DNA of 64,000 nucleotides from positions 1-64,000 of the forward strand of contig NW_020289985.1 of NCBI RefSeq assembly GCF_003144245.1, given 5' to 3'. The translations under genes and the position numbers were made by a program. The DNA comes from Jaminaea rosea (Eukaryota > Basidiomycota > Exobasidiomycetes > Microstromatales). Positions 1 to 64,000 of this stretch are shown here, in pieces. The notes under the pieces are model-generated. The model did not search any database. It had not been told where the DNA came from and saw only the letters and a list, made by a program, of their open reading frames with translations. Position 1 is the first letter of the stretch. Every line of letters begins with the position of its first letter.

Positions 1-57
1 AAAGGCCCACACGGAGAGAGCCCACACACCAACCGTAGCGGGCTCAGAGTCATTGTA

Positions 58-2036
58 TTACGATGGCAGCGCACTCAGGAAGACACAGAACGGCGTCCGG
101 AGGTAGAGCACTAAGGGCGCTGGTCTCCTCTTCTTCTCTAGAGCCTCCTTGTTTCTCTTTACTGTGGCTCGGAGAGCAGCGGCCACCTCGGGCGCCGCCG
201 CATCAAGGTGACGTTGAGGGACGTAAATGAGCTCGCCATCAGGCCCCAGCTTGATGGCGTCTAGCTCGTCGTCGTCTGTGTCGTCTGTGTCTGAGGAGGA
301 AGAATGCGTCTCAGGCTGCGCGATGGACGGCTGATTGGGCTTGGTAGAGGCGGTCTGAATGGCGTGTGTAGGGGCAGTGTCGGCCATGGGAGCAGGCGGC
401 TGGAGCTGCGTCGCAGGCTCGCCCGTGACATCATCTGCGTGGATGTTTAACAGTCAGCGGATTCGCTCGCCCGTATCTGTGACGCAGCCAACACTTACCT
501 TCTCCTGCCATTTCTTCTATGAAGCCCTGGTGGGGGGAGGAGGCGTCTGGCATGGCTTGATTGCGTCCCCTGATGATACGATGATGTGGTAGGGATGAAA
601 GAAGCGTTGATTAACATCACCTGATGGCGAGATGGCAGGCACCTTCTGCCAGAAACATGCGGCCGGCCGCGGAGTCTCGCCTGGCGTCGAGCTGGGCAAG
701 GACGGAGGTGGTCGGCGAGGGCGCAAAGTGAGCGTCGTCGTTGTCGCCCGTCGCAGCATCGAGCGCTTCGATTGTGCGCGACTCGATCATTGCCTGGCGG
801 ATTCTCCTCAAATCCGCAGCGTCATCCCTCTTCTGGTGCGCCGCCGAGGGGTTAGGAACCGCGACGGAGCCGAGCGCCCATGGCTGAAAGGGCGTCGAGA
901 AGCATGATCGACGCTCGGGCCCTGCTGCCTCTGCCGCCTCGAGATGGGGCTCGTCCTGCGTGCCCTTGGTCGTCTCGGCGCCGGCTTCCTCCTCGTCCTC
1001 GTCCTGGTCGATCTGCACGGCGTCGACCTGACTGGACAGTGCCTCCTCCTCCCTGCCCTCAATCTCGCCTCCCGCGCTCTCCTTCCCACCCTCTGGCTTC
1101 TTGGCAGCCGAAGCCGAGCCCTCTCGCTGCCCCTCTGCCTGCTCATGTTCCCTCTGGTCCAGCTCGTCTCGCTCGCTCTCGTCCTCCTCGTCTTCCCTCT
1201 CTTCCAGCTCATCGACCTCCGACCCAGCGCTCGATGCCGCACTCTTCCCCGACGATGCGACGATAGACATCGCCGACCCAGGACGGCTGCCACCTCCTTC
1301 GCTCATCCGCCGCGACGCGCGTGGGTCTGCCGGCTCGTGCCGATACTCCGACGACGAGTCTGTCGAGGATTTCGCCAGGGGCGAAAGGAGGGCGGCTCGT
1401 GTTGAGGAGGAGGCGGCCTGGGCTTGGAGAAGAGACGGGAAGGGTTTTGTATCGGTGCGCAGCCTACGCGCGACCGACATCGTGTAGCGCTCCTCTGGTT
1501 CCTCGGCTTGCGGCATTGGCTTCATGCATCGATGTTCGACATGAGGGCCTGCCAGTGCGACGGCCGACCCGGGCGAAACCAGGCCGAGTGGAGGAGCGTG
1601 GCTGGATGGGCGCTCCGAGAAGGGGGGCACTGGAGCGCCGGGAGGAGCGTCGACTCGAGCGATCTCGGCGTGGATGACATCTCCTCCCATTGGAGGAGGG
1701 TTCCCGCCAGTTAGAAAGAGGTAATAGTGCGCCTCGCCGTCAAAGCGACGTGTCACTTGACGGTAGCCATGAAGGCGTGGAACCACTCTACGACGCGCGG
1801 CGAGCAAGAGACAACATGAGCGTCACGGGCCCGAAAGCAAGCTGGGCACACATGCGCAGGCAAGCACTCACCAGGAGGGGGATGCGATTATCCCTGTCCG
1901 TCTTCGTGAAGCCTGAGATCAGGGTACGTAGTCTCGCTCGGGGGTCTAAGGAGAAGGACGACCGACGACCTTGATGATGTTGACACTCGCTGGCAAGTTG
2001 CCGGCGGATGCTGTGAAGCGTTTGACTCAGGGACAT
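58..2036 (-). CDS. Orphan acidic, Ser/Ala-rich protein, multi-exon
   Basis: I do not recognise this gene. Three 3' exons join cleanly in one frame: 621 upward, 499-569 and 58-434. The introns are 570-620 and 435-498; the second starts GTAAGT. The main exon encodes a low-complexity region rich in Ser, Glu and Asp, with a strongly acidic block at about 1000-1230. The C-terminus (GPDGELIYVPQR, then a Lys/Arg-rich helix) looks the most structured. A likely 5' exon starts MSLSQTLHSIRRQ at 2036 and ends at a GTGAGT donor near 1871. I could not find a junction to the main exon that keeps phase, so the true start may instead be an ATG at 1690. The exon set is supported by phase; the 5' end and function are not. 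Confidence 0.45.
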
Positions 2037-3295
2037 CCGGCTACTATGCTGAAGTATTGCGGCTGGGCTGTACGCGTGGGCATGAGAGCGAAGCGGTGGC
2101 TGCAAAATGCGCCCCTGAGCGGTGCGTGACGTGCGTGGCATAGATCAGCTCGAGCCTCTGCGGTAGCCAGCCATGCTAGCCGTTTACGAATACTCACCGC
2201 TACCGCGAGGCGCAGCTGACTGTTTGAGGACGACTCTCTGCTCGGTGCGTGGTGTGGTGCGAGGTGAAAGCAGATAATGGGTGGTGGGGTGTGGTTGTAA
2301 AGGGAAAGAGAAAGAGGGAGGGGCGCGACAGGGAGGTTAAGTAGACGTTGAGCGAGCGGATGATTGCGTGGCGGTGCGGGTGATTGCACCAAGCGGCGTG
2401 ATTGCTCGAGTGGAACAAAGACTTCCCCGAGGCTCGATGTGACCGTCACGATCGAGCGGGCCCGTGCACAAGACGGCAGCTACGGTCCGCCGTTCCTGGC
2501 GGCGCAACGCCGACATCATTGGTTGCAAAGCCGCAGCTCCGCTCTCGGCTTTGGCCAGCCGGCCACATCAGTCCGTTACCTCGCTTGCTCGCTTGCCGTG
2601 CTCAATGATCTTCCGGAGTAGACTTGCAATCACGGTGTTCCAGTTCAGCGGGAGATGAAGTAATGGTATCAGAGACAAGCGGTGTGCAACGGGGAGTGAG
2701 GGTAAACAAAGGGCGGAAGCGCCTCCACGCGTGCGGCGTGGCACCCGTGCGCAAAAGCTCGTTCGTTCGGCTTACCTCTGGCGAAGATTCGCTGATCTCA
2801 ACGCTTTGCAAGTTGTTGCAAGCGAGCACGGCATGCATGTCCAGCGTAGGTCTTCTCGTCTTGGCTCGTTTTGCAGTCAACTAGAGAAGTACCACTCCAC
2901 CCTCCCTCAAAGCCGCGCAACCAAGTCTCGCAAAGCATGAATGATCGATCGATCAATCGTATGTATTAAATGCATTATCGAGCAACAGCATGGTTGAATT
3001 CGAGTCGGGTACGTGCGTGCGAAAGAGCAGAAGTAGGAAAGCGAACGAGTCCGAAAGGGGTAAGGTGAAGTCGAAAAAAGAGAGGAAACGAAAAGGTGGA
3101 TGAGCTGAGGAGGGGAGAAGGGGAGAGAAGGAGGAGAAGGAAGCCAGTCCTGTCCTCGTCGTAGTATGGTGGTACGGAAGTGGAATAGCGTAGGGGTCGT
3201 CATGGTCATGTGCCTGCCGCGTCGTCGTCGTCGTCATCGTCGTAAAGGGCAGCGGTCACCAATCGTGGGAAGTCTCACCCTCCTTCTGCCCCTAC
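2037..3295. other. Intergenic, 1.26 kb
   Basis: This stretch lies between the 5' end of the orphan at 58-2036 and the 3' end of the Rho GEF gene, both on the minus strand. The short open frames here (up to about 140 codons) have no recognisable domain and overlap each other on both strands, so I call no gene. A GTC/GAC triplet run sits near 3219-3243 and a GATC-rich palindromic stretch near 2941-2957. It presumably holds the upstream gene's promoter and the GEF 3' UTR. Confidence 0.5.
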
Positions 3296-6200
3296 TCAAC
3301 CAGAAGCCTTCCTCAACGGGCTAGCCGCACTAGCCGGCGAACCCGAGGCAGCCGCGCCGCCTCCTACTCGTCCACCCGCCGTCGCCTTGCCATAATACGC
3401 GCTCAGTCTAGCCGCGGCGCTGACGAGGGGCTTCTTCCTGCCTCGCGCCTTAATCGCCGCCTGCTGCTCCGGCGTAGGCGTCGAAGCGGCGTGCTCGTCC
3501 GTAGAGTAGGTGTGACCCACGGGCCCAAAGTAATCTCCACTCTCCCCCACCGCTCCTGCTCCTGCTCCGGCTTGCCCCTCGAGAGCAAGACTGCGCCTCG
3601 AGCTGCTCGCGGCAACATTGCACCCATACCAGGCCGGGTCGCCCGATATCGCTGCGTCGATTGGCGTGCAGGCCGCGGACGAAGGGCCCCGCTCCGAGGT
3701 TGCATCTGGCGTGGTGATGCGTGGCGCAGAGAGGCGGAAGGTGCCCTGACCAGAGGTGGCCGCTTGGACTGGTGGCATGAGGAGGGAGGTGGGGTGCGAG
3801 AGGGAGTGGGACGTGTGGGATTGAGCGATCATTATTCTTGCGGCCGAGGGCGGGGAGAGGGCGGAAGACGAGGCTGAGGGCGGGAAGTCGTAGATGGTCG
3901 TGCGCGGGCGAGAGGGCGGTGGCGAGTTCACTGCGCGCTTGGAGGGGAAAGGGAGAGGCGCGTCGCCATCGCCATCGCCATCGCCATCACCGTCCTCCTC
4001 TGCTTGCGCGGACCGGTTATGCTTGGCCGTCTCGCCGAGCGCGAGACACTGTAGAGCGTGTGGTAGCACTTCGCCTTCTTCTCCTTCCTTGCCGCTGTCT
4101 CGCGCAGGAACGACCGTAGCGTCGCTTCCCGTCTGCAACTGCTCAATGGTTGCCGCATGCCCGTCCGCACTGCCGCTCGCGCTTGCGTCGCCCGCTCGCG
4201 GGAAGCTGAACCTCGTCTCCCCCGAGCTGGGAGGCCCAACTGAGTCCTCTGCGTCATCGGCTCCGCCTCCGCCCTCGACTTGCCTATCCTCCTCCTCCTC
4301 TTCCTCGGGGAAGGCCGCTTCGTAGCAACTATCGCAGGCGCGCGCCACCGTGTCCTCTTTGCCGTCCTCGTAGCTCGCGATGACGAATCGCTGCATGCTG
4401 CACGAGTAGCAGACTACGCGCCCACAGAGGCGGCAGTGGTGCTTTCGTCGCCACAGGTTGAAAGGTTCGGAGCACGCCATGCAGCGGTCGGCACGGGAGT
4501 CAGGGACCCACGCAGGGGCGTTGTAATCCTCGAGGACGCGGAGAGCGCTACTGGGCGTGGCGGTGGAGGCAGCGACGGGGAGAAGGGAGGCGAAGGACGT
4601 CGTAGAGGGGAGCGAGGAGCGAGCCGTAAGGGAGGGACGACGCAAGGCTGCTACGTCGAGGGGCAAGAGGGGCGTCTCCGTCCCCGCGGTAGGCTCCCGC
4701 AGCGTGATATCGCACCCCTCGATCCCTTCTGGTATGGAAGGATTGGGCAGGGCCATGCTGTACACACTTTGCCTGGCTTTGGCAGCCGCTGCAGCTGCAG
4801 CCACGCTTCTCCTCCTGTCGCGCTTCGCATCGACCGAGTCCTCCTCCGTCCTCAATGTCCTCCTAGCCTGCATCCACTCGTTGCGCGCCTCACGAATCGC
4901 CCCCATCCACTCCTGTCGGACCTGAGCGCTGGGCGCGTACACGGCAAAAGACTTGTCCGGGGTGCGCAGCTCAAAGGGCCAGGACGTATCGATGGAGGCC
5001 GAGGCGGAGGTAGAGGCGGCGGCGGCCCCGGCGGCGTCCTCGATGCTGATGACAGTGACGTCTTGGAGCGGATACTTTTCGCGAAACTGCAGCTGCAAGT
5101 GCGTATTTGCCGGCTGCAGCACGTCGAGTAGCGCAGTGCTGGAGAAGAGGGCGCCGGAGGATACGCGAGTGCGAGGCGGGAGAGACTCTGCTGCTGATGC
5201 GTGCGAACTCTCTGCGCCGCCCGCCGCTCGCGCGATGGCGCCCCACGTCGCCTCGATTGCCGCCACGCCGCCCCCGGTTGGCCTCGCATAGATGATACAA
5301 TCCGTGAACAAGAAGAACGCTCGCGGCTGCACGTCCTTCCTGCACGCCTTTTGGAGAGCCCCGCGCTTGAGCAGCTTGCGTCCGGGTGCGATGAGCGGGC
5401 CAGGTAGGCCAGTGAGGGAGCGTTGCAGGGAGAGCATGAGCATATCCATCTCGTGTTGCCGCACATTCTCATTGATGGACGAGGCGACGCGTTCCACCAT
5501 TTCGTAGGCGCGCTTGATGTCGGCGTGGTCCGGGTGGCCGGGTGGAGTGCTCTTGAGCAGGTCGCCCACAAGCAGCGTGTAGCGCGGGATGCGTTGAACG
5601 ACGGTGAGGAGGTGAGCCTGGAGTCCCAGCCCGAAGAAGGCTTTACCCCTCCCCCACGTAGAGCGCTCCGTGTCGCGCAGGAACTTGGCGAAGGCCTCGT
5701 TCTCCCGTCGCTCCGTCTCTATGCGAGCTAGGGCGGAGGAGAAGTTCTTAACGTAAAGGGAATACATCTTGAGGAATGGCGCAATGGGGACCAAGATGTC
5801 GCCCACGCAATCCAGCTCGGCGTCCCAGGTGGAGCGTCGCGAGCTCGTTGAGGGGAACGCCGTCGACGTGCCTGCGCTTATTGACTGAGACTCCTCGCCC
5901 CCCTCTTGTCCTCCCAAACGCTCCTCAAGACGCTGCAGTAGCTCGGTATTGAGTCGCAGAATGTCGGCAAAGTTGCTGAAAATCTCGGCGATGGCCTTTC
6001 TCGAAAGAATCGGGTCGCCGGCGGGCGCGCTGCTGCTCAGGTTAGGCGATCCCTTTGGCCCGCAGCGGCACATCAAGGGCTGATAGAAGGAGTCCTGCAG
6101 TATGCGCAGGGACTCGACAAACGCCCGCTCCGTGGTGAGTAGCTCGCGCGTGACGAGGCCGCGCTTCCTCATCTTCTCGTCCCAGCTTACGACCCGATCC

Positions 6201-6892
6201 GGCGCAGAGGGCGAGGTCAGGGCGCGCTTCAGCGTTGTCCGGCGTGCGCTCGCGCTGGCGCTCGATGCCGCGGTGGGCGACGTGGGCGGAGAGACTACGA
6301 CTCCCGGCGCTTTTGCGGGCAATGAAGGCGGGGGCAACATGAGGGCGGATTGCTGCTGATCCTCCTCGGCGAGACTGTCGAATGACGCGACGGATACGAC
6401 GCTCATCCTGCGTGCGGCCAGTAAGACATTGGGCAGGCTAGGCCGGCGTTCATCCGAGTCACTGCCCCCACGCGGGCGAGGTGCGCGGTGATGGTAGTGG
6501 TGTTGATACTGCGGCGCCATGCCTGTAAGGGAGGTGCAGCTGGCACTGTGCGCATTCGCGTAGAAGCCATTGCTGGAGTTGTGCGACTTGCCGCTGCGAG
6601 CATTGCCGTCGACACCGATGCCGAGGGCGGATGCGAGCGAGGGGCTCAGCAAGGAAGCGGATACGGCAAAGCGGTTGGAGCTGCTGTTGGAGGCGACGCT
6701 GGATGGGCGGGCGCGGTGTGATGAGGATGAGCTGCCCTGTGATGAAGTGCGCGAGAGGCGTCGTGCCCTTCGGCGTGGAGCGGGGGTGACGTCCATGCCT
6801 GTGAGCGTGGGCGAGGGCGAGGGCGAATTTGACGTCGACGTCGTCGGGCCGGCCGACGGTGTTGACGATGATGATGGCGTGGATGCGTCCAT
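3296..6892 (-). CDS. don1: DH-PH-FYVE Rho guanine nucleotide exchange factor, Don1/FGD-like
   Basis: Predicted exchange factor that loads GTP on a Rho GTPase, probably Cdc42, at a PI3P-containing membrane. The frame is intronless and extends upstream to 7135. I prefer the Met at 6892 (MDASTPSSSS, 1198 residues) because the upstream part is His/Arg-rich and untypical. Counting from that Met: a Ser-rich N-terminus, a DH domain at about 240-485 (starts RKRGLVTRELLTTERAF), a PH domain at about 500-680, then a FYVE zinc finger at about 790-855. The FYVE finger has WVPD, the basic patch RRKHHCRLCGR, paired CxxC knuckles and a final CDSC. An acidic, Ser-rich tail follows. This order is that of the FGD family; the smut fungus member Don1 acts with Cdc42 in cytokinesis. 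The domain call is secure; the Don1 name is inference. Confidence 0.85.
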   Translation of the reverse strand: MDASTPSSSSTPSAGPTTSTSNSPSPSPTLTGMDVTPAPRRRARRLSRTSSQGSSSSSHRARPSSVASNSSSNRFAVSASLLSPSLASALGIGVDGNARSGKSHNSSNGFYANAHSASCTSLTGMAPQYQHHYHHRAPRPRGGSDSDERRPSLPNVLLAARRMSVVSVASFDSLAEEDQQQSALMLPPPSLPAKAPGVVVSPPTSPTAASSASASARRTTLKRALTSPSAPDRVVSWDEKMRKRGLVTRELLTTERAFVESLRILQDSFYQPLMCRCGPKGSPNLSSSAPAGDPILSRKAIAEIFSNFADILRLNTELLQRLEERLGGQEGGEESQSISAGTSTAFPSTSSRRSTWDAELDCVGDILVPIAPFLKMYSLYVKNFSSALARIETERRENEAFAKFLRDTERSTWGRGKAFFGLGLQAHLLTVVQRIPRYTLLVGDLLKSTPPGHPDHADIKRAYEMVERVASSINENVRQHEMDMLMLSLQRSLTGLPGPLIAPGRKLLKRGALQKACRKDVQPRAFFLFTDCIIYARPTGGGVAAIEATWGAIARAAGGAESSHASAAESLPPRTRVSSGALFSSTALLDVLQPANTHLQLQFREKYPLQDVTVISIEDAAGAAAASTSASASIDTSWPFELRTPDKSFAVYAPSAQVRQEWMGAIREARNEWMQARRTLRTEEDSVDAKRDRRRSVAAAAAAAKARQSVYSMALPNPSIPEGIEGCDITLREPTAGTETPLLPLDVAALRRPSLTARSSLPSTTSFASLLPVAASTATPSSALRVLEDYNAPAWVPDSRADRCMACSEPFNLWRRKHHCRLCGRVVCYSCSMQRFVIASYEDGKEDTVARACDSCYEAAFPEEEEEEDRQVEGGGGADDAEDSVGPPSSGETRFSFPRAGDASASGSADGHAATIEQLQTGSDATVVPARDSGKEGEEGEVLPHALQCLALGETAKHNRSAQAEEDGDGDGDGDGDAPLPFPSKRAVNSPPPSRPRTTIYDFPPSASSSALSPPSAARIMIAQSHTSHSLSHPTSLLMPPVQAATSGQGTFRLSAPRITTPDATSERGPSSAACTPIDAAISGDPAWYGCNVAASSSRRSLALEGQAGAGAGAVGESGDYFGPVGHTYSTDEHAASTPTPEQQAAIKARGRKKPLVSAAARLSAYYGKATAGGRVGGGAAASGSPASAASPLRKASG

Positions 6893-8298
6893 GCTTGCGA
6901 GCGAATGAGCGAGCGTGGAGGGAGAGGTTTGGTGCCTATGCCTGCGCCTATGCCTATGATGATGATTATGCTGTTGATGATGGCGGGGATGACATGGCGT
7001 CAAGGACTTGGCACGGCACAATGGCCTTATTGGCGGTGGTGACGATGATGGTGAGGAGCAGAGAGGGGCCAAAAGTGTCGAGTTGAATCTCGCTCGCGCC
7101 GCCTCGACCTGACATCCCACGCACGCATCCATCACATCCGCCGCGCTGCGCCTCCTGAATCTACATCTACACGGACCTCCGGGCGCCAGGCGCCAGGCGA
7201 GGCGGCGAGCGGGCCGCGGGCTCGAGGCACGGCACGGCCCTGTACCCTGACCTCCTGAGTCCAGACGGACAGGCGGGACGGGGCGGAGTCAGTGGTGAGC
7301 GGACGCAGGCTCAACGTCACTGTGCCTGTGTGCGAGACCAACACGACGAGAGAAAGAGAGAACAACATCGACACTCGCTCGCACACGCACGCACGCACGC
7401 ACGCAGGCCGGCATCCAAAGCAATGGTAGCGAGGCAGCCAACAGGATCAAAGTGAGCGGGCACGAGGGCGAGGCGTTGGTATAAGCGACGATAGAGGAGG
7501 AAGCCTACACAATGGATCACAGCAATGGTACATTGCGTGAGAATTTGGGATGCCAAGGGTCCAACCACCTTCTCCCCCCTCGCCTCGCTCCTCATCCGTC
7601 CCTGCATGCAGAGTGGCTTCCATGCTAGATGCTCGAGAATCCCACGAAGCGGATCTTAGTCTCGTCCTGCGGTACGATCGATGAGCAACTTTTCGGGACG
7701 AAAAGAAGGGGTTGAAATGAGGCGATGTCATGATGAATGAGCGGAGCGGAGGATCAAATGAAAAAGTCGCATGACAGTCTGCCCGATGGGACATGTCGAC
7801 GTGTAGGCGAGGCGAGGCGTGTGTAAGGGAGACAAAAGAAGACAACGGCTACTCGTCTCCTCTTCTTTCTGCTCGTGGCCTTGGTACCGTTCAAGGCCAG
7901 GAGAGGGGCAAAGCATATTCCTCAATCTCGTCACGATGTACCACGGAGGGGGAGGGGGAGACGCGCCCACCTCATGTGTCGCCGCCGTGCTGTGTGAGCA
8001 CCAGCAGTGCGGGAAGAACGCCAAAGAATGGCCCTTGGCCTATCCCAGTGCAAGCCGAATAGCCCTTTCAGCCCCTCTGTGTCTTCTCAATGACGACGAG
8101 GACGAGTACGGGTAGCTCGCCCCACGCGTGCCTCTTTCCGCCCTTCATCTCTCTCTTCCCCGCAGACGCGCATGCAAGCACGCACCATTGGCTTTCCGTG
8201 CCTTCCCTTCGGTGATTTCCAATCTTGGCTCCCAACCATTCCCTCCTTCACGACCACCCTAGTAATCCAGTGTCAAATCAAGCGCCATCCGTGGCGCC
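6893..8298. other. Divergent intergenic region, 1.4 kb
   Basis: Shared upstream region of the Rho GEF (-) and the Ser/Pro-rich orphan (+). It holds a GCAC tetranucleotide run at about 7381-7404. Short open frames on both strands overlap and look random. I see no further gene. Confidence 0.45.
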
Positions 8299-10362
8299 AT
8301 GTCAGGGCAGGAGGCTGGGCCTGCCCTCGTCGTCGCTCGTCGTAGTCACACGCGTCAGAAGAGCAGCGACAGCACAGAAAGCATGAGTGAAGCAACTGTA
8401 TGCTCGCGCTCGCGCTCGCGCTCAGCACACGATGCGTCGCAGCCGCTCACCTCACGCCACGCGCATACATCATCCTCAGCGACTCTCTTCTCCTCTCAAA
8501 ATGATGCAGGCGCATCGTTCGACTCGCCTAGTTCCACCCTCTCGTCTTCTTCTCCACCTCCCTCCTGCAAGATCACCCCGCTCTCCATTCATCTCGAGAG
8601 CACCAGCACGTCCGCCTCGGACCACCACGAACGCGATGCGGCTCATCAGCACAGCAAGAGCGAGGGCGCGAGGAGAAGTGGTGGCGGGCAGAGATGTTCC
8701 GGCTGGCACTGGAAGAGGGGAGAGGTTCCGCAGCCTTTCCAGCCTATCCTGCTGCCGAGGCGCGACACACCCGAGCTCAACTCGAGCTCCAACTCGCCTA
8801 CGACGAGCGTTAGTACAGCAAAGGTATCGCAGGAGCACTTGTTACTCAACAAGCTGAGCAGTCTTACGCTCTGTGGTACGGCTCTAGCTCAAGCTCCAGC
8901 TCAAGCTCACGTTGCGCTCCCCTTGGATATTAGCCAGGAGGAGGAGGACGACTTGGGATTCGTCTATCATCCCACCCCGCCATTTCACGGCAGTCTCGGT
9001 CTCGGTTTCTCAATCAGCGGTGAGCTACCCAGCTCCACCACTCCTGCTCGATCACACATAAAACAGCCCAAAGAAGTGGGCCAGGGCGAGGACGGGAACG
9101 AGAAGGCGTCGTCGCCTCTGCATCATCGTAGCGAACCCGCTGGATCGGAGGGTGGGCCCACGGTCAAGGGCAAGACGAATCGTCTCTTCCGTCGAGTCAA
9201 GGAGAAAGTGATCCGTGGTGCGACGAGGTCGCGTTCGCACGTTGCGGAGGGAGTGGCGCACGAGGAGCGGGACAGCGTGAACTTCACTGCTGGCTGTCTT
9301 CCCATTCCGTTGCCAGCGAGCAACAACGCTGCTAGGCGGGGAGTGTTGATCAAATATGACGACGACGAGCAGCTGAGCGCGAAGCACAAGTATGGAGTGT
9401 CGGGATTCTTCTCTCCTCCTCATCCTCCGCCTACGGGATGCTCCTTGCCCTGGACGCCGAAGAGCTGGACACCGCCTGCTACGGGGGGTGGTGGAGGACG
9501 AGTAGGAGAAGAGAAGAGACCCGCAACAACGGCGACCGCGACCAGGCGCACGCCTACGGCCACGCACACGCCCGGGCCCAAGCTCAAGCTCGATCGCAAG
9601 GCACCAACAGCAGCCCCAGCCCCAGCATCATCATCCTCTTGCGCCCAGTCCTTGTTGCGTTCCCGAGCTGGCACCCTGAACAGAGAAGCCGCTTCAGTTC
9701 CGGGTTGCTGCCCAGAGGTGGACGTTTCGCCTCCTAGAAGAGCACGAAGAGGGATTCCCCTCGGCCCATCCCTCTCGCCCTCTGCTGAGCACCCAGCGCA
9801 GCCTCTGCCTCTAGAGTCGTCGACCAAGCAACACGCGCCAACCCATCCACAAGCAACCGTGCCGCCGCGCAAAACCTCGCTCTCGCTCACTTCGGCCGGT
9901 CCTCCGCATCTACCTCTACCTCTACCCCAAGCTCAGCCTGCATCCACCCAGCCACCTCACGCAGCTCTCGCAGCACCGAGCATGGCGCCCAGTGTAGCCT
10001 TTTCTCCCATCTGGACAGCGCCGTCCGCCCTTGCCTCGGCACAGCAATCTCCGGCGCTACCCCTCTCTCCAAGAGGGAGGAAGTTAGATCCGTCGTCGGT
10101 GAAAGAGAAGGAGGACCACTCCTCCACAACGGCGCAAAAGGGTTCGGTCACACCCACCCGCCCCAGCAGCACGGTCTCTGAAGGCTCCACGATCCCGCCC
10201 GGAGATGGCGCCTGCGGACGTAGTTCGAAGCGCGACGAAGAGGAGGAGGTGGAGATGACGAGACGAGCGGCGCTGGTTGCGTGGGTTGAGGAGGGACGCT
10301 CCGCTGCTCGAATGGCCGCGTTGGAAGAAGGGAGATTGAGGGACGAGTTGAGAGGGGACTGA
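8299..10362 (+). CDS. Orphan Ser/Pro-rich protein, intronless, 687 aa
   Basis: I do not recognise this gene. One uninterrupted frame starts at an ATG and ends in TGA. The protein is largely low complexity (Ser, Pro, Ala, Thr). Two parts look less random: a basic stretch at about residues 295-320 (KGKTNRLFRRVKEKVIRG) and an aromatic/Pro segment at about 355-395 (YGVSGFFSPPHPPP, SLPWTPKSWTPP). The C-terminus is a charged helix (RRAALVAWVEEGRSAARM). No signal peptide or membrane segment is seen. The length of the open frame and a codon pattern like its neighbours support a real gene. Function unknown; a cytoplasmic or nuclear scaffold or regulatory protein is only a guess. Confidence 0.6.
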   Translation: MSGQEAGPALVVARRSHTRQKSSDSTESMSEATVCSRSRSRSAHDASQPLTSRHAHTSSSATLFSSQNDAGASFDSPSSTLSSSSPPPSCKITPLSIHLESTSTSASDHHERDAAHQHSKSEGARRSGGGQRCSGWHWKRGEVPQPFQPILLPRRDTPELNSSSNSPTTSVSTAKVSQEHLLLNKLSSLTLCGTALAQAPAQAHVALPLDISQEEEDDLGFVYHPTPPFHGSLGLGFSISGELPSSTTPARSHIKQPKEVGQGEDGNEKASSPLHHRSEPAGSEGGPTVKGKTNRLFRRVKEKVIRGATRSRSHVAEGVAHEERDSVNFTAGCLPIPLPASNNAARRGVLIKYDDDEQLSAKHKYGVSGFFSPPHPPPTGCSLPWTPKSWTPPATGGGGGRVGEEKRPATTATATRRTPTATHTPGPKLKLDRKAPTAAPAPASSSSCAQSLLRSRAGTLNREAASVPGCCPEVDVSPPRRARRGIPLGPSLSPSAEHPAQPLPLESSTKQHAPTHPQATVPPRKTSLSLTSAGPPHLPLPLPQAQPASTQPPHAALAAPSMAPSVAFSPIWTAPSALASAQQSPALPLSPRGRKLDPSSVKEKEDHSSTTAQKGSVTPTRPSSTVSEGSTIPPGDGACGRSSKRDEEEEVEMTRRAALVAWVEEGRSAARMAALEEGRLRDELRGD

Positions 10363-10505
10363 CTGGGTTTTTGACCGACCTGAGTAGTGCTGCGGGGAAG
10401 AGAAGGAGGAAAGGCGTGTAGTGAGGGAGAGGAGTGCGACCGTAAGTGTGACCATAATGTGAAGCAAGTGAAGCGCAGTGAAATCTCATCCAATTCTATA
10501 CCCCC

Positions 10506-10534
10506 TCGCCTCGCCTCGCCTCGCCTCGCCTCGC
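10506..10534. repeat. TCGCC pentanucleotide microsatellite
   Basis: About six tandem TCGCC units directly abut the assembly gap. The repeat, with the C-run on the far side of the gap, is the probable reason the assembly broke here. Confidence 0.9.
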
Positions 10535-10535
10535 A

Positions 10536-10570
10536 NNNNNNNNNNNNNNNNNNNNNNNNNNNNNNNNNNN
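10536..10570. other. Assembly gap (35 N)
   Basis: A run of N lies between the TCGCC microsatellite and a C homopolymer. It falls between the stop of the orphan at 10362 and the stop of the MICOS gene at 10589, so no coding sequence appears to be lost. Confidence 0.99.
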
Positions 10571-10588
10571 CCCCCCCTTTTCTTCAAT

Positions 10589-11666
10589 CTAGACTGCCTT
10601 TCCCTCCTTTTCCCCTCCAACCCGCAACCCCGTCTCCCTCTCTACCCGCTCCAACCCCTTGCTCCACCCACCCTCCACCACCCTCACACCCTCCTTGACC
10701 TTGGCCTCGCTTTGGCCCCAAAGACCGCGCATCGAGCCAACGAAGGACTCGCGTTGCTCCTTCACTGCCGAGGGGAGGTGTCGCGCCTCGAGCTCCTGGT
10801 AATAGAGGGAGAGATTGTGCGCCGTGTGTGGGAGGAAATAGTTGAGGGACGCAAAGAGGAAGAGGGGAGGAGAGACCAGACGGATTGGGAGGGTTCCTGT
10901 GTCGTGTCGTGCGAGGACGTGGTGCATGTCAATCAGTCAGTCAATTTCAACTTCGTCGTCGTCGTCGTCGTCGTCGCGTTGCCGCTTCTTTTGGCGCTCC
11001 CTTGCTCCCGACGCGATACCCACGATATCTCCCAAAGACGCTCCCGGCCAAAGTGGCTACACCGACGTAGAGTATTCCGGGAGTCAGGGGCTCATCGCGA
11101 GGCAGGATATCCAGGACGCGACGCTCCACGCGCTGCTCGACGCCGATCCAGCTCTGCACCGTCGAATGGACGCTGTTGCGCAGCGACTCTGTAGAGGCCA
11201 CGACGGCCCGGCGAGCGGAACCGACGTGTGATTCGAGGGCGGTGTGCGTTTCGACTAGCTTGATTGGCTCGCCAGGTGAGGAGTAGATGGGGAGCTGAGA
11301 GTGGAGGAGAGGGAGGGAGGGAAGGGAGGAGGTGAGCATAGCGCAGCGCAGCGTGTATGCTACTCTTTCTTTCCAGACTACATGCAGCCAAAGCAGCGCA
11401 GCCAGCGAGGCGGGGAATGCTCACCTTTCCCTTGACGCTGCCACTCGCAGTGGCATCGCCCTCCGCATACACAGGCCGAAGCGTAGCCATGGTCAAGGCA
11501 GTCGCGGCGGTCCCTCCAACGAGGAGCGGGGAACGAGCAAAGAGCTGGACGAGGCGAGAGAGAGAGACGGACGAAGCAAGGCAAGACAGGTCAGCAGAGC
11601 AGATCTCCGTGAGATGCGAGAGGCTAGCATCGCGAGTGGGGGGAAGCTCACCCCTTGAGCAGCCAT
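10589..11666 (-). CDS. MICOS complex subunit MIC26/MIC27 (apolipoprotein O-like)
   Basis: Inner-membrane subunit of the MICOS complex, which shapes mitochondrial cristae junctions. Four exons (11652-11666, 11425-11544, 11024-11294, 10589-10896) join in phase to 237 residues. Family features: the LPIYSSPGEP segment at about 46-55, a helical ESHVGSARR region, a first hydrophobic segment (GILYVGVATLAGSVFG) followed by Arg, then a second (VSPPLFLFASLNYFLP) ending in the conserved NYFLPHTAHN. The C-terminus is an amphipathic charged helix. The first exon is only 15 bases. I placed it from the GTGAGC donor and because the next exon then gives a plausible hydrophobic mitochondrial N-terminus. MIC26 and MIC27 cannot be told apart by eye. 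Confidence 0.85.
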
Positions 11667-11915
11667 CCTGAGGTCGTAGTGTGGAGATGAGGTAGGAAGA
11701 AGCGGAGACGAAACGAGAAGCGGACGGGCAAGCAGGCACCTCATGCGTCCCGACCGGCCAGACCCGCCCTGCCTGCCTCGTGCGCCACGTGGTACTCAGC
11801 GCGAGCGAGCGAGCCCCCCTCTGCCACTGGTAATGCTGAAGCTCTGAACGACGAAAGAGCGAGATTAGAAGCGAGTTCTGCTATTGTTACAAATGTTGCC
11901 CTGGCCTCGCCCGCC

Positions 11916-13676
11916 TCACTCCCCCCTATATCTTCCCCTCCCCAATCCCTCCAATAACAGCACCCCCGCTTTCGCCCCATCGATAACCCAAACCCTCCTG
12001 TCATCCCCACCCGCCTCTGCCACACCCTGCAAAACTAATCCCTCCATCCCTGCCATGCCGGCACACCCCAAAATAATGGCCTCCGCCCCCCTCTCCACCA
12101 CCAGCCGGGCTGCCTCGCTCTTGATCCGTTTCTCGACGTGCCCGCGTAGAGAAGGGTCGCCCAGCTCCAACACTCCAAGCTCGGTAGCGATTGACCCCTT
12201 GTATCGCGAAGAGACGCCGCCCAGGTAGGAGAGGACGCCCGCATCTATATCCGGTAGCATGGCTCGCCCTGTCGTGAGGATACCGAAGGAGCTTGCTCCA
12301 CAGGCCAATGCATGGCCTACAGCCGCATCTAGGATGTGCATGCAGTTTAGCTCTGGCCATTGGTGGCGGATCATCCCTACTAAAGGGTGGGAGGAGAAAC
12401 AGCAGACTAGAACTCCGGATTTTGTTTCGAGTAGGGAGGGAGTGGAGAGGAGGGCATCGAAGCTTGTTTGGGCGGAGAGGATTGAGGTGGGCGGGTCGGA
12501 GATGCTGGCGGGGGAGGAGGGGGGACCTGTGGTGTAGGTTAGGCGGACGGAGGGGGGTCGGAGGGGTTCGAGGTGGTGACGCAGGCCAAGAGTGATGGAC
12601 TGGGCGGGTGCGGGCAAGGACAAGGCGGTGGTGAGTCTCGAATGAGAGGTTACGCCGGCCGCGCGTACTTACGTCGCTCGAGTTGGGGTTGAGGATCAAC
12701 AGGTCTACCGTGCCCGCATTTTCCCCACCACCACCTGGACTGGCCGCCGCCGCGCCATTGCCGTTCCCATTCGCATTGCTCTCCCCTGCACCCGTCGCTC
12801 CGCCATACGCCAGACTAGCCGCCTCGGCCGCAGCGGCCACATCGAACTCCCCCGCAACGCCGAGAGCGTGTATGCCGTTTGTGCCCGCCGAGCTCGACGT
12901 GGACGGTTGAGCGTGGTCAGCGTGCGCATGCGAGGAGTGGGATTGGGCCTGATGCGCCGCCTGAGCCTGAGCGTGTGCTTGGCTCTGGTTCTGCTGTTGC
13001 GCCGCTCTCAAAAAGTCCTGTAGGGCTTGGGCCGGAATACTGTTGGGGAGGACGTGCCCTCCTCCCGCCAGGCCGGTCGCATAATCGTGCTGGTGCTGCT
13101 GATGATGATGATGATGTCGCGAGGAGGATGGTCCTGGACTCCCACTTCCCCCCGCCGTAACGCCAGGTAATCTCAACCCCCCACCCACACCACCAGCACC
13201 CACAGCAGCAGCCGCAGCAGCCGCCGCACTTCTACTCGCGCATAGCTTCTGGTGTTTATGCAACGTGCTAGTTCCCGTACTACCATCCCTCTTGATCCGA
13301 TAGGATGTGCCGCAGTTGAGACATTTCACCTCCCAATGCGTCTCGCTTATCGGGACACGTTCAGAGTAATGGTTCCACACAGTCGTCGTTCGCGGTTTCT
13401 TTGCTGCTGCGGGTGCAGAGCTCGAGGAGGGAGGAGGATGCGAAGGGTCTCGACTGACACTGGCGCTGAGGCTGGCGGTGGATGTCGACGAAGGACTGTC
13501 CTGCGTTCGTGAGTGGGAGTGGGAGTGAGAGGTGAAGGAAGGGAGATCGTACTCGGAGCTGTGCGAGCGGGTGGGTGTGAGAGGTTGATCAGCACGACAT
13601 CCGTTGAATATTGCGCCACGCAGGCGCACGCGCACACGCACCGCTCCGGTGAGCGATGTTGGTGCTCTTCGGTCAT
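11916..13676 (-). CDS. BED zinc finger fused to a DCG1/hydantoin-racemase-like domain
   Basis: Three exons (13642-13676, 12673-13558, 11916-12599) join in phase to 534 residues. The N-terminus is Ser/His-rich. A BED-type finger lies at about 72-118: VWNHY, a CLNC pair, then LHKHQKLC. A low-complexity linker of some 175 residues (Ala, Gly, Gln, His) follows. From about 296 comes an Asp/Glu/hydantoin racemase domain: LLILNPNSSD, split by an intron exactly after the Asp, then VCCFSSHPL with a candidate catalytic Cys374 and ILGCAGM with Cys486. Both cysteines of the two-base racemase mechanism are kept. No in-frame Met lies between finger and enzyme, so two separate genes are unlikely. Known relatives act on hydantoin or allantoin. 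A DNA-binding regulator that senses such a compound is my inference. Confidence 0.8.
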
Positions 13677-13962
13677 CTTTGCGTGAGTTGCATGGGTGGT
13701 CGTCGAGGTAGCAGAGGGCACGAGCGAGGCAATGGGAATCCAATCCAATCCAAGATTGCAACTTGCAACTTGGACACTTCAACTCGCGACTCGTCTCTGT
13801 CCGTTGCTTTGCGCTCGTCCAGTTTCCGCTCCGGCTCACGTCGAGAAAGGCTCAATTCAGCTCCACCTGCCAGTCCGAGTGCGAGTCCGACAGGCAGCTG
13901 CTCCTCCTCCTCAACATCATCATCCCCACGGCCACGCAAAGCGCAGCGGCAGCAGCGGCAGC

Positions 13963-14903
13963 ATGGCATCCCCAGCGCCAGCATCGACGCACCCGGCATG
14001 GCAACACAGCATCGCTCTACGAGTGACACAGCGCGACGCGAGGGAGCAAGCGCATGACGCCTTGATCAAGGATTGTGAGCGGGCGGCGAGCGGCGAGAGA
14101 TGTGCGGGGGAAGGCTGCATATATGCTGACCCTGACGAATGATCAACGCACGCGCGCAGACCAAAAGCTCGCCCAGTACGCCAAGAGTCTACGAGGCCGG
14201 CCATCAGCAGGAAGACCAGGGGTGGAGGCTCCACCCCCAGCTCCAACTCCAAGTGCATCCAGCTCCGCATCAACCTCTGCGCAACCGCCGCAGCCGCAGG
14301 CCACGCCCGCCTCATCCAAGGACCTCGCAGCAAAAGAGTGTGTAGCGAAGTCTAGCGTAACGTCCCATTGTATCTGCACACACACACGCACTCACACCAC
14401 CATTATCCCGCCTTTCTCCCCCGCACAGCGCCCTCATCTCCTCCCTCCAATCCCAACTCCAAACAACCCGCACAGAGCTCTCGGACCTGTACAAATCTCA
14501 CACCCACCTCACCACCCGTCTCCTGACCCTCAGCGATCAATCTGCCTCCCACTCTAGCTTAACAACCCAACTCTCCCTCCTCACACGACGCGAGCAGGAC
14601 TTGCGCGACTCCTCCGCGGAAAAGGACAAGGTCATCGAGCTACTCCAAGACGAACTGCGTACCCTCAGCTTGGAGTTGGGACAGGTCGAAGAGAGGGAGG
14701 AGAGACTTAAACGCGATAATGCTGGGTTGGTGAAGCGGTGGTTGGAGAGGGCGAGGGAGGAGGTGGAGAGGGTTAATGTGGCTAATGAGTGGGTGGAGGA
14801 GGTGCAGGAGAGGAGGAGGAGGGAGGGCCACGACGCCGGGAACAAAGAGGCTGGGATGGGGAGGGAGACGGAGGGCGGTGGTGATAAAGCGAGAGGAGAG
14901 TAG
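13963..14903 (+). CDS. ATG16: Autophagy protein ATG16
   Basis: Coiled-coil partner of the Atg12-Atg5 conjugate. Together they form the E3-like complex that directs Atg8 lipidation on the phagophore membrane. Three exons (13963-14074, 14160-14337, 14429-14903) join in phase to 254 residues. The N-terminus has the amphipathic Atg5-binding type helix (RDAREQAHDALIKDYQKLAQ). After a Pro/Ser-rich linker comes a long coiled coil from about residue 100 to 220. It includes the conserved LLQDELRTLSLELGQVEER stretch and the RDNAGLVKRWLER motif. There is no WD40 domain, as in yeast Atg16. It shares a 286-base divergent promoter with the BED/racemase gene and converges on the Tra2-like gene. Confidence 0.88.
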
Positions 14904-15041
14904 AGTGTGGAGTGGCATTCGATTCTTGTTTGGAAACGGGGTGGGAGACGAGATGGACATACGAGCAAGGCTAGACTAGCCTCTCCTCTCGAATTGATAC
15001 CAGCTTCCTCAGACGAGCGCCTCGCCTTTCGCAGCCCTGCC

Positions 15042-16909
15042 TTAGTAGCGCTCATCGTACCTGCTCCTAGGCGGGGGCAGGTCGGCGTACCTCCCACCAC
15101 CACCGCCACCGCCACTCGCAGGGGGAGGGCCTCGCATCCCACCATCGTACCCGCCACCCCTGCCGTACCCGTCGCGAGGAGGAGGGGAACGTCGCCCGCC
15201 GCCGCGCGGAGGAGCGTCCCTGTAGTCACCGCGAGGGGGAGGACCATAGTCCCCGCCGCCTCGAGCCGAGGGGTAGGGAGCATAGTCTGCTGGAGGACCA
15301 TAGCCGCGAGCAGGGGGATGGGCACCGTAGCCGCCACCACCGCCGCCGCGGTAGGGGTCGCGACCGCCGTATCCGCCTCCGTACCCTCCACCGTATCCGC
15401 CACCATAGCCGCCGCCGTACGCAGGAGGGTAGGCACCCGGGTAGCCACCACCACCGCCACGTCGTCCTCCACCGACTGCGAGGAGGCCGAGCGAAGACGA
15501 AGGAGCATCAATTAGTCAGCTCATGCCTCACCCCTACCGCACGCCGCACGCCGGACGCCGCACTCACACTCTCCCGCCTTGGGCGGACCCATGTACTGTC
15601 CTGGGGTCGGGGTCCTCGCACGACCGCGCTTAGCCCGCTGAACCTTGAGGTTGCGTCCCATGAGCTCCATTCCGTCCATGGCGCTGATGGCGGCCTCTGC
15701 CTCGTCGGAAGTCTCAAAGGTCACGAAGCCGAAGCCGCGAGGCTCGCGCGAGTGAGGGTCGTACATGACTTGCGCTTTGGTAATCTGAGCGTGTGTGAAG
15801 GGTAGTGAGGAGGGCGAGGTGAGCGGGTCAGATGTAGCGGGCGAGAATCTCGGCGCATACGCACCACGCCAAACTTCTTGAAGGCGTCATCCAGATCCTG
15901 GTCCGTAACGCGAGCCGCGAGGCCAGAGACGTGGAGGTTGTTTCCTGGATTGTTCTCCCCGCCATTGTCCCCGCCACCTCCGCCGCCACGAGGGGGAGCT
16001 GTGGGGCTGTTGTGGCGAGCACAAGACGTTGAAGGAAGAGTCACTTTTTCCAGTAAGCAAGCAAGCGCAGGTCCTAGCGTGGCGCAGCACACTCACCGAC
16101 CACGCGGACGCTCAGCCCTCTCATCACGGTCTCGATCTCCGTCGCGCTCACGCTCGCGCTCGTCGCCACGCCTAGGAGGAGGGGAGCGCGAGCGAGCATC
16201 TTCGCCACGCACGCCGCGCGCTTCGTCTGCGCCATTCTCGTCTGCTCCTGCTCGGGGGGAGGGGGAGCGAGCCTCGTCGCGGGCGTCGCGAGAGGGGGAG
16301 CGGGCTGTGGGTGTGTTGCGAGGTGGTGGTGCAGTTGATGAGCGGCGGGAGGTGTGTGCGTTGAGTTGTGTGAGCGAGGTGTAGCTGAGTATATGCGGAT
16401 GGTTGCGTCGAGTCGTGACGGATAGCAGAGATGGAGAAGAGAGGCGGAATCGAGGAGGAGGTGAAGGAGCGAATGGTAGAGCAGAGCCTTACGTCGAGCC
16501 AGATGGGCGTTGGTCGACATAGCTATAGATGGGAGTGAATAGCAGCAGCAGAGAGTGGAGTCGCATCGAGTGGAGTCGGATCGAGTGGAGTCGGATCGAG
16601 TGGAGTCGGATCGAGTCGGCAACGCAGCAGAAATCGAGTCGATGGTAGCTTGCAGGCCGAGTCGACGATCCTGCCTGGCTGAGCAGCGAGGTGGATGAAA
16701 GAGGCTGCGTCGAGACAGGTCGACCCGACGCGAACCTCTGTCGTGAACCAGCACAATGGCATCCTCGTCGATGAACCGTCCTACTACGTTCGCACGTCGC
16801 GGTTCTCCTCGCTAATCTACGGTGATGATACCAGAGGAATCTCCCGCCGAGCCGAGTCGTCGTGAGTCGAGTCGAGTCGAGTCGGAAACGTACCGTCGTT
16901 GTCAGCCAT
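15042..16909 (-). CDS. Tra2-like SR splicing factor (RS region, RRM, Gly-rich tail)
   Basis: RNA-binding protein of the transformer-2 type, expected to bind exonic enhancers in the nucleus. Exons 16890-16909, 16493-16522, 16097-16384, 15865-16006, 15568-15784 and 15042-15475 join in phase to 376 residues. Order: short N-terminus, Arg/Ser/Asp/Glu-rich region (RDARDEARSPSPR, RERERDGDRDRDER), a single RRM at about 145-225 with RNP2 (LHVSGL) and RNP1 (RGFGFVTF), then a Gly/Tyr/Arg-rich tail ending SRYDERY. The RRM is split by an intron after KKFGV. The first exon is the least sure: the strong donor GTACGT at 16893 breaks phase, and only a weaker GTTTCC four bases later keeps it. Confidence 0.8.
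16556..16615. repeat. Four copies of a 15-base tandem repeat in intron 1 of the Tra2-like gene
   Basis: The unit TGGAGTCGGATCGAG is repeated four times head to tail; the first copy differs by one base. A related GAGTC run (16864-16883) lies near the other end of the same intron. Confidence 0.9.
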
Positions 16910-17257
16910 CGTTTCCTTGTCGTCGGTTGTGAGTGTCGAAGTGATTGGTAGCGATGGTGCGGAAGGAAGACAAGCAGGCGAGCAAGCACGCGGCCCGCTG
17001 CTTTGCTCTCTCTCTCTCTCTCATCCACTTGCCCCACGTGGCGCGGCGTTGGCGTGGCGTGGCTTCGCGCCCGCTCTCTCAGTCCGACGTGGAGATGGAC
17101 AAAGTGAAAGTGAGGTGGGCTGTGCGGGGTGGCGCTCGGACGTTTAGTTAGACTCGAGGCACAGCGACAACGATCGAGCGACAACTCGCCTTTGCTCCAA
17201 CCACTGACCCCACTTGTCACTGCTCAGTCCAGTCACGCCCTTCTCGCTCGCGCGGCG
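16910..17257. other. Divergent intergenic region, 348 bases
   Basis: Upstream region shared by the Tra2-like gene (-) and the VHS-domain gene (+). It holds a short CT run near 17007-17022. A GTG-initiated extension of the VHS frame reaches 17129, but the first ATG is at 17258. Confidence 0.45.
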
Positions 17258-19630
17258 ATGAAGCGCATATGGGCTCAGCATCGGCTCAAGGGCAATGCCG
17301 ATATTACGCCCTTCCAACAGCAGCGCGAAGGGGACGATACTCAGCCACTTCCTCCTTCTTCGCAAGCGCACCACGATCCACGCACCTCCTCCCCTTACCC
17401 GTCCTACGGGGTAGAAGAGGCTCACCACCTCGAGACGACGACTTCTTCCCTCTCGTCACTACGTAGCCATCGCACCTCAGTCTCGGAGAGTGGCGGCAGC
17501 ACCAGCATCAGCACCAACAGGAAAGGCTCCTCGCCCGCTGAGCAGCAGAGACGAGGGGCGAGTCCGATTGGAAGGCTTGCTAAGCAATTTGCCTCGGCCT
17601 CGCCGTCGAGAAGAGTGAGCGACAATGGGAGTCAGATGGAGGACTTGCGCCCGCGACATTACCATACGGATAGCGGAGATAGCCAATATCGCGTTGGGGA
17701 ACAGCAGTCCCACGCCTCACGAGACTCGTTGCATCGATGGTCTAATCAGCCACACGATAACACCCACGCCAGCCGGCCAGTAATTCATCTCAATGCGCCA
17801 CCTGCCCCTACGATCGACATAGATGGCGGACCCATCTCCCCCGAAAGCGCGTACGAGAGCTACGGCCATTTCCAGCCGTATCATGAGCAGCCGTACTACG
17901 TGGCAGAACAGCCAAAGTCGATGGCAGCAGGCAGGGACAAGAAGAGCCTCTGGTCAGGCTTGGCGGGGAGGATAGCGGCCAGCAAGGAAGGAAGAGGGAG
18001 AGGCGGAGGGGCAGCAAGCGAACAGTCTGCAGCTGCATTCGTACCCGCACCTGATGGCCTGCAGGCCTTGAGCGGCGTAACAACAAGTCAGGCCTCTTCA
18101 CCAGGAGGACCAGGAGCAGATCCAGACGCTGCTCCAGCTCTAGAGGGTAGGAAGCCAGCAAGCAGCGGTTGGTTCAGAAGCAACGATAGGGATAGGGACA
18201 GGGACAGGGACAAGGGCAAGATCAATCAAGCCGCCTTGGAGCAGGAGGTCTCCTCTCGCATCGGGCAGCTATGCTCTCTCCCTCCTTCTTCGCACGACAG
18301 CGCCCTCCTTCACGCCCTCATTTCCCTGATCTCCCCCTCGGATAAGGCAAGCAAGGAAGCGGCGCGCTCTCTCCGCAAAGAGTTTAAGTGGGGCCAACCC
18401 CCTGGGCAACTACGAGCCGTGCGCGTCTGGGGGGTCTTGATGCTCCACTCCTCCGATGCTTTCAAACGCCATGTTGCTTCGAAGCGCTTTCTGGACGTGT
18501 TAGAGGGGCTCATACAGGATCCCAAGACGAGCCTGCTCGTCAAGGGGAGACTGCTGAGCGTGTGGGCCATGCTGGCTCACGAGTACAGGGGAGGACGTGT
18601 ACTGGAGGAGGTGACAAAGGCGTATAATAGGGTGAGGCCGAAGGACTGGCCCAAGGATGGAATGCCGCTTGACCTGTGGTGTGAAGATTTGACGTTGCTC
18701 GAGGAGCAGGGCGCGAGGCCACTGATGGACGGGGATGGGGAGGAAGAGGGGGGATACTACGGGGCGACGCCTCTTGAAGCGAATGGACAGTTGGCCGATA
18801 TACGCATGTCGCAGCAGCAGCAGCGGGTCGCGTCACACTCGCACGATGCGCAGGCTATGTACCGTCCTTCGGGCCCTGATCTACAGGCTCGAGGGGAGCA
18901 CCAGCAGCGCAATGGCATCAACAACGGCGGCTATCACTCCACTACTCAGACTCAAACATACCCGAACCCATACGAGCGCACTTCACAAGCTCAGCAGGTA
19001 GCACCAACGCCAGCGCCCTTCAACGGAGACGATATGATCGCCTCGCTTCATCGTCTCGCCCTCTCTTCGCCATCGGGTCAGGGAAACCCTTACCCTCAGC
19101 ATCAGCAACAGCAACAGCAACAGCATCGCGACGCCGCCGTGGACGCAGAGCTAGCCAGGGCGATCGAGCGGAGCAAGCTCGACCATCGACACGAATATGA
19201 CTACGATCAGTCACCGCAGCCGCCGCCGCCGCCTATCCCTCCGCGTCCCTCTGGCCTGACTGGCACGGCAACAGGAATGGCTCCCTCAGCCTCGCCCTCG
19301 CCCTCGCATTTGAAGAAGTTGGAAACACGTCCACCACCTCCCCTCCCTGCTGCTGCCCTCACGTCCACTCACCACCACCAAGCAGCGCACAATGCAGCAA
19401 GAGAAGGGCGGGGCGTCGAGCGCTCCTTTTTCCCCGCGCAAGGATCCTCGTCCTCATTGCCCGAAGAGAGGCGCCGCAGCAGGAGCAGCGATAGCGAGAG
19501 CTCGCACGTTTTCACACCTACTCAGCCGAGTGAGAAGGCGCTGGGGAAACGGAGGGCGGTCAGTCGGCAGGGGAGCTTGGAGATGGGCGGCGCGGAAGGT
19601 GGGCCAGCAGGGAGTGGTGGCTTCCTTTGA
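17258..19630 (+). CDS. VHS-domain protein, putative endosomal sorting adaptor
   Basis: Intronless frame of 790 residues from the first ATG. The N-terminal 320 residues are Ser/Gly-rich and disordered-looking. A VHS domain spans about 326-480: ISPSDKASKEAARSLRKEFK, then AVRVWGVLML and FLDVLEGLI. A segment resembling a ubiquitin-interacting motif follows at about 628-645 (DAELARAIERSKLDH), near a poly-Gln stretch and several Pro-rich runs (PPPPPIPPRP) that could bind SH3 domains. VHS plus a ubiquitin-binding helix suggests recognition of ubiquitinated cargo at endosomes, as in yeast Lsb5, GGA proteins and Vps27. I find no GAT domain, clathrin box or FYVE finger, so no named ortholog is assigned. 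The domain call is good; the role is inferred. Confidence 0.75.
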   Translation: MKRIWAQHRLKGNADITPFQQQREGDDTQPLPPSSQAHHDPRTSSPYPSYGVEEAHHLETTTSSLSSLRSHRTSVSESGGSTSISTNRKGSSPAEQQRRGASPIGRLAKQFASASPSRRVSDNGSQMEDLRPRHYHTDSGDSQYRVGEQQSHASRDSLHRWSNQPHDNTHASRPVIHLNAPPAPTIDIDGGPISPESAYESYGHFQPYHEQPYYVAEQPKSMAAGRDKKSLWSGLAGRIAASKEGRGRGGGAASEQSAAAFVPAPDGLQALSGVTTSQASSPGGPGADPDAAPALEGRKPASSGWFRSNDRDRDRDRDKGKINQAALEQEVSSRIGQLCSLPPSSHDSALLHALISLISPSDKASKEAARSLRKEFKWGQPPGQLRAVRVWGVLMLHSSDAFKRHVASKRFLDVLEGLIQDPKTSLLVKGRLLSVWAMLAHEYRGGRVLEEVTKAYNRVRPKDWPKDGMPLDLWCEDLTLLEEQGARPLMDGDGEEEGGYYGATPLEANGQLADIRMSQQQQRVASHSHDAQAMYRPSGPDLQARGEHQQRNGINNGGYHSTTQTQTYPNPYERTSQAQQVAPTPAPFNGDDMIASLHRLALSSPSGQGNPYPQHQQQQQQQHRDAAVDAELARAIERSKLDHRHEYDYDQSPQPPPPPIPPRPSGLTGTATGMAPSASPSPSHLKKLETRPPPPLPAAALTSTHHHQAAHNAAREGRGVERSFFPAQGSSSSLPEERRRSRSSDSESSHVFTPTQPSEKALGKRRAVSRQGSLEMGGAEGGPAGSGGFL

Positions 19631-20072
19631 GGATTTGAGGAGGCCCTGTGCCTGGCTCGAGGATTGACTGAGAGTCGTGGGCTGGCGTCGTGTAGAGCCA
19701 CGCCACGAGATGGCTAGGAAGAGCATCTCCGGCCATTCTGATAGTTCAATTGCAATTCATACCCCATCGATCACACAGAAGCGTTCGCGGCCCCTCGCGT
19801 GGCTTTGGCGCACGCGGCGTGGGAATGAAGAGGCGGGGCGGGGCGGTCCGTGCCTCGTAGTCTATCGTACCGTCGTCCCATTGGCGCCTCCCGTGGCAGC
19901 GCAGCGCATCTTTGCTCCCTTATTCCACCATCTCATCGCCCCTCACGCCCGCCAATGAGCGGGTATGCAGCATCGCATCCATCGACACGACCACCACCGC
20001 CGATCGTATCGCTCTGACTCGTTCCCCCTGCACTCAATCGACGACGACGACGACAACGACAACGACGGCTCA
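19631..20072. other. Intergenic region upstream of the NEO1-like gene
   Basis: The 3' flank of the VHS gene and promoter of the flippase gene. An in-frame upstream ATG at 19965 would add 36 His/Arg/Asp-rich residues to the flippase. I see no other gene. Confidence 0.4.
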
Positions 20073-23000
20073 ATGGCTCGCGGTCGAAGCCATGTCGACC
20101 AACCCTATCGCGACGATGCCAACGCAGATGCGGATGACGACGAGCAGGCGCGCCTCCTCGATGCGGATGCGGGTGCCTCAACCAAGCATCCTACTCGTCA
20201 GGACCAACGTCAAAGAAATCGACGACGACGCTTCTTCTCCCTCTTCTCCAAGCCCCGCACAGCAACGAGCGCGCAAGGTCGCACCATCCCCCTCGGTCAT
20301 CCCTCCGCCTCTCACCCTCGCAATCTAATCCGCAATCAAAAATACACTCCACTCACATTCCTCCCTCTAGTCCTCTACGAGCAGTTCAAATTCTTCTTCA
20401 ACCTCTACTTCCTCCTCGTTGCCCTCTCTCAATTTATCCCCGCGCTCAAGATCGGTTTCCTGGCAACGTACATTGCGCCGTTGAGCTTTGTGCTTGCGGT
20501 TACGATGGGCAAGGAGGGGTGGGACGATTGGGAGAGATGGAAGAGGGATGGGGAAGCCAATGCGAGTGGGTATGAGGTGCTGAGGGCCAGGCAGGGCGGC
20601 GATCCTGATGCGGCGGGGAGAAGGGAGGATCTCGAGGCTGGAGCTCGGAGAGCGCCCCACACGCGCAGTTATCGTGCTACATTGCCCAGCAGTAAGATTC
20701 GAGTGGGAGATTTTGTTGTGCTGCACAAGAATCAGAGGGTGCCCGCCGATCTGGTTTTGCTCAAGACTTGGGCCGGAGATCAGCAACCTCTGAGGGAGGG
20801 GACGCGCGGCGCTGATGCCCGCGAGGAGGAGGAGCGGGATGAGCGCTTTGTGCTGGATGACGATGATGACGATGATGGGGAGGGGGAGGACAACCCCAAA
20901 CACGCAGCTAGCAAGGCTGCTGAAGCGCGCGTGGAGGATCCACAGGCTGGAGGGACGTGCTTCATTCGTACGGATCAGCTGGATGGAGAGACGGATTGTA
21001 AGTTGCGCCTCCATCCCGCCACCACGACGCGCACACGCTGACTACCATGCCTCTCTCACCCGCGCCTTCGCAGGGAAGCTCCGCGTTGCCATCGATGTAA
21101 CGCAGCGCATGTCGGAGAGCGACATCGCCTCGCTGGCTCTGCAACCTGGCCGAGCGACAATCTACGCCGGCCCGCCGATCAAGGACATTCACACCTTCGT
21201 GGGAACATTCACTCTCAATCCCCCGACCCGCGAGCCCAACTCTGCGACACCCGTCGCCACGCTCATTGACGACCCATCCTCTCGGGACGACCCATCCTCT
21301 CGGGACATCCCCCTCGACGCGCAACCTTCCGTCGCTCCTCTCACAGCCGAGAACCTCCTCTGGGCAAATACAGTCCTCGCGGCAGGCTCGGCCATCGGCC
21401 TGGTAGTCTACACTGGCCCCGAAACCCGCGCAGTCCTCAACACGCAATCCCCCACGACCAAAGTGGGTCTCCTCGATTTAGAGATCAACCGACTCTCCAA
21501 AATCCTCTGCGCAGTCACCTTCGCCCTCTCCGTCGGCCTTGTAGCCCTAAACGGGTTTCGCGGCCAGTGGTGGGTGTACATCTTTCGATTCCTCATCCTC
21601 TTTTCCTCGATTATACCCATCTCTCTGAGGGTGAACTTGGACATGGGAAAGACGGTGTACGCGCGGCAGATACAGGGGGATGAAGAGATCCCGGGCACCA
21701 TTGTGAGGACGTCGACTTTGCCCGAGGAACTGGGCAGGATCGAGTACCTGCTGAGCGACAAGACGGGGACGTTGACGCAGAACGAGATGGAGTTGCGCAA
21801 GCTGCACTTGGGAACTATGAGCTACGGGTGGGATACGATGGATGAGGTGGCTACTCAGCTTCGCCATGCACTCGGCGCCAGTAACGCGAATGGCAATGGC
21901 GAGACGCCGGCCAAGTCACCAGGCGTCTCTGCCTCTGCGACGCAACAGTTCTTTCCTCTGGGCTCAGCGGGGGCGACAGGGGGAGCAGGAGGACGCCGCG
22001 ACATGTCGTCGCGCGTGAGGGACGTGGTCCTCGCCCTTGCGCTGTGCCACAATGTCACGCCGGTAAGCAACGCCGATGGGAGCACGACCTACCAGGCCTC
22101 CTCGCCCGACGAGGTGGCCATCGTGCGCTGGACGGAGAGCGTCGGTCTCAGCCTGGTGGAGCGCACCCGCACCAGCATGAAGTTGCGGTCCCACTCCGAC
22201 GGGGCCCTCATTTCTTTCGACATCCTCGAAGTCTTCCCCTTCACTTCGGAGAGCAAGCGTATGGGAATCGTCGTACGCGATCGCTCCGGCGGTTCCTCAG
22301 GCGGCGTCGACTTCTATCAAAAGGGCGCAGACGTGGTCATGTCGCGCATCGTGGCTTCAAACGACTGGCTGGACGAAGAGTGCGGCAACATGGCTCGCGA
22401 GGGGTTGCGCACGTTAGTCGTCGGACGCAAGCGACTGAGCGAGGCGGCTTGGCGCTCCTTCGAAGATAAGTACAGGCAGACGCGCGTACAAGCCTCTCTT
22501 GGCCTCCGGGCGGGCAAGAACGCAGGTGGTGTGCAGAGGGTCATTGCTGAGCATCTGGAGCAGGATCTGGAGCTCCTCGGCGTGACGGGCGTCGAGGACA
22601 AGCTGCAGGAGGACGTCAAGTCTACGCTGGAGTTGCTGCGCAATGCGGGAATCAAAGTGTGGATGCTCACAGGCGACAAGATCGAGACGGCTACGTGTAT
22701 CGCCATCTCGTCCAAACTCGTGTCGCGCGGACAGTACATCCACCAAGTCGCCAAGCTAGGCCAGCAGCAAGCCGCCCCCGCCGCGGCCACCAGCACCTCC
22801 ACCCGCTTCTCGACCGACCTCCCACCGCAGCAGCACATGGACAGCGACGCTGCCGTGCGGGACCTGCTGGCCTTCCTTCGCTCCAACCTCTCCTGCTGCT
22901 TGGTGATAGATGGCGACTCCCTCTCCCTCTGCATGACCCCGCCCTACCGAGACGACTTCATCTCCCTCGCCACCCAACTCTCCGCCGTCGTAGCATGTCG

Positions 23001-23945
23001 CTGCTCCCCCACCCAAAAAGCCGACGTGGCCCGGCAGATCCGTCACTTCACACGCAAACGCGTCGCCTGCATCGGCGATGGCGGAAACGACGTCTCGATG
23101 ATCCTGGCCGCTGATGTCGGGCTCGGCATAGTAGGAAAAGAGGGCATGCAAGCCAGCTTGGCCGCTGACTTCTCCCTGGTGCAGTTTAGCCACGTCACCA
23201 AGCTCCTCGTCTGGCACGGTCGTAACTCGTACAAACGCAGCGCCAAGCTAGCCCAATTTGTCATCCATCGCGGACTGATCATCTCGATCATCCAGGCAGT
23301 CTTTTCCGCCATCTTCTATTTCGCGCCAATCGCCCTCTACCAGGGTTGGCTCATGGTGGGCTACGCGACCGTGTACACTATGGCGCCCGTATTCAGCTTG
23401 GTCCTCGATCGCGACGTCAGCGAGGATTTGGCGTTGCTCTACCCGGAGCTCTACCGCGACCTGACAAAGGGACGCAGCTTGACGGCAAAGACGTTTGCGA
23501 GTTGGCTGGCCATCTCCGTCTACCAGGGAGGGGCCATCATGCTGCTCAGCCTGTATCTGTTCGAGGCAGAGTTCCTCAACATCGTCGCCATCTCCTTTAC
23601 GGCGTTGGTGCTCAACGAGCTGGTCATGGTCGCCTTGGAGATCACGACGTGGCATGTCTATATGGTCATGAGCGAGGTGGCCACACTGGCCGTCTATGTA
23701 GGCAGCATGAGCGTTTTGCCAGAGTACTTTGGTGAGTGGAGCGAGGCGTAAGGCGAGGTGACGTGGTTCTTCTCTGACTTTTTCCTTCGCTTGCTGCTCG
23801 CACAGATCTGTCCTTCGTTCTGACGACGACTTTCCTCTGGAAGACGGCCCTCATAGTGGCGGTCTCCTCGCTGCCCCTCTACGTGATCAAAGTAGCGCAG
23901 AATAGGCTGAGCCCGCCGAGCTACTCCAAGCTGTCCGTCGCGTAG
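20073..23945 (+). CDS. NEO1: P4-type ATPase, Neo1/ATP9 family phospholipid flippase
   Basis: Predicted aminophospholipid flippase of Golgi or endosomal membranes. Three exons (20073-20997, 21074-23731, 23806-23945) give 1240 residues. The first intron splits the DGETDWKLR motif and the last falls in the conserved EYF-DLSF near the C-terminus. Other marks: [21 protein letters not shown] before the first membrane helices, the phosphorylation site DKTGT at about 537, and hinge GDGGNDVSM with the following LAADFS. The short C-terminal tail and the total length fit Neo1/ATP9 rather than the Dnf/Drs2 group; Neo1 works without a Cdc50 partner. Oddities are an acidic insert at about 275-295 and a 20-base tandem duplication (DDPSSR twice, near 21270-21309). 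An upstream in-frame ATG at 19965 is possible. Confidence 0.93.
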
Positions 23946-24036
23946 CGTGTAGCGCGTCACGCGTAGCCTCGTCTTGCAATGCAGGGCAGAAATCGCTCAA
24001 CTCGATCGACCGTGTGATGTGCATCTCGTCGTGTGA

Positions 24037-26245
24037 TCAAGCTGCTCGCCCTCTCCCTCTCCCTCCTCCTCCGCCGCCTCCTCTGCCCCTCTGCTGCTGT
24101 CGCTCCCTCCATCCCATGCCAATGCCAATCGCACTCCTCTGAGGCCCACTGAGCGTCTCACTCCCGCTCTCCACGCTCACGCGCACAGGGCCGCCGGCTC
24201 CCAGCCCCGTCGTTGCGTGCGCGTGCGCGCCGGCTGAGATAACGGTACCGGTGGAGACATAGGGGTACGGGATGGCAGTGCTGGAGTTATTGCTGTTGCT
24301 GTTGTGCGGCGAGGCGGTGGAGAAGGGGACGTCGGGCGAGGAGGGCGCACCAGTACCGTACGGTGAAGCTTGCATGTTACGCCTTGGCCCCACACCCAAG
24401 CCGCGGGGTAGATGAGCGTGTTCCTCGTCTCGTCGAGGTCCCGCCGGCGAGAGGCTCAATGCGGCCATCCCTGGCTCCGTCTCTCCACCCGGGCACGCCT
24501 GCGCATGCTGCTCACGCACCGGATTCCCCGGCGGAGTCTTCGGCCTCAGCGAATCGACCGCCTCACTGAAGGGCACGACGTTCCTTCTCTCCCCGAGCGG
24601 GCATCCCACGGGATCCACCTTGAACCTCGCATCATAGCGCGTTTTCTCGTACTCCTCGCCATGCCCCTGCCATCCCGGTGCATCAGGCCCGAGGGCTGCC
24701 GCATGCCCTACCGTAAGCCATCCAGGCCTCAGGTTTCGATTGGTCCCAAAGAGCTCGATTCGGCGCGTGCCCTGGCAGAAGTTCTCGATGATGTTGTAAA
24801 GCTCAGGGGGTTTGAGACGAAGATCTATGGGGCCCTGCCCGCCTGGAAGGGAGGAGGAGCCGTCCCAGAAGAGGACGTCCGTGTCCACATTGCAGTGCAC
24901 GTAGTTGCCGTCTTTACTGCGGCGGACTGTTCCCTGGAAGTTGGCGAAGAATAAGGGCAATCAGTTTACGCCCGCCGCCCCCTCGCCTCGCTCCCCCGCA
25001 TGCACGCACCCTCATTCCCATCAAGCAATGCACGGCACTCGTAGCGAATACGCCTCCTCCCTTGCCCGCGATTCGAGGAGCAGGCTGACCCTCCGGGCTA
25101 GTAAGACACCACGTAATGACTTCGCATCGCCTGTACCCCCATCGAGCGAGCGTCTCGCGTCCCCGCTCTAGACCATCGGAGCTGGAGGGGCCGACCCAGA
25201 GGAAGACGAAGCTGGGCGAGCGAGAGGAGCGAGGAGGGTGAATGAGTGAGGGAGCAGAGGCGGTCAAAAAGAGGCGGGGCAGAAGCGCTCTCACCTCTCT
25301 TTCGCGGCCAAGAGTGAGATGGGCAGCTCGCTGATTTGGGACCAGGACCAGGTTTTGGTGGATTCAGAGTTGTTCGAGCTCGGGACTGAGGACCATTCTG
25401 GCAGAGGGGTCGGGATGGGCAGGGGATGAACTCAGCTTAGCTCAGCTCTCTCCTGAAGCGCGCGCGCGCGGCGCCTCACCATAGCAGTTCAGCGGAGGAT
25501 CGATGAGGACTACGTCGTACTTGACTGGCATTAGGGTTGCGAGGTGGAAGGGCGAGCTGGGCGACTGCGCAGCCTTGACTGGTGGTGGTGGACCCAGCGT
25601 GTCACGCAGGTCTGCGCAGAGGTACGTCGGCGGAATAGCAGAAGCATTGATGAGATCGCGCTTGAGGTCGAGGAGGTGACGCAGTCGAGGGTATCTGTGA
25701 GCGAGGAAACGGAGAGGCTCAGCGAATGGGAGCTTGGTTTGCTGCGTTCGGGTGACACCCACTCTGCAAAGCGCGTCTCGAGGGATCGATTGCGCACTGC
25801 ATTGGCTGGCAATTCGGTCAAGCCTGACCTCACGTAGTTCCACGATTGGTCTGGGCGAAGCGTTTGTTCGTCTGGGAACTGGCGGCGGGGCAAACGTCAC
25901 CTCGTCAGCTCAGCATCCTCCTCGACCTCGAGCGAGCTGTACTCGCACCCGCGCACCCACATATGCTGGTCCAAAGGCAGCTTCCACTCGCCTGCGATGC
26001 TTCGTCCACTCGTCGCCCTCCTCTTTCGCCTCCTCCAACCGCGCTACCGCCGTACTCGTCGAAGCTACCTCGCTCGCTGGGCCGAAGCGCTGCCAGAGCT
26101 CGTGATCCCGCAATGAACGACCGTTGAGCGGCAGTGGGGCAGGAGCTCGCTCTCCGCTCTTCAAGCTTGGGTGCTCGCTCAGCAGCTTCTCCCTCAATCG
26201 TATATGCCGATCGTGAGCCGCTGCGACGACGGCGACGTCGACCAT
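24037..26245 (-). CDS. METTL14/Kar4-family MT-A70 protein
   Basis: Member of the METTL14/Kar4 branch of MT-A70 proteins. These partner METTL3/Ime4 in mRNA N6-adenosine methylation; yeast Kar4 also acts in mating transcription. Six exons (25961-26245, 25763-25878, 25480-25694, 25295-25397, 25010-25211, 24037-24933) join in phase to 605 residues. Family segments in order: RFAEYPRLRHLLDLKRDLI, VVLIDPPLNCYEW at about 195-207, SFVFLWVG, RWGYRRCEVITW, HCLMGMRGTVRRSKDG, and IELFGTNRNLRPGWLTVG. The tail is an RG/Gly-rich repeat, as in METTL14. The active-site-like motif is DPPL, between catalytic DPPW (METTL3) and degenerate EPPL (METTL14), so a non-catalytic RNA-binding partner is likely. No METTL3 homolog is in the window. 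The exon 1 to exon 2 junction is the weakest. Confidence 0.88.
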
Positions 26246-27065
26246 GATCTGGCGGATGGAGCAAAAGTCAAAGCTGCCTCGCTGCCTCGCTCGCTCGTCT
26301 CTCCGTTCATCATTGCTCTCTGTCCGCCCATCTCCTCGCTCGCCCGCCCGGGACTTGCTCCACTTCTGGATCAGCCGCGCGGAGAGCAACACGGATGAGT
26401 GACAAGTCAAAGTCAAGCCGAAGCTGCCGAGACGGCGGGCGGCGGGCGCGAGGAGGAGAGAAAGGAGGTGGCTTGGACGCGTGCAGGCAAAGAAGCATCT
26501 GCGAATCCTCAGTTCAACTGCTTCAGCGCCAGAGGCGAGACGTTGATGGGTGGGGAAAGTGCACGCACGCACAAACGCACGCACAAACGCACGCACGACT
26601 GCACTTCGGCGACCTCCTTGCCTTTGGACTTGGATCGAGATGCCTGCCAAGCAAGCGTGTAAGCTGTTTGCTCGTTGGCATGCCCATTCTCCTGCTCAGC
26701 TGGACCCCTCCGCTCGAGCTCACTCAACAAACTGCTCACGGATGGATGTGGGCGTCACCGACGTGAGCTGGCTGGGTGGCTCCTGTGAGCTGTGCGCTCG
26801 CGCCCTGCCAAGGAGCGGCAGTCGAATAGACTTCGTTCGGTCTGTCAACACAACTCCGCTCGTCGTCGAGTCTCCTCGCCCTGAGACTTGACTTTCTTTA
26901 TCTACCTGCTCATCGTCACCTTGAATCTTGTCCTCCTCCTCACCACTTCTACCACTCTCACTCCCTGTCACCCTCTCCACTCTCTCTCCCCCTCCCCTTC
27001 CCCATTCCCTCACCCCATCGCCGCCCTCACACTCTTTTTACACGCCTCGCTTCGCGTCGCCCATC
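26246..27065. other. Divergent intergenic region, 0.8 kb
   Basis: Shared upstream region of the METTL14-like gene (-) and the aspartic protease (+). It contains a degenerate ACGCACAA-type tandem repeat at about 26562-26599. Pyrimidine-rich sequence just upstream of the protease ATG (about 26926-27030) resembles a typical fungal core promoter or 5' UTR. I see no further gene. Confidence 0.45.
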
Positions 27066-28532
27066 ATGCGCTCCACCTTCCTTACCCTGCTCCTGTTGAT
27101 CCTCTCTACGAGCACCACATTCGTTTACGCCCACGCCGACGCCCACGCCCACCAGCAGCCTCACTCGCACGGCCTCGCCCGCCGCTCCCAACGCGACTCG
27201 GCAGTCATCCACATCCCCCTCGAGAAGCGCTCCCCTGCCCCCTCGGCGCACCCTCTCGCCCTCATCAAGTCCCAAGTCTCAGGCCTCTCCCGCAAGTACG
27301 GGAAGAATGTCGCCGCCTTTCGCAAGAACAAGCCCGGTCGCGTCAACCCCGACATCAATGGTACGGTCATCGACGTTCCCGCGCTCGACGTCATCGCCAA
27401 CGTGACCGACGCCCTCAATGCTACGATGATTCGTCATGACGTCGGCGATCTCGTGGGCGAGCTGCTCGAGGGTCGATCTACCAGCGGGACGGGCTCCCTC
27501 ACACCTACGTCCGACTACGGCATGTGGACGGGAAGCATCAAAATCGGCACGCCCGGCGTCGATGTGCGAGTCAACTTCGACACCGGATCAGCCGACACTG
27601 TCCTGAACCTGAACCAGGGGTACGACCCCTCCAAGTCCTCCACGGCTCGCAAGACCAACAAGAGCTTCACAGTACGCTACGCCGATCACAGCGGGGAGGG
27701 AGGCACAATCTACAACGAGACTGTGTCCTTCGCAGGCAAGAAGGCAAAGGGCCAGGCCATCGGCGTCCCCTCCTGGTCGAGCTTCGCAGCCAGCGACCCA
27801 GGTATCGTAGGCATGGCGTTCCAGTCCGTCTCGTCCTTCAACCGTCGTCCCCTCCTCCAGACACTCAGGCGCTACGACTCCATCCCGCGAGCCATGTTCG
27901 GCGTAGCGCTCAGCCGCACGGCGAGCAAGGCCGAGCTGCGTATTGGCGGCTACAACCCCAGCAAGATCAAGTCAGGCAACTCGATCAACTGGGTGCCTGT
28001 CGACAACAGCGGTGGGTTCTGGACGGTCACGGCTAGCAAGACCAACCTTGCGCAGGGCAGCACATCTGGTTCGCTCGGCAGCCGTAAGCTCATCCTTGAC
28101 ACGGGGACAACGCTCATTTTTGGCTCCACGGCAGACGTTAAGGTGCGCTCCTACCCCGTTCTTCCCTTCTCTCTCTCTCTCAGTTCAGCTAACCCATTCC
28201 TACCTCTCTCCCCATTGCCCCCGCCGCAGCAACTCTTCAACGCGAACAACATCGAAATCTCCAACCAAGGAGACTATGTAGCTGGAATCTACTCGGGCAA
28301 TACTCCCCCCTCGCTCAGCTTCACCATCGGCGGAAAGACGTACAGCCTGAGTGGCGACGTGATGAACATGGGTCAGGCGTCCACAGGCAAGTACTACGTC
28401 AGTATAGTCGGGAGCGACTCGCTGGGTCTCAAGAGCGGCGAGTGGTTGGTAGGAGACACCTTCTTCTCCAAGGTCTACTCGGTATTCGATGCGGATCGTA
28501 CCAGGGTCGGGTTGGCCTATGGCAACTTCTAA
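27066..28532 (+). CDS. Secreted pepsin-like aspartic protease
   Basis: Family A1 protease, made as a secreted precursor. The ATG at 27066 is chosen because it opens a clear signal peptide (RSTFLTLLLLILSTSTTFVYA); the frame extends upstream without one. Two exons (27066-28142, 28230-28532) give 459 residues. A propeptide with a Lys-Arg site (LEKRSPAP, about residue 58) precedes the mature enzyme. Catalytic motifs are DTGS at about 172 and DTGT at about 345; VRYADHSGEGG is the flap region. The mature part contains no cysteine, so the usual disulphides are absent. Residues after DTGS are ADTVLN rather than the usual SDLWV. There is no C-terminal GPI signal or transmembrane segment. The 87-base intron is a multiple of three and stop-free, so retained transcripts would stay in frame. 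Confidence 0.9.
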   Translation: MRSTFLTLLLLILSTSTTFVYAHADAHAHQQPHSHGLARRSQRDSAVIHIPLEKRSPAPSAHPLALIKSQVSGLSRKYGKNVAAFRKNKPGRVNPDINGTVIDVPALDVIANVTDALNATMIRHDVGDLVGELLEGRSTSGTGSLTPTSDYGMWTGSIKIGTPGVDVRVNFDTGSADTVLNLNQGYDPSKSSTARKTNKSFTVRYADHSGEGGTIYNETVSFAGKKAKGQAIGVPSWSSFAASDPGIVGMAFQSVSSFNRRPLLQTLRRYDSIPRAMFGVALSRTASKAELRIGGYNPSKIKSGNSINWVPVDNSGGFWTVTASKTNLAQGSTSGSLGSRKLILDTGTTLIFGSTADVKVRSYPVLPFSLSLSSANPFLPLSPLPPPQQLFNANNIEISNQGDYVAGIYSGNTPPSLSFTIGGKTYSLSGDVMNMGQASTGKYYVSIVGSDSLGLKSGEWLVGDTFFSKVYSVFDADRTRVGLAYGNF

Positions 28533-29202
28533 GACAGCCATTCGCGTCCCGCTGGCTTGTCAGCTGCTGCTGCTCCATCATGTTTGTCGTCACTCGTTAC
28601 AGGCTGGTCACCGTTCCCGGGAAGAGTCTCTGCGATCCGTTCCCATCCAATCATCATCATCATGATCACACCATTTTGCGGCGCAGTGCGCAAAGATTGC
28701 GCGAAGATTGGCGATGGCGGGCGAGCGTGCGTGCCTCTAGGCATGAGCATTTGGAGTGCCAAGCTACAGGAGGAAGAAGCGCCGCGCCGCGCCGCAGCGG
28801 GCCGGTATTGGCTACACAACCCGGTCGGCGGCGATATGGCCGGCGGGTATTGGCCTTGCCTTGTCTCGTGCGGTTGGGCTCGCCCCACGGGCTCGCGCGT
28901 TCCTGAGAAGTCGTCGCAGCAGCAAACTGCATCCAATAACTTGCCGTGCGTGCTCGAGGGACGATCCGCAAATGGGACATGGCGAGATTAGATGTGGATG
29001 TCAGGGGGGTGGAGAGTCGATGCAGCTGACCTTGACCTTGACCTTGCCTTGTCATTGTCCCTTGCCATCACACTCACGCCTCGCTGGCATCGAGCGCGAG
29101 TATCCGCTGTGTCCCCCCCACCACCAGAAGTACCTGCTCCACCCTCTCCCTCCTCCCTGCACCCACAGCCCAAAGCTCTCATCTCGGCCTCACTAGCCCG
29201 CA
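28533..29202. other. Intergenic region, 670 bases
   Basis: Between the protease and the downstream OPT transporter on the same strand. A TTGACC-type hexamer is repeated near 29028-29053. No convincing open frame or RNA gene is seen. Confidence 0.45.
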
Positions 29203-32200
29203 ATGAGCGGTCACGCCCCTTCGCACTCTCATGCCTACCAGCTGCACACACTCAACAAGGACGGCACCTACCTTCGCGCCCCCACGGCGGAGCGTTCGGT
29301 GACGAACTTGACTCCCGGCTCTTCCCGCGGCTACACCGACCACGATCATGACCATGACCACAAGGGGTCGGAAGTAACGTCTGCCTCGGACCTGCACAAG
29401 ACTCCCTCTGCGTCTCGATCTGATATGCTGCAGCCGGGGGTCGCGGGTAGTTGGGGTGGGGCAGGCGGAGCAATGAGGAATGGGACGGCCGCCACTGGTG
29501 GCGGCGGTGCTGGTGGTGGTGGTGGTGGGATGGCGGGACGTGCAGACGGGTCGGGAGAGGAGGGAGGGGATCCTATCATCTCGACAGGGATGGATGTCAG
29601 CCTTTACTTGGTCAGCTTCGTCGATGAAGGGGATCCGGCACTCACGTTCCGGGGATTCGTGCTGGGTAACTTCTTCCTCTTGCTCAGTAGCGTCGTTGGT
29701 TATGTGAGTGTGGTCCGCTTCGCCCCGCTCCGTGCAGTAGGCGCGACGCTGACATGCTTCATGCTTCCTGACTGGGCTGCGACGCAGATTTATTCGCTCA
29801 AGCCCGTGACCATCCAGCTGTCTCAGGTGTTCATCCAACTGGCCATTTGGATTCTGGGGATGGGATGGGCAAAGCTATTGCCGACGACGCAGTGCATTCG
29901 ACGTAGCTCTCGTTTTGCCTTGTGAGTTCGCGCATCCTCGCTCTGGCCGCAGCACATCGCACTGACTCCCCCCGCCTTTTGCACGCACGCAGCCTCAAGC
30001 CTTTCATTCGCTTCATCAACCCCGGCCCTTTCGGCCTCAAGGAGCACGTAGTGGCCACGATTATCGGCACCTCGGGGCTGAATGGAGCAGCAGGGGTCGA
30101 TACGCTGGCGACTATGAAGCTCTTCTACGGGGCGCGGATCACGCCCTTGATGGCTGTGCTTGGCTTGTTCTCCGTGGGGATCATGGGCGTCGGGTGAGTA
30201 GCGCAATTGTTTGCGAGGAGCAAAGGCCTAGATCGATCCGGCGAGCTGACCATTCGCGCCCGCGCCGGGACTCGCGACAGGCTGGTCGGCCTGCTTCGCC
30301 CCCTCATCATCTACCCGTCGAGCGCAGTCTACTACTACACCTTACCCATGGTAAGTACCGCTTCCTTCCCTTCACCCTGCCTACGCTCAGTCTGACTTCT
30401 CCGTGCGCACGTACAGGTCGCCATCTTCGAAATGCTCCACCACGAAGCCCGGGGTAATCGCGTGCGGAACTTCTGCCTCTGCTTCTTCGGTACCTGCCTC
30501 TGGGAGCCCATTGCGGCCTACATTGCCCCTATCCTCAATGGGGTCAGCCTACCCTGTATCGCCAGCATACACTCCCCCATGCGCATTCGCAAGCATGTTG
30601 CACGCATCTTTGGTGGAGCGTCGGCGAACCAGGGGATGGGCTACTTCAGCTTGAGCTTTGACCCGCAGTACGTTAGTCCGTGTGAGTTGCGCGAGCTACC
30701 GCAAGGCATGCCGTACAGGCAGACACTGACATGGCGTGGCTCGTCCCTCTGGCCCGACAATGTAACGCACCGTATCGTATCGCGCCGCCGCAGCCAACTT
30801 CGCCGGCTTCCCCATCAAATGGCAATCCAACTACTGGGGCGGCATGTGGCTCGGAGGTCTCTTTATCCTCCTCATCTACTACACCGACTCCTTTTCCGCC
30901 AAGACCTTCCCCTTCCTCTCTGCCTCCCTCTTCACCTCTGAGGGGAAACCTTACCCTCAAGACGAGGTCTTCGGCCAAGGAAGCTGGGAGTTGAATGAAG
31001 GGGCACTGGCAAAGTATGGCACACCGAGATTGACGGGTAGTGGAGTTTGGGCATTTTTCTGTCAGCTTGCTGCGATTGGAGCCTTGTTCACGCATGTGGG
31101 ACTGTTCATGGGCAGGGATATGGTCGGGTTTGTGCGCGAGCATCTTACGGGGCAGCATCATGATCCGCACTATGTGGCCATGAAGGGCAAATACAAGGAG
31201 GTTCCGCAGTAAGTGCCGCTTGCGCGCGACTACGGAGTGGCTCCTGGTCGTTGTTCCTTGCTCATTGTAGCTCGCTCGCGCCGCACAGGTGGTGGTACCT
31301 CGGCCTCTTCGGCCTAGCAATCATCGCCGCCTTCATTACAGTCACGCAGGCGCACACTACCCTCCCCGCGTGGGGGCTGCTCGTCGCGCTCCTAGTCGGA
31401 ATAACCATCACGCCTATCAGCGCCATGATCTACTCGCAGTATGGCTCCAGCGTGGCCACCAATATGTGTGGGTGCACCGCAGAGAGGGCGAAAGAAGATT
31501 CTCTCATGCCGTACTGATGTAGCTGCGCCCATGCCCCGCCCGCAGTCTCGAAGATGATCGCGGGAGCGGTGCACCCTGGCAGGCCTGTCGCGAATCTGTG
31601 GTTCTCAAACTACTGCCATCAGCTGGTGAGTGCGCGGAGAGGAACATATGGTACCGTGACACACCGCAGCAGCTGGCTGACCTTGCCGCTCCTGATTCGC
31701 ACGCTACAGGTCGCAATTACCGTCGATCTGGCCGACTACCAGAAGTTGGCCATCTACCTGAAGGTGTGGCAAGTCGCAATCAGCACGCCCACTTGGCCTC
31801 ACCCTGCTCATCCTCCTTCTTCTCGCCCACCCACGCAGGTCCCACACCGCGTAGCCATGATTTCGCAATGCTACGCCACCATCGCCGGTTCCTACCTGGG
31901 CTGGGCGATCCTGTCCGTTCTGGTCCAGAATAAGCGGGAGATCCTCCTCGACCCAGTGGGGGATAATCAGTGGTCCGGTGCGTGCCCCAGATTCCTGCCC
32001 CGATAGACCGGCCTCGTACTGTAGACACTGCTGCTGACTCCTGCTCTTCACTCACCACCTCACCTGCACACCCCTCCTCCCTTCGTCCCGGCCGGGCACG
32101 CGCAGGCGGCCACCTCCAAGGAATGAACGCGCAAGCCATCGAGTGGTCTCTTGCCCGCCAAGTATTCTCCGTGCACCCAGGCAAACCCGCTACGCACTAC

Positions 32201-32709
32201 GAGATCGTACCCCTCGGTATCCTCATCGGCGCATCCGTCCCCGTGGTCCACTGGCTCCTCTTCAAGCACATAGAGCTCATCCGCAAAGCAGGGGAGATGA
32301 TCACTACCCCGCTCGTTTTGATGTATTTGCAGGATATGACTAGTGGGATTAACTCGACTGTTACCAGTTCGATTATACTGGGGTTTAGTGAGTACAGTCA
32401 GAGACGAGAGGAGCAGGGAGGGAACAAGCAGAACCATACTGCGAGCGAACGGCTGTTGACCCAGCCAGCTCCTCCTCCTTCGCTGCTTGACGCGCAGCAA
32501 TGCAAGTCTACCTGCGTGTCTACCGACCGCGCATCTTTCGCGAGTGGTGCTACCTCCTCTCAGGAGCCATAGACGGGGCAGCGCAGATCGTCGTCGTCAT
32601 CCTCTCCTTTACCGTCTTTGGCGGTAGCGGGCATAGTCACCCTTTCCCCACATGGTTCGGCAATCCAGACGGGCCCAGCGATCATTGCGTTACGACAAAG
32701 ACGGCCTAG
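29203..32709 (+). CDS. Oligopeptide transporter, OPT family, 12 exons
   Basis: Multi-pass plasma-membrane or endomembrane carrier expected to import small peptides with protons. Twelve exons join in phase: 29203-29703, 29788-29921, 29993-30193, 30281-30350, 30417-30681, 30794-31208, 31289-31467, 31546-31625, 31710-31763, 31839-31977, 32106-32387, 32498-32709. They give 843 residues. The N-terminal 140 residues are cytosolic-looking, with a HDHDHDH run and a Gly-rich stretch. OPT marks: TFRGFVLGNFFLLL, YSLKPVTI, INPGPFGLKEH, NYWGGMWLGG, SKMIAGAVHPGRPVANLWF, DLADYQKLAIYLK, and a C-terminal VYRPRIFREWCYLLSGAIDGA. It is the most intron-rich gene here; its first intron (84 bases) is also stop-free and in frame. 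Substrate cannot be told; OPT members of the peptide clade carry tetra- and pentapeptides. Confidence 0.92.
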
Positions 32710-33026
32710 ACGAGGTGGAGGAAGGGAGGAGTGGAGGTATACCATCCCGCACCTGAATGGCAGGTGGGCGCGCTTTGATTTCCTACATTTTGTGCTGCGC
32801 TGCTGCGTTTCTCTCTCTATGCTTTGCTTTGCTTCCCGTCGCGAATCTCTTTTCCTTCAAAAATCAGCTAGAGGCCTGGTCTTCGCTCAAAGGTAGCCTC
32901 TTGCGAGCCGATCCGACCAGAACGGCCATTCCTTGCTCTGATCTCTCTCTTGCGTTGCTCGAGGCCCCACCTGCTTTGCCCATACATCCTTGTCGATGCC
33001 CATACACCCTCATTCTCAACGACTCC
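32710..33026. other. Convergent intergenic region, 317 bases
   Basis: 3' flanks of the OPT transporter (+) and the pantothenate synthetase (-). No gene or notable repeat is seen. Confidence 0.5.
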
Positions 33027-34313
33027 TCATCTCTCACTGCTCGCCCCAAGGATTTCCTCCTCCGCCTTGCCCAGCAAGAGGTTATCGATCAACCTCGTCC
33101 GTCTCGCTTCCTTTCCCTCGCCTTGCCCCTCGATCAACGCTACCGCCCCGCTCAGCACGGCCCCGTCCGCCGCAGCTGGTCCCTCAGCCGCAATGGCCTC
33201 AGCGTAAGGGCGCAAAGTATATCGACAGTTGAGGCTGACGTAATCTACTTCGAAGCGGACTCGCCCACCACTCTCCTGTTCTGCCTGCTTTGCCAGACTG
33301 TCGATCTTGCCCAGGGCTGTCGATGTGACTTTGCGCTCCACCTCTTTCGCGCTCTCCCCCGCAGCTATCGCAGTATCGAAGGCGCTCCTCCCTTCCTCTA
33401 GGCCGCGTATGAGCAAGGGTGCCCAGCGTCGTCTCGCCTCGTCACTAAGATAGGCATTCCGACTACTCAACGCCAACCCCGTCTCCTGATCCCTCCTCGT
33501 CTCCACAACCTTGAACCCCTCCTTGCCCGGCGCACCAAAGAGGAGACTGCTCACCATCCCTCTTAAAATGAGGGCCTGCTGGATGTCCTTCTGGCCGAAG
33601 TAGACCCGAGTGGGCTCAACGGCGTGGAAGAGCTTGGTGACCACGGTGGCCACCCCACGGAAGAAGGCGGGGCGGGATGCCCCCTCGAGGCTGGAGGCGA
33701 GTGAGCCATGCATGGTTACGAACGCTCCCTCTTGTTGTTGAACGTTCTGTGTGAAGGGGGTTGAGGTGCCCGGCAGAGGCGGGTACATCTCCTGTACGTT
33801 GGGCACGAAGAGGGCGCCGATTTCCCCCAATCCTTTTTGGGCTTGTTCTGCTTCGATTAGGGCTTGCACGTCGGAGGGGAGCGTGCGGGGATAAGAGGCC
33901 AGGTCCTCATTAGGAGCAAATTGGGCCGGATTCACAAAGATGCTGATCACCGTATAGGCATTTTCGCGAAGAGAGCGTTGGACGAGATCGAGGTGGCCCG
34001 CGTGGAGAGCGCCCATTGTCGGGACAAAGCCTACACTAGGGGCGTCGTGATGCTGCGCGGAGGAGGAGGAGCTGCTGCTGCCGCTGCCGCTGTCGTTGCC
34101 ATTAGGCATCCCCTGCGCGAGGGCCTGCCGTCGTATTGTCCATCGCCAGGCTTTGTAGTCTGCGATGGTTGTGAAGATTGGCCAGGGGGATTGCGGGGGA
34201 AGGGAAGAAGACGACATGTTCCGAGATGGGACTATGCTCCAGGACGCGATAGGTCTCCTGCGTGGACAGCTTTGTAGTAGCGTCCCTCTGAGTGAAGTCC
34301 TTGCCAAGGACAT
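33027..34313 (-). CDS. PAN6: Pantoate-beta-alanine ligase (pantothenate synthetase)
   Basis: Joins pantoate and beta-alanine with ATP to make pantothenate, the precursor of coenzyme A. Intronless, 428 residues. Family motifs: PTMGALHAGH with the HIGH-like nucleotide site at about 98-107, FVNPAQFAPNEDLASYPR, FFRGVATVVTKLF, VYFGQKDIQQ, and RDQETGLALSSRN. A Ser-rich insert (about 75-87) lies just before the PTMG motif, and insertions raise the length above the roughly 280-310 residues usual for PanC. The first 32 residues are Arg/Ser-rich and lack acidic residues, like a mitochondrial presequence. An in-frame Met33 could give a cytosolic form. Confidence 0.95.
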   Translation of the reverse strand: MSLARTSLRGTLLQSCPRRRPIASWSIVPSRNMSSSSLPPQSPWPIFTTIADYKAWRWTIRRQALAQGMPNGNDSGSGSSSSSSSAQHHDAPSVGFVPTMGALHAGHLDLVQRSLRENAYTVISIFVNPAQFAPNEDLASYPRTLPSDVQALIEAEQAQKGLGEIGALFVPNVQEMYPPLPGTSTPFTQNVQQQEGAFVTMHGSLASSLEGASRPAFFRGVATVVTKLFHAVEPTRVYFGQKDIQQALILRGMVSSLLFGAPGKEGFKVVETRRDQETGLALSSRNAYLSDEARRRWAPLLIRGLEEGRSAFDTAIAAGESAKEVERKVTSTALGKIDSLAKQAEQESGGRVRFEVDYVSLNCRYTLRPYAEAIAAEGPAAADGAVLSGAVALIEGQGEGKEARRTRLIDNLLLGKAEEEILGASSER

Positions 34314-34324
34314 GGCTTGTCCCT

Positions 34325-34341
34325 TCTCTCTCTCTCTCTCT
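34325..34341. repeat. CT dinucleotide run in the PAN6/DML1 divergent promoter
   Basis: A short run of alternating C and T lies close to the PAN6 start codon on the complementary strand, where a pyrimidine/purine tract is common in fungal core promoters. Confidence 0.7.
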
Positions 34342-34585
34342 TTCTCGCTCCTTTAGAGAGAGAAGAAGAAAGTCAAGAAGATGACCAGCCCATCTCGAGT
34401 CAGTCACTCTCGGTCCGTCAGTCCGACCTTTGCGCCCTGGACGGAGAGACGAGACGGAGAGAAAGTGGCCGAGCGGAGGTTCGACTGCATCTTTTTCATA
34501 TTTCATCTGTTCCTGTCCACTTGCTTGTCGCCTCTTTCCCTTCCCCTTCCTCCCTACTCATCACTCTCACCTCATCAAGCACACC

Positions 34586-36820
34586 ATGCCCCCCTCTTCA
34601 ACCCGTGAACTCCTACACATATCCTACGGCTCCCCTTCCTCCCACCTGACAACCCAATTCTTCAACACCCAACATGCCTACTTTGACTATTCTGCCTCCA
34701 GTAGTTCTGCGCCTCCACCTCTAATCGACCACGACATCTCATGGCAGGAAGGTGTCGAGCCGGGAAGTGGGAGAGAGAGATATACGCCTAGATGGTTGGG
34801 TTATGATACGAGAGAGGGTTTTGAGGGGTTGAGATTGCAGGACGATGTGGGGGATGATGACGAGGAGGAGGAGCAGTGGGGTGAGGGGGTAGAGTGGAGT
34901 GGTGGAGTGGAGAGGATGCGAATCGGCCACGAGGGTAAGGCGAGAACGACACCTTTCAGGGCTTTGAGTGTTCGAGAGGCTCAAGGTGAGGAATTTGATT
35001 GGGATAGAGAGATGCAGAGGGAGATGGATGATGATGACGAGTACGGGTATGACGACGAAGGAGATGAAGAGGATCAGCCTGCCAAGACGATTCGCAGTGC
35101 ACAAGATGGCCCAACCACCTCTACGATCAGCTGCTCCCCGTCAGGCCAACCCGGGCCCTCTTCACGATATCGTCGCCGCCGTCCATGGTCACACTACCTC
35201 CTCTTTTCCCCTCACCCACGCTCCCTCATCCCAATCCACGCATCGGGCAACCTCCCTCTCAATCGCATGCCCCTCCACGAGGACGCCGCCTCCGCTGCTG
35301 CCGCCACCTCCTCCTCCTCATCGGATACGGGCGTCGAGCTCTTCTCCCACTTCGAATCCGGTTACACCCGCTCCGCCGGTCAAGAAGCCGAGCAAGACAC
35401 ATTCGACACGACGCTACGCTCGAGCATGGAAGCCTGCGACAGACCGCAAGGGTTCAACCTCGTCCTCTCCGCCTCCGATGCCTGGGCAGGGTTCGCGACG
35501 CATCAGCTCGAATTTCTTGCGGACGAGTACCCCAAGCTGGGTAGAGTGGCTTGGGCTGTTAGATCGGGAAGAGCAGATTGGCAACGCGGCCATGACGAGG
35601 AGGAAGGGGAGGAGGAGGGGATAGATCCAAAGGCCTTGCAGCGCAGACGCGCTCGGGCTATGAATGAGACGTTGGCCCTTTTGCTGCTCAGCGAGAGCGT
35701 GGACCTTTATGTTCCCCTCGCCGCGCCCGAGGGAGAGGGGGCGACGCAAACGCAGACGGAGAGGGAAGGAGCGGCCCTTCTAGCCAGCCATTTCGAGACG
35801 GCAACGCTTGGCGCTAGGCTGAGGGACTCGCCTACCAGCCTGTCGAAAGTGGTTGACCAGCTCACATGGAGAGGAGGGACGCCCTTGGCTTCTTTGGGAG
35901 GCGAGGTACCACAGACTTCCTCCTCCTTCTCCTCGTCTTCTGCGGCGACAACGAGTACAACGGCAGTGGACCCAATCGACGCTCTCCTTGCCTCGCGCGG
36001 ATACACGCCCGCCGGTACGTCAATGTCAAACAGGTCTGGAGGGGGAGGACGACGCCACCCAGAGCAGGAAGCTATCAATGCCCGTCGAGCTGCTCTGCGG
36101 GAAGGGGCAGAGAGGATCGATGCACGATGGCGTTGTTTCTCAGAGGCTCGCCCGTACGAGTCCAAGGGGACAGCCGCATCTACTCAGTCTTCCTCCTCTA
36201 CATCCCCGCCGTGGAGTAGCAGCACCAAGCCCTTCGCCATGCACGCCATCTCCCGGCTCGGCCCGTCAAAGCCTTTCCTAGGACGTGATCGATCGTTCGC
36301 ACCCGCGCCGCCCTCACGAACGGACATAGTGCAACATTGGCTCCATCCGGACGAAGAGGAACGCAACCCCTCTCCCAACACGCCGGGCCCTCAGCTCTCC
36401 GCACCCTGGGCCCGTTTGTTGAGCACCCCACTCGCCCAGCCTACTCACGCCGCAATGCCTCGAACTCTGCGGGAAGGATCTTCGTCTTCCTCCACTGCAG
36501 GCCCTGCCCCCCTTAGCGCACTGTATTGCTCCCCTCGTCCTACCCTTTCCCACCTCTCGCACGCCCGAAAGACACTCCTGGCCGCAGTGCGCGGTCATTC
36601 TTCGCTGGCGGCTTGGGGTGTTGGGGAAGGGGCGAGCGAGGGGAGAGTGGGAGGGAGGGATGGACTAAAGGATTTGTTGGAGCGGGTGGAGGAGCTGAGA
36701 GGCGGGTATGAGGATGGAGGCGCTGCTGATGAGGATGAGGAGGACGAGGGAGGCAAGGACACAGATGAGGATTGGGAGGACGGGGCGGGCGAGGATGAGG
36801 ATGGGCTTGATTGGAGTTGA
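34586..36820 (+). CDS. DML1: DML1/Misato family protein
   Basis: Misato/DML1 proteins are tubulin-like proteins needed for mitochondrial DNA inheritance and mitochondrial shape. Intronless frame of 744 residues from the ATG at 34586. That start opens directly into the conserved N-terminal segment (RELLHISYGSPSSHLTTQFFNTQ). YTPRWLGYDTREGFEGL follows, then a strongly acidic region (about 90-170), PRSLIPIHASGN, and the tubulin-like part with GFNLVLSASDAWAGFATHQLEFLADEYPK, where I break the run as GFNLVLSASDAW / AGFATHQLEFLADEYPK. The C-terminus is acidic and ends in DWS. Long Ser/Thr- and Ala-rich inserts (about 450-640) enlarge the protein beyond the roughly 475 residues of the yeast form. It faces PAN6 across a 272-base divergent promoter. 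Confidence 0.85.
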   Translation: MPPSSTRELLHISYGSPSSHLTTQFFNTQHAYFDYSASSSSAPPPLIDHDISWQEGVEPGSGRERYTPRWLGYDTREGFEGLRLQDDVGDDDEEEEQWGEGVEWSGGVERMRIGHEGKARTTPFRALSVREAQGEEFDWDREMQREMDDDDEYGYDDEGDEEDQPAKTIRSAQDGPTTSTISCSPSGQPGPSSRYRRRRPWSHYLLFSPHPRSLIPIHASGNLPLNRMPLHEDAASAAAATSSSSSDTGVELFSHFESGYTRSAGQEAEQDTFDTTLRSSMEACDRPQGFNLVLSASDAWAGFATHQLEFLADEYPKLGRVAWAVRSGRADWQRGHDEEEGEEEGIDPKALQRRRARAMNETLALLLLSESVDLYVPLAAPEGEGATQTQTEREGAALLASHFETATLGARLRDSPTSLSKVVDQLTWRGGTPLASLGGEVPQTSSSFSSSSAATTSTTAVDPIDALLASRGYTPAGTSMSNRSGGGGRRHPEQEAINARRAALREGAERIDARWRCFSEARPYESKGTAASTQSSSSTSPPWSSSTKPFAMHAISRLGPSKPFLGRDRSFAPAPPSRTDIVQHWLHPDEEERNPSPNTPGPQLSAPWARLLSTPLAQPTHAAMPRTLREGSSSSSTAGPAPLSALYCSPRPTLSHLSHARKTLLAAVRGHSSLAAWGVGEGASEGRVGGRDGLKDLLERVEELRGGYEDGGAADEDEEDEGGKDTDEDWEDGAGEDEDGLDWS

Positions 36821-36868
36821 GGCGCGCGCGGGCGTGCGTGCTCATCGTATGCTGTTGCAATTGATACC

Positions 36869-37738
36869 TCAACTTGTCTGACCTGCCTTCAGCTGCTGCT
36901 GCTGCTGCTGATTCCCGTGCTGCCCTTTTCTCTTCTTCTTCCTCGGCGGTGTCGATCCAGTCGGGGCATCAGCCTCCAGTAGCGACCGATCGATCTGCGC
37001 AGACAAAGGAAAGTATCATCAGCACGCCATCAGCGCGGCTCTGCACCTCTCTCGGCCGCAGCACCGCTAACCCACCTCATCAACATCCCCGGCCTCCAAG
37101 CCCAAAAAGCCACGCATCCCTTCCTCTCCCTCCCCCCACGTCCTCATCTCACTCGGACCGCTATACTCTGCCTTGTAAACCACACGGCGCAACGTACTGC
37201 TCGCCTTCTCCCACTCTGCATGCTGTCGAGCAAGCTTACGTTCCGCTGACGAGCCGGACGCGGATGAGTCGGGACCTCCTCCTTGCTGTTCCCCACCGCC
37301 GCCGAGCTGCTGCCCACCACCTTCAAGCGCTTGAGCTGCTGCGCGACGGGCGAGGATCTGATTCTTCCTCGGGGGCTTAGGTGGTCGCACTTTGCCCGGG
37401 AGTGAGGGGGGAAGGTAATGCGCGAATGTCTTTGGGAGGGTGTAGGATTGCTGGTGCTGCTGCCGCGTGTCACTAGGTCCTCCAGTTGCTTCTCCTGAGG
37501 TGGGCCTGGTCGGCGTGCTGGGCCCTGCTTCGGCCTTGGTGGTGGGGACGGTGGTGTCGCGCGGCTGATGATGGAGGTCCTTGCGGAATGGGTGGAGTAA
37601 GATGCGATACGAGTCGTGCAGGTGGAAGCGGGTTATTAGGTCGTCTGAGGCTGAAAGGTGGTGTGAAGGGGGTGGAGGTTGGAGAATCTCCTGATTGGGT
37701 AGAGAGAGGGGCGCTGCTATGTGAGTTGGAGGGGACAT
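36869..37738 (-). CDS. MED19: Mediator complex subunit 19 (Rox3-type) candidate
   Basis: Candidate head-module subunit of Mediator, which links activators to RNA polymerase II. Two exons (37076-37738, 36869-36994) join in phase to 262 residues. Features that fit fungal Med19: DLITRFHLHDSYRILLHPF near the N-terminus, then SYTLPKTFAHYLPPSLPGKVRP, here cited as YTLPKTFAHYLPP and SLPGKVRPPK, and basic stretches. The second exon encodes PPRKKKRKG, a likely nuclear localisation signal, and a poly-Gln end. The internal 150-residue region is low complexity. The family call rests on the LPGK region and overall layout and is moderate. The gene converges on DML1 with only 48 bases between stops. Confidence 0.6.
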
Positions 37739-37951
37739 GATGGTGCGGATGGTAAGGAGGGGACGATTGGAGCATCGACTGAGCGGCGGCTTGACATCGA
37801 GGTTGAGCTCAACCTTGTGTGGTTGACAGGGCGGAAGGAGCCACGCGAGCGGGCGAGATGATGCAGGTCAGGGCCCCGACGGCTGATTCGGCAAGGCGAG
37901 GCGACAAAATCACTTTGACTTCATTCGCTCCTTGTCCTCTCAACTCGCAAC

Positions 37952-39336
37952 ATGGCCATCGAAGAGCAGGCGGCCACAACGTCAGCCGCGAGCATCTCAC
38001 CGCTCGCGGCTGCAGAGCAGAAGCACCAAGCTTCCAAAGCAGCAGCAGCCGCGTCAACCACCACGACTCAAGAGAGCTCCTCCTCCTCCTCTTCGGCAGA
38101 GTCACACGACCCCTTCCCCACCTTTTCCTACTCGGGCTCCCTTCGCCCCGCATACCCGCTCAGCAAGAATCCGCGCGTCCCAGCCCATATTCAACGCCCC
38201 AACTATGCGCGAGAGGAGGTGAGCCAGAGCTTTTGGGCATTTTGGTGGGATGTGAGCGCAGCGTCCCGCCCTTTGCTTTTGAGCACTTAGCATCCATCCC
38301 ACCCTCCCCCTCCTTCTTCTCGTCCCTCCTCCTTGACTTATCGTTGCTGACCGAAACTCTGCTTCTGCTCCCCTTTTCTCGTCTGTCAACCCCTCAGTGG
38401 ATGCGCTCCCGCAACATCCGCACCAACACGCCCGAGGAAGTCGCCGGGATCCGCCGATCGGCCATCCTAGCCCGCCAAGTCCTCACCGCTGCACGAGACG
38501 CCATAGCCATCGGCGCCACGACGGACTCGATTGACAAGGTAGTCTTTCGCGAAGCCATAGCGCGTGATTGTTACCCTTCGCCACTGGGGTATCACGGTTA
38601 CCCGAAGTCGGTCTGCACGAGTGTGAATGAATGCATCTGCCACGGGATCCCCGATCAACGCCCGCTCCAAAGGGACGACATAATCAATATCGATGTGACG
38701 CTCTACCATAAGGGGTTTCACGGTGACCTCAACGCTACCTGGGCTGTGGAGCCTGCTGCTCACCCTGAAGGTTCAGAGGGGCAGAGACTAATCAAGACAG
38801 CCCGCTCTTGCCTCGATGCAGCCATTTCCATTTGTGGACCTGGAGTCCCTTACGGTGAGATAGGCAAAGTCATTCAACCCCTCGCAGAATCTGCAGGCTT
38901 TGCAGTAGTACGTCGATACACGGGTCACGGAGTTGGGAAAGTCTTCCATGGTGCGCCAACCGTCTTTCATCACAAGACTAAAAAAGGTTGGGGAATCATG
39001 GAGGTAGGACACGTCTTTACCATCGAGCCTATGATCTCTGCCACTCCCCCGCCCGTAGGGGCTGGAGATCTCTCCTGGCCTGATGACTGGACGGTCACTA
39101 CGACGGATGGGGCACATAGTGCCGCGGCTGAGGAGACATTGGCTATTACGCCGCATGGGGTGGAGATTTTGACTGCCGCGGGGGGGCCGAAGGTGATTGA
39201 TACGAGGGAGGAGAGGGAGAAGAGGGGATTGATTACGAGAATCAAGGAGAGGGACGATTGGGAGGAGGAGAAGGCGAGGCGGGCCAAAGAGGGAGAGGGA
39301 GATGACAAGAGGGAAGAGAAGAGGATCAAGGTGTAG
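37952..39336 (+). CDS. Type 1 methionine aminopeptidase
   Basis: Removes the initiator methionine from nascent proteins. Two exons (37952-38218, 38398-39336) give 401 residues. The first exon encodes a Ser/Ala-rich stretch and then FSYSGSLRPAYPLSKNPRVP, the linker typical of eukaryotic MetAP1. The catalytic domain has the metal ligands in DVTLYHKGFHGDLNATW (two Asp), YTGHGVGKVFH (His), FTIEPM (Glu) and AAEETLAIT (Glu). The N-terminal zinc-finger region of cytosolic MetAP1 is absent, and the 213 bases up to the divergent MED19 gene leave little room for it. The C-terminus carries an extra charged Lys/Glu-rich tail of about 50 residues. This may be the cytosolic enzyme without its ribosome-binding fingers or an organellar form. 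Confidence 0.93.
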
Positions 39337-39617
39337 TAGACGCGCCATGTCACCCCAACTCCTCAAGCTAGGTGTAGATCTATTCGATTCACGTCATCTC
39401 TTCCTCTGGTCGTCTTCGCTTCTGAGTCTGAACAGCTGGATGTACGTGGAGGTTGGGGAAGGGGAGTGGGACTTCGCGTCTTTCAGGTCGGGTAGATGTA
39501 GGTATCGCTGGTGCTCGAGTTGGATGGTAGTGGTCTCGTGTGGAGGCTGAATGGCTCGTGCATGCTGGTGTCGTCTGCCTGGCCTTGAAGGCTGCTATCC
39601 TCTTCCGCTGGCTGCGT

Positions 39618-41952
39618 CTACGCAAGGAGGCGCGACTTGAAAAACTGCATTGGCCCAGAGCGGCGGGTAAAGACACCAGGAGCCTGCTGCTCCACTTGCT
39701 CTTGCGACTCAAAGCCTTCATTGGTTCCTGCTGTCGGCTCAGCATCCTCATCGTCGCTGGCGCCAGTAGTCCTGCGCAAGTCGAGCCTCGCCTTGCTCCT
39801 GGTCAGCATGGGCGACGGGCTACGCTCGAAGCCAGGCAGGGGAAACAGACTCATGTATTCCTCCCTGGCTGAGTCCTTTGCAAGCGGCGCATCCTTCTTG
39901 CTGAAGGGCAACGTGGAAGCGGTAGCGCTCAGCTCGAGGTCGGAGAGGAAACGTTGCGTGTCGGTGGCTGGAGGCGAGGATCGTGCGCCGCTACCTGCCG
40001 TGGTGCTGTGGCAGGCGGGAGGGCTAGAGTTGGTAGCTCGAGTAGCAGCAGGGTTCCTGGGGCGCTGCTCGGGCGTAGTGGGGCCGGAGCGGATGGCGAG
40101 CCGGTCGGTTGGTGGGCGATTCTCGTCGCTCAGGAGCACAGGGGCGTTCTCATCGCTGCCGTCTGCGCCGTGCTCCTCAGCAGGAGAGCTGCGGCTGCGC
40201 TGGTCAGCCTTCTTGTTGTGGTGCTGGTCCTGGTTAGAGCCAGTGGCAGGGGCTGAATCGTAGAAGAAGTCCTGAATCTCCTTGTCGGCCTCTACCAAGG
40301 CGGATGGAGTGCTTTGAGTGGCGCTCATTTCCTTCGTGGTAGAGCTATTGGTCTCGGTAGCATGCTTGTCGACCTGCTGCCCGATCCCGGCCTCCTTTAC
40401 AGTAGACTCGCTGGGCTGTTCGCCGTCGGGATGCTTGCCACGCTCGTGGTGATTCTGAGGTTCAGGAGAAGACGTTGGCGAAAGCGAATGATAGTCTCCT
40501 AGTAGCCCGCGAGGATTGTTGTCATCGCGGATCAGGGTGTCCTCATCATCGTCGCGCGAATTGGAGCCAGAGTGGTCACTCATGTGTTGGCGGTCATCGT
40601 GCTGACCTTGACTGACTTGGGGCTGCTCACCATCATGACGGCGTCGAATGGAACGGTCTTCGACTTGTTGTTCCTCATCGGCGCTGACCTCGGGTGTCTT
40701 GCGCTTTTGCTGGACAGTACCTTGCGTGGTAGTGGGTCCGCCCTCGAGAAGGCGCGTGAGCTGCTGAAGACGCTGACGAAGGAGTTCCGTGTTGGCATTG
40801 GCGAGCTGAAGCGACTGGGCATTTTCCCTGACGTGCTCCTGGATCTGTGCAGAGGAGCAGACGATGATTGAGGTCACCATATACCCTCCTGCAACTCTGC
40901 GTCGCCACGCCAACTCACCCTCCAATCAAGTACGGCCAGCTGGCTCCTCAAAGCGTGACACTCGGCTCTGATGCGCTCGATGTGCACTTCCTGGTTCAGC
41001 ACCTCGCCTGTACGCTGCATCAAGACGCGGCAATGGGCCAAGACCAGGGGCTGAAGCTGCGGATACTTGGCCTCAAAGTACGTCAGCTGTCCCTTGCTGA
41101 GCATGTTGCGCTCATCGAATTGGTCGAGTCGGTCATTGGGATGCAAGTCGTACATATGCGAGAGGGCCAAGAGGCGCATGTCCGCGTCTGGGTGGAAGTT
41201 GACCACATCGGCGAAGATGTGCTGCGTGGTTGCAGGCGAGGTGGGAGGAATGTTGTCGGGGTAGGGCAGGCCGGGAGGTGAGGCGCCGTTCAGCCAGGCT
41301 TGATACATCTTGAGCTCAATGGCGGTCATACTGCGCATCGCGACGGCTTGCCTGTGCGAGTTTGAGGGGGGTCCAGAGTGAGTGTAAGCTATTGCTCGGC
41401 CATCATATATGCCGGGCACTCACGTCTCTAGGATGCTGCCTTGATACTGCAGACGGCCCAGAGAAGATGCAACACTTTTGCCTTGAAGAACGAGGCTTGC
41501 GAGCTTGCTGTGGGTGGGCGGGCGTGAACGAGCAAGCCGAAGTCAACGCGACGATGCTCAGCAATTTCGTGCTTGTGGCCACTCACTGCGACTTGGCAAC
41601 AATGCCCTGCCATCCATCATTGACATTGAGCTCACTATGCGAGGTGGTGAGTGGTCAGTAGTGTCGCAGCTGAGGGTCGCACTCGCGCGCGCACGCACAC
41701 CTCAGCATGAACGACGGCATTCCAGTCAATGTCATGAGGGTTCTGTGCGTGTATGCGGTCGGATGGGCAGCTCAGCAACGGCTCATCGCCAGTCAATCCA
41801 CTGCCGCCGTGCCAACTCACAGGAGCTGGGAACAAGTCGAGAAGAGCGAGAGCAGGTGCCGGCTGGGGGATGGCTACCTCGCTGACCTGATTGCTAGCCA
41901 CGGCCATCTCGGGCCCTGCGGCTTCCGACTGCGCAGCAGCTGACACGGTCAT
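39618..41952 (-). CDS. Orphan five-exon coiled-coil protein with disordered acidic C-terminal half
   Basis: I do not recognise this gene. Five exons (41701-41952, 41587-41630, 41424-41507, 40919-41351, 39618-40844) join in phase to 679 residues. The second exon is only 44 bases and its acceptor GTGAG at 41631 is weak, but it is the only choice I found that keeps phase on both sides. The N-terminal half (about 1-320) looks folded and helical: HKLASLVLQGKSVASSLGRL, TQAVAMRSMTAIELKMYQAWL, DADMRLLALSHMYDLHPNDR. It ends in a coiled coil (ENAQSLQLANANTELLRQRL). The C-terminal half is polar and acidic with scattered basic motifs (MLTRSKARLDLRR). It could be a nuclear or cytoskeletal scaffold. No domain family comes to mind. 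Confidence 0.65.
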
Positions 41953-42367
41953 GGCGTCAACTGCGGCTGAGCAAGGCTGGGAGGAGCCGGATGGAACGAT
42001 GTTCTGACGTCGCTGCCAGCCGGGGGAAGAGCGGGCAGAAGGGGTCGAGATGGGAAACGAGACTTGGTGGAAATGACAAATTCGATGGTATTGGAGAAGA
42101 GGGAAGGAGGACAAGACGCAGAAGCAATCGACGAGCCGCTCGAGATTGGGCGAGCTCGCGTGTCTGAGGAGCCGCCGCCGCCGCCGCCGCCGCCTCATCG
42201 AGACGCGCCGTCGGCAAAGCGAGCAGAGCAGAGTACAATTCGGAGAGATGGAGAGATAGCAGAGCCACGTCGCGACAGAAGCTGGAGCAAGCACCAAAGT
42301 AGCAGCGAGACAAGCAAGAGGTATCAAAAGGGAAGGAGAGACCGAGCACTCACGGAACCACAGCGAT
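41953..42367. other. Intergenic region with a CCG triplet run
   Basis: The 415 bases between the coiled-coil orphan and the SAP-like membrane-protein gene, both on the minus strand. It contains a GCC/CCG triplet run at about 42171-42193. No gene is seen. Confidence 0.5.
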
Positions 42368-43721
42368 TTAAGCCCTGGCGCGGGTCGCAGGCCCGATCAA
42401 CTCGTAGACGGCCAAGCCAGCTACGAGGGCGGTACCGAGGAGCTGAACATTGGCGTCGAGGGGCACCCAGCGAGAGTAGGAGAGCGTCGAGGCAGCACTG
42501 GAGACAAAGTCGGAGCCGGCTGCAGCGTTGCCCAGCATCGAGGAGAGCGTTTGCCCACCAGGCTGGCCAGCCGCAACTCCGAGGGTGCTGGGCAGCTTTT
42601 CCAGACCATGGGCCGAAGACTTGAGGAAGGAGAGTAGCGCAAGACGCACAAAGGTAAAGGTTACAGCAGAGGGCTGCCTGCCGCGCTGGAACGTGACGAG
42701 GTGGGCTGCTGCGGAGGGAAGGGCAACGAGCCAGATGGTCCAGAGGAGAATGGGCTGCCAGAAGTTGAGCGAGATGATGCCGCGTACATCGGGGATGGTG
42801 ATGGCCCAGTGGGGGACAACGCCAGCGTCGATGCGACCGTGGCGGAGGAACGACTCGGCGCGAGACTCGCCCAGACGGATGTAATGGGTGGGCAGGACGC
42901 TCAGCACGAGGACCACGGCCTCGATGGCGATGAGCAAGCGCACCAGGTTGCCAGCGTCCGAAGCAGCATGCTGGGCGCGACTCCAATTGGCGTTGACCAC
43001 AGCGTGCAAGCGACGATCCCAACGACGCACGTTCTTCTGGGCAAAGGATCGGGCGTGCTGCACCTCGTTTTGGACCTCGTTGCCCGAGCTCTTAAACGCG
43101 TTGGCCAGATTATCGAGAGAGCGTTGCGTGCGGGCCTTGAGTTGCGAGCCAAAGGTGTGCGTCGCGTTGACGATGGCCTCCTCCGCGACGGCGGCAGGTT
43201 GAGCGATGCCGTTAGCAATGGCCGAGGCGGATGAAGGGGTGCGGTGCGTGTGCTTGCGGGGCGTCTTGGCGGGCGTGACGGGGGAGCCCTCCGACTCGGA
43301 TTCAGCCGCCCTGCACGGCGGCGAAATACCAGGATGAAGCGGTGTTGTCAGTCGTCGTGAATCAAGGCGTGGCGTGGTCATTGTCGTCTCGCTGCTCACC
43401 CTCCGTTGCTGGAGACGCGCGCGGCACGCCTGCCCTCGCGGTCCAGAGCAGTGTAGAGTCCCTCCATCTGTCCACGCCTCTCGAATCGCGATCGGTTGGC
43501 AATCAAGTGCTCGCGAACGATGGCCTCCAAGTCGTCGCGCTTGGTTCCGTCATCCACGGTAATGCCGAGAGTGGATGCAACTGCAGCGTACGCGCGCGTG
43601 GGAGACGCGACGTCAGTCGACTTATTGCGCAGTGTTGACGCCGCTTACACTCACTCTCGACGAGGTCCTGCTTCCTCTTTCCCTTGAGGTTGCCCTTAAA
43701 TGGCGTCGACGTCGATGACAT
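42368..43721 (-). CDS. SAP/HeH-like domain multi-pass membrane protein
   Basis: Three exons (43655-43721, 43400-43580, 42368-43310) join in phase to 396 residues. The N-terminus forms a SAP/HeH-like helix-loop-helix: a basic lead (NLKGKRKQDLVE), then ASTLGITVDDGTKRDDLEA and IVREHL, split by the first intron. A basic Ser/Thr-rich region follows (PAKTPRKHTHRTP), then an amphipathic helical stretch. Four hydrophobic segments come next: VRLLIAIEAVVLVLSVL, WQPILLWTIWLVALPSAAA, VTFTFVRLALLSFL and VQLLGTALVAGLAVYELI. A DNA-binding-type fold at the N-terminus plus membrane spans recalls inner nuclear membrane proteins (Src1/Heh1, Lem2), but I see no MSC/MAN1 domain. Nuclear-envelope location is inference. 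The gene shares a 394-base divergent promoter with the Fmp46-like gene. Confidence 0.7.
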
Positions 43722-44115
43722 GGCTTCGCGATATCTGGGGATCTGAGGTTGGTAGTGACGGGAGTGGATGCAAAAGGTCGAAAAGGAAACAAATGCGTCC
43801 CCGCATCGCATCCGCTTTCGCTCGCGACGTGAATCGATGATGCAGTCCAGCGCGGGACAAAGGGCAGACCAGGCGCAGGCGGGCGAGATCCGCGACGAGA
43901 CCTCCCCCAAAGTGCAGAAAAACGCAGGGCAGAAACGCAGTCGAGGAATCGCGAATCGATGAGCCCGACGCTCGCTGCTCAGTCGACTCAGGACAGCTCC
44001 ACTCGAGAAAACGGCATGGCTTGTGCCCAAGGGTGGTGCGAGCGAGGGGATCGCGAACTCGTTTTGAGTCACTTTCATCTTTCGCCACCACCACCGCCGC
44101 TACGACGAGGCAACC
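43722..44115. other. Divergent intergenic region, 394 bases
   Basis: Upstream region shared by the SAP-like membrane protein (-) and the Fmp46-like gene (+). No further gene or repeat is seen. Confidence 0.5.
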
Positions 44116-44868
44116 ATGAGCATCCGCTTCCACGCCTCGGCGCCCATCGTCACGCTCTAGTGAGCAATGCACGCCTGCCGTCGTCCAAATGAGCCGACAG
44201 CTGACCATTCACGCCCCTAACACACCTGCAGCCACGACCTCCGTTCCCCGCAATCGCAACAAGCCCTCGCCCTCCTCCGCCAAGCACAACGTGGCGGCGG
44301 CGGCGGCAGCTCCTCTACCAACGAGGGGAACGCAGCCATCTTCCTCAAAGAAGCCAGCAGCCCCGCCTCGTCCTCTCTGGACCTCCAGCTCGAAATCAAG
44401 GAGCGGGCCAAAGAGCCCCCAACGCCCGGACAGCTGAGGACCATCCTCGAGTACCTCAAAGCTTCCCCCCCTCCTCCCCCTGCGGCGGCAGCTGCCAATT
44501 CTTCGGTCGAAGGCGCTCCTGCTACTACTCGCTCTACCCCAGAGAATCACCCCGCAGCAGTAGGTGGAGCAGGAATTGGCGCTCGTCCGCAGACGAAGCG
44601 TCCTACCAATCCACCGCCCGGCGTAACAAGGACGAGAGTCAAGACCACCCTCGAAGATGATGATTCGGCCGCCAGCAGCGAGTCAGCCGTTTCACGTCGC
44701 CTTGAGTCTTCACCTCTCCTCCTCGTGGACTGGGATGCAGGGAGAGCGAGCACAGATCTTGCCGGTGTGCAGGAGATGATCGAGCGATGGCGCGAGGAGC
44801 AGGCTAGTGGGAAGCAAGGTGGACAAGCGTCCAAGAGTGATGCGGGGGGCAATTGCGTGGTGATGTAG
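44116..44868 (+). CDS. Fmp46-like thioredoxin-fold protein with C-terminal CaaX motif
   Basis: Resembles the fungal Fmp46/DUF1687 family, thioredoxin-like proteins found in yeast mitochondria, with unknown substrate. Two exons (44116-44159, 44232-44868) give 226 residues. Family marks: IVTLYHDLRSPQSQQALALL at the start, KEPPTPGQLRTILEYL in the middle, and SPLLLVDWDAGRASTD near the end. The N-terminal segment has Tyr-His where thioredoxins carry their active Cys pair, so a classical redox site is absent. A Pro/Ala/Thr-rich insert (about 90-155) is unusual. The protein ends NCVVM, its only cysteine, in the form of a CaaX prenylation motif; Met in last place favours farnesyl transfer. That would place the protein on a membrane facing the cytosol, which conflicts with a matrix location. 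The first exon is short but opens the conserved segment directly. Confidence 0.75.
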
Positions 44869-44937
44869 AGACGGGCTCTGGGTGGATGACTTTGGATATG
44901 GAATCATGGCGCTGCTATGTACAAGGACAAGTGACGA

Positions 44938-47900
44938 TCAAGCCGGCATCAGGTTCTCCTGCTCCTGCTCAGCCCAACCACGACTCCTCCTCGGTGTCGC
45001 ATCACTCATGGCCGACATTCTGGCTACGGCTTCACCGGCTGCCCTCCGCTTGGCGAGGAAGGACTCCATCCCCGGCATCTTGGACATGGAAGCTCCGCCA
45101 GAGAGGGACATGCGCGACGAATTCGACGAAGCAGACGAGACACTGCTGCGGCTGCTGTTGGTCGAGGCGCGACCTACTAGGGCGCGACGTCCTGCTGCGT
45201 TTGCTGGAAGGGAGGGTCGGGAGAGGGAGAGGGATTGCCGACTGCGAGAGACGTTAGTCAGGCTCATGGGCTCTTCCAGGCCGCCGTACGTGCCCTCCGA
45301 TGCGATGGAGTGAGTGGGCACATCGGGAAAGGTGGTGCCAGTGAGGTCCCGCGAGGAGGCGCGCGTTGTTCGCTTCTGCAGACTTGCGGACGACGAAGAA
45401 CCAGTGGAAGACAATGAGATGCGATGCCGCTCCTCTGTCTGCTGCTCTTGGTCGCTTTGGCTGGCTTGACTGCTTGATCGTGAGTGAGATGGGCGGACAG
45501 CGATCGTGGAGTGACGAGGGTGGTGGACGACACGCCTCGTCTTGGGGGTAGCTTCCTCCTCGGCCAAATCTTCTTGGTCCTCATTCACGACCTGATTGAC
45601 AGTCGCTGATCGTAGCGGCCCACCGGCTGCAGCGCCAGCGCCATCCATCGTCCTCCTTCCCCTCGCCTTGGCAGGGACAGGTCCACGCTCGAGAATCTCT
45701 TCTGGGGCTCCATGCTCCCACGAGCTACTTGCTGCCTCATAGCGTCCGTCGTCCAAGCTCGCCGGAGTCTGACCTGGAGTGACCAGCCCAGCCTTCCTGA
45801 CTTTGCGTTTGAGCAGTGCAAGCTCCTCCTGCTTAGCTACGAGTGCCATTGCGTGGTTCTGGATCTCGAGCTCCAATTTCTCGTTCTGACGCTCAAGCTT
45901 AGTGATCGTGAGACCGCGGTCGCCTACTTGAGCTGCGAGCTTGTCGCATCGGGCTTGCAGCTCGGCAGCCTCTGCTGAGGAGGAGCTAGATTGCAGCTGC
46001 TTGGTCTGCTCAGCGACTTGGTGCTCCAACTCTGCAATGCGGGCTTCCTGCGGCGTCACCACCGTGCGCTCCATGTCGGCCACAGCAGCCAGGAGTTCTT
46101 CGCGCTCCTGCTCCATCCGCAAGGCAATGGCGTGCAGCTGATCGTGCTTGGCGGCGGCTTCCCCGCGTTGATGCTCTACATCGGCGTCGTGATTCTGCTT
46201 GAGCTCCCTCTCCAGTGCAGCTAAGGCGGCCTGGTGAGCCTGATCTCGCTCCTCTCGCTCCGCAATAAGTTCTTCAAGACGAGTCGAGAGCTCCTCGTTG
46301 GCAGCACGAAGCTCTTCCACCTCGTGCGTACTGGCTTGTCGCCCCTTCGACCCATCTGCAGCCTCATCGCGCTCGGCCACAGCCTCATCCCTCTCCCTCT
46401 GCGCCTTTGCCAGCTCCTCACTCAACGCCTCTCTCGCATCGCATGCCTCATCTCGCTCCTCTCTCGCGTCATCCCTCTCCTGACGCGCATCATCGCGCTC
46501 CCTTTCCACCTCCTCCATCCCCTCTGCACGCTGTAGCGCGTCATCGCGCTCCCGCTGTGCCTCAATCAACTGCTCCTCCAGCGACTCGAGGGCCTCCTCA
46601 TGGTCACGCTGCAGCGAGTAGACGCGCACTTCGTGGTCACGCTCGACACTCTCCCTGGCGAGGCGGGCGATCTCCTCCGTCGATGCCGATGGCTGGGGCG
46701 ATGCTTCGCGCGACCGTTGTGATGAGGGAGAGGAGGAAGTGGCGCGCACGGCAAGAAGGCGAACCTCATAGTCGCGCCTTTGCTGTTCTCTCAACTCCCT
46801 CTCGTGAGTGAGCTCATCGCGCAATCGGATCACCTCCTCATCTCCACTACCCACCCCGCTCGCCGCGTTGGCCGCGGCCACGCCCACCCTCCTCCCCACC
46901 TGCTCCCTCATCCTCTCCACCAGCCTTCTGAGCTCCGCATCCCTCCTCTCCCCCTCCTCCCTCTCGCGTTTCCACTCCTCCAGCACGCCCTCCTTATCTC
47001 TCATTCGCTCCTCTAACTCCCACTTCACCCCGGCAAGCTCGCGCAGTAGCTGCGACTTGCTTTCCAGCTCCGAGGTGAGGACGTCCCGCAGGAGGGAGGC
47101 TTCAGAGAGGGTGGAGGTCAGACGGACGGATAGGGTTGAGAGGCGGGAAGAGTGTGTGAAGAGGTACTCGTCTAGTGCGTGGCGTACCGCGAGGAGACGT
47201 GTTTGGGCGTCGCCGCTCGGTGGAGAGCCAGATGGAGGGAGGGACAGAGATGTTGCTGGTGTGGGCGGCCATTGTTGCTGCGTTGGGGAGGAGATAGCTG
47301 ATGCTGGGCGACGTGTGGGGGAGGGTGTGGCCATTTCTGCGAAGTGGCCGTGCGTTTGAGCTGCGGCAGGGTGCGGGCTCTGCATTTGCTTACGCATCGT
47401 CTTGTCCTTCATCTTGGGCGAAGCGACGACGCGTGCGGGTGATTGCGCGCTCCTTTCTTGCTGCGCCTCTGCGTCCTCCTCTGTCTCAACTTCCGTCTCA
47501 AGCTCGCCATCCTCTTCTGCAGACTGCCCAGCAGTAGCAAACGAGACAAAGTCGCTCGAGGCGGCAGACGTGGCCGACCCGCCGCTCGTACGGCCTTTCG
47601 TAGCTCGCGGGGCTGAATCGCCTCCCGCGCGTAAACGCTCGACGCTGGCCCTGCCTAGAGCAAGGCGACGTAGTTTATCCGCCGATGGGCTTGCAGTGTA
47701 GCCGGACTCTGGACGACGAGGTGCTGGACTTGCTGCGGGCTTGGGTGAGGGCGAGGCGGATGATGCGGTGATTGACGAAGAGGAAGGCGACGCACTGTCC
47801 GCTTCTAGCTGACGGCTCGCGGAGACAGCTGAGGTGTTGGCATCATGTTGAGGTGATGGCTGCGGCGACCTTGCTGCGATCTTCACCGTGGGGGAATCGA

Positions 47901-49347
47901 GCATGCTGCGAGGCGACGAGGTCTCGAAGCTCTGTGCCTCTGAGGTCATCGAGACCTCAGGCTCCACCACTGCGGGCAAGGAGGCTTCGGCCTGCTCTTC
48001 AGCCTGCTCCTCGTCCTCGTCCTTCTCTTCAGCCTGCTCCTCGTCCTCGTCCTTCTCTTCTTCGCCCTGTCCATCAGATGAGTGCACAGCAGAAATGCCA
48101 GCCTGGCTTACGTCTGCCACGCTGCTTTCGTGCACCTCAGCGTCACCCTTCCCGCGCATCTCTTCCCCAGCGGGCACATCTGAGCTCTCTGCGACCTGCA
48201 CATCCTCCACCTCCTCTTTCGCTTGCTCCTGCCCACACTGCTCCTGCCCACCCCAAAAAGCCACTCGCAACTTCTCCCCCTCCCTCCTAAAGAAGGAGTC
48301 ATTCAAGCTCTGACTACTGAGCGTGCTCATATCCGCCACTGAGAGGGACGAGGAGTTGGTGCTGATCGTAGTGCCCGTGGAAAGACGCTCGCGTGGTACG
48401 TGTGCGTGTGCGTGTGCGTGTGCTTGTGTCTGTGAGGGGAGAGTAGAAGCTGGGCGAGGCATCTCCGTAGCTGGGGAGGATGAGTGCGCGTGCAGGGAGG
48501 AGGAGGGACTCTGCTTCCCCGGAGGGAGCAGAGGTTGAGCTGCAGCTTGACGAGGACGCATAGGTCGAGGCGTAGCAGTAATCGATGGGTTGGGCGAAGA
48601 TGTCGGGCGATTCCTCGTCTGACTGACTGCTCGAGGCGTCCTGCCGACGGAAAGCACGCTCCCGCTATTCATGGAGTCATCGAGATGTCGCAGCAGGTTG
48701 CTATTCGACGCATTCTCCCCCATGGAGAGGAGCGGACCCCCGGTGTTGGAGAGAGAGGAGAGAGACAAATCCGTCGATGCGGATGTTGAGGCGTCTAGCG
48801 CTGCGGGTGCGGTCGGAGGACGTGTGGAGCGAATGGAGGTGCGACTCGTGCTCGTGCTCGTGTTGGCGTTGGTCGAGGGAAGAGAGAGACGACTGGAGCT
48901 TGCCTGCTGCTCTTCATCCTCTTCGCAGTGCTCCTCATGATTCGAGGTAGGCGCAGCCGTGCTCCCCGCCGTCGTCACGCTTATCTTGCTCACATCTCCC
49001 TCGTCGGTCATTCTGTAACCCCATTCCACTCCTCTACCGCTGCTGCTGCTGCTGCTGCTGCCTCCTCCCAGCATCGAAGAAGAGGAAGGAGTCTCCGACT
49101 GGCGCAGGATGCTCTTTAGCGCCGAAGCTGGCGTACGAGGTGGGAGTGGTTTTGGCGGCTTTGGCGTGGCGGATGGGGTGCGACTTTGTGCGATGACCTC
49201 GCTCAATAAGGCCTTCCGACGCGGTAATGGAGTGGCGGCGATGCTGTGCGAATGCGAGGATGAGGGGGAGGGTGTGTTCTCCTTGTCTCCTTCTTGGTAG
49301 CGGCGTGAAGGTGAGGAAAAGGAGGAGGAGCTGGAGAAGGACGCCAT
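44938..49347 (-). CDS. Orphan large coiled-coil protein, 1469 aa
   Basis: I do not recognise this gene. It is an intronless frame; the Met at 49347 (ASFSSSSSFSSPSRRYQ) is preferred over one 24 codons upstream. The first 700 residues are Ser/Thr/Pro-rich with basic clusters and many SP and TP sites (GDKENTPSP, PRRKALLSEVIAQSRTP), typical of a Cdk-regulated disordered region. An acidic block at about 400-455 holds a tandem repeat (EEKDEDEEQA twice). A long coiled coil spans about 720-1185, with runs such as ERDDAREERDEACDAREA. The tail is basic and Ser-rich. The layout resembles spindle-pole, microtubule or polarity scaffolds, but no conserved domain allows a name. Confidence 0.7.
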   Translation of the reverse strand: MASFSSSSSFSSPSRRYQEGDKENTPSPSSSHSHSIAATPLPRRKALLSEVIAQSRTPSATPKPPKPLPPRTPASALKSILRQSETPSSSSMLGGGSSSSSSSGRGVEWGYRMTDEGDVSKISVTTAGSTAAPTSNHEEHCEEDEEQQASSSRLSLPSTNANTSTSTSRTSIRSTRPPTAPAALDASTSASTDLSLSSLSNTGGPLLSMGENASNSNLLRHLDDSMNSGSVLSVGRTPRAVSQTRNRPTSSPNPSITATPRPMRPRQAAAQPLLPPGKQSPSSSLHAHSSSPATEMPRPASTLPSQTQAHAHAHAHVPRERLSTGTTISTNSSSLSVADMSTLSSQSLNDSFFRREGEKLRVAFWGGQEQCGQEQAKEEVEDVQVAESSDVPAGEEMRGKGDAEVHESSVADVSQAGISAVHSSDGQGEEEKDEDEEQAEEKDEDEEQAEEQAEASLPAVVEPEVSMTSEAQSFETSSPRSMLDSPTVKIAARSPQPSPQHDANTSAVSASRQLEADSASPSSSSITASSASPSPKPAASPAPRRPESGYTASPSADKLRRLALGRASVERLRAGGDSAPRATKGRTSGGSATSAASSDFVSFATAGQSAEEDGELETEVETEEDAEAQQERSAQSPARVVASPKMKDKTMRKQMQSPHPAAAQTHGHFAEMATPSPTRRPASAISSPTQQQWPPTPATSLSLPPSGSPPSGDAQTRLLAVRHALDEYLFTHSSRLSTLSVRLTSTLSEASLLRDVLTSELESKSQLLRELAGVKWELEERMRDKEGVLEEWKREREEGERRDAELRRLVERMREQVGRRVGVAAANAASGVGSGDEEVIRLRDELTHERELREQQRRDYEVRLLAVRATSSSPSSQRSREASPQPSASTEEIARLARESVERDHEVRVYSLQRDHEEALESLEEQLIEAQRERDDALQRAEGMEEVERERDDARQERDDAREERDEACDAREALSEELAKAQRERDEAVAERDEAADGSKGRQASTHEVEELRAANEELSTRLEELIAEREERDQAHQAALAALERELKQNHDADVEHQRGEAAAKHDQLHAIALRMEQEREELLAAVADMERTVVTPQEARIAELEHQVAEQTKQLQSSSSSAEAAELQARCDKLAAQVGDRGLTITKLERQNEKLELEIQNHAMALVAKQEELALLKRKVRKAGLVTPGQTPASLDDGRYEAASSSWEHGAPEEILERGPVPAKARGRRTMDGAGAAAGGPLRSATVNQVVNEDQEDLAEEEATPKTRRVVHHPRHSTIAVRPSHSRSSSQASQSDQEQQTEERHRISLSSTGSSSSASLQKRTTRASSRDLTGTTFPDVPTHSIASEGTYGGLEEPMSLTNVSRSRQSLSLSRPSLPANAAGRRALVGRASTNSSRSSVSSASSNSSRMSLSGGASMSKMPGMESFLAKRRAAGEAVARMSAMSDATPRRSRGWAEQEQENLMPA
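47996..48058. repeat. Two tandem copies of a 30-base coding repeat
   Basis: The unit, read on the minus strand, encodes EEKDEDEEQA and occurs twice in direct succession inside the acidic block of the large coiled-coil gene. The copies are identical at base level as far as I can read, which suggests recent slippage or unequal crossing-over. Confidence 0.75.
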
Positions 49348-49590
49348 CTTGGAGTCTGAGATGGATAGATGACGAGGATAGAAAGTTGAACAAGACGAGG
49401 AAATAGGACGATGCAGCATCTCCTCCTCTGTCCGCCCCTCCGTTTCTCCTTCTCCGCATCAACTCGAGTCGCGTCGAGCGCGAACCACGTGCAGGCGGGC
49501 GGCGAGGCAGGCAGCCGAGACCAACACCAGGAAGCTCTCACGCCTCACGCCTCACGCCCCACGCTGTACGCTACCACGCTCTGCCCCGTT
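49348..49590. other. Intergenic region upstream of the large coiled-coil gene
   Basis: Promoter-proximal region of the large coiled-coil gene (-), running up to the 111-base duplication that follows the uroporphyrinogen-III synthase gene. It contains two adjacent CTCACGCC units near 49538-49557. No gene is seen. Confidence 0.45.
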
Positions 49591-49812
49591 CCTTGATAGA
49601 CTAGCAACAGCCAATGCTTGTTGATGAAGATTTGAACATATTACAGCGATACCGCACTCTTCTGACCCTCACACCGCAGAATCGCCTCCCTCACCCCCTC
49701 TCCTTGATAGACTAGCAACAGCCAATGCTTGTTGATGAAGATCTGAACCTATTACAGCGATACCGCACTCTTCTGACCCTCACACCGCAGAATCGCCTCC
49801 CTCACCCCCTCC
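49591..49812. repeat. 111-base direct tandem duplication covering the 3' end of the HEM4 gene
   Basis: Copy 1 (49591-49701) and copy 2 (49702-49812) are head to tail and differ at only about three positions. Copy 2 contains the last 61 bases of the uroporphyrinogen-III synthase coding sequence, its stop codon (49752-49754) and 50 bases of 3' flank. Copy 1 is a detached second copy of that end, lying downstream of the gene on its own strand. A recent unequal-exchange or replication-slippage event is likely; an assembly artefact is possible. Confidence 0.95.
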
Positions 49813-51386
49813 GGCTCAGGCTTATCCGCAACCAGGACGTCTTGCAAACCATACAACTCGCGAAGATGCTTGGCCGTCGTCTCCCCAATCGCCACTATCC
49901 CCGGTCTTGACTCGACGCTACTCCTCTGTTGTGATGACCTTGAAGAGGAAGAGGAGGAGGGCGCCGGTGGCAACCAGTCCCGCTTGCGCAGCTCATCAGC
50001 GCTAAAGTCGACTCCCGAGGGAGAGAAGAAGACGAGATAGTTTGGGTGAAGCGGGTTACTGTCGACCGGTAAGGCTGAAGGGGAGTCGGGCATCTCTTGT
50101 GGGTCCAACAAAGTAGTGGTCGTCTCCTCCCCCGTCTTCTCCGCCGCATCTCCTCCCTCGACGCTACTCATACTGATCTCGTTCCTCAATGAATGGGACA
50201 GCTTAGGGCTCGCGCCACTGCCCCGTCTACTTCCCGCCCTACTTGCTGCCGCTACTCTTGATGTCCAGCTCAGATCTTGCAATAGGGTTTCTACTCCGGT
50301 CAACCCTTTGCCAATCCCAGGGTCGGCGCACGTCTCGTACACCAGGCACGTCTCGTACGCCATATCGTTATCCGAGAGCAGGTCGGTGAGAGCGGGAAGA
50401 GACTTGTCTCCCTGAAGTATGAGGAGGGGCTTACGTGGTGCTGAGGACGAGCTATCTGCTGAGGATGAGGTGGCGGGCGGCGCCTGATACTGGAACCAAT
50501 TGAGAATATACTGCCCCAAGGCCTCACCCGCGCTCCCTTTGCCTCCCGCATCCCCAGCATCGTCATCACCTCCCTTGGCCCCTCCTCCTCCTCCTCCTTC
50601 TTTCCCGCGATTTGGCGCGCCGTACACTTTGCTGACCTTGGGTCCCCACCCTTCCTTGACACCTGCGAGCTTGCTATTCCTAAAGCTTGCAGCACTCCGT
50701 GCCGAGATGAGGAAGAAGGGCGTATTTGTCCAATCTTGCTTTGGCTCCTTGCCCGCACAGCCCGAACAGCGCATGACGGCCTCGCGCCAGGCGTCCCAGG
50801 CTCGATTGCTTGTTGCTACCACGCCTGACCATTCGCCCTCTGCTAGGAGATGGTCGAAGTGCGCTTGGTTTGCGGAGCGGCTAGAAAGGACGGGGAGGGA
50901 GACGATGCAGTATTCTCTCGGAGGGGAGGAGGTGGTGTGGTGTGTCGTTAAGGTCGGGGCGGTAGACGAGGTGGTGGTGGAGGAGGAAGCAGCACCCATC
51001 TGAGAGCTGGAATCGGTCCCGTCGTACGAGGCCTGCTGGCGTGTATAGTTGCGCTGCGGCGAGCTAGCTCGTCCACGGGACTGCTTGGCCTTTTGTTCCT
51101 GCAGTGCGCCGAGGAGCATCTCCTCTGGTCTTGGTCCCTCTGCTCGCTGCCCCTCGAGCGCATCAGCCAGCGTCTGACCACTGGGCAGCATCTTTGGCGG
51201 CAAGGCTAGCGGTGTAGCGGCGCCCGAGTCGAGGGCAGAGAGAGGGAAGGAGGGCAGGCAGAAGGATCCAAAGACATCATGGTAAGGGTCAGTGCCCTGC
51301 GCGGGCGGGATGGGCGTGCGCAGAAGGAGGACCGTGGTGGGATGAGCAGCTGTTGGCGACGAGGAGGACGATGGGTCTGATGCCAT
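49752..51386 (-). CDS. HEM4: Uroporphyrinogen-III synthase
   Basis: Closes the linear tetrapyrrole hydroxymethylbilane to uroporphyrinogen III in cytosolic haem synthesis. Intronless, 544 residues, about twice the 260-300 usual for the family. Family signs: VLLLRTP near the N-terminus, YCIVSLPVL, a WSGVVATSNRAWDAW segment, KPLLILQGDKSLPALTDLL with AYETCLVYETC (the common VYET element), NYLVFFSPSGVDF and IVAIGETTAKHLRE. The C-terminal part EPEGVREAILR is also typical. The extra length comes from low-complexity inserts at about 85-150 (Ser/Thr), 250-290 (Gly/Lys/Asp) and 375-430 (Ser/Arg). The duplication at its 3' end leaves this reading frame intact. Confidence 0.85.
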   Translation of the reverse strand: MASDPSSSSSPTAAHPTTVLLLRTPIPPAQGTDPYHDVFGSFCLPSFPLSALDSGAATPLALPPKMLPSGQTLADALEGQRAEGPRPEEMLLGALQEQKAKQSRGRASSPQRNYTRQQASYDGTDSSSQMGAASSSTTTSSTAPTLTTHHTTSSPPREYCIVSLPVLSSRSANQAHFDHLLAEGEWSGVVATSNRAWDAWREAVMRCSGCAGKEPKQDWTNTPFFLISARSAASFRNSKLAGVKEGWGPKVSKVYGAPNRGKEGGGGGGAKGGDDDAGDAGGKGSAGEALGQYILNWFQYQAPPATSSSADSSSSAPRKPLLILQGDKSLPALTDLLSDNDMAYETCLVYETCADPGIGKGLTGVETLLQDLSWTSRVAAASRAGSRRGSGASPKLSHSLRNEISMSSVEGGDAAEKTGEETTTTLLDPQEMPDSPSALPVDSNPLHPNYLVFFSPSGVDFSADELRKRDWLPPAPSSSSSSRSSQQRSSVESRPGIVAIGETTAKHLRELYGLQDVLVADKPEPEGVREAILRCEGQKSAVSL

Positions 51387-51740
51387 TGTGAGCGCGCGCG
51401 TAGAGGAAGGAAGAAAGGAAGGAAGGAGAGTAAGTCAAGGGCAGCAAGGTCAAGACGGACGGGTTCACCGAGGCCAAGACGGCAGTCAGGCAAGCGCACT
51501 TGCATCGGCGGCGCGGCGGGTCAAGTGTTTGAGTGGAGTCTGGGCCCTCAACTCAACGCAACGCATCCCACTCGACCTCGACCTCGCGAGGCCAGGCCAG
51601 GCTAGTCTAAATCGGTCCCCTCGGCCCGCGGTCCGCTCCACTCCCGCTCTCCTTCCTTCCTTCCTTCCTTTCCGTCCTTGCGAGTCTCTCCTCCTTATCT
51701 TCCCCAACCCTCCCCCCGACCATCTCGCTCACTCGCCATA
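51387..51740. other. Divergent intergenic region with TTCC repeats
   Basis: Upstream region shared by HEM4 (-) and the allantoinase-like gene (+). A TTCC tetranucleotide run lies at about 51651-51670, close to the allantoinase start codon. The frame of that gene extends upstream to 51678, but a start there would add an untypical Pro/Ser-rich lead. Confidence 0.5.
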
Positions 51741-52778
51741 ATGCAACCCTTCAACGCCGGCCCCTCCCACTCAAATCGCGACTTGATCGGCCGCTCCCAC
51801 GACATCGAGCAGCCCTCCTTCACTTGGCCAAACGGGGCACGCGTCTGTCTCTCCTTCGTCATCAACTACGAGGAAGGAGGGGAGAACACGCTCCTCCACT
51901 CCGCCGAGGAAGGAGACACGCATGCCGAGTCCTTTCTCACCGAGAATGGAGTGGCTCCCACTGTGCTACCTCCTTTGAAGGAGCGAGAGCTCAGCAGAGA
52001 GTCGAGCTATGCGTATGGCTCTCGTCAGGGGTTGGGAAGGATACTGAGGCTGTTTAAGCGTTACGGGCTGAAGAGCACCAGTTGGAGCGTAGGAAAGGCG
52101 ATCCAGCTCAACCCTGGTGCGGCAAAGGAGATGGAAGAGTCTGGCTGTGAAGTAGGGTCACATAGCTGGCGCTGGATTAACTATGCGGGGATGGACGAGG
52201 AAAAGGAAAAAGAGCACATCGAACGTACCCTCACCACGCTCCAATCAAGCACATCTAGCTCCACCACCAACCCACCACTCGGCTGGTACACCGGACGTTG
52301 CTCCCTCTCCACGCGACGCCTCGTCTACGAAGCCTACGCAGCTCGCGGTCTCCAATCCCAGTACTACGACAACGACGCCTACGATGACGATCTCCCCTAC
52401 TACCTCTCCGCTCCTACAACCGACGGTAAAGGGGAGCCTATGCTAGTCATCCCTTACACGCTAGACGTAAATGACATGAAGTTCGGCATTTCCCCCGGCT
52501 TCTCCACAGGACGACAATTCCACGAGTACCTGAGCGATGCGCTTCGCACCTTGCTTCAGGAGGCAGAACAGGAGGGTCGATCCTCCATCCTCACCGTCGG
52601 ACTACACTGTCGCATTGTAGGGCGACCCGGACGTTTCGCTGGTTTGGAGGGTTTCGTACGCGAGGTCGTTGGGATGCAAGGTGGGGAAGGGAGGGAAAAA
52701 ATTTGGGTCGCAAGTAGGGGAGAGATTGCGCGATTTTGGAGGGAGAAGTTCCCGCCGCCGCAGCAGAAGAGCGTATGA
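51741..52778 (+). CDS. PuuE-type allantoinase / polysaccharide-deacetylase-family protein
   Basis: Member of the NodB/polysaccharide deacetylase fold group, closest by eye to the cofactor-independent PuuE allantoinases that open allantoin to allantoate. Intronless, 345 residues. Supporting marks: the substrate-side segment FVINYEEGGENTLLH at about 38-52, GLGRILRLFKRYGLKSTSW, the histidine motif GSHSWRW at about 139-145 (Asp/His substitutions relative to chitin deacetylases are typical of PuuE), GWYTGRCSLSTRRLV, and a late LHCRIVGRPGR. No signal peptide is present, which favours a cytosolic catabolic enzyme over a secreted cell-wall deacetylase. The length matches PuuE (about 300-320) with a short C-terminal extension. 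Its relation to the racemase domain at 11916-13676 is discussed under findings. Confidence 0.8.
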   Translation: MQPFNAGPSHSNRDLIGRSHDIEQPSFTWPNGARVCLSFVINYEEGGENTLLHSAEEGDTHAESFLTENGVAPTVLPPLKERELSRESSYAYGSRQGLGRILRLFKRYGLKSTSWSVGKAIQLNPGAAKEMEESGCEVGSHSWRWINYAGMDEEKEKEHIERTLTTLQSSTSSSTTNPPLGWYTGRCSLSTRRLVYEAYAARGLQSQYYDNDAYDDDLPYYLSAPTTDGKGEPMLVIPYTLDVNDMKFGISPGFSTGRQFHEYLSDALRTLLQEAEQEGRSSILTVGLHCRIVGRPGRFAGLEGFVREVVGMQGGEGREKIWVASRGEIARFWREKFPPPQQKSV

Positions 52779-52864
52779 AAGTGATGATGGATTGGTGTCT
52801 ACTCTACTTCCTCTCGTGTGAATCGATACAAGTACAGTGGCAAGAGTGCCGACCTCGCACGCAG

Positions 52865-54705
52865 CTACGCGATCGTCGTTGGCTTGGCGCCCAGACCTCG
52901 GCGGAAGAGCATCTCCCTCACGTCCCCTAGTCCCTCCAGATGTCCCTGGGCCACGACGGTCGTCTGCCCGCTCCCGAGGCCGTGGTTCAACATCTTCCCA
53001 CCTCCGGCCTGCTGTGGCCTGAGCACTCGTCTCGCAACGCGCTGCAATACCTCCAAATCCACCCGATCGATCTTCTCGCACATCTCTTCCACCCCCACCT
53101 TTGTCCCATGCACCTGGACCTGCCTACCCAGGTCTTCCACTTCCACCAACCGACTCTCAAGCGCCATCATCAAGCTGCTCTTGAGCTGGTTGCGAGCACG
53201 AGCTAGCTCGGCGCGAGTCACTCCCCCTGACCCGGTCAAGGTATGTCTTCCCCCACCTGCCCCCGTGCAGAGCTCGAGTTGCTGAGCGATTACGCTGGCT
53301 ATCTGTGGCGTGAAGCGCGGCTCGCACGCGGCCGCGATGCCGAACAAGGCCGAGTCGTTGTAGCTGTGCAGGAATGCCGCAATATAGTCTACGGCGTGCT
53401 GCGTGTTCAGGACATTGTACAGGCGGGAGTACATGCCTTTGCCCGGACCGCCGGCGGAGAAGGAGGAGCCGCCGCCGAGGAGGATCTGCAGGACGGCGAG
53501 GGCGTAGATGTCGTCGTCGTGAATGCTTACCCCTTCAAAGGCGATGTAGATGTGCGTGAAGGGGAGGTCAGGACGGGGCAAATAGAGGTCCCCACCTGTA
53601 TAGCGAGCCTTGGCGGTGGCAATCTCCGCGAGGGATGGCTGTCCTGGAGCGTGGGATGCTGGCGTCTTTGCGGTGGTAGAGAAGGGCGAGGCCCAGAGGG
53701 ATGATGCTGAGGACGAGGAGCGGGAAGATCGCCCTGATGACGAACCCGCTGAACTCGCACTCGCACTCGGGCTGTCAAGCACAGTCTCTTGTGCTCTCGC
53801 CTTGCCAAAGAGCTCCCCTGTCAATCCCACCAATTCCTCGTGCGGCATCCCCGCCCCAGCCACAACGATGCGCTCCGGCTTGTACCACTCCTTGATGAAT
53901 CCCTGCAGATTCTCCACCGTCATCTGCTCGAGTGACTCCATTGGACACAACAGCGGATTGCCCAGCGTGTTGTTCTTGTACGCCGTCATATGTAGGAGCT
54001 CGGGAAGGATCATCTCCGGCTTATTCCAGATCTCGCTGATCTCGTAGGCGGCTGCCTCGCGTTGTTGGTTGAGCTCCTCTGGGAGGATAAGAGGGTGTTG
54101 AATGGTATCGGCGAGGATGGAGAGTACGGCGGGAAGGTCCTGATTGAACATGCTTGACCTGCGGGTGGAGAGGAGATGAGGTCAACTCGGTTCCCGCCTC
54201 TACTGGGCACCTCATCGTCGCGCACTCACTGGTACATGATCGTCTCCCTACTACTGCTGCACATCACCTGCCCACCCAGCTTCTCAATCTCGCCGGTCAT
54301 CTGTTCGCTACTCCTATTGCTCGTACTCTTGAATGCCATCCGGTCCAACAAGTGGCTCACCCCACTCTCCCCTGCAACCCATGGCCTTTCGAATCGTGAA
54401 CCTGCATCTACGTAGACTCCCACGGCGGAGAAGTGGCCAGGAGTGGACTCGGTTGCCACGCGCACCCCGTTCGGGAGGGTTGTCGTTTGGACGAGGGGAG
54501 GACTGGAGAGGGAAGAGGGAGAGTGGGAGGCGTAACTGCGCCCAGGTTTCGTGAGGGCTGAGCGTGGCGGTGGTGATGAACGCGGAGAAGAGGAGGCGGC
54601 AATGCTCAGCGCCTTTGCGACTGTGTGCCTGGTATAGGAGCGTGACGACGCGGGTGCAGCTGCCTTGCTGGCCGCAGAGAGGAGCAACGCTGATGTAGGC
54701 CGCAT
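52865..54705 (-). CDS. MAS2: Mitochondrial processing peptidase alpha subunit
   Basis: Non-catalytic, substrate-binding subunit of the matrix peptidase that cleaves presequences. Two exons (54230-54705, 52865-54158) give 589 residues from the Met at 54705; a Met nine codons upstream is also possible. The N-terminus is a typical Arg/Ser/Ala presequence. The M16 domain starts LPNGVRVATESTPGHFSAVG. At the position of the zinc motif HxxEH of the beta subunit there is HLLDRMAFKST, so the site is degenerate as expected for alpha. The Gly-rich substrate loop is present (GGGSSFSAGGPGKGMYSRLY). A Ser-rich insert at about 300-330 is unusual. The stop lies 86 bases from that of the allantoinase gene, in convergent orientation. 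Confidence 0.93.
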
Positions 54706-54988
54706 CCCGATGTGATGGTGGGGGAGCGACAAGGCGAAGGCAGAGAGCGGTCAAGCGGTCAAGCGGTCAAGCGGTGAATGAATGCAGCTTTGTCCTCGTC
54801 CGAACCCGTCACTTTCTCCGACTGGATCGAGTCGATCGAGCCGGCTCCGCTCCGTTCCGGCCACAAGCTCTCGCTCCATCCACTCCAGTGCACGGACGGC
54901 GGCTCACGTCCTCACGACCCACAGCCAACACACCTTCGCTCCAACACCACACGTCGTCGCCTCACCATCACCACATCGCTCTCACGCC

Positions 54989-55638
54989 ATGGCATCCGAC
55001 GGATTTCGTTCGATCAATGTCGACATCTGGGAGGAGGACGTTCTGCAGGAATCAGACTTGGTAGAGGCGTACCACCTCGATGGAGCAGAGGCGCAGCAAG
55101 AGGCAGAGGGAATTAGCCAGCAGGTGCGAGGCCACTTGAACAAGTGCGTATATATGCTACCGTAGACGGCCATGATGAAGGAGTGCAGCTAACCGGTCAA
55201 CCCTTCTCAATGCCTGCTCGGGTAGAGGCGACGCTCCGACCGCCCTGTCCTCGCTCCTCTCCTCCCCCCTCCCTTACGGTCCCTCCCCGACCCTCCAACC
55301 AGCAAAGGAAAGCATCCTCTCCACCCTGCTCGTGCTGCTCAATTCCGTCAAGTCAACAGAGATTAGCGCGCTGCTCAAGAGCTTGGATCTAGATCAGAGG
55401 GATACGCTCATGAAGTGGATCTACAAGGGGCTTGCGAGGCCCGAGTTGGGTGCGGGGGGCGTGCTGTTGGGATGGCACGAGAAGGTGAGTGTTGGGCGGC
55501 GCAGTAGTGCGCAGATGAGTACGTGATCATCGTGACGAGATTGAATGCTGACCTTGTGCTTCATGCCTCGCTCAGCTCACGGAGATCGCAGGAACAGGCT
55601 GCATCGTCCGCGTAATGACGGACCGTAGGCGGGTCTAG
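54989..55638 (+). CDS. ARC15: Arp2/3 complex subunit ARPC5 (p16)
   Basis: Smallest subunit of the Arp2/3 actin-nucleating complex, which drives branched actin at endocytic patches. Three exons (54989-55143, 55226-55484, 55576-55638) join in phase to 158 residues, close to the usual 150. Conserved segments: FRSINVDIWEEDVLQE, LNKGDAPTALSSLLSSP, PYGPSPTLQPAKESIL, LMKWIYKGLARPELG, LLGWHEKLTEIAGTGCIV, and the C-terminal RVMTDRRRV. The gene shares a 283-base divergent promoter with the MPP alpha gene and ends 65 bases from the stop of the MED16 candidate. Confidence 0.95.
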
Positions 55639-55703
55639 GCGTATAGCGCGCGCTCGCACTGTACATGCAATTGAGAGAGAGGGTTTCGCATTCTACGATG
55701 ATA

Positions 55704-58700
55704 TCACGCGCCCATCCACCAGCCTCCCGAGCCCATCAATCTCTGCTCCCATCCCGCTCTGACCTCATCACCTCCACAATCACCCTCCAGTACAGCCCGC
55801 AATGCCTCCTCGTCCTCCTCTACCGCCATTGCGGCCGCATTCTCTCCACTTGCTCCATTAGCAGGTCCCAGCCCGGAGTGGAGCGTCTCCATTGCTAGAC
55901 TCATCGTACTATCGCGGACGGTGAGGTGGGTTGTCTCGCCAGTGAGGAGGTGGATGGAGGAGGGAAAGGAAGTGGAGAGACGACGTCGCTTCTTGCCCCG
56001 AGGCTGCGAGACGCCAGTCATTGTGTCCCTCTTCGAAAACTCCTCGCAATCGCCGTGGCAACCGAGCGCTTCCTGCCACTCTGCCTCTTCTCCCTCTTCG
56101 TCTGTTTCGGCATCCTCAGCGACGATGTCGTCCAATGACCAGACAAAGTCGTCCGCCCCAAGGAAGAGGGAGAGACGACCCTGAGCGCTGATGACGCTGC
56201 CCGTCGAGCCTTTGTTCTCCTCTCCCTCGTCGTCAGAGTGTAGAACATGACGAGCAAAAGCTTTCTCCTCCTTTATCGCTTCTTGCCCCTTGTCATCATC
56301 TGCCCCCTCATCCGCGCCCGCTGCTCCATACACGAGCGATGCAGCAATCCCGTGCTCCTCACCTGCCGCCGCGGCACCACCCTGAACCCACGACTCCAGC
56401 CTGGACGCAAAGACGTCGAGGTTCACCCCCTTTGCCGTGCCCCTGCTCAACCTCTCGCTCAACGTCTCCCGCACAACTGCCAACCTCCTAGTCAGCGCAG
56501 CAGCCGGCCGAGCAGAGAGTGCCAGGCTGGTCTGTGCCCCCAGCGGTGGACGCGTGGCCTGTATTGGCGAAGAGGCGGCGAGGGGTAGGCCGTTCAAGGT
56601 GGGGATTGAGGCACCGGGAACCAGACCTGAGAAGAGCGGAGTGGCACCTGAGGATGATGAAGTTGCTCCTGGTACCAGCAAGGAAGGGAGAGGCGTGCTA
56701 CCTGCTCCACCTACAGTGGGGAGCGGTGTCACGCCCGTGGTGGGGCCGGGCGTTTTGCCCGTCGTCCCTCCTGCGGCGCCGTTGGTTCCCTCCTTCTTCT
56801 TTGGCCCGCCTCCGCCACCATTCGCCAGGAGCTGGTCTTCCTCCATCCGTGCGACTTTGCGTGCCAACTTGACGCCTTTGACTTCATTGATCAGCCTGGC
56901 GGACGATTGGCTGACGAGAGTGGAGCGAAGCGCTGCTGCTTCAGGCGTTGAGGCGCACGCTTTGTCGAGCCAGGAGAGGAGGGAAGTCAGGAGTTTCAGG
57001 TTGCGGGTCAGGAGGTGCAGTGTCAAGCTTGCTGCTTCGCTCGAGCTGCGAGCCTGGGCCAGAGTGGTGAAAAGGGACGAGCCTCTCGTCGTGCCTCCCT
57101 CTTTGACTCCTTCTGCTGCGGCATCGTCTTCCGGCGGGCTTTGCGGCATTCCCTCTCCCTGGAGGACGGCATATCGGCAGACGTCCTCCACTTCTTCGAT
57201 CAAGCCCGCAGCTAGACCCGTGAGAGAAGTGACGCTCAGCGGTTTCCAGTCGTCTGCGCCTTGACGGGCAGAAGAAAAAGAGCGGAAAGTGTGCAGCTGT
57301 GCGAGGAGACGGTGCGAGGTTACGAGCTCCTGTCGGGGGAGCTTTGGTCTGCTGTTGATAGAGAGGACGCGCAGCATGGCGACGTGCAGCTCTAGCAGCG
57401 CGGCCAGTGCCTTGAAGTTGAGTTTACCCAGCATGTTCGTCGACGTGCTACCCGCCATGTCTAGCCCAAACGCCCCTCCCACGAGGCTGAGCAGCTTTGC
57501 CCTGTTCCTCCTCTCCCGCAGCATGCTCGACGAAGCCAACAGGACATCCGCGTACGTCCTTTTGTTGATGATAGCTTGCAAGATTGCCGCAGCCAGCCGT
57601 GGAAGAGAGCCGGAGGTGGGTGCCTGCGGGGCGGAGAGACGCAGCCCTCGTGTGGTTGCGTCGTACCATCCCCTTAAGCTTCCATTGGCCGAGAGAGTGA
57701 CGGGAGGGTCAGGTTGGATTGACCTGCTCGGGGCTGATACGCTCTTGATCCCATCGTCCTCCCCGAGACGCGCAGGGTCAATAGTAGACAATCCGCGCTC
57801 GCATCGTCTCCTTCCATTTACGTCTCCAGTGCCAGACCAAATGGCCACCAGCTTGCTCCTTACTTCTCCCTCCTCGAGCAACGCACGCGGGTAGCCCACC
57901 AGCTGGTGAAGCACCTTCCCCTCCTCTATGCGCTCAGCGTGTAAAGAAGCGGACCACTCCTCCACCTCCTCCTGTTCCACCTCGCTGAGACTCTTCTTGC
58001 GCGACTCGAGGTCGCCGAATGCCTCGCTCAGGGAACCCTTGCCGCTTATGTCTCGCCGTCGCGTGAGGGAGTAGGAGCGCAGCGTCGTGCCCGTGGTATC
58101 GAGATGGGAGAAGCATCCCAGCAGATGGATGGACTCCGTGTCGAGATGCTTGCCGCTGAGAGTGCTGTTGAATCGGAGGTGGAGGAGGGAGCCAACTTCT
58201 TCGCCGTAATGGATGGGCTGGACCGGCTTGGTGCGAAGCAGTGGATCGTCACGCTTTGTGTTTATGACAACCTCGGTGAGGTGAATCAATCCGTCGTCAG
58301 GCTGCCATGCCCCGCCGCTGCGCTGCTTGACCGCGATGATCAGTGAGCTGCTGCCGGAGACGGGGTGCATGGTGCAATGCGACAAGCTCACGCCACTCGC
58401 CCCTGACTCAGCTACTGGTCTGGCATAGTTGACCGTCGCAGGAGAGTGCAGAGGAGCGCTCAGTAGCTGCCAGTCCTGGGTCGCGAGCGCGGGCGATTGC
58501 GAGTAAATGGAGACGTTGCGGTGGAGCAGGTGGACGAATCCGTTCGAACTGACGAGCACAAGAGCCTCAGGTCTGGCCACCGCTGATCTTGCGCTCAGAG
58601 TCGGTCCAGCATCTGGCACGCTCATCGTCCTGAACTTGGGCTGCTCCCTCGCCTTCCCCTGCTTCTCATGGCTCATTCCGGGCAGCTGAGTAGTCGGGGC

Positions 58701-59348
58701 GACTTTCTCGGACTCGGCCTTGATGATGTCGGGTGGTTGGACGAGGACTTCCTTGCCCTCTTCCCGCAGCCAATGCAGACCAACAATCCCGCTGCCCAGC
58801 TGACCGCCAGCCTCGAGCAACGGCCATTGCCCTGTGAGCGCCCATTCGCTGTTCAAGGCCGCTTTGCGTGGGTTGCGACTCCATATGCAGACGAGACCGT
58901 ATGGCGATGGTGCAGATGAGGACGATGCGAGTCCTCGTTTACTGCGAGGTTGTATGATTGCTGTCAGAGAGGAACCGGAGGGGCTGAAGGCGACTTGTCG
59001 TACGAGGTATGACGTTGCAGCCGCCGAGGAACCAACAAGAGGCAGGAGCGGTGGGTAGAGCAACAGCGGCTGCGTCGCTTGCGTAGGTGAGGGGGCGAGG
59101 AGCGGCTTGATGGCAATGGCAACTGCAGGGCCGCTTTGCATCGGGAAAGCGACAAGGCCATGCGACTCAGAGAAGGCGACACAGTTGTCGTGCTGGTCGC
59201 GAGCTGCGTCAAGGGCGGAGGATTGGCCCAGCAGGGATGCTAGTCGCTCGCCTGCTGCGATGATGCGAGTTGCGGATGACGATGACGACGACGACGATGA
59301 TGATGATGCGTCAGCGCTACCGCTGGTATCCATGGGCTCAATGGCCAT
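55704..59348 (-). CDS. MED16: Mediator complex subunit 16 candidate
   Basis: Large intronless frame of 1214 residues from the Met at 59348; 44 more codons are open upstream. The N-terminal half looks like a beta-propeller: repeated blocks such as VAFPMQSGPAVAIAI, VRQVAFSPSGSSLTAII, YGLVCIWSRN, GIVGLHWLREEG and ALVLVSSNGFVHLLHR. The C-terminal half is helical (LNFKALAALLELHVAMLRVL, SLTLHLLTRNLKLLTSLLSW) with a Gly/Pro/Thr-rich insert and an acidic tail. Propeller plus helical half, together with the HQLVGYPRALLEE region, fits fungal Med16/Sin4 of the Mediator tail module. Similarity is judged by eye and weak, so another WD40-type scaffold remains possible. Poly-Asp/Ser tracts lie near the N-terminus. 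Confidence 0.55.
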   Translation of the reverse strand: MAIEPMDTSGSADASSSSSSSSSSSATRIIAAGERLASLLGQSSALDAARDQHDNCVAFSESHGLVAFPMQSGPAVAIAIKPLLAPSPTQATQPLLLYPPLLPLVGSSAAATSYLVRQVAFSPSGSSLTAIIQPRSKRGLASSSSAPSPYGLVCIWSRNPRKAALNSEWALTGQWPLLEAGGQLGSGIVGLHWLREEGKEVLVQPPDIIKAESEKVAPTTQLPGMSHEKQGKAREQPKFRTMSVPDAGPTLSARSAVARPEALVLVSSNGFVHLLHRNVSIYSQSPALATQDWQLLSAPLHSPATVNYARPVAESGASGVSLSHCTMHPVSGSSSLIIAVKQRSGGAWQPDDGLIHLTEVVINTKRDDPLLRTKPVQPIHYGEEVGSLLHLRFNSTLSGKHLDTESIHLLGCFSHLDTTGTTLRSYSLTRRRDISGKGSLSEAFGDLESRKKSLSEVEQEEVEEWSASLHAERIEEGKVLHQLVGYPRALLEEGEVRSKLVAIWSGTGDVNGRRRCERGLSTIDPARLGEDDGIKSVSAPSRSIQPDPPVTLSANGSLRGWYDATTRGLRLSAPQAPTSGSLPRLAAAILQAIINKRTYADVLLASSSMLRERRNRAKLLSLVGGAFGLDMAGSTSTNMLGKLNFKALAALLELHVAMLRVLSINSRPKLPRQELVTSHRLLAQLHTFRSFSSARQGADDWKPLSVTSLTGLAAGLIEEVEDVCRYAVLQGEGMPQSPPEDDAAAEGVKEGGTTRGSSLFTTLAQARSSSEAASLTLHLLTRNLKLLTSLLSWLDKACASTPEAAALRSTLVSQSSARLINEVKGVKLARKVARMEEDQLLANGGGGGPKKKEGTNGAAGGTTGKTPGPTTGVTPLPTVGGAGSTPLPSLLVPGATSSSSGATPLFSGLVPGASIPTLNGLPLAASSPIQATRPPLGAQTSLALSARPAAALTRRLAVVRETLSERLSRGTAKGVNLDVFASRLESWVQGGAAAAGEEHGIAASLVYGAAGADEGADDDKGQEAIKEEKAFARHVLHSDDEGEENKGSTGSVISAQGRLSLFLGADDFVWSLDDIVAEDAETDEEGEEAEWQEALGCHGDCEEFSKRDTMTGVSQPRGKKRRRLSTSFPSSIHLLTGETTHLTVRDSTMSLAMETLHSGLGPANGASGENAAAMAVEEDEEALRAVLEGDCGGDEVRAGWEQRLMGSGGWWMGA

Positions 59349-59552
59349 GTCGGCCTCGAGGATCACGGAAGCGGCCAAATGATGAGAAGGCAAGATTGGA
59401 AGTTGCGATGCGAGTCGGCCAAGTCGAAACAAGGCGGAAGCGGAGCAAGCAGGCCAACGCCAAGACCACGCTGCTGCCAACGTGTGGAGAAGGGCGACAA
59501 CGATGCCAATGACTTCTGTGTGATATTACATTTGCTGTACTTGCTTGATGCT

Positions 59553-60929
59553 CTACAAGGCCTCGTGAAGCCACTCGACAAGCGCCGTCTTGATTTGCTG
59601 ATCATGCTCACCCAACGCCTCGATCGCCCTGCGCCGCCTCGCATCCCCACTCACTTCCTCCCTCGCGCACGCCGACCCCCCTGGCATCGGCGGGCATTCT
59701 GCAAACGTATCGTAGCGCTGGCCGACAATACCCTTGACGACCTGCTCCCATTCGTCGCCATCTCCACCTTCCATCTCGGCATTCAATACGATGCCATTCT
59801 TGCAATGCACCTTCAACGCTGCCCCCTCACCCAATCCTAGCTCCCTCAGTCGGCCTTTGCCCTTGTACTCTCTTGCTTGGATAACCACCTCGAATTCCGG
59901 GCAAGACGCATATATCCAATCCCACTCTCCAAGCAGCTTCTCCAGCTTGACCCTCTCCGGCTCCTTGGCGAGGGGCAGATCCTCATGCACGTCCACCCAT
60001 CCTCTGCCCAACTCCTCCAGCACACTGCCCCCTCGCGCTTCATCTCTCCCACTCTCTGCATCGTACGTGTTCCAGAACTCGCGCACGACCGCACGTGTGA
60101 ATTTCTCGTGGTCCAGTCGTCCTTGTTTGGCTGCAGAGGGATAGGCGGCACTCAAATTTACCACGGGGCTCTTGACGCTCTCCACCCCCTTGGACTTCAT
60201 GGCGTTGGTCTTTACGTTGCGCAGGGAGGAGCCCAACGCTGAGAGGTCAGAGGAGAGGAGCATCGTGCCGTGGTGATACGCTCGGTGCGTGAGGATCTTG
60301 AAGGCTGAGCCGGAAATCTTGCGTTCTGCCCAGTGCGACTCGTGCGACCCTGAGGAAGCAGCTTGGTCGACCACCCTGACTACCAAGTCGTGTCGCTCAT
60401 TGACGTACGCCCCTTCAGGGCTGCCTTGCCCTATGGCAAACCGTTCTGCAGGGGGCGAGGCCTCATCGCTTCTCAGCGTCCTGAGCCCCACTCCGGGCCC
60501 ATTCAGCGCCCTAGCAATCATCTCCGCCCCCATTCTCCTCTCAAATCGCTCTCGCGCAACATGCAGCGAGAAGTTAGTGTTCCCCAAATCGTGGTACACC
60601 GCTCCTCCGCCACTTCTTCGCCTGATCAGCGGCAAATGACGTTCCTGCATCGCTCCTACGTTCAGCTCCTTCCAGTGATTCTGATTGCGCCCGAGGACTA
60701 TGCAGGGGGAGTTGCGGTAGATGAAGAGGAGAGGGGTTGTGGGTGCAGTGGTGCGGAGCAGGTGTTCTTCTATGCTGAGGTTGAAGAGGGGAGAGTGGGA
60801 GCGCGAGACGTAGACTTGCGGGCGTGTTGAAGTGGACTGCCGTCGCAGCTGTAAGCAATGCCGCCGCAGTGGCGCCCTCACAGCATGACGGGCTCCTTCG
60901 ACCGCTAGCATGTCGTTGTGCGAAGTCAA
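59553..60929 (-). CDS. AIM22: Lipoate-protein ligase / lipoyltransferase, AIM22-like
   Basis: Attaches lipoate to mitochondrial 2-oxoacid dehydrogenases and the glycine cleavage H protein. Intronless, 458 residues. An Arg-rich N-terminus (VRAPLRRHCLQLRRQSTST) reads as a mitochondrial presequence; Met1 and Met7 are both possible. The LplA/BPL catalytic fold follows: YRNSPCIVLGRNQNHWKELN, RRRSGGGAVYHDLGNTNFS at about 103-121, and the lysine motif RKISGSAFKILTHRAYHHGT with Lys204. The C-terminal accessory domain begins near WDWIYASCPEFEV. It includes a Gly-rich GKGRLRELGLGEGAA stretch and NGIVLNAEMEGGD, as in two-domain LplA proteins. It lies tandem to the MED16 candidate and divergent, over 243 bases, to the POT1-like gene. 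Confidence 0.92.
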   Translation of the reverse strand: MTSHNDMLAVEGARHAVRAPLRRHCLQLRRQSTSTRPQVYVSRSHSPLFNLSIEEHLLRTTAPTTPLLFIYRNSPCIVLGRNQNHWKELNVGAMQERHLPLIRRRSGGGAVYHDLGNTNFSLHVARERFERRMGAEMIARALNGPGVGLRTLRSDEASPPAERFAIGQGSPEGAYVNERHDLVVRVVDQAASSGSHESHWAERKISGSAFKILTHRAYHHGTMLLSSDLSALGSSLRNVKTNAMKSKGVESVKSPVVNLSAAYPSAAKQGRLDHEKFTRAVVREFWNTYDAESGRDEARGGSVLEELGRGWVDVHEDLPLAKEPERVKLEKLLGEWDWIYASCPEFEVVIQAREYKGKGRLRELGLGEGAALKVHCKNGIVLNAEMEGGDGDEWEQVVKGIVGQRYDTFAECPPMPGGSACAREEVSGDARRRRAIEALGEHDQQIKTALVEWLHEAL

Positions 60930-61172
60930 GAAGCAGCGGGCGCAGCGGTGGCAGCGGCGGCGGCGGCTTGAGCTCGAGGCAAAGTGTTGGATTCATTTCG
61001 CCGTCGCCCGCGTCGTCGTCGTCTCCCTCAGGCACAGGGCGGACTGGCAGCGCGGCGCGCCTCTTCTCGCCTCGTCTCCGTCCGCGTGCGCGTCTTGGTC
61101 TCCGCCATCTCGTTGCTCCCGCTCTTTCCTTTCCTCTCCATCACATCTCCAAACCCGCTTGCCAACGCCGCC

Positions 61173-64000
61173 ATGGCGCCGCCATCGTCGTCGTCCCCGT
61201 CGAGTAGCGGTGGCAGCTCCCGACGTCGCAGTGCCGGCTCGTCCTCCTCCTCGTCGTCCTCCTCGACGCCACGCTTCCTCACCCCGAAGGATGAGGATCG
61301 CCTAGGCAAGCTGGTCACTTCCAAAGCCGCCTTTGCCTCCAAGATCCAACAAGGGCGGGGAGCGATGGTCTGTCTCTTCCTCGAGCTCAAGGACGTCAAT
61401 GGCGGCGAGAAGCCCTATGAGTCTATGGACATCGAAGCACACCCACTCCTTCCTAGCAGGCAGCGAGCCTCGATTGACAATGAGCGTGTCAAGCTCACCT
61501 TCGACGGCACAATCGTCAGCGACTTTCGCGACTTTCTCTATGAGCACAGCACAACGCTGGATGCTGCTACTCCTATTCGATGCTTGGTCAGCGGGTATGG
61601 AGCGCGTGTGACTGCAAAGAATAAGACGATCATGTACGACCGGGATGAGCTGGTCGTGAAGCTGTGGACCCCGGCGGTGGAGGTTAAGCCCGTGAAGGGT
61701 AGGAAGGCCGCGCTGGCTTCAGAGAGCCAGCCGCAAAGCCAATCACAGGCATCGCAGGGCGAGGGCGAGCACTTGTGGTTCGATCGATACCGAAGGGAGG
61801 AACTGCAGGATACCCAGGCAGATCCAGTCGATCCTCCTCTCAGCGAGCCAGTCCAGAGCACTCAGGCTATCAATCCTCTGGTCGAGGATCAGCATAGCCA
61901 CGCGACGGACTCTGCGGCAATCGCTCCCGCCACCGCACCTCAGACGCATACGCAGACGCAGACTCAAGAGTCGCAAGCAAGCTCGCCGCCACGCTGGAAC
62001 TCCTCGCCGCCACGCTGGAATTCCTCCCCTTCACACGGCGCAGACGAGAATGCGCTTGGCCCCTTGCTATCCCTTGCGTCTTCATCTAGTCACGAGGGGC
62101 CTAGCCAGGATCAGCCTGCCAAAGACGACGTACCTGCACCTGCTTCCTCCGATCAGCCCGCTGGCCCATCCAGCGATGAAGCCAGCGCGCCTACGCCTGT
62201 GTCGCAGCCTGCTCCCCCCGCTCCCCCCGCTCAGCCCACTACGTCAACTCAGCCCGATGTTGCCAACCTTGCCACGCAGACTGCCGCAGCCAGCATCGCT
62301 GCGCATTCGCCGAGTAAGACAGCCGAAGACGACGTCATCCTTGTCCCCTCGGCTACCCCATCTTCCCCGCCAAAGTCTAACGGCGAGGACTGGTTCAACA
62401 CTCCGCAGAAGAAAGAGCGCGCATTTGCTCCCCGAAGCGCCAGCGCACACGACGACGACTCCAATGCACCGGACGAAGCTGCCCTCTTGGCGGAAGCCGA
62501 GGCCTCGCAGTCGCAGGCTGGGCCCTCCGCCCAAGCGTTCCAGCCTCGCGCTCCAACCTTGGGAAGTTGGCCTGTTGCTAGTCGTCCTGCGTCGCGCCGT
62601 ATCACGCCCTCCTCTCTCACCTCGATCACCCTCCTAGACGACTGCCGCCTCGACTCGAAGCGTACCTACAAGTTCCTCGGCGTGATTCACACCTGTCAAT
62701 CCCCACGCCGCACGAACGGCTATAACAAGAATCTCTCGATGCACGTTGTCCTCGTCGACAAGTCCGGCTACCTCAAGACGATGTTCTTTTCCAGTGGTCC
62801 CGAGGAGATTGACGAGTTTGCGCAAGGCGTGACCGTCCTCATCGAGCCTGTCAGTCTACAGGAGTGGCCAGGAGCCAAGAACCCACGCCAGGGCAAAGCA
62901 GAACAGGGCGTCTGGCGTGCCGCGTTCATGCCTGCTCCGCAGCCGGAAGAGCCACTCGACTCGGGCGCTGTTCGCGGAACGCTTCGCCCGCGTGACGAGG
63001 AGTACGAGCGCATGTTGGCGTTGCGCAATTGGTACCATTTCGAACGCGGCAACGTCGAGTCGCTCCGCAAGTACCCTACCGCCTGGCTACGCCCGCTCAA
63101 AACCATCTCGGAGCTTCGTGGTCGAGCGGAGAATGGCGGCCCCGAGTTCTACGACCTCCTCGCGCAAGTCGTCGAGGTCTACGAGCCAGGCGGACCCAAT
63201 CAGCCCGCGACCGTGTACGTGACCGACTATACCTACTCAGAGAAAGTGCGCTCCATCTACGATATGCATCTGGGTTACGAGGAGAGCGAGTACATGCCTC
63301 GCGCTGTCAAGAGCAAGACGAAGGTTGGTGGCGGCTGGGTTATGGGCGTTGCCCTCTTCTCCAAGCAGCAGCACGCCCTTTTCGGCATCAGCAAGGGGCA
63401 ATTCATCCTTTTCTCTGGCTTGCGATCACGCTGGCACGACGAGTATGGCTTGAGCGCAGCAGTGGGGAGCGACACGGATTCATCGCTCAAGTTGAGGGAG
63501 GGGGCGGATCAGCCTGGAATGGACGTGCTGCTTGCAAGGAAGAAGGAGTGGGAAGAGAAGAGAGAGAGGGAGATCAAGGATAGGGAGGAGCGCGAGGGTG
63601 AGATGGAGGAGGTTTGGGAGGAGGTGCACGGGAGCGGGGCCATGAATCAGATGCCCTCGGTCTCGATCGGTAAGAAGGAGAAGGACGAAGTTGGAGTTGG
63701 GGGCGATGGGGCGGAGATGCACGCGGCGATGGACGCTCAAACGCAGAATGGTACGCAGCAGGAGGAGGAGGCCAGCCACGACAATAGTCTCGGAGGCGAA
63801 TACCAGATGGTCGAGAAGCCCGTGGGTGAAGCAGAGAACGGGGTTGCGGAGCACTCCGTCCAGAGCGAGGCCCCTCGAGAGCAAGTCGCTCTGGAGCAAC
63901 AGCGGGCGGACGAAGCCGTCCAAGGGCAAGAACAGCAGCACGGCGAAGCCGATACTACGATGGCAACGGGCGAGACAGACCCCGCCGCAGTCCAAGACAT
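61173..64000 (+). CDS. POT1: POT1-like telomere end-protection protein (3' end outside window)
   Basis: Predicted single-stranded telomeric DNA-binding protein. The frame opens at an ATG at 61173 and stays free of stops to the right edge, so 942 codons are seen and the end is missing. Domains in order: an N-terminal beta-rich segment at about 35-155 (VCLFLELKDVNGG, IRCLVSGYGARVTAKNK) that may be an extra OB fold; a disordered Gln/Ser/Pro region with a 21-base tandem repeat (SSPPRWN twice); a Telo_bind-type OB fold at about 495-590 (YKFLGVIHTCQSPRRTNG, MHVVLVDKSGYLKTMFFSSG); and a second OB resembling POT1PC at about 644-770 (FYDLLAQVVEVYEP, ATVYVTDYTYSEKV, GQFILFSGLRSRWHDEYG). A charged, Gln/Glu-rich tail follows. 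The second pair of folds is the basis for the POT1 name. Confidence 0.75.
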   Translation, partial: MAPPSSSSPSSSGGSSRRRSAGSSSSSSSSSTPRFLTPKDEDRLGKLVTSKAAFASKIQQGRGAMVCLFLELKDVNGGEKPYESMDIEAHPLLPSRQRASIDNERVKLTFDGTIVSDFRDFLYEHSTTLDAATPIRCLVSGYGARVTAKNKTIMYDRDELVVKLWTPAVEVKPVKGRKAALASESQPQSQSQASQGEGEHLWFDRYRREELQDTQADPVDPPLSEPVQSTQAINPLVEDQHSHATDSAAIAPATAPQTHTQTQTQESQASSPPRWNSSPPRWNSSPSHGADENALGPLLSLASSSSHEGPSQDQPAKDDVPAPASSDQPAGPSSDEASAPTPVSQPAPPAPPAQPTTSTQPDVANLATQTAAASIAAHSPSKTAEDDVILVPSATPSSPPKSNGEDWFNTPQKKERAFAPRSASAHDDDSNAPDEAALLAEAEASQSQAGPSAQAFQPRAPTLGSWPVASRPASRRITPSSLTSITLLDDCRLDSKRTYKFLGVIHTCQSPRRTNGYNKNLSMHVVLVDKSGYLKTMFFSSGPEEIDEFAQGVTVLIEPVSLQEWPGAKNPRQGKAEQGVWRAAFMPAPQPEEPLDSGAVRGTLRPRDEEYERMLALRNWYHFERGNVESLRKYPTAWLRPLKTISELRGRAENGGPEFYDLLAQVVEVYEPGGPNQPATVYVTDYTYSEKVRSIYDMHLGYEESEYMPRAVKSKTKVGGGWVMGVALFSKQQHALFGISKGQFILFSGLRSRWHDEYGLSAAVGSDTDSSLKLREGADQPGMDVLLARKKEWEEKREREIKDREEREGEMEEVWEEVHGSGAMNQMPSVSIGKKEKDEVGVGGDGAEMHAAMDAQTQNGTQQEEEASHDNSLGGEYQMVEKPVGEAENGVAEHSVQSEAPREQVALEQQRADEAVQGQEQQHGEADTTMATGETDPAAVQD

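What the first reader, a model, noticed from the sequence alone, without database searches (positions are those of the whole stretch)
11916..13676. BED zinc finger fused to a two-cysteine DCG1/hydantoin racemase-like domain
A DNA-binding-type finger (residues about 72-118) and an intact-looking racemase domain (about 296-534, Cys374 and Cys486) sit in one spliced frame with no internal Met between them. BED fingers usually occur in transposases and chromatin proteins, and DCG1-like racemases are normally stand-alone. A DNA-bound protein whose regulatory input is a racemase pocket for hydantoin, allantoin or an amino acid would be a new sensor design. A bifunctional or merely tethered enzyme is the plainer alternative.
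Basis: partly seen in the sequence, partly recalled or inferred. Interest (0 to 1): 0.75.

Follow-up and report, generated by a model that had tools for sequence, protein, structure and literature searches.

The report
Zinc finger fused to allantoin racemase
In the smut-related fungus Jaminaea rosea and close kin, an enzyme of the allantoin-racemase type carries a well-conserved DNA-binding-type zinc finger in the same chain, which may let a nitrogen-recycling enzyme act at genes; this has not been tested at the bench.

The parts
13642..13676 (-). exon 1 (MTEEHQHRSPER, start ATG 13676-13674)
   Evidence: splice model, identical to P0001; the start M-x-E-E is shared with P0002
13559..13641 (-). 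intron 1 (GTGCGT...ACAG)
   Evidence: no RNA reads
12673..13558 (-). exon 2: finger, linker and first strand of the racemase; no Met, no stop in frame
13240..13401 (-). BED-like C2HC zinc finger, residues 65-118
   Evidence: pattern, 74-78% identity in three proteins, pLDDT 82-94 for residues 71-130
13000..13032 (-). conserved linker motif AQALQDFLRAA, residues 188-198, start of a predicted helix 188-218
   Evidence: alignment; (0 of 200 shuffles reach the score; observed 10, shuffle maximum 9); helix pLDDT about 70-75
12600..12672 (-). intron 2 (GTAAGT...CCAG), inside the racemase domain
   Evidence: P0006 appears to read through an intron at the same place (my reading)
11916..12599 (-). exon 3: rest of the racemase domain and stop codon
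   Evidence: PF01177 residues 298-521 over exons 2 and 3
12399..12401 (-). codon of Cys374, catalytic position
   Evidence: 48 of 48 rows of A3; faces Cys in 3qvj
12063..12065 (-). codon of Cys486, catalytic position
   Evidence: 48 of 48 rows of A3; faces Cys in 3qvj
51741..52778 (+). PuuE-type allantoinase gene (single open frame), a likely pathway partner, 38 kb away
   Evidence: TIGR03212 E 3.5e-86, 288.9 bits, below its curated cut-off of 424.6; PDB PuuE 3cl6 E 1e-71

Best explanation
A single-chain protein in which the only DCG1/allantoin-type racemase found in this genome has gained an N-terminal BED-like zinc finger, joined by a Q/H/A-rich linker with a short conserved helical motif. 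Shown: the fused reading frame, its recurrence in three proteins, the allantoin-racemase fold (predicted) and both catalytic cysteines. Inferred: it still interconverts (R)- and (S)-allantoin, feeding the PuuE-type allantoinase, which uses the (S) form. Inferred: the finger binds nucleic acid, so that a working enzyme sits in the nucleus at target genes and acts as a 'trigger enzyme' (enzyme plus regulator), the linker helix being a candidate contact for co-regulators. Whether allantoin in the pocket changes DNA binding is a guess.
Confidence: 0.45

Rival explanations
1. Tethered or assembled enzyme: the finger is a protein-contact or oligomerisation module that localises or clusters an ordinary allantoin racemase; genes are not regulated.
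For: Catalytic positions fully kept; only such domain found in the genome; the finger falls short of Pfam zf-BED; the linker is long and mostly low-complexity.
Against: Finger conservation is higher than that of the enzyme and it has a basic patch in front, which a passive tether would not need; neither point is decisive.
Confidence: 0.32
2. Pure sensor: the racemase fold binds a hydantoin, allantoin or similar ligand and switches the finger, with catalysis lost or irrelevant, as in BzdR.
For: Design precedent: BzdR joins a DNA-binding domain to a shikimate-kinase-like domain (PMC3602430, abstract and passages).
Against: BzdR needed loss of enzyme activity (same paper), whereas here both cysteines and the family's conserved positions are intact and no second racemase was found in the genome.
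Confidence: 0.12
3. Two products from one gene: besides the fusion, a plain racemase arises from another promoter, exon or start.
For: P0002 has 2 and P0003 has 5 Met between finger and racemase.
Against: J. rosea has none in frame, the ATGs of other frames close within the exon, and skipping exon 2 breaks the frame.
Confidence: 0.08
4. Annotation artefact: two neighbouring genes merged by gene prediction.
For: Other hits join PF01177 to gamma-tubulin, WD40 or phosphoesterase domains, which I take to be mostly merged neighbours (inference).
Against: The finger and the racemase's first strand share one exon without Met; the same order and linker motif recur in two other sources; P0003 looks like one unspliced frame through both domains (inference).
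Confidence: 0.03

Closest known systems
Stand-alone fungal DCG1 and bacterial allantoin racemase AllR (PF01177; PDB 5lg5, 3qvj)
   Same: fold, both catalytic cysteines, family-conserved positions
   Different: no finger and no long linker in the stand-alone smut and mushroom enzymes that I read (240-261 aa for six of them)
BED zinc fingers of ZBED proteins and hAT transposases (PDB 9l4j, 2djr, 8eb5)
   Same: C2HC spacing and N-terminal tryptophan (pattern recalled), weak fold similarity
   Different: not scored by PF02892; here joined to an enzyme, no transposase part
BzdR, a DNA-binding domain fused to a shikimate-kinase fold
   Same: DNA-binding-type domain, linker and enzyme-derived domain in one chain (PMC3602430, abstract and passages)
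   Different: bacterial, HTH domain, enzyme activity lost; here eukaryotic, zinc finger, catalytic residues intact
Fungal enzyme-derived regulators: QutR/TanX, and Tuber PAPS reductase A
   Same: enzymes or enzyme relatives that take part in gene control in fungi (PMC10512348, passages; PMC4848566, abstract and opening)
   Different: QutR and TanX are separate proteins from their Zn2Cys6 activators; PAPS reductase A works through a C-terminal tail, not a zinc finger

Membership tests
DCG1 / allantoin-hydantoin racemase (PF01177) | profile match above the curated cut-off | tested here: met
   109.9 bits against 31, residues 298-521
DCG1 / allantoin-hydantoin racemase (PF01177) | two catalytic cysteines | tested here: met
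   Cys374 and Cys486, 48 of 48 rows, facing Cys in 3qvj; but Cys374 faces Gly in the 5lfd alignment
DCG1 / allantoin-hydantoin racemase (PF01177) | allantoin-racemase fold | tested here: met
DCG1 / allantoin-hydantoin racemase (PF01177) | racemase activity on allantoin | not testable with these tools
   needs an enzyme assay
BED zinc finger (PF02892) | C-x2-C-xn-H-x3-5-[H/C] with an N-terminal aromatic residue (pattern recalled) | tested here: met
   C91-x2-C94-x19-H114-x3-C118 with W73 and W87; 3 of 188 held proteins match the pattern
BED zinc finger (PF02892) | Pfam profile match | tested here: not met
   not listed for whole proteins or finger pieces, nor for the genome at E <= 1; hence called BED-like, not filed as PF02892
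BED zinc finger (PF02892) | BED fold | tested here: inconclusive
Trigger enzyme (enzyme that also regulates genes) | intact catalytic domain | tested here: met
   catalytic positions kept, by sequence only
Trigger enzyme (enzyme that also regulates genes) | DNA binding or effect on transcription | not testable with these tools
   needs binding assay, ChIP-seq and RNA-seq

The most novel reading that the evidence does not exclude
A eukaryotic one-component regulator: an active allantoin racemase whose pocket occupancy, possibly by one enantiomer, gates DNA binding of an attached BED-like finger, so that gene control reads allantoin supply or chirality directly and one chain both does the chemistry and reports it.
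Probability: 0.2. Interest if true: 0.8.

Novelty: new variant of a known kind. Interest (0 to 1): 0.52.

Why it matters
Enzyme-derived regulators are known, but the examples I read are dead enzymes, separate partner proteins or tail-based moonlighters. Here an enzyme found once in its genome carries a strongly conserved finger in one small fungal group, while the sister lineages sampled have the plain enzyme. That is a before-and-after pair for testing how an enzyme takes on a nuclear or regulatory role, and a concrete candidate for allantoin-linked gene control in basidiomycetes.

Tried and rejected
Annotation merge: rejected on exon structure and two other fused proteins. Decayed enzyme: no sign of it. 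Other fingers in the genome as donors: PF02892 gave two matches, on C8 and C1; by my reading both frames are C2H2-type proteins. The finger itself finds only its own locus at E <= 1. Finger relatives elsewhere: one search scored 14 candidates and gave 3 hits, the three fusions; it needs shared exact words, so distant relatives are not excluded. hAT dimerisation domain (PF05699): no match, but no control rang either, so absence is not shown. PDB sequence search with the three-finger profile: 3 weak, unrelated rows. Allantoin gene cluster near allantoicase: in 20 kb around it, of 9 frames scanned, only a forkhead fragment below its cut-off and Mus7 matched Pfam; the allantoicase and lyase frames themselves were found. 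GATA sites upstream of the fusion: none in 310 bases. NCBIfam on P0001 and P0002: nothing. Literature: 'BED zinc finger' with 'racemase' gave 0 papers in the held library, and six papers name Jaminaea rosea (listing only); I cannot say more about what is in print. The linker motif reminds me of Sin3-interaction helices, from memory only and with one key hydrophobic missing; not pursued. Not searched: HIU hydrolase, OHCU decarboxylase, urease.

Full report
WHAT IS THERE. On the minus strand the exons 13676-13642, 13558-12673 and 12599-11916 join over GT...AG introns to a 534-residue frame. A public J. rosea protein, BDZ90DRAFT_280672 (P0001), matches it at 100% over the searched part, and its sequence is the same; UniRef calls it BED-type domain-containing. 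J. rosea belongs to Microstromatales, Exobasidiomycetes. Exon 2 holds the finger, the linker and the racemase's first strand (LLILNPNSS) in 295 codons without Met or stop. ATGs in its other frames close within the exon, and skipping the exon breaks the frame. So no ATG downstream of the finger in J. rosea can start a plain racemase from this exon; a non-ATG start or an unseen exon is not excluded.

MORE THAN ONE GENOME'S ACCIDENT. A search with the racemase part, limited by length to proteins of about 294-936 residues and to the 7996 candidates sharing most words, listed 74 proteins. A search with the racemase part alone gave 189 hits, of which 120 were listed. Together 188 different proteins are held, and 3 of the 188 show a C2HC/C2H2 finger pattern: P0001, P0002 (Sympodiomycopsis kandeliae, also Microstromatales) and P0003 (unnamed metagenomic source, 478 residues). 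A search with the finger alone scored 14 candidates and gave 3 hits, the same three. Pairwise identity over aligned letters among the three: finger 74-78%, racemase (residues 295-488) 67-68%, linker 28-36%, N-terminal tail 36-43%. P0003 ends in GCAGE at the place where P0075 seems to read into an intron, and P0006 seems to read through an intron at the place of J. rosea intron 2. I infer that such metagenomic proteins are unspliced frames; if so, P0003 is a fusion seen without any splice guess.

HISTORY. In a tree of 38 racemase parts chosen by hand from the 188, the three fusions plus P0075 and P0076 form a clade (support 98/91). Meira, Exobasidium, Tilletia, Ustilago, Sporisorium, Violaceomyces, Testicularia, Pseudozyma, Thecaphora and Pleurotus enzymes lie outside it. 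Six of those that I read (P0078, P0079, P0081, P0092, P0101, P0107) are 240-261 residues long and have no finger. P0075 nests among the fusions, so the three fusions alone are not a clade: the tree needs two label changes. P0075 and P0076 begin just past the intron-2 position and their upstream DNA could not be read. One gain at the base of this clade is the simplest story, not a proven one.

PATHWAY. The genome search finds one PF01177 place, this one. It finds allantoicase and ureidoglycolate lyase at C11:330-332 kb, uricase on C5, a hydantoinase-B type gene on C10, and a PuuE-type allantoinase in this window at 51741-52778: TIGR03212 E 3.5e-86 but below its curated cut-off, and PDB PuuE 3cl6 E 1e-71. 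For the classical allantoinase family TIGR03178 the single match is below cut-off and, by my reading of its neighbours, lies in the dihydroorotase-like part of a pyrimidine-synthesis protein. U. maydis is reported to have PuuE1 (PMC8092297, passage). A paper on PuuE follows (S)-allantoin consumption and residual (R)-allantoin (PMC6983136, passage). A racemase would let the fungus use the (R) half. S. cerevisiae DCG1 is called allantoin racemase in PMC3646786 (passage). Other steps of the pathway were not searched.

HOW IT MOST LIKELY WORKS. Shown: fused frame, conservation, intact racemase sequence. Likely, not shown: racemase activity on allantoin, and nucleic acid binding by the finger. Guess: regulation of genes by the bound enzyme, and gating by ligand. 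The nearest design precedent is BzdR, where a shikimate-kinase fold became a sensor and loss of catalysis was essential (PMC3602430, abstract and passages). A fungal enzyme that also activates transcription is Tuber PAPS reductase A (PMC4848566, abstract and opening). The fungal repressors QutR and TanX derive from AROM-like domains but are separate from their activators (PMC10512348, passages). The present case differs in joining a BED-like finger in one chain to an enzyme whose catalytic positions are intact and which is the only one found in its genome. A plain tether stays a serious rival (0.32 against 0.45).

Noticed in passing
window 51741-52778 (+): PuuE-type allantoinase gene in the same window as the racemase fusion; with allantoicase and ureidoglycolate lyase also on contig C11 (626 kb of 16.6 Mb), three of the allantoin loci share one contig though far apart.
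   Followed up: partly
window 14361-14903 (+) and 10592-11420 (-): Neighbours of the fusion: an ATG16-like frame, divergent, on one side (PF08614 E 1e-21) and an ApoO-like (MICOS) gene on the other (PF09769 E 8e-12).
   Followed up: no
proteins P0007, P0008, P0009, P0021, P0023 and others: Public proteins that join PF01177 to gamma-tubulin (Penicillium, Aspergillus), WD40 (Mycena) or phosphoesterase (Panaeolus) domains; likely merged neighbouring genes, possibly a conserved gene order of DCG1 next to gamma-tubulin.
   Followed up: no
proteins P0012, P0013, P0014, P0015, P0017: DCG1-type proteins (Cladophialophora, Exophiala and unnamed) with long, disordered-looking N-terminal tails without a finger and a shared C-terminal RGQNWL end.
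   Followed up: no
proteins P0054, P0056, P0073: Aspergillus proteins that join PF01177 to a carbon-nitrogen hydrolase domain (PF00795), perhaps a bifunctional enzyme or a merged gene pair.
   Followed up: no
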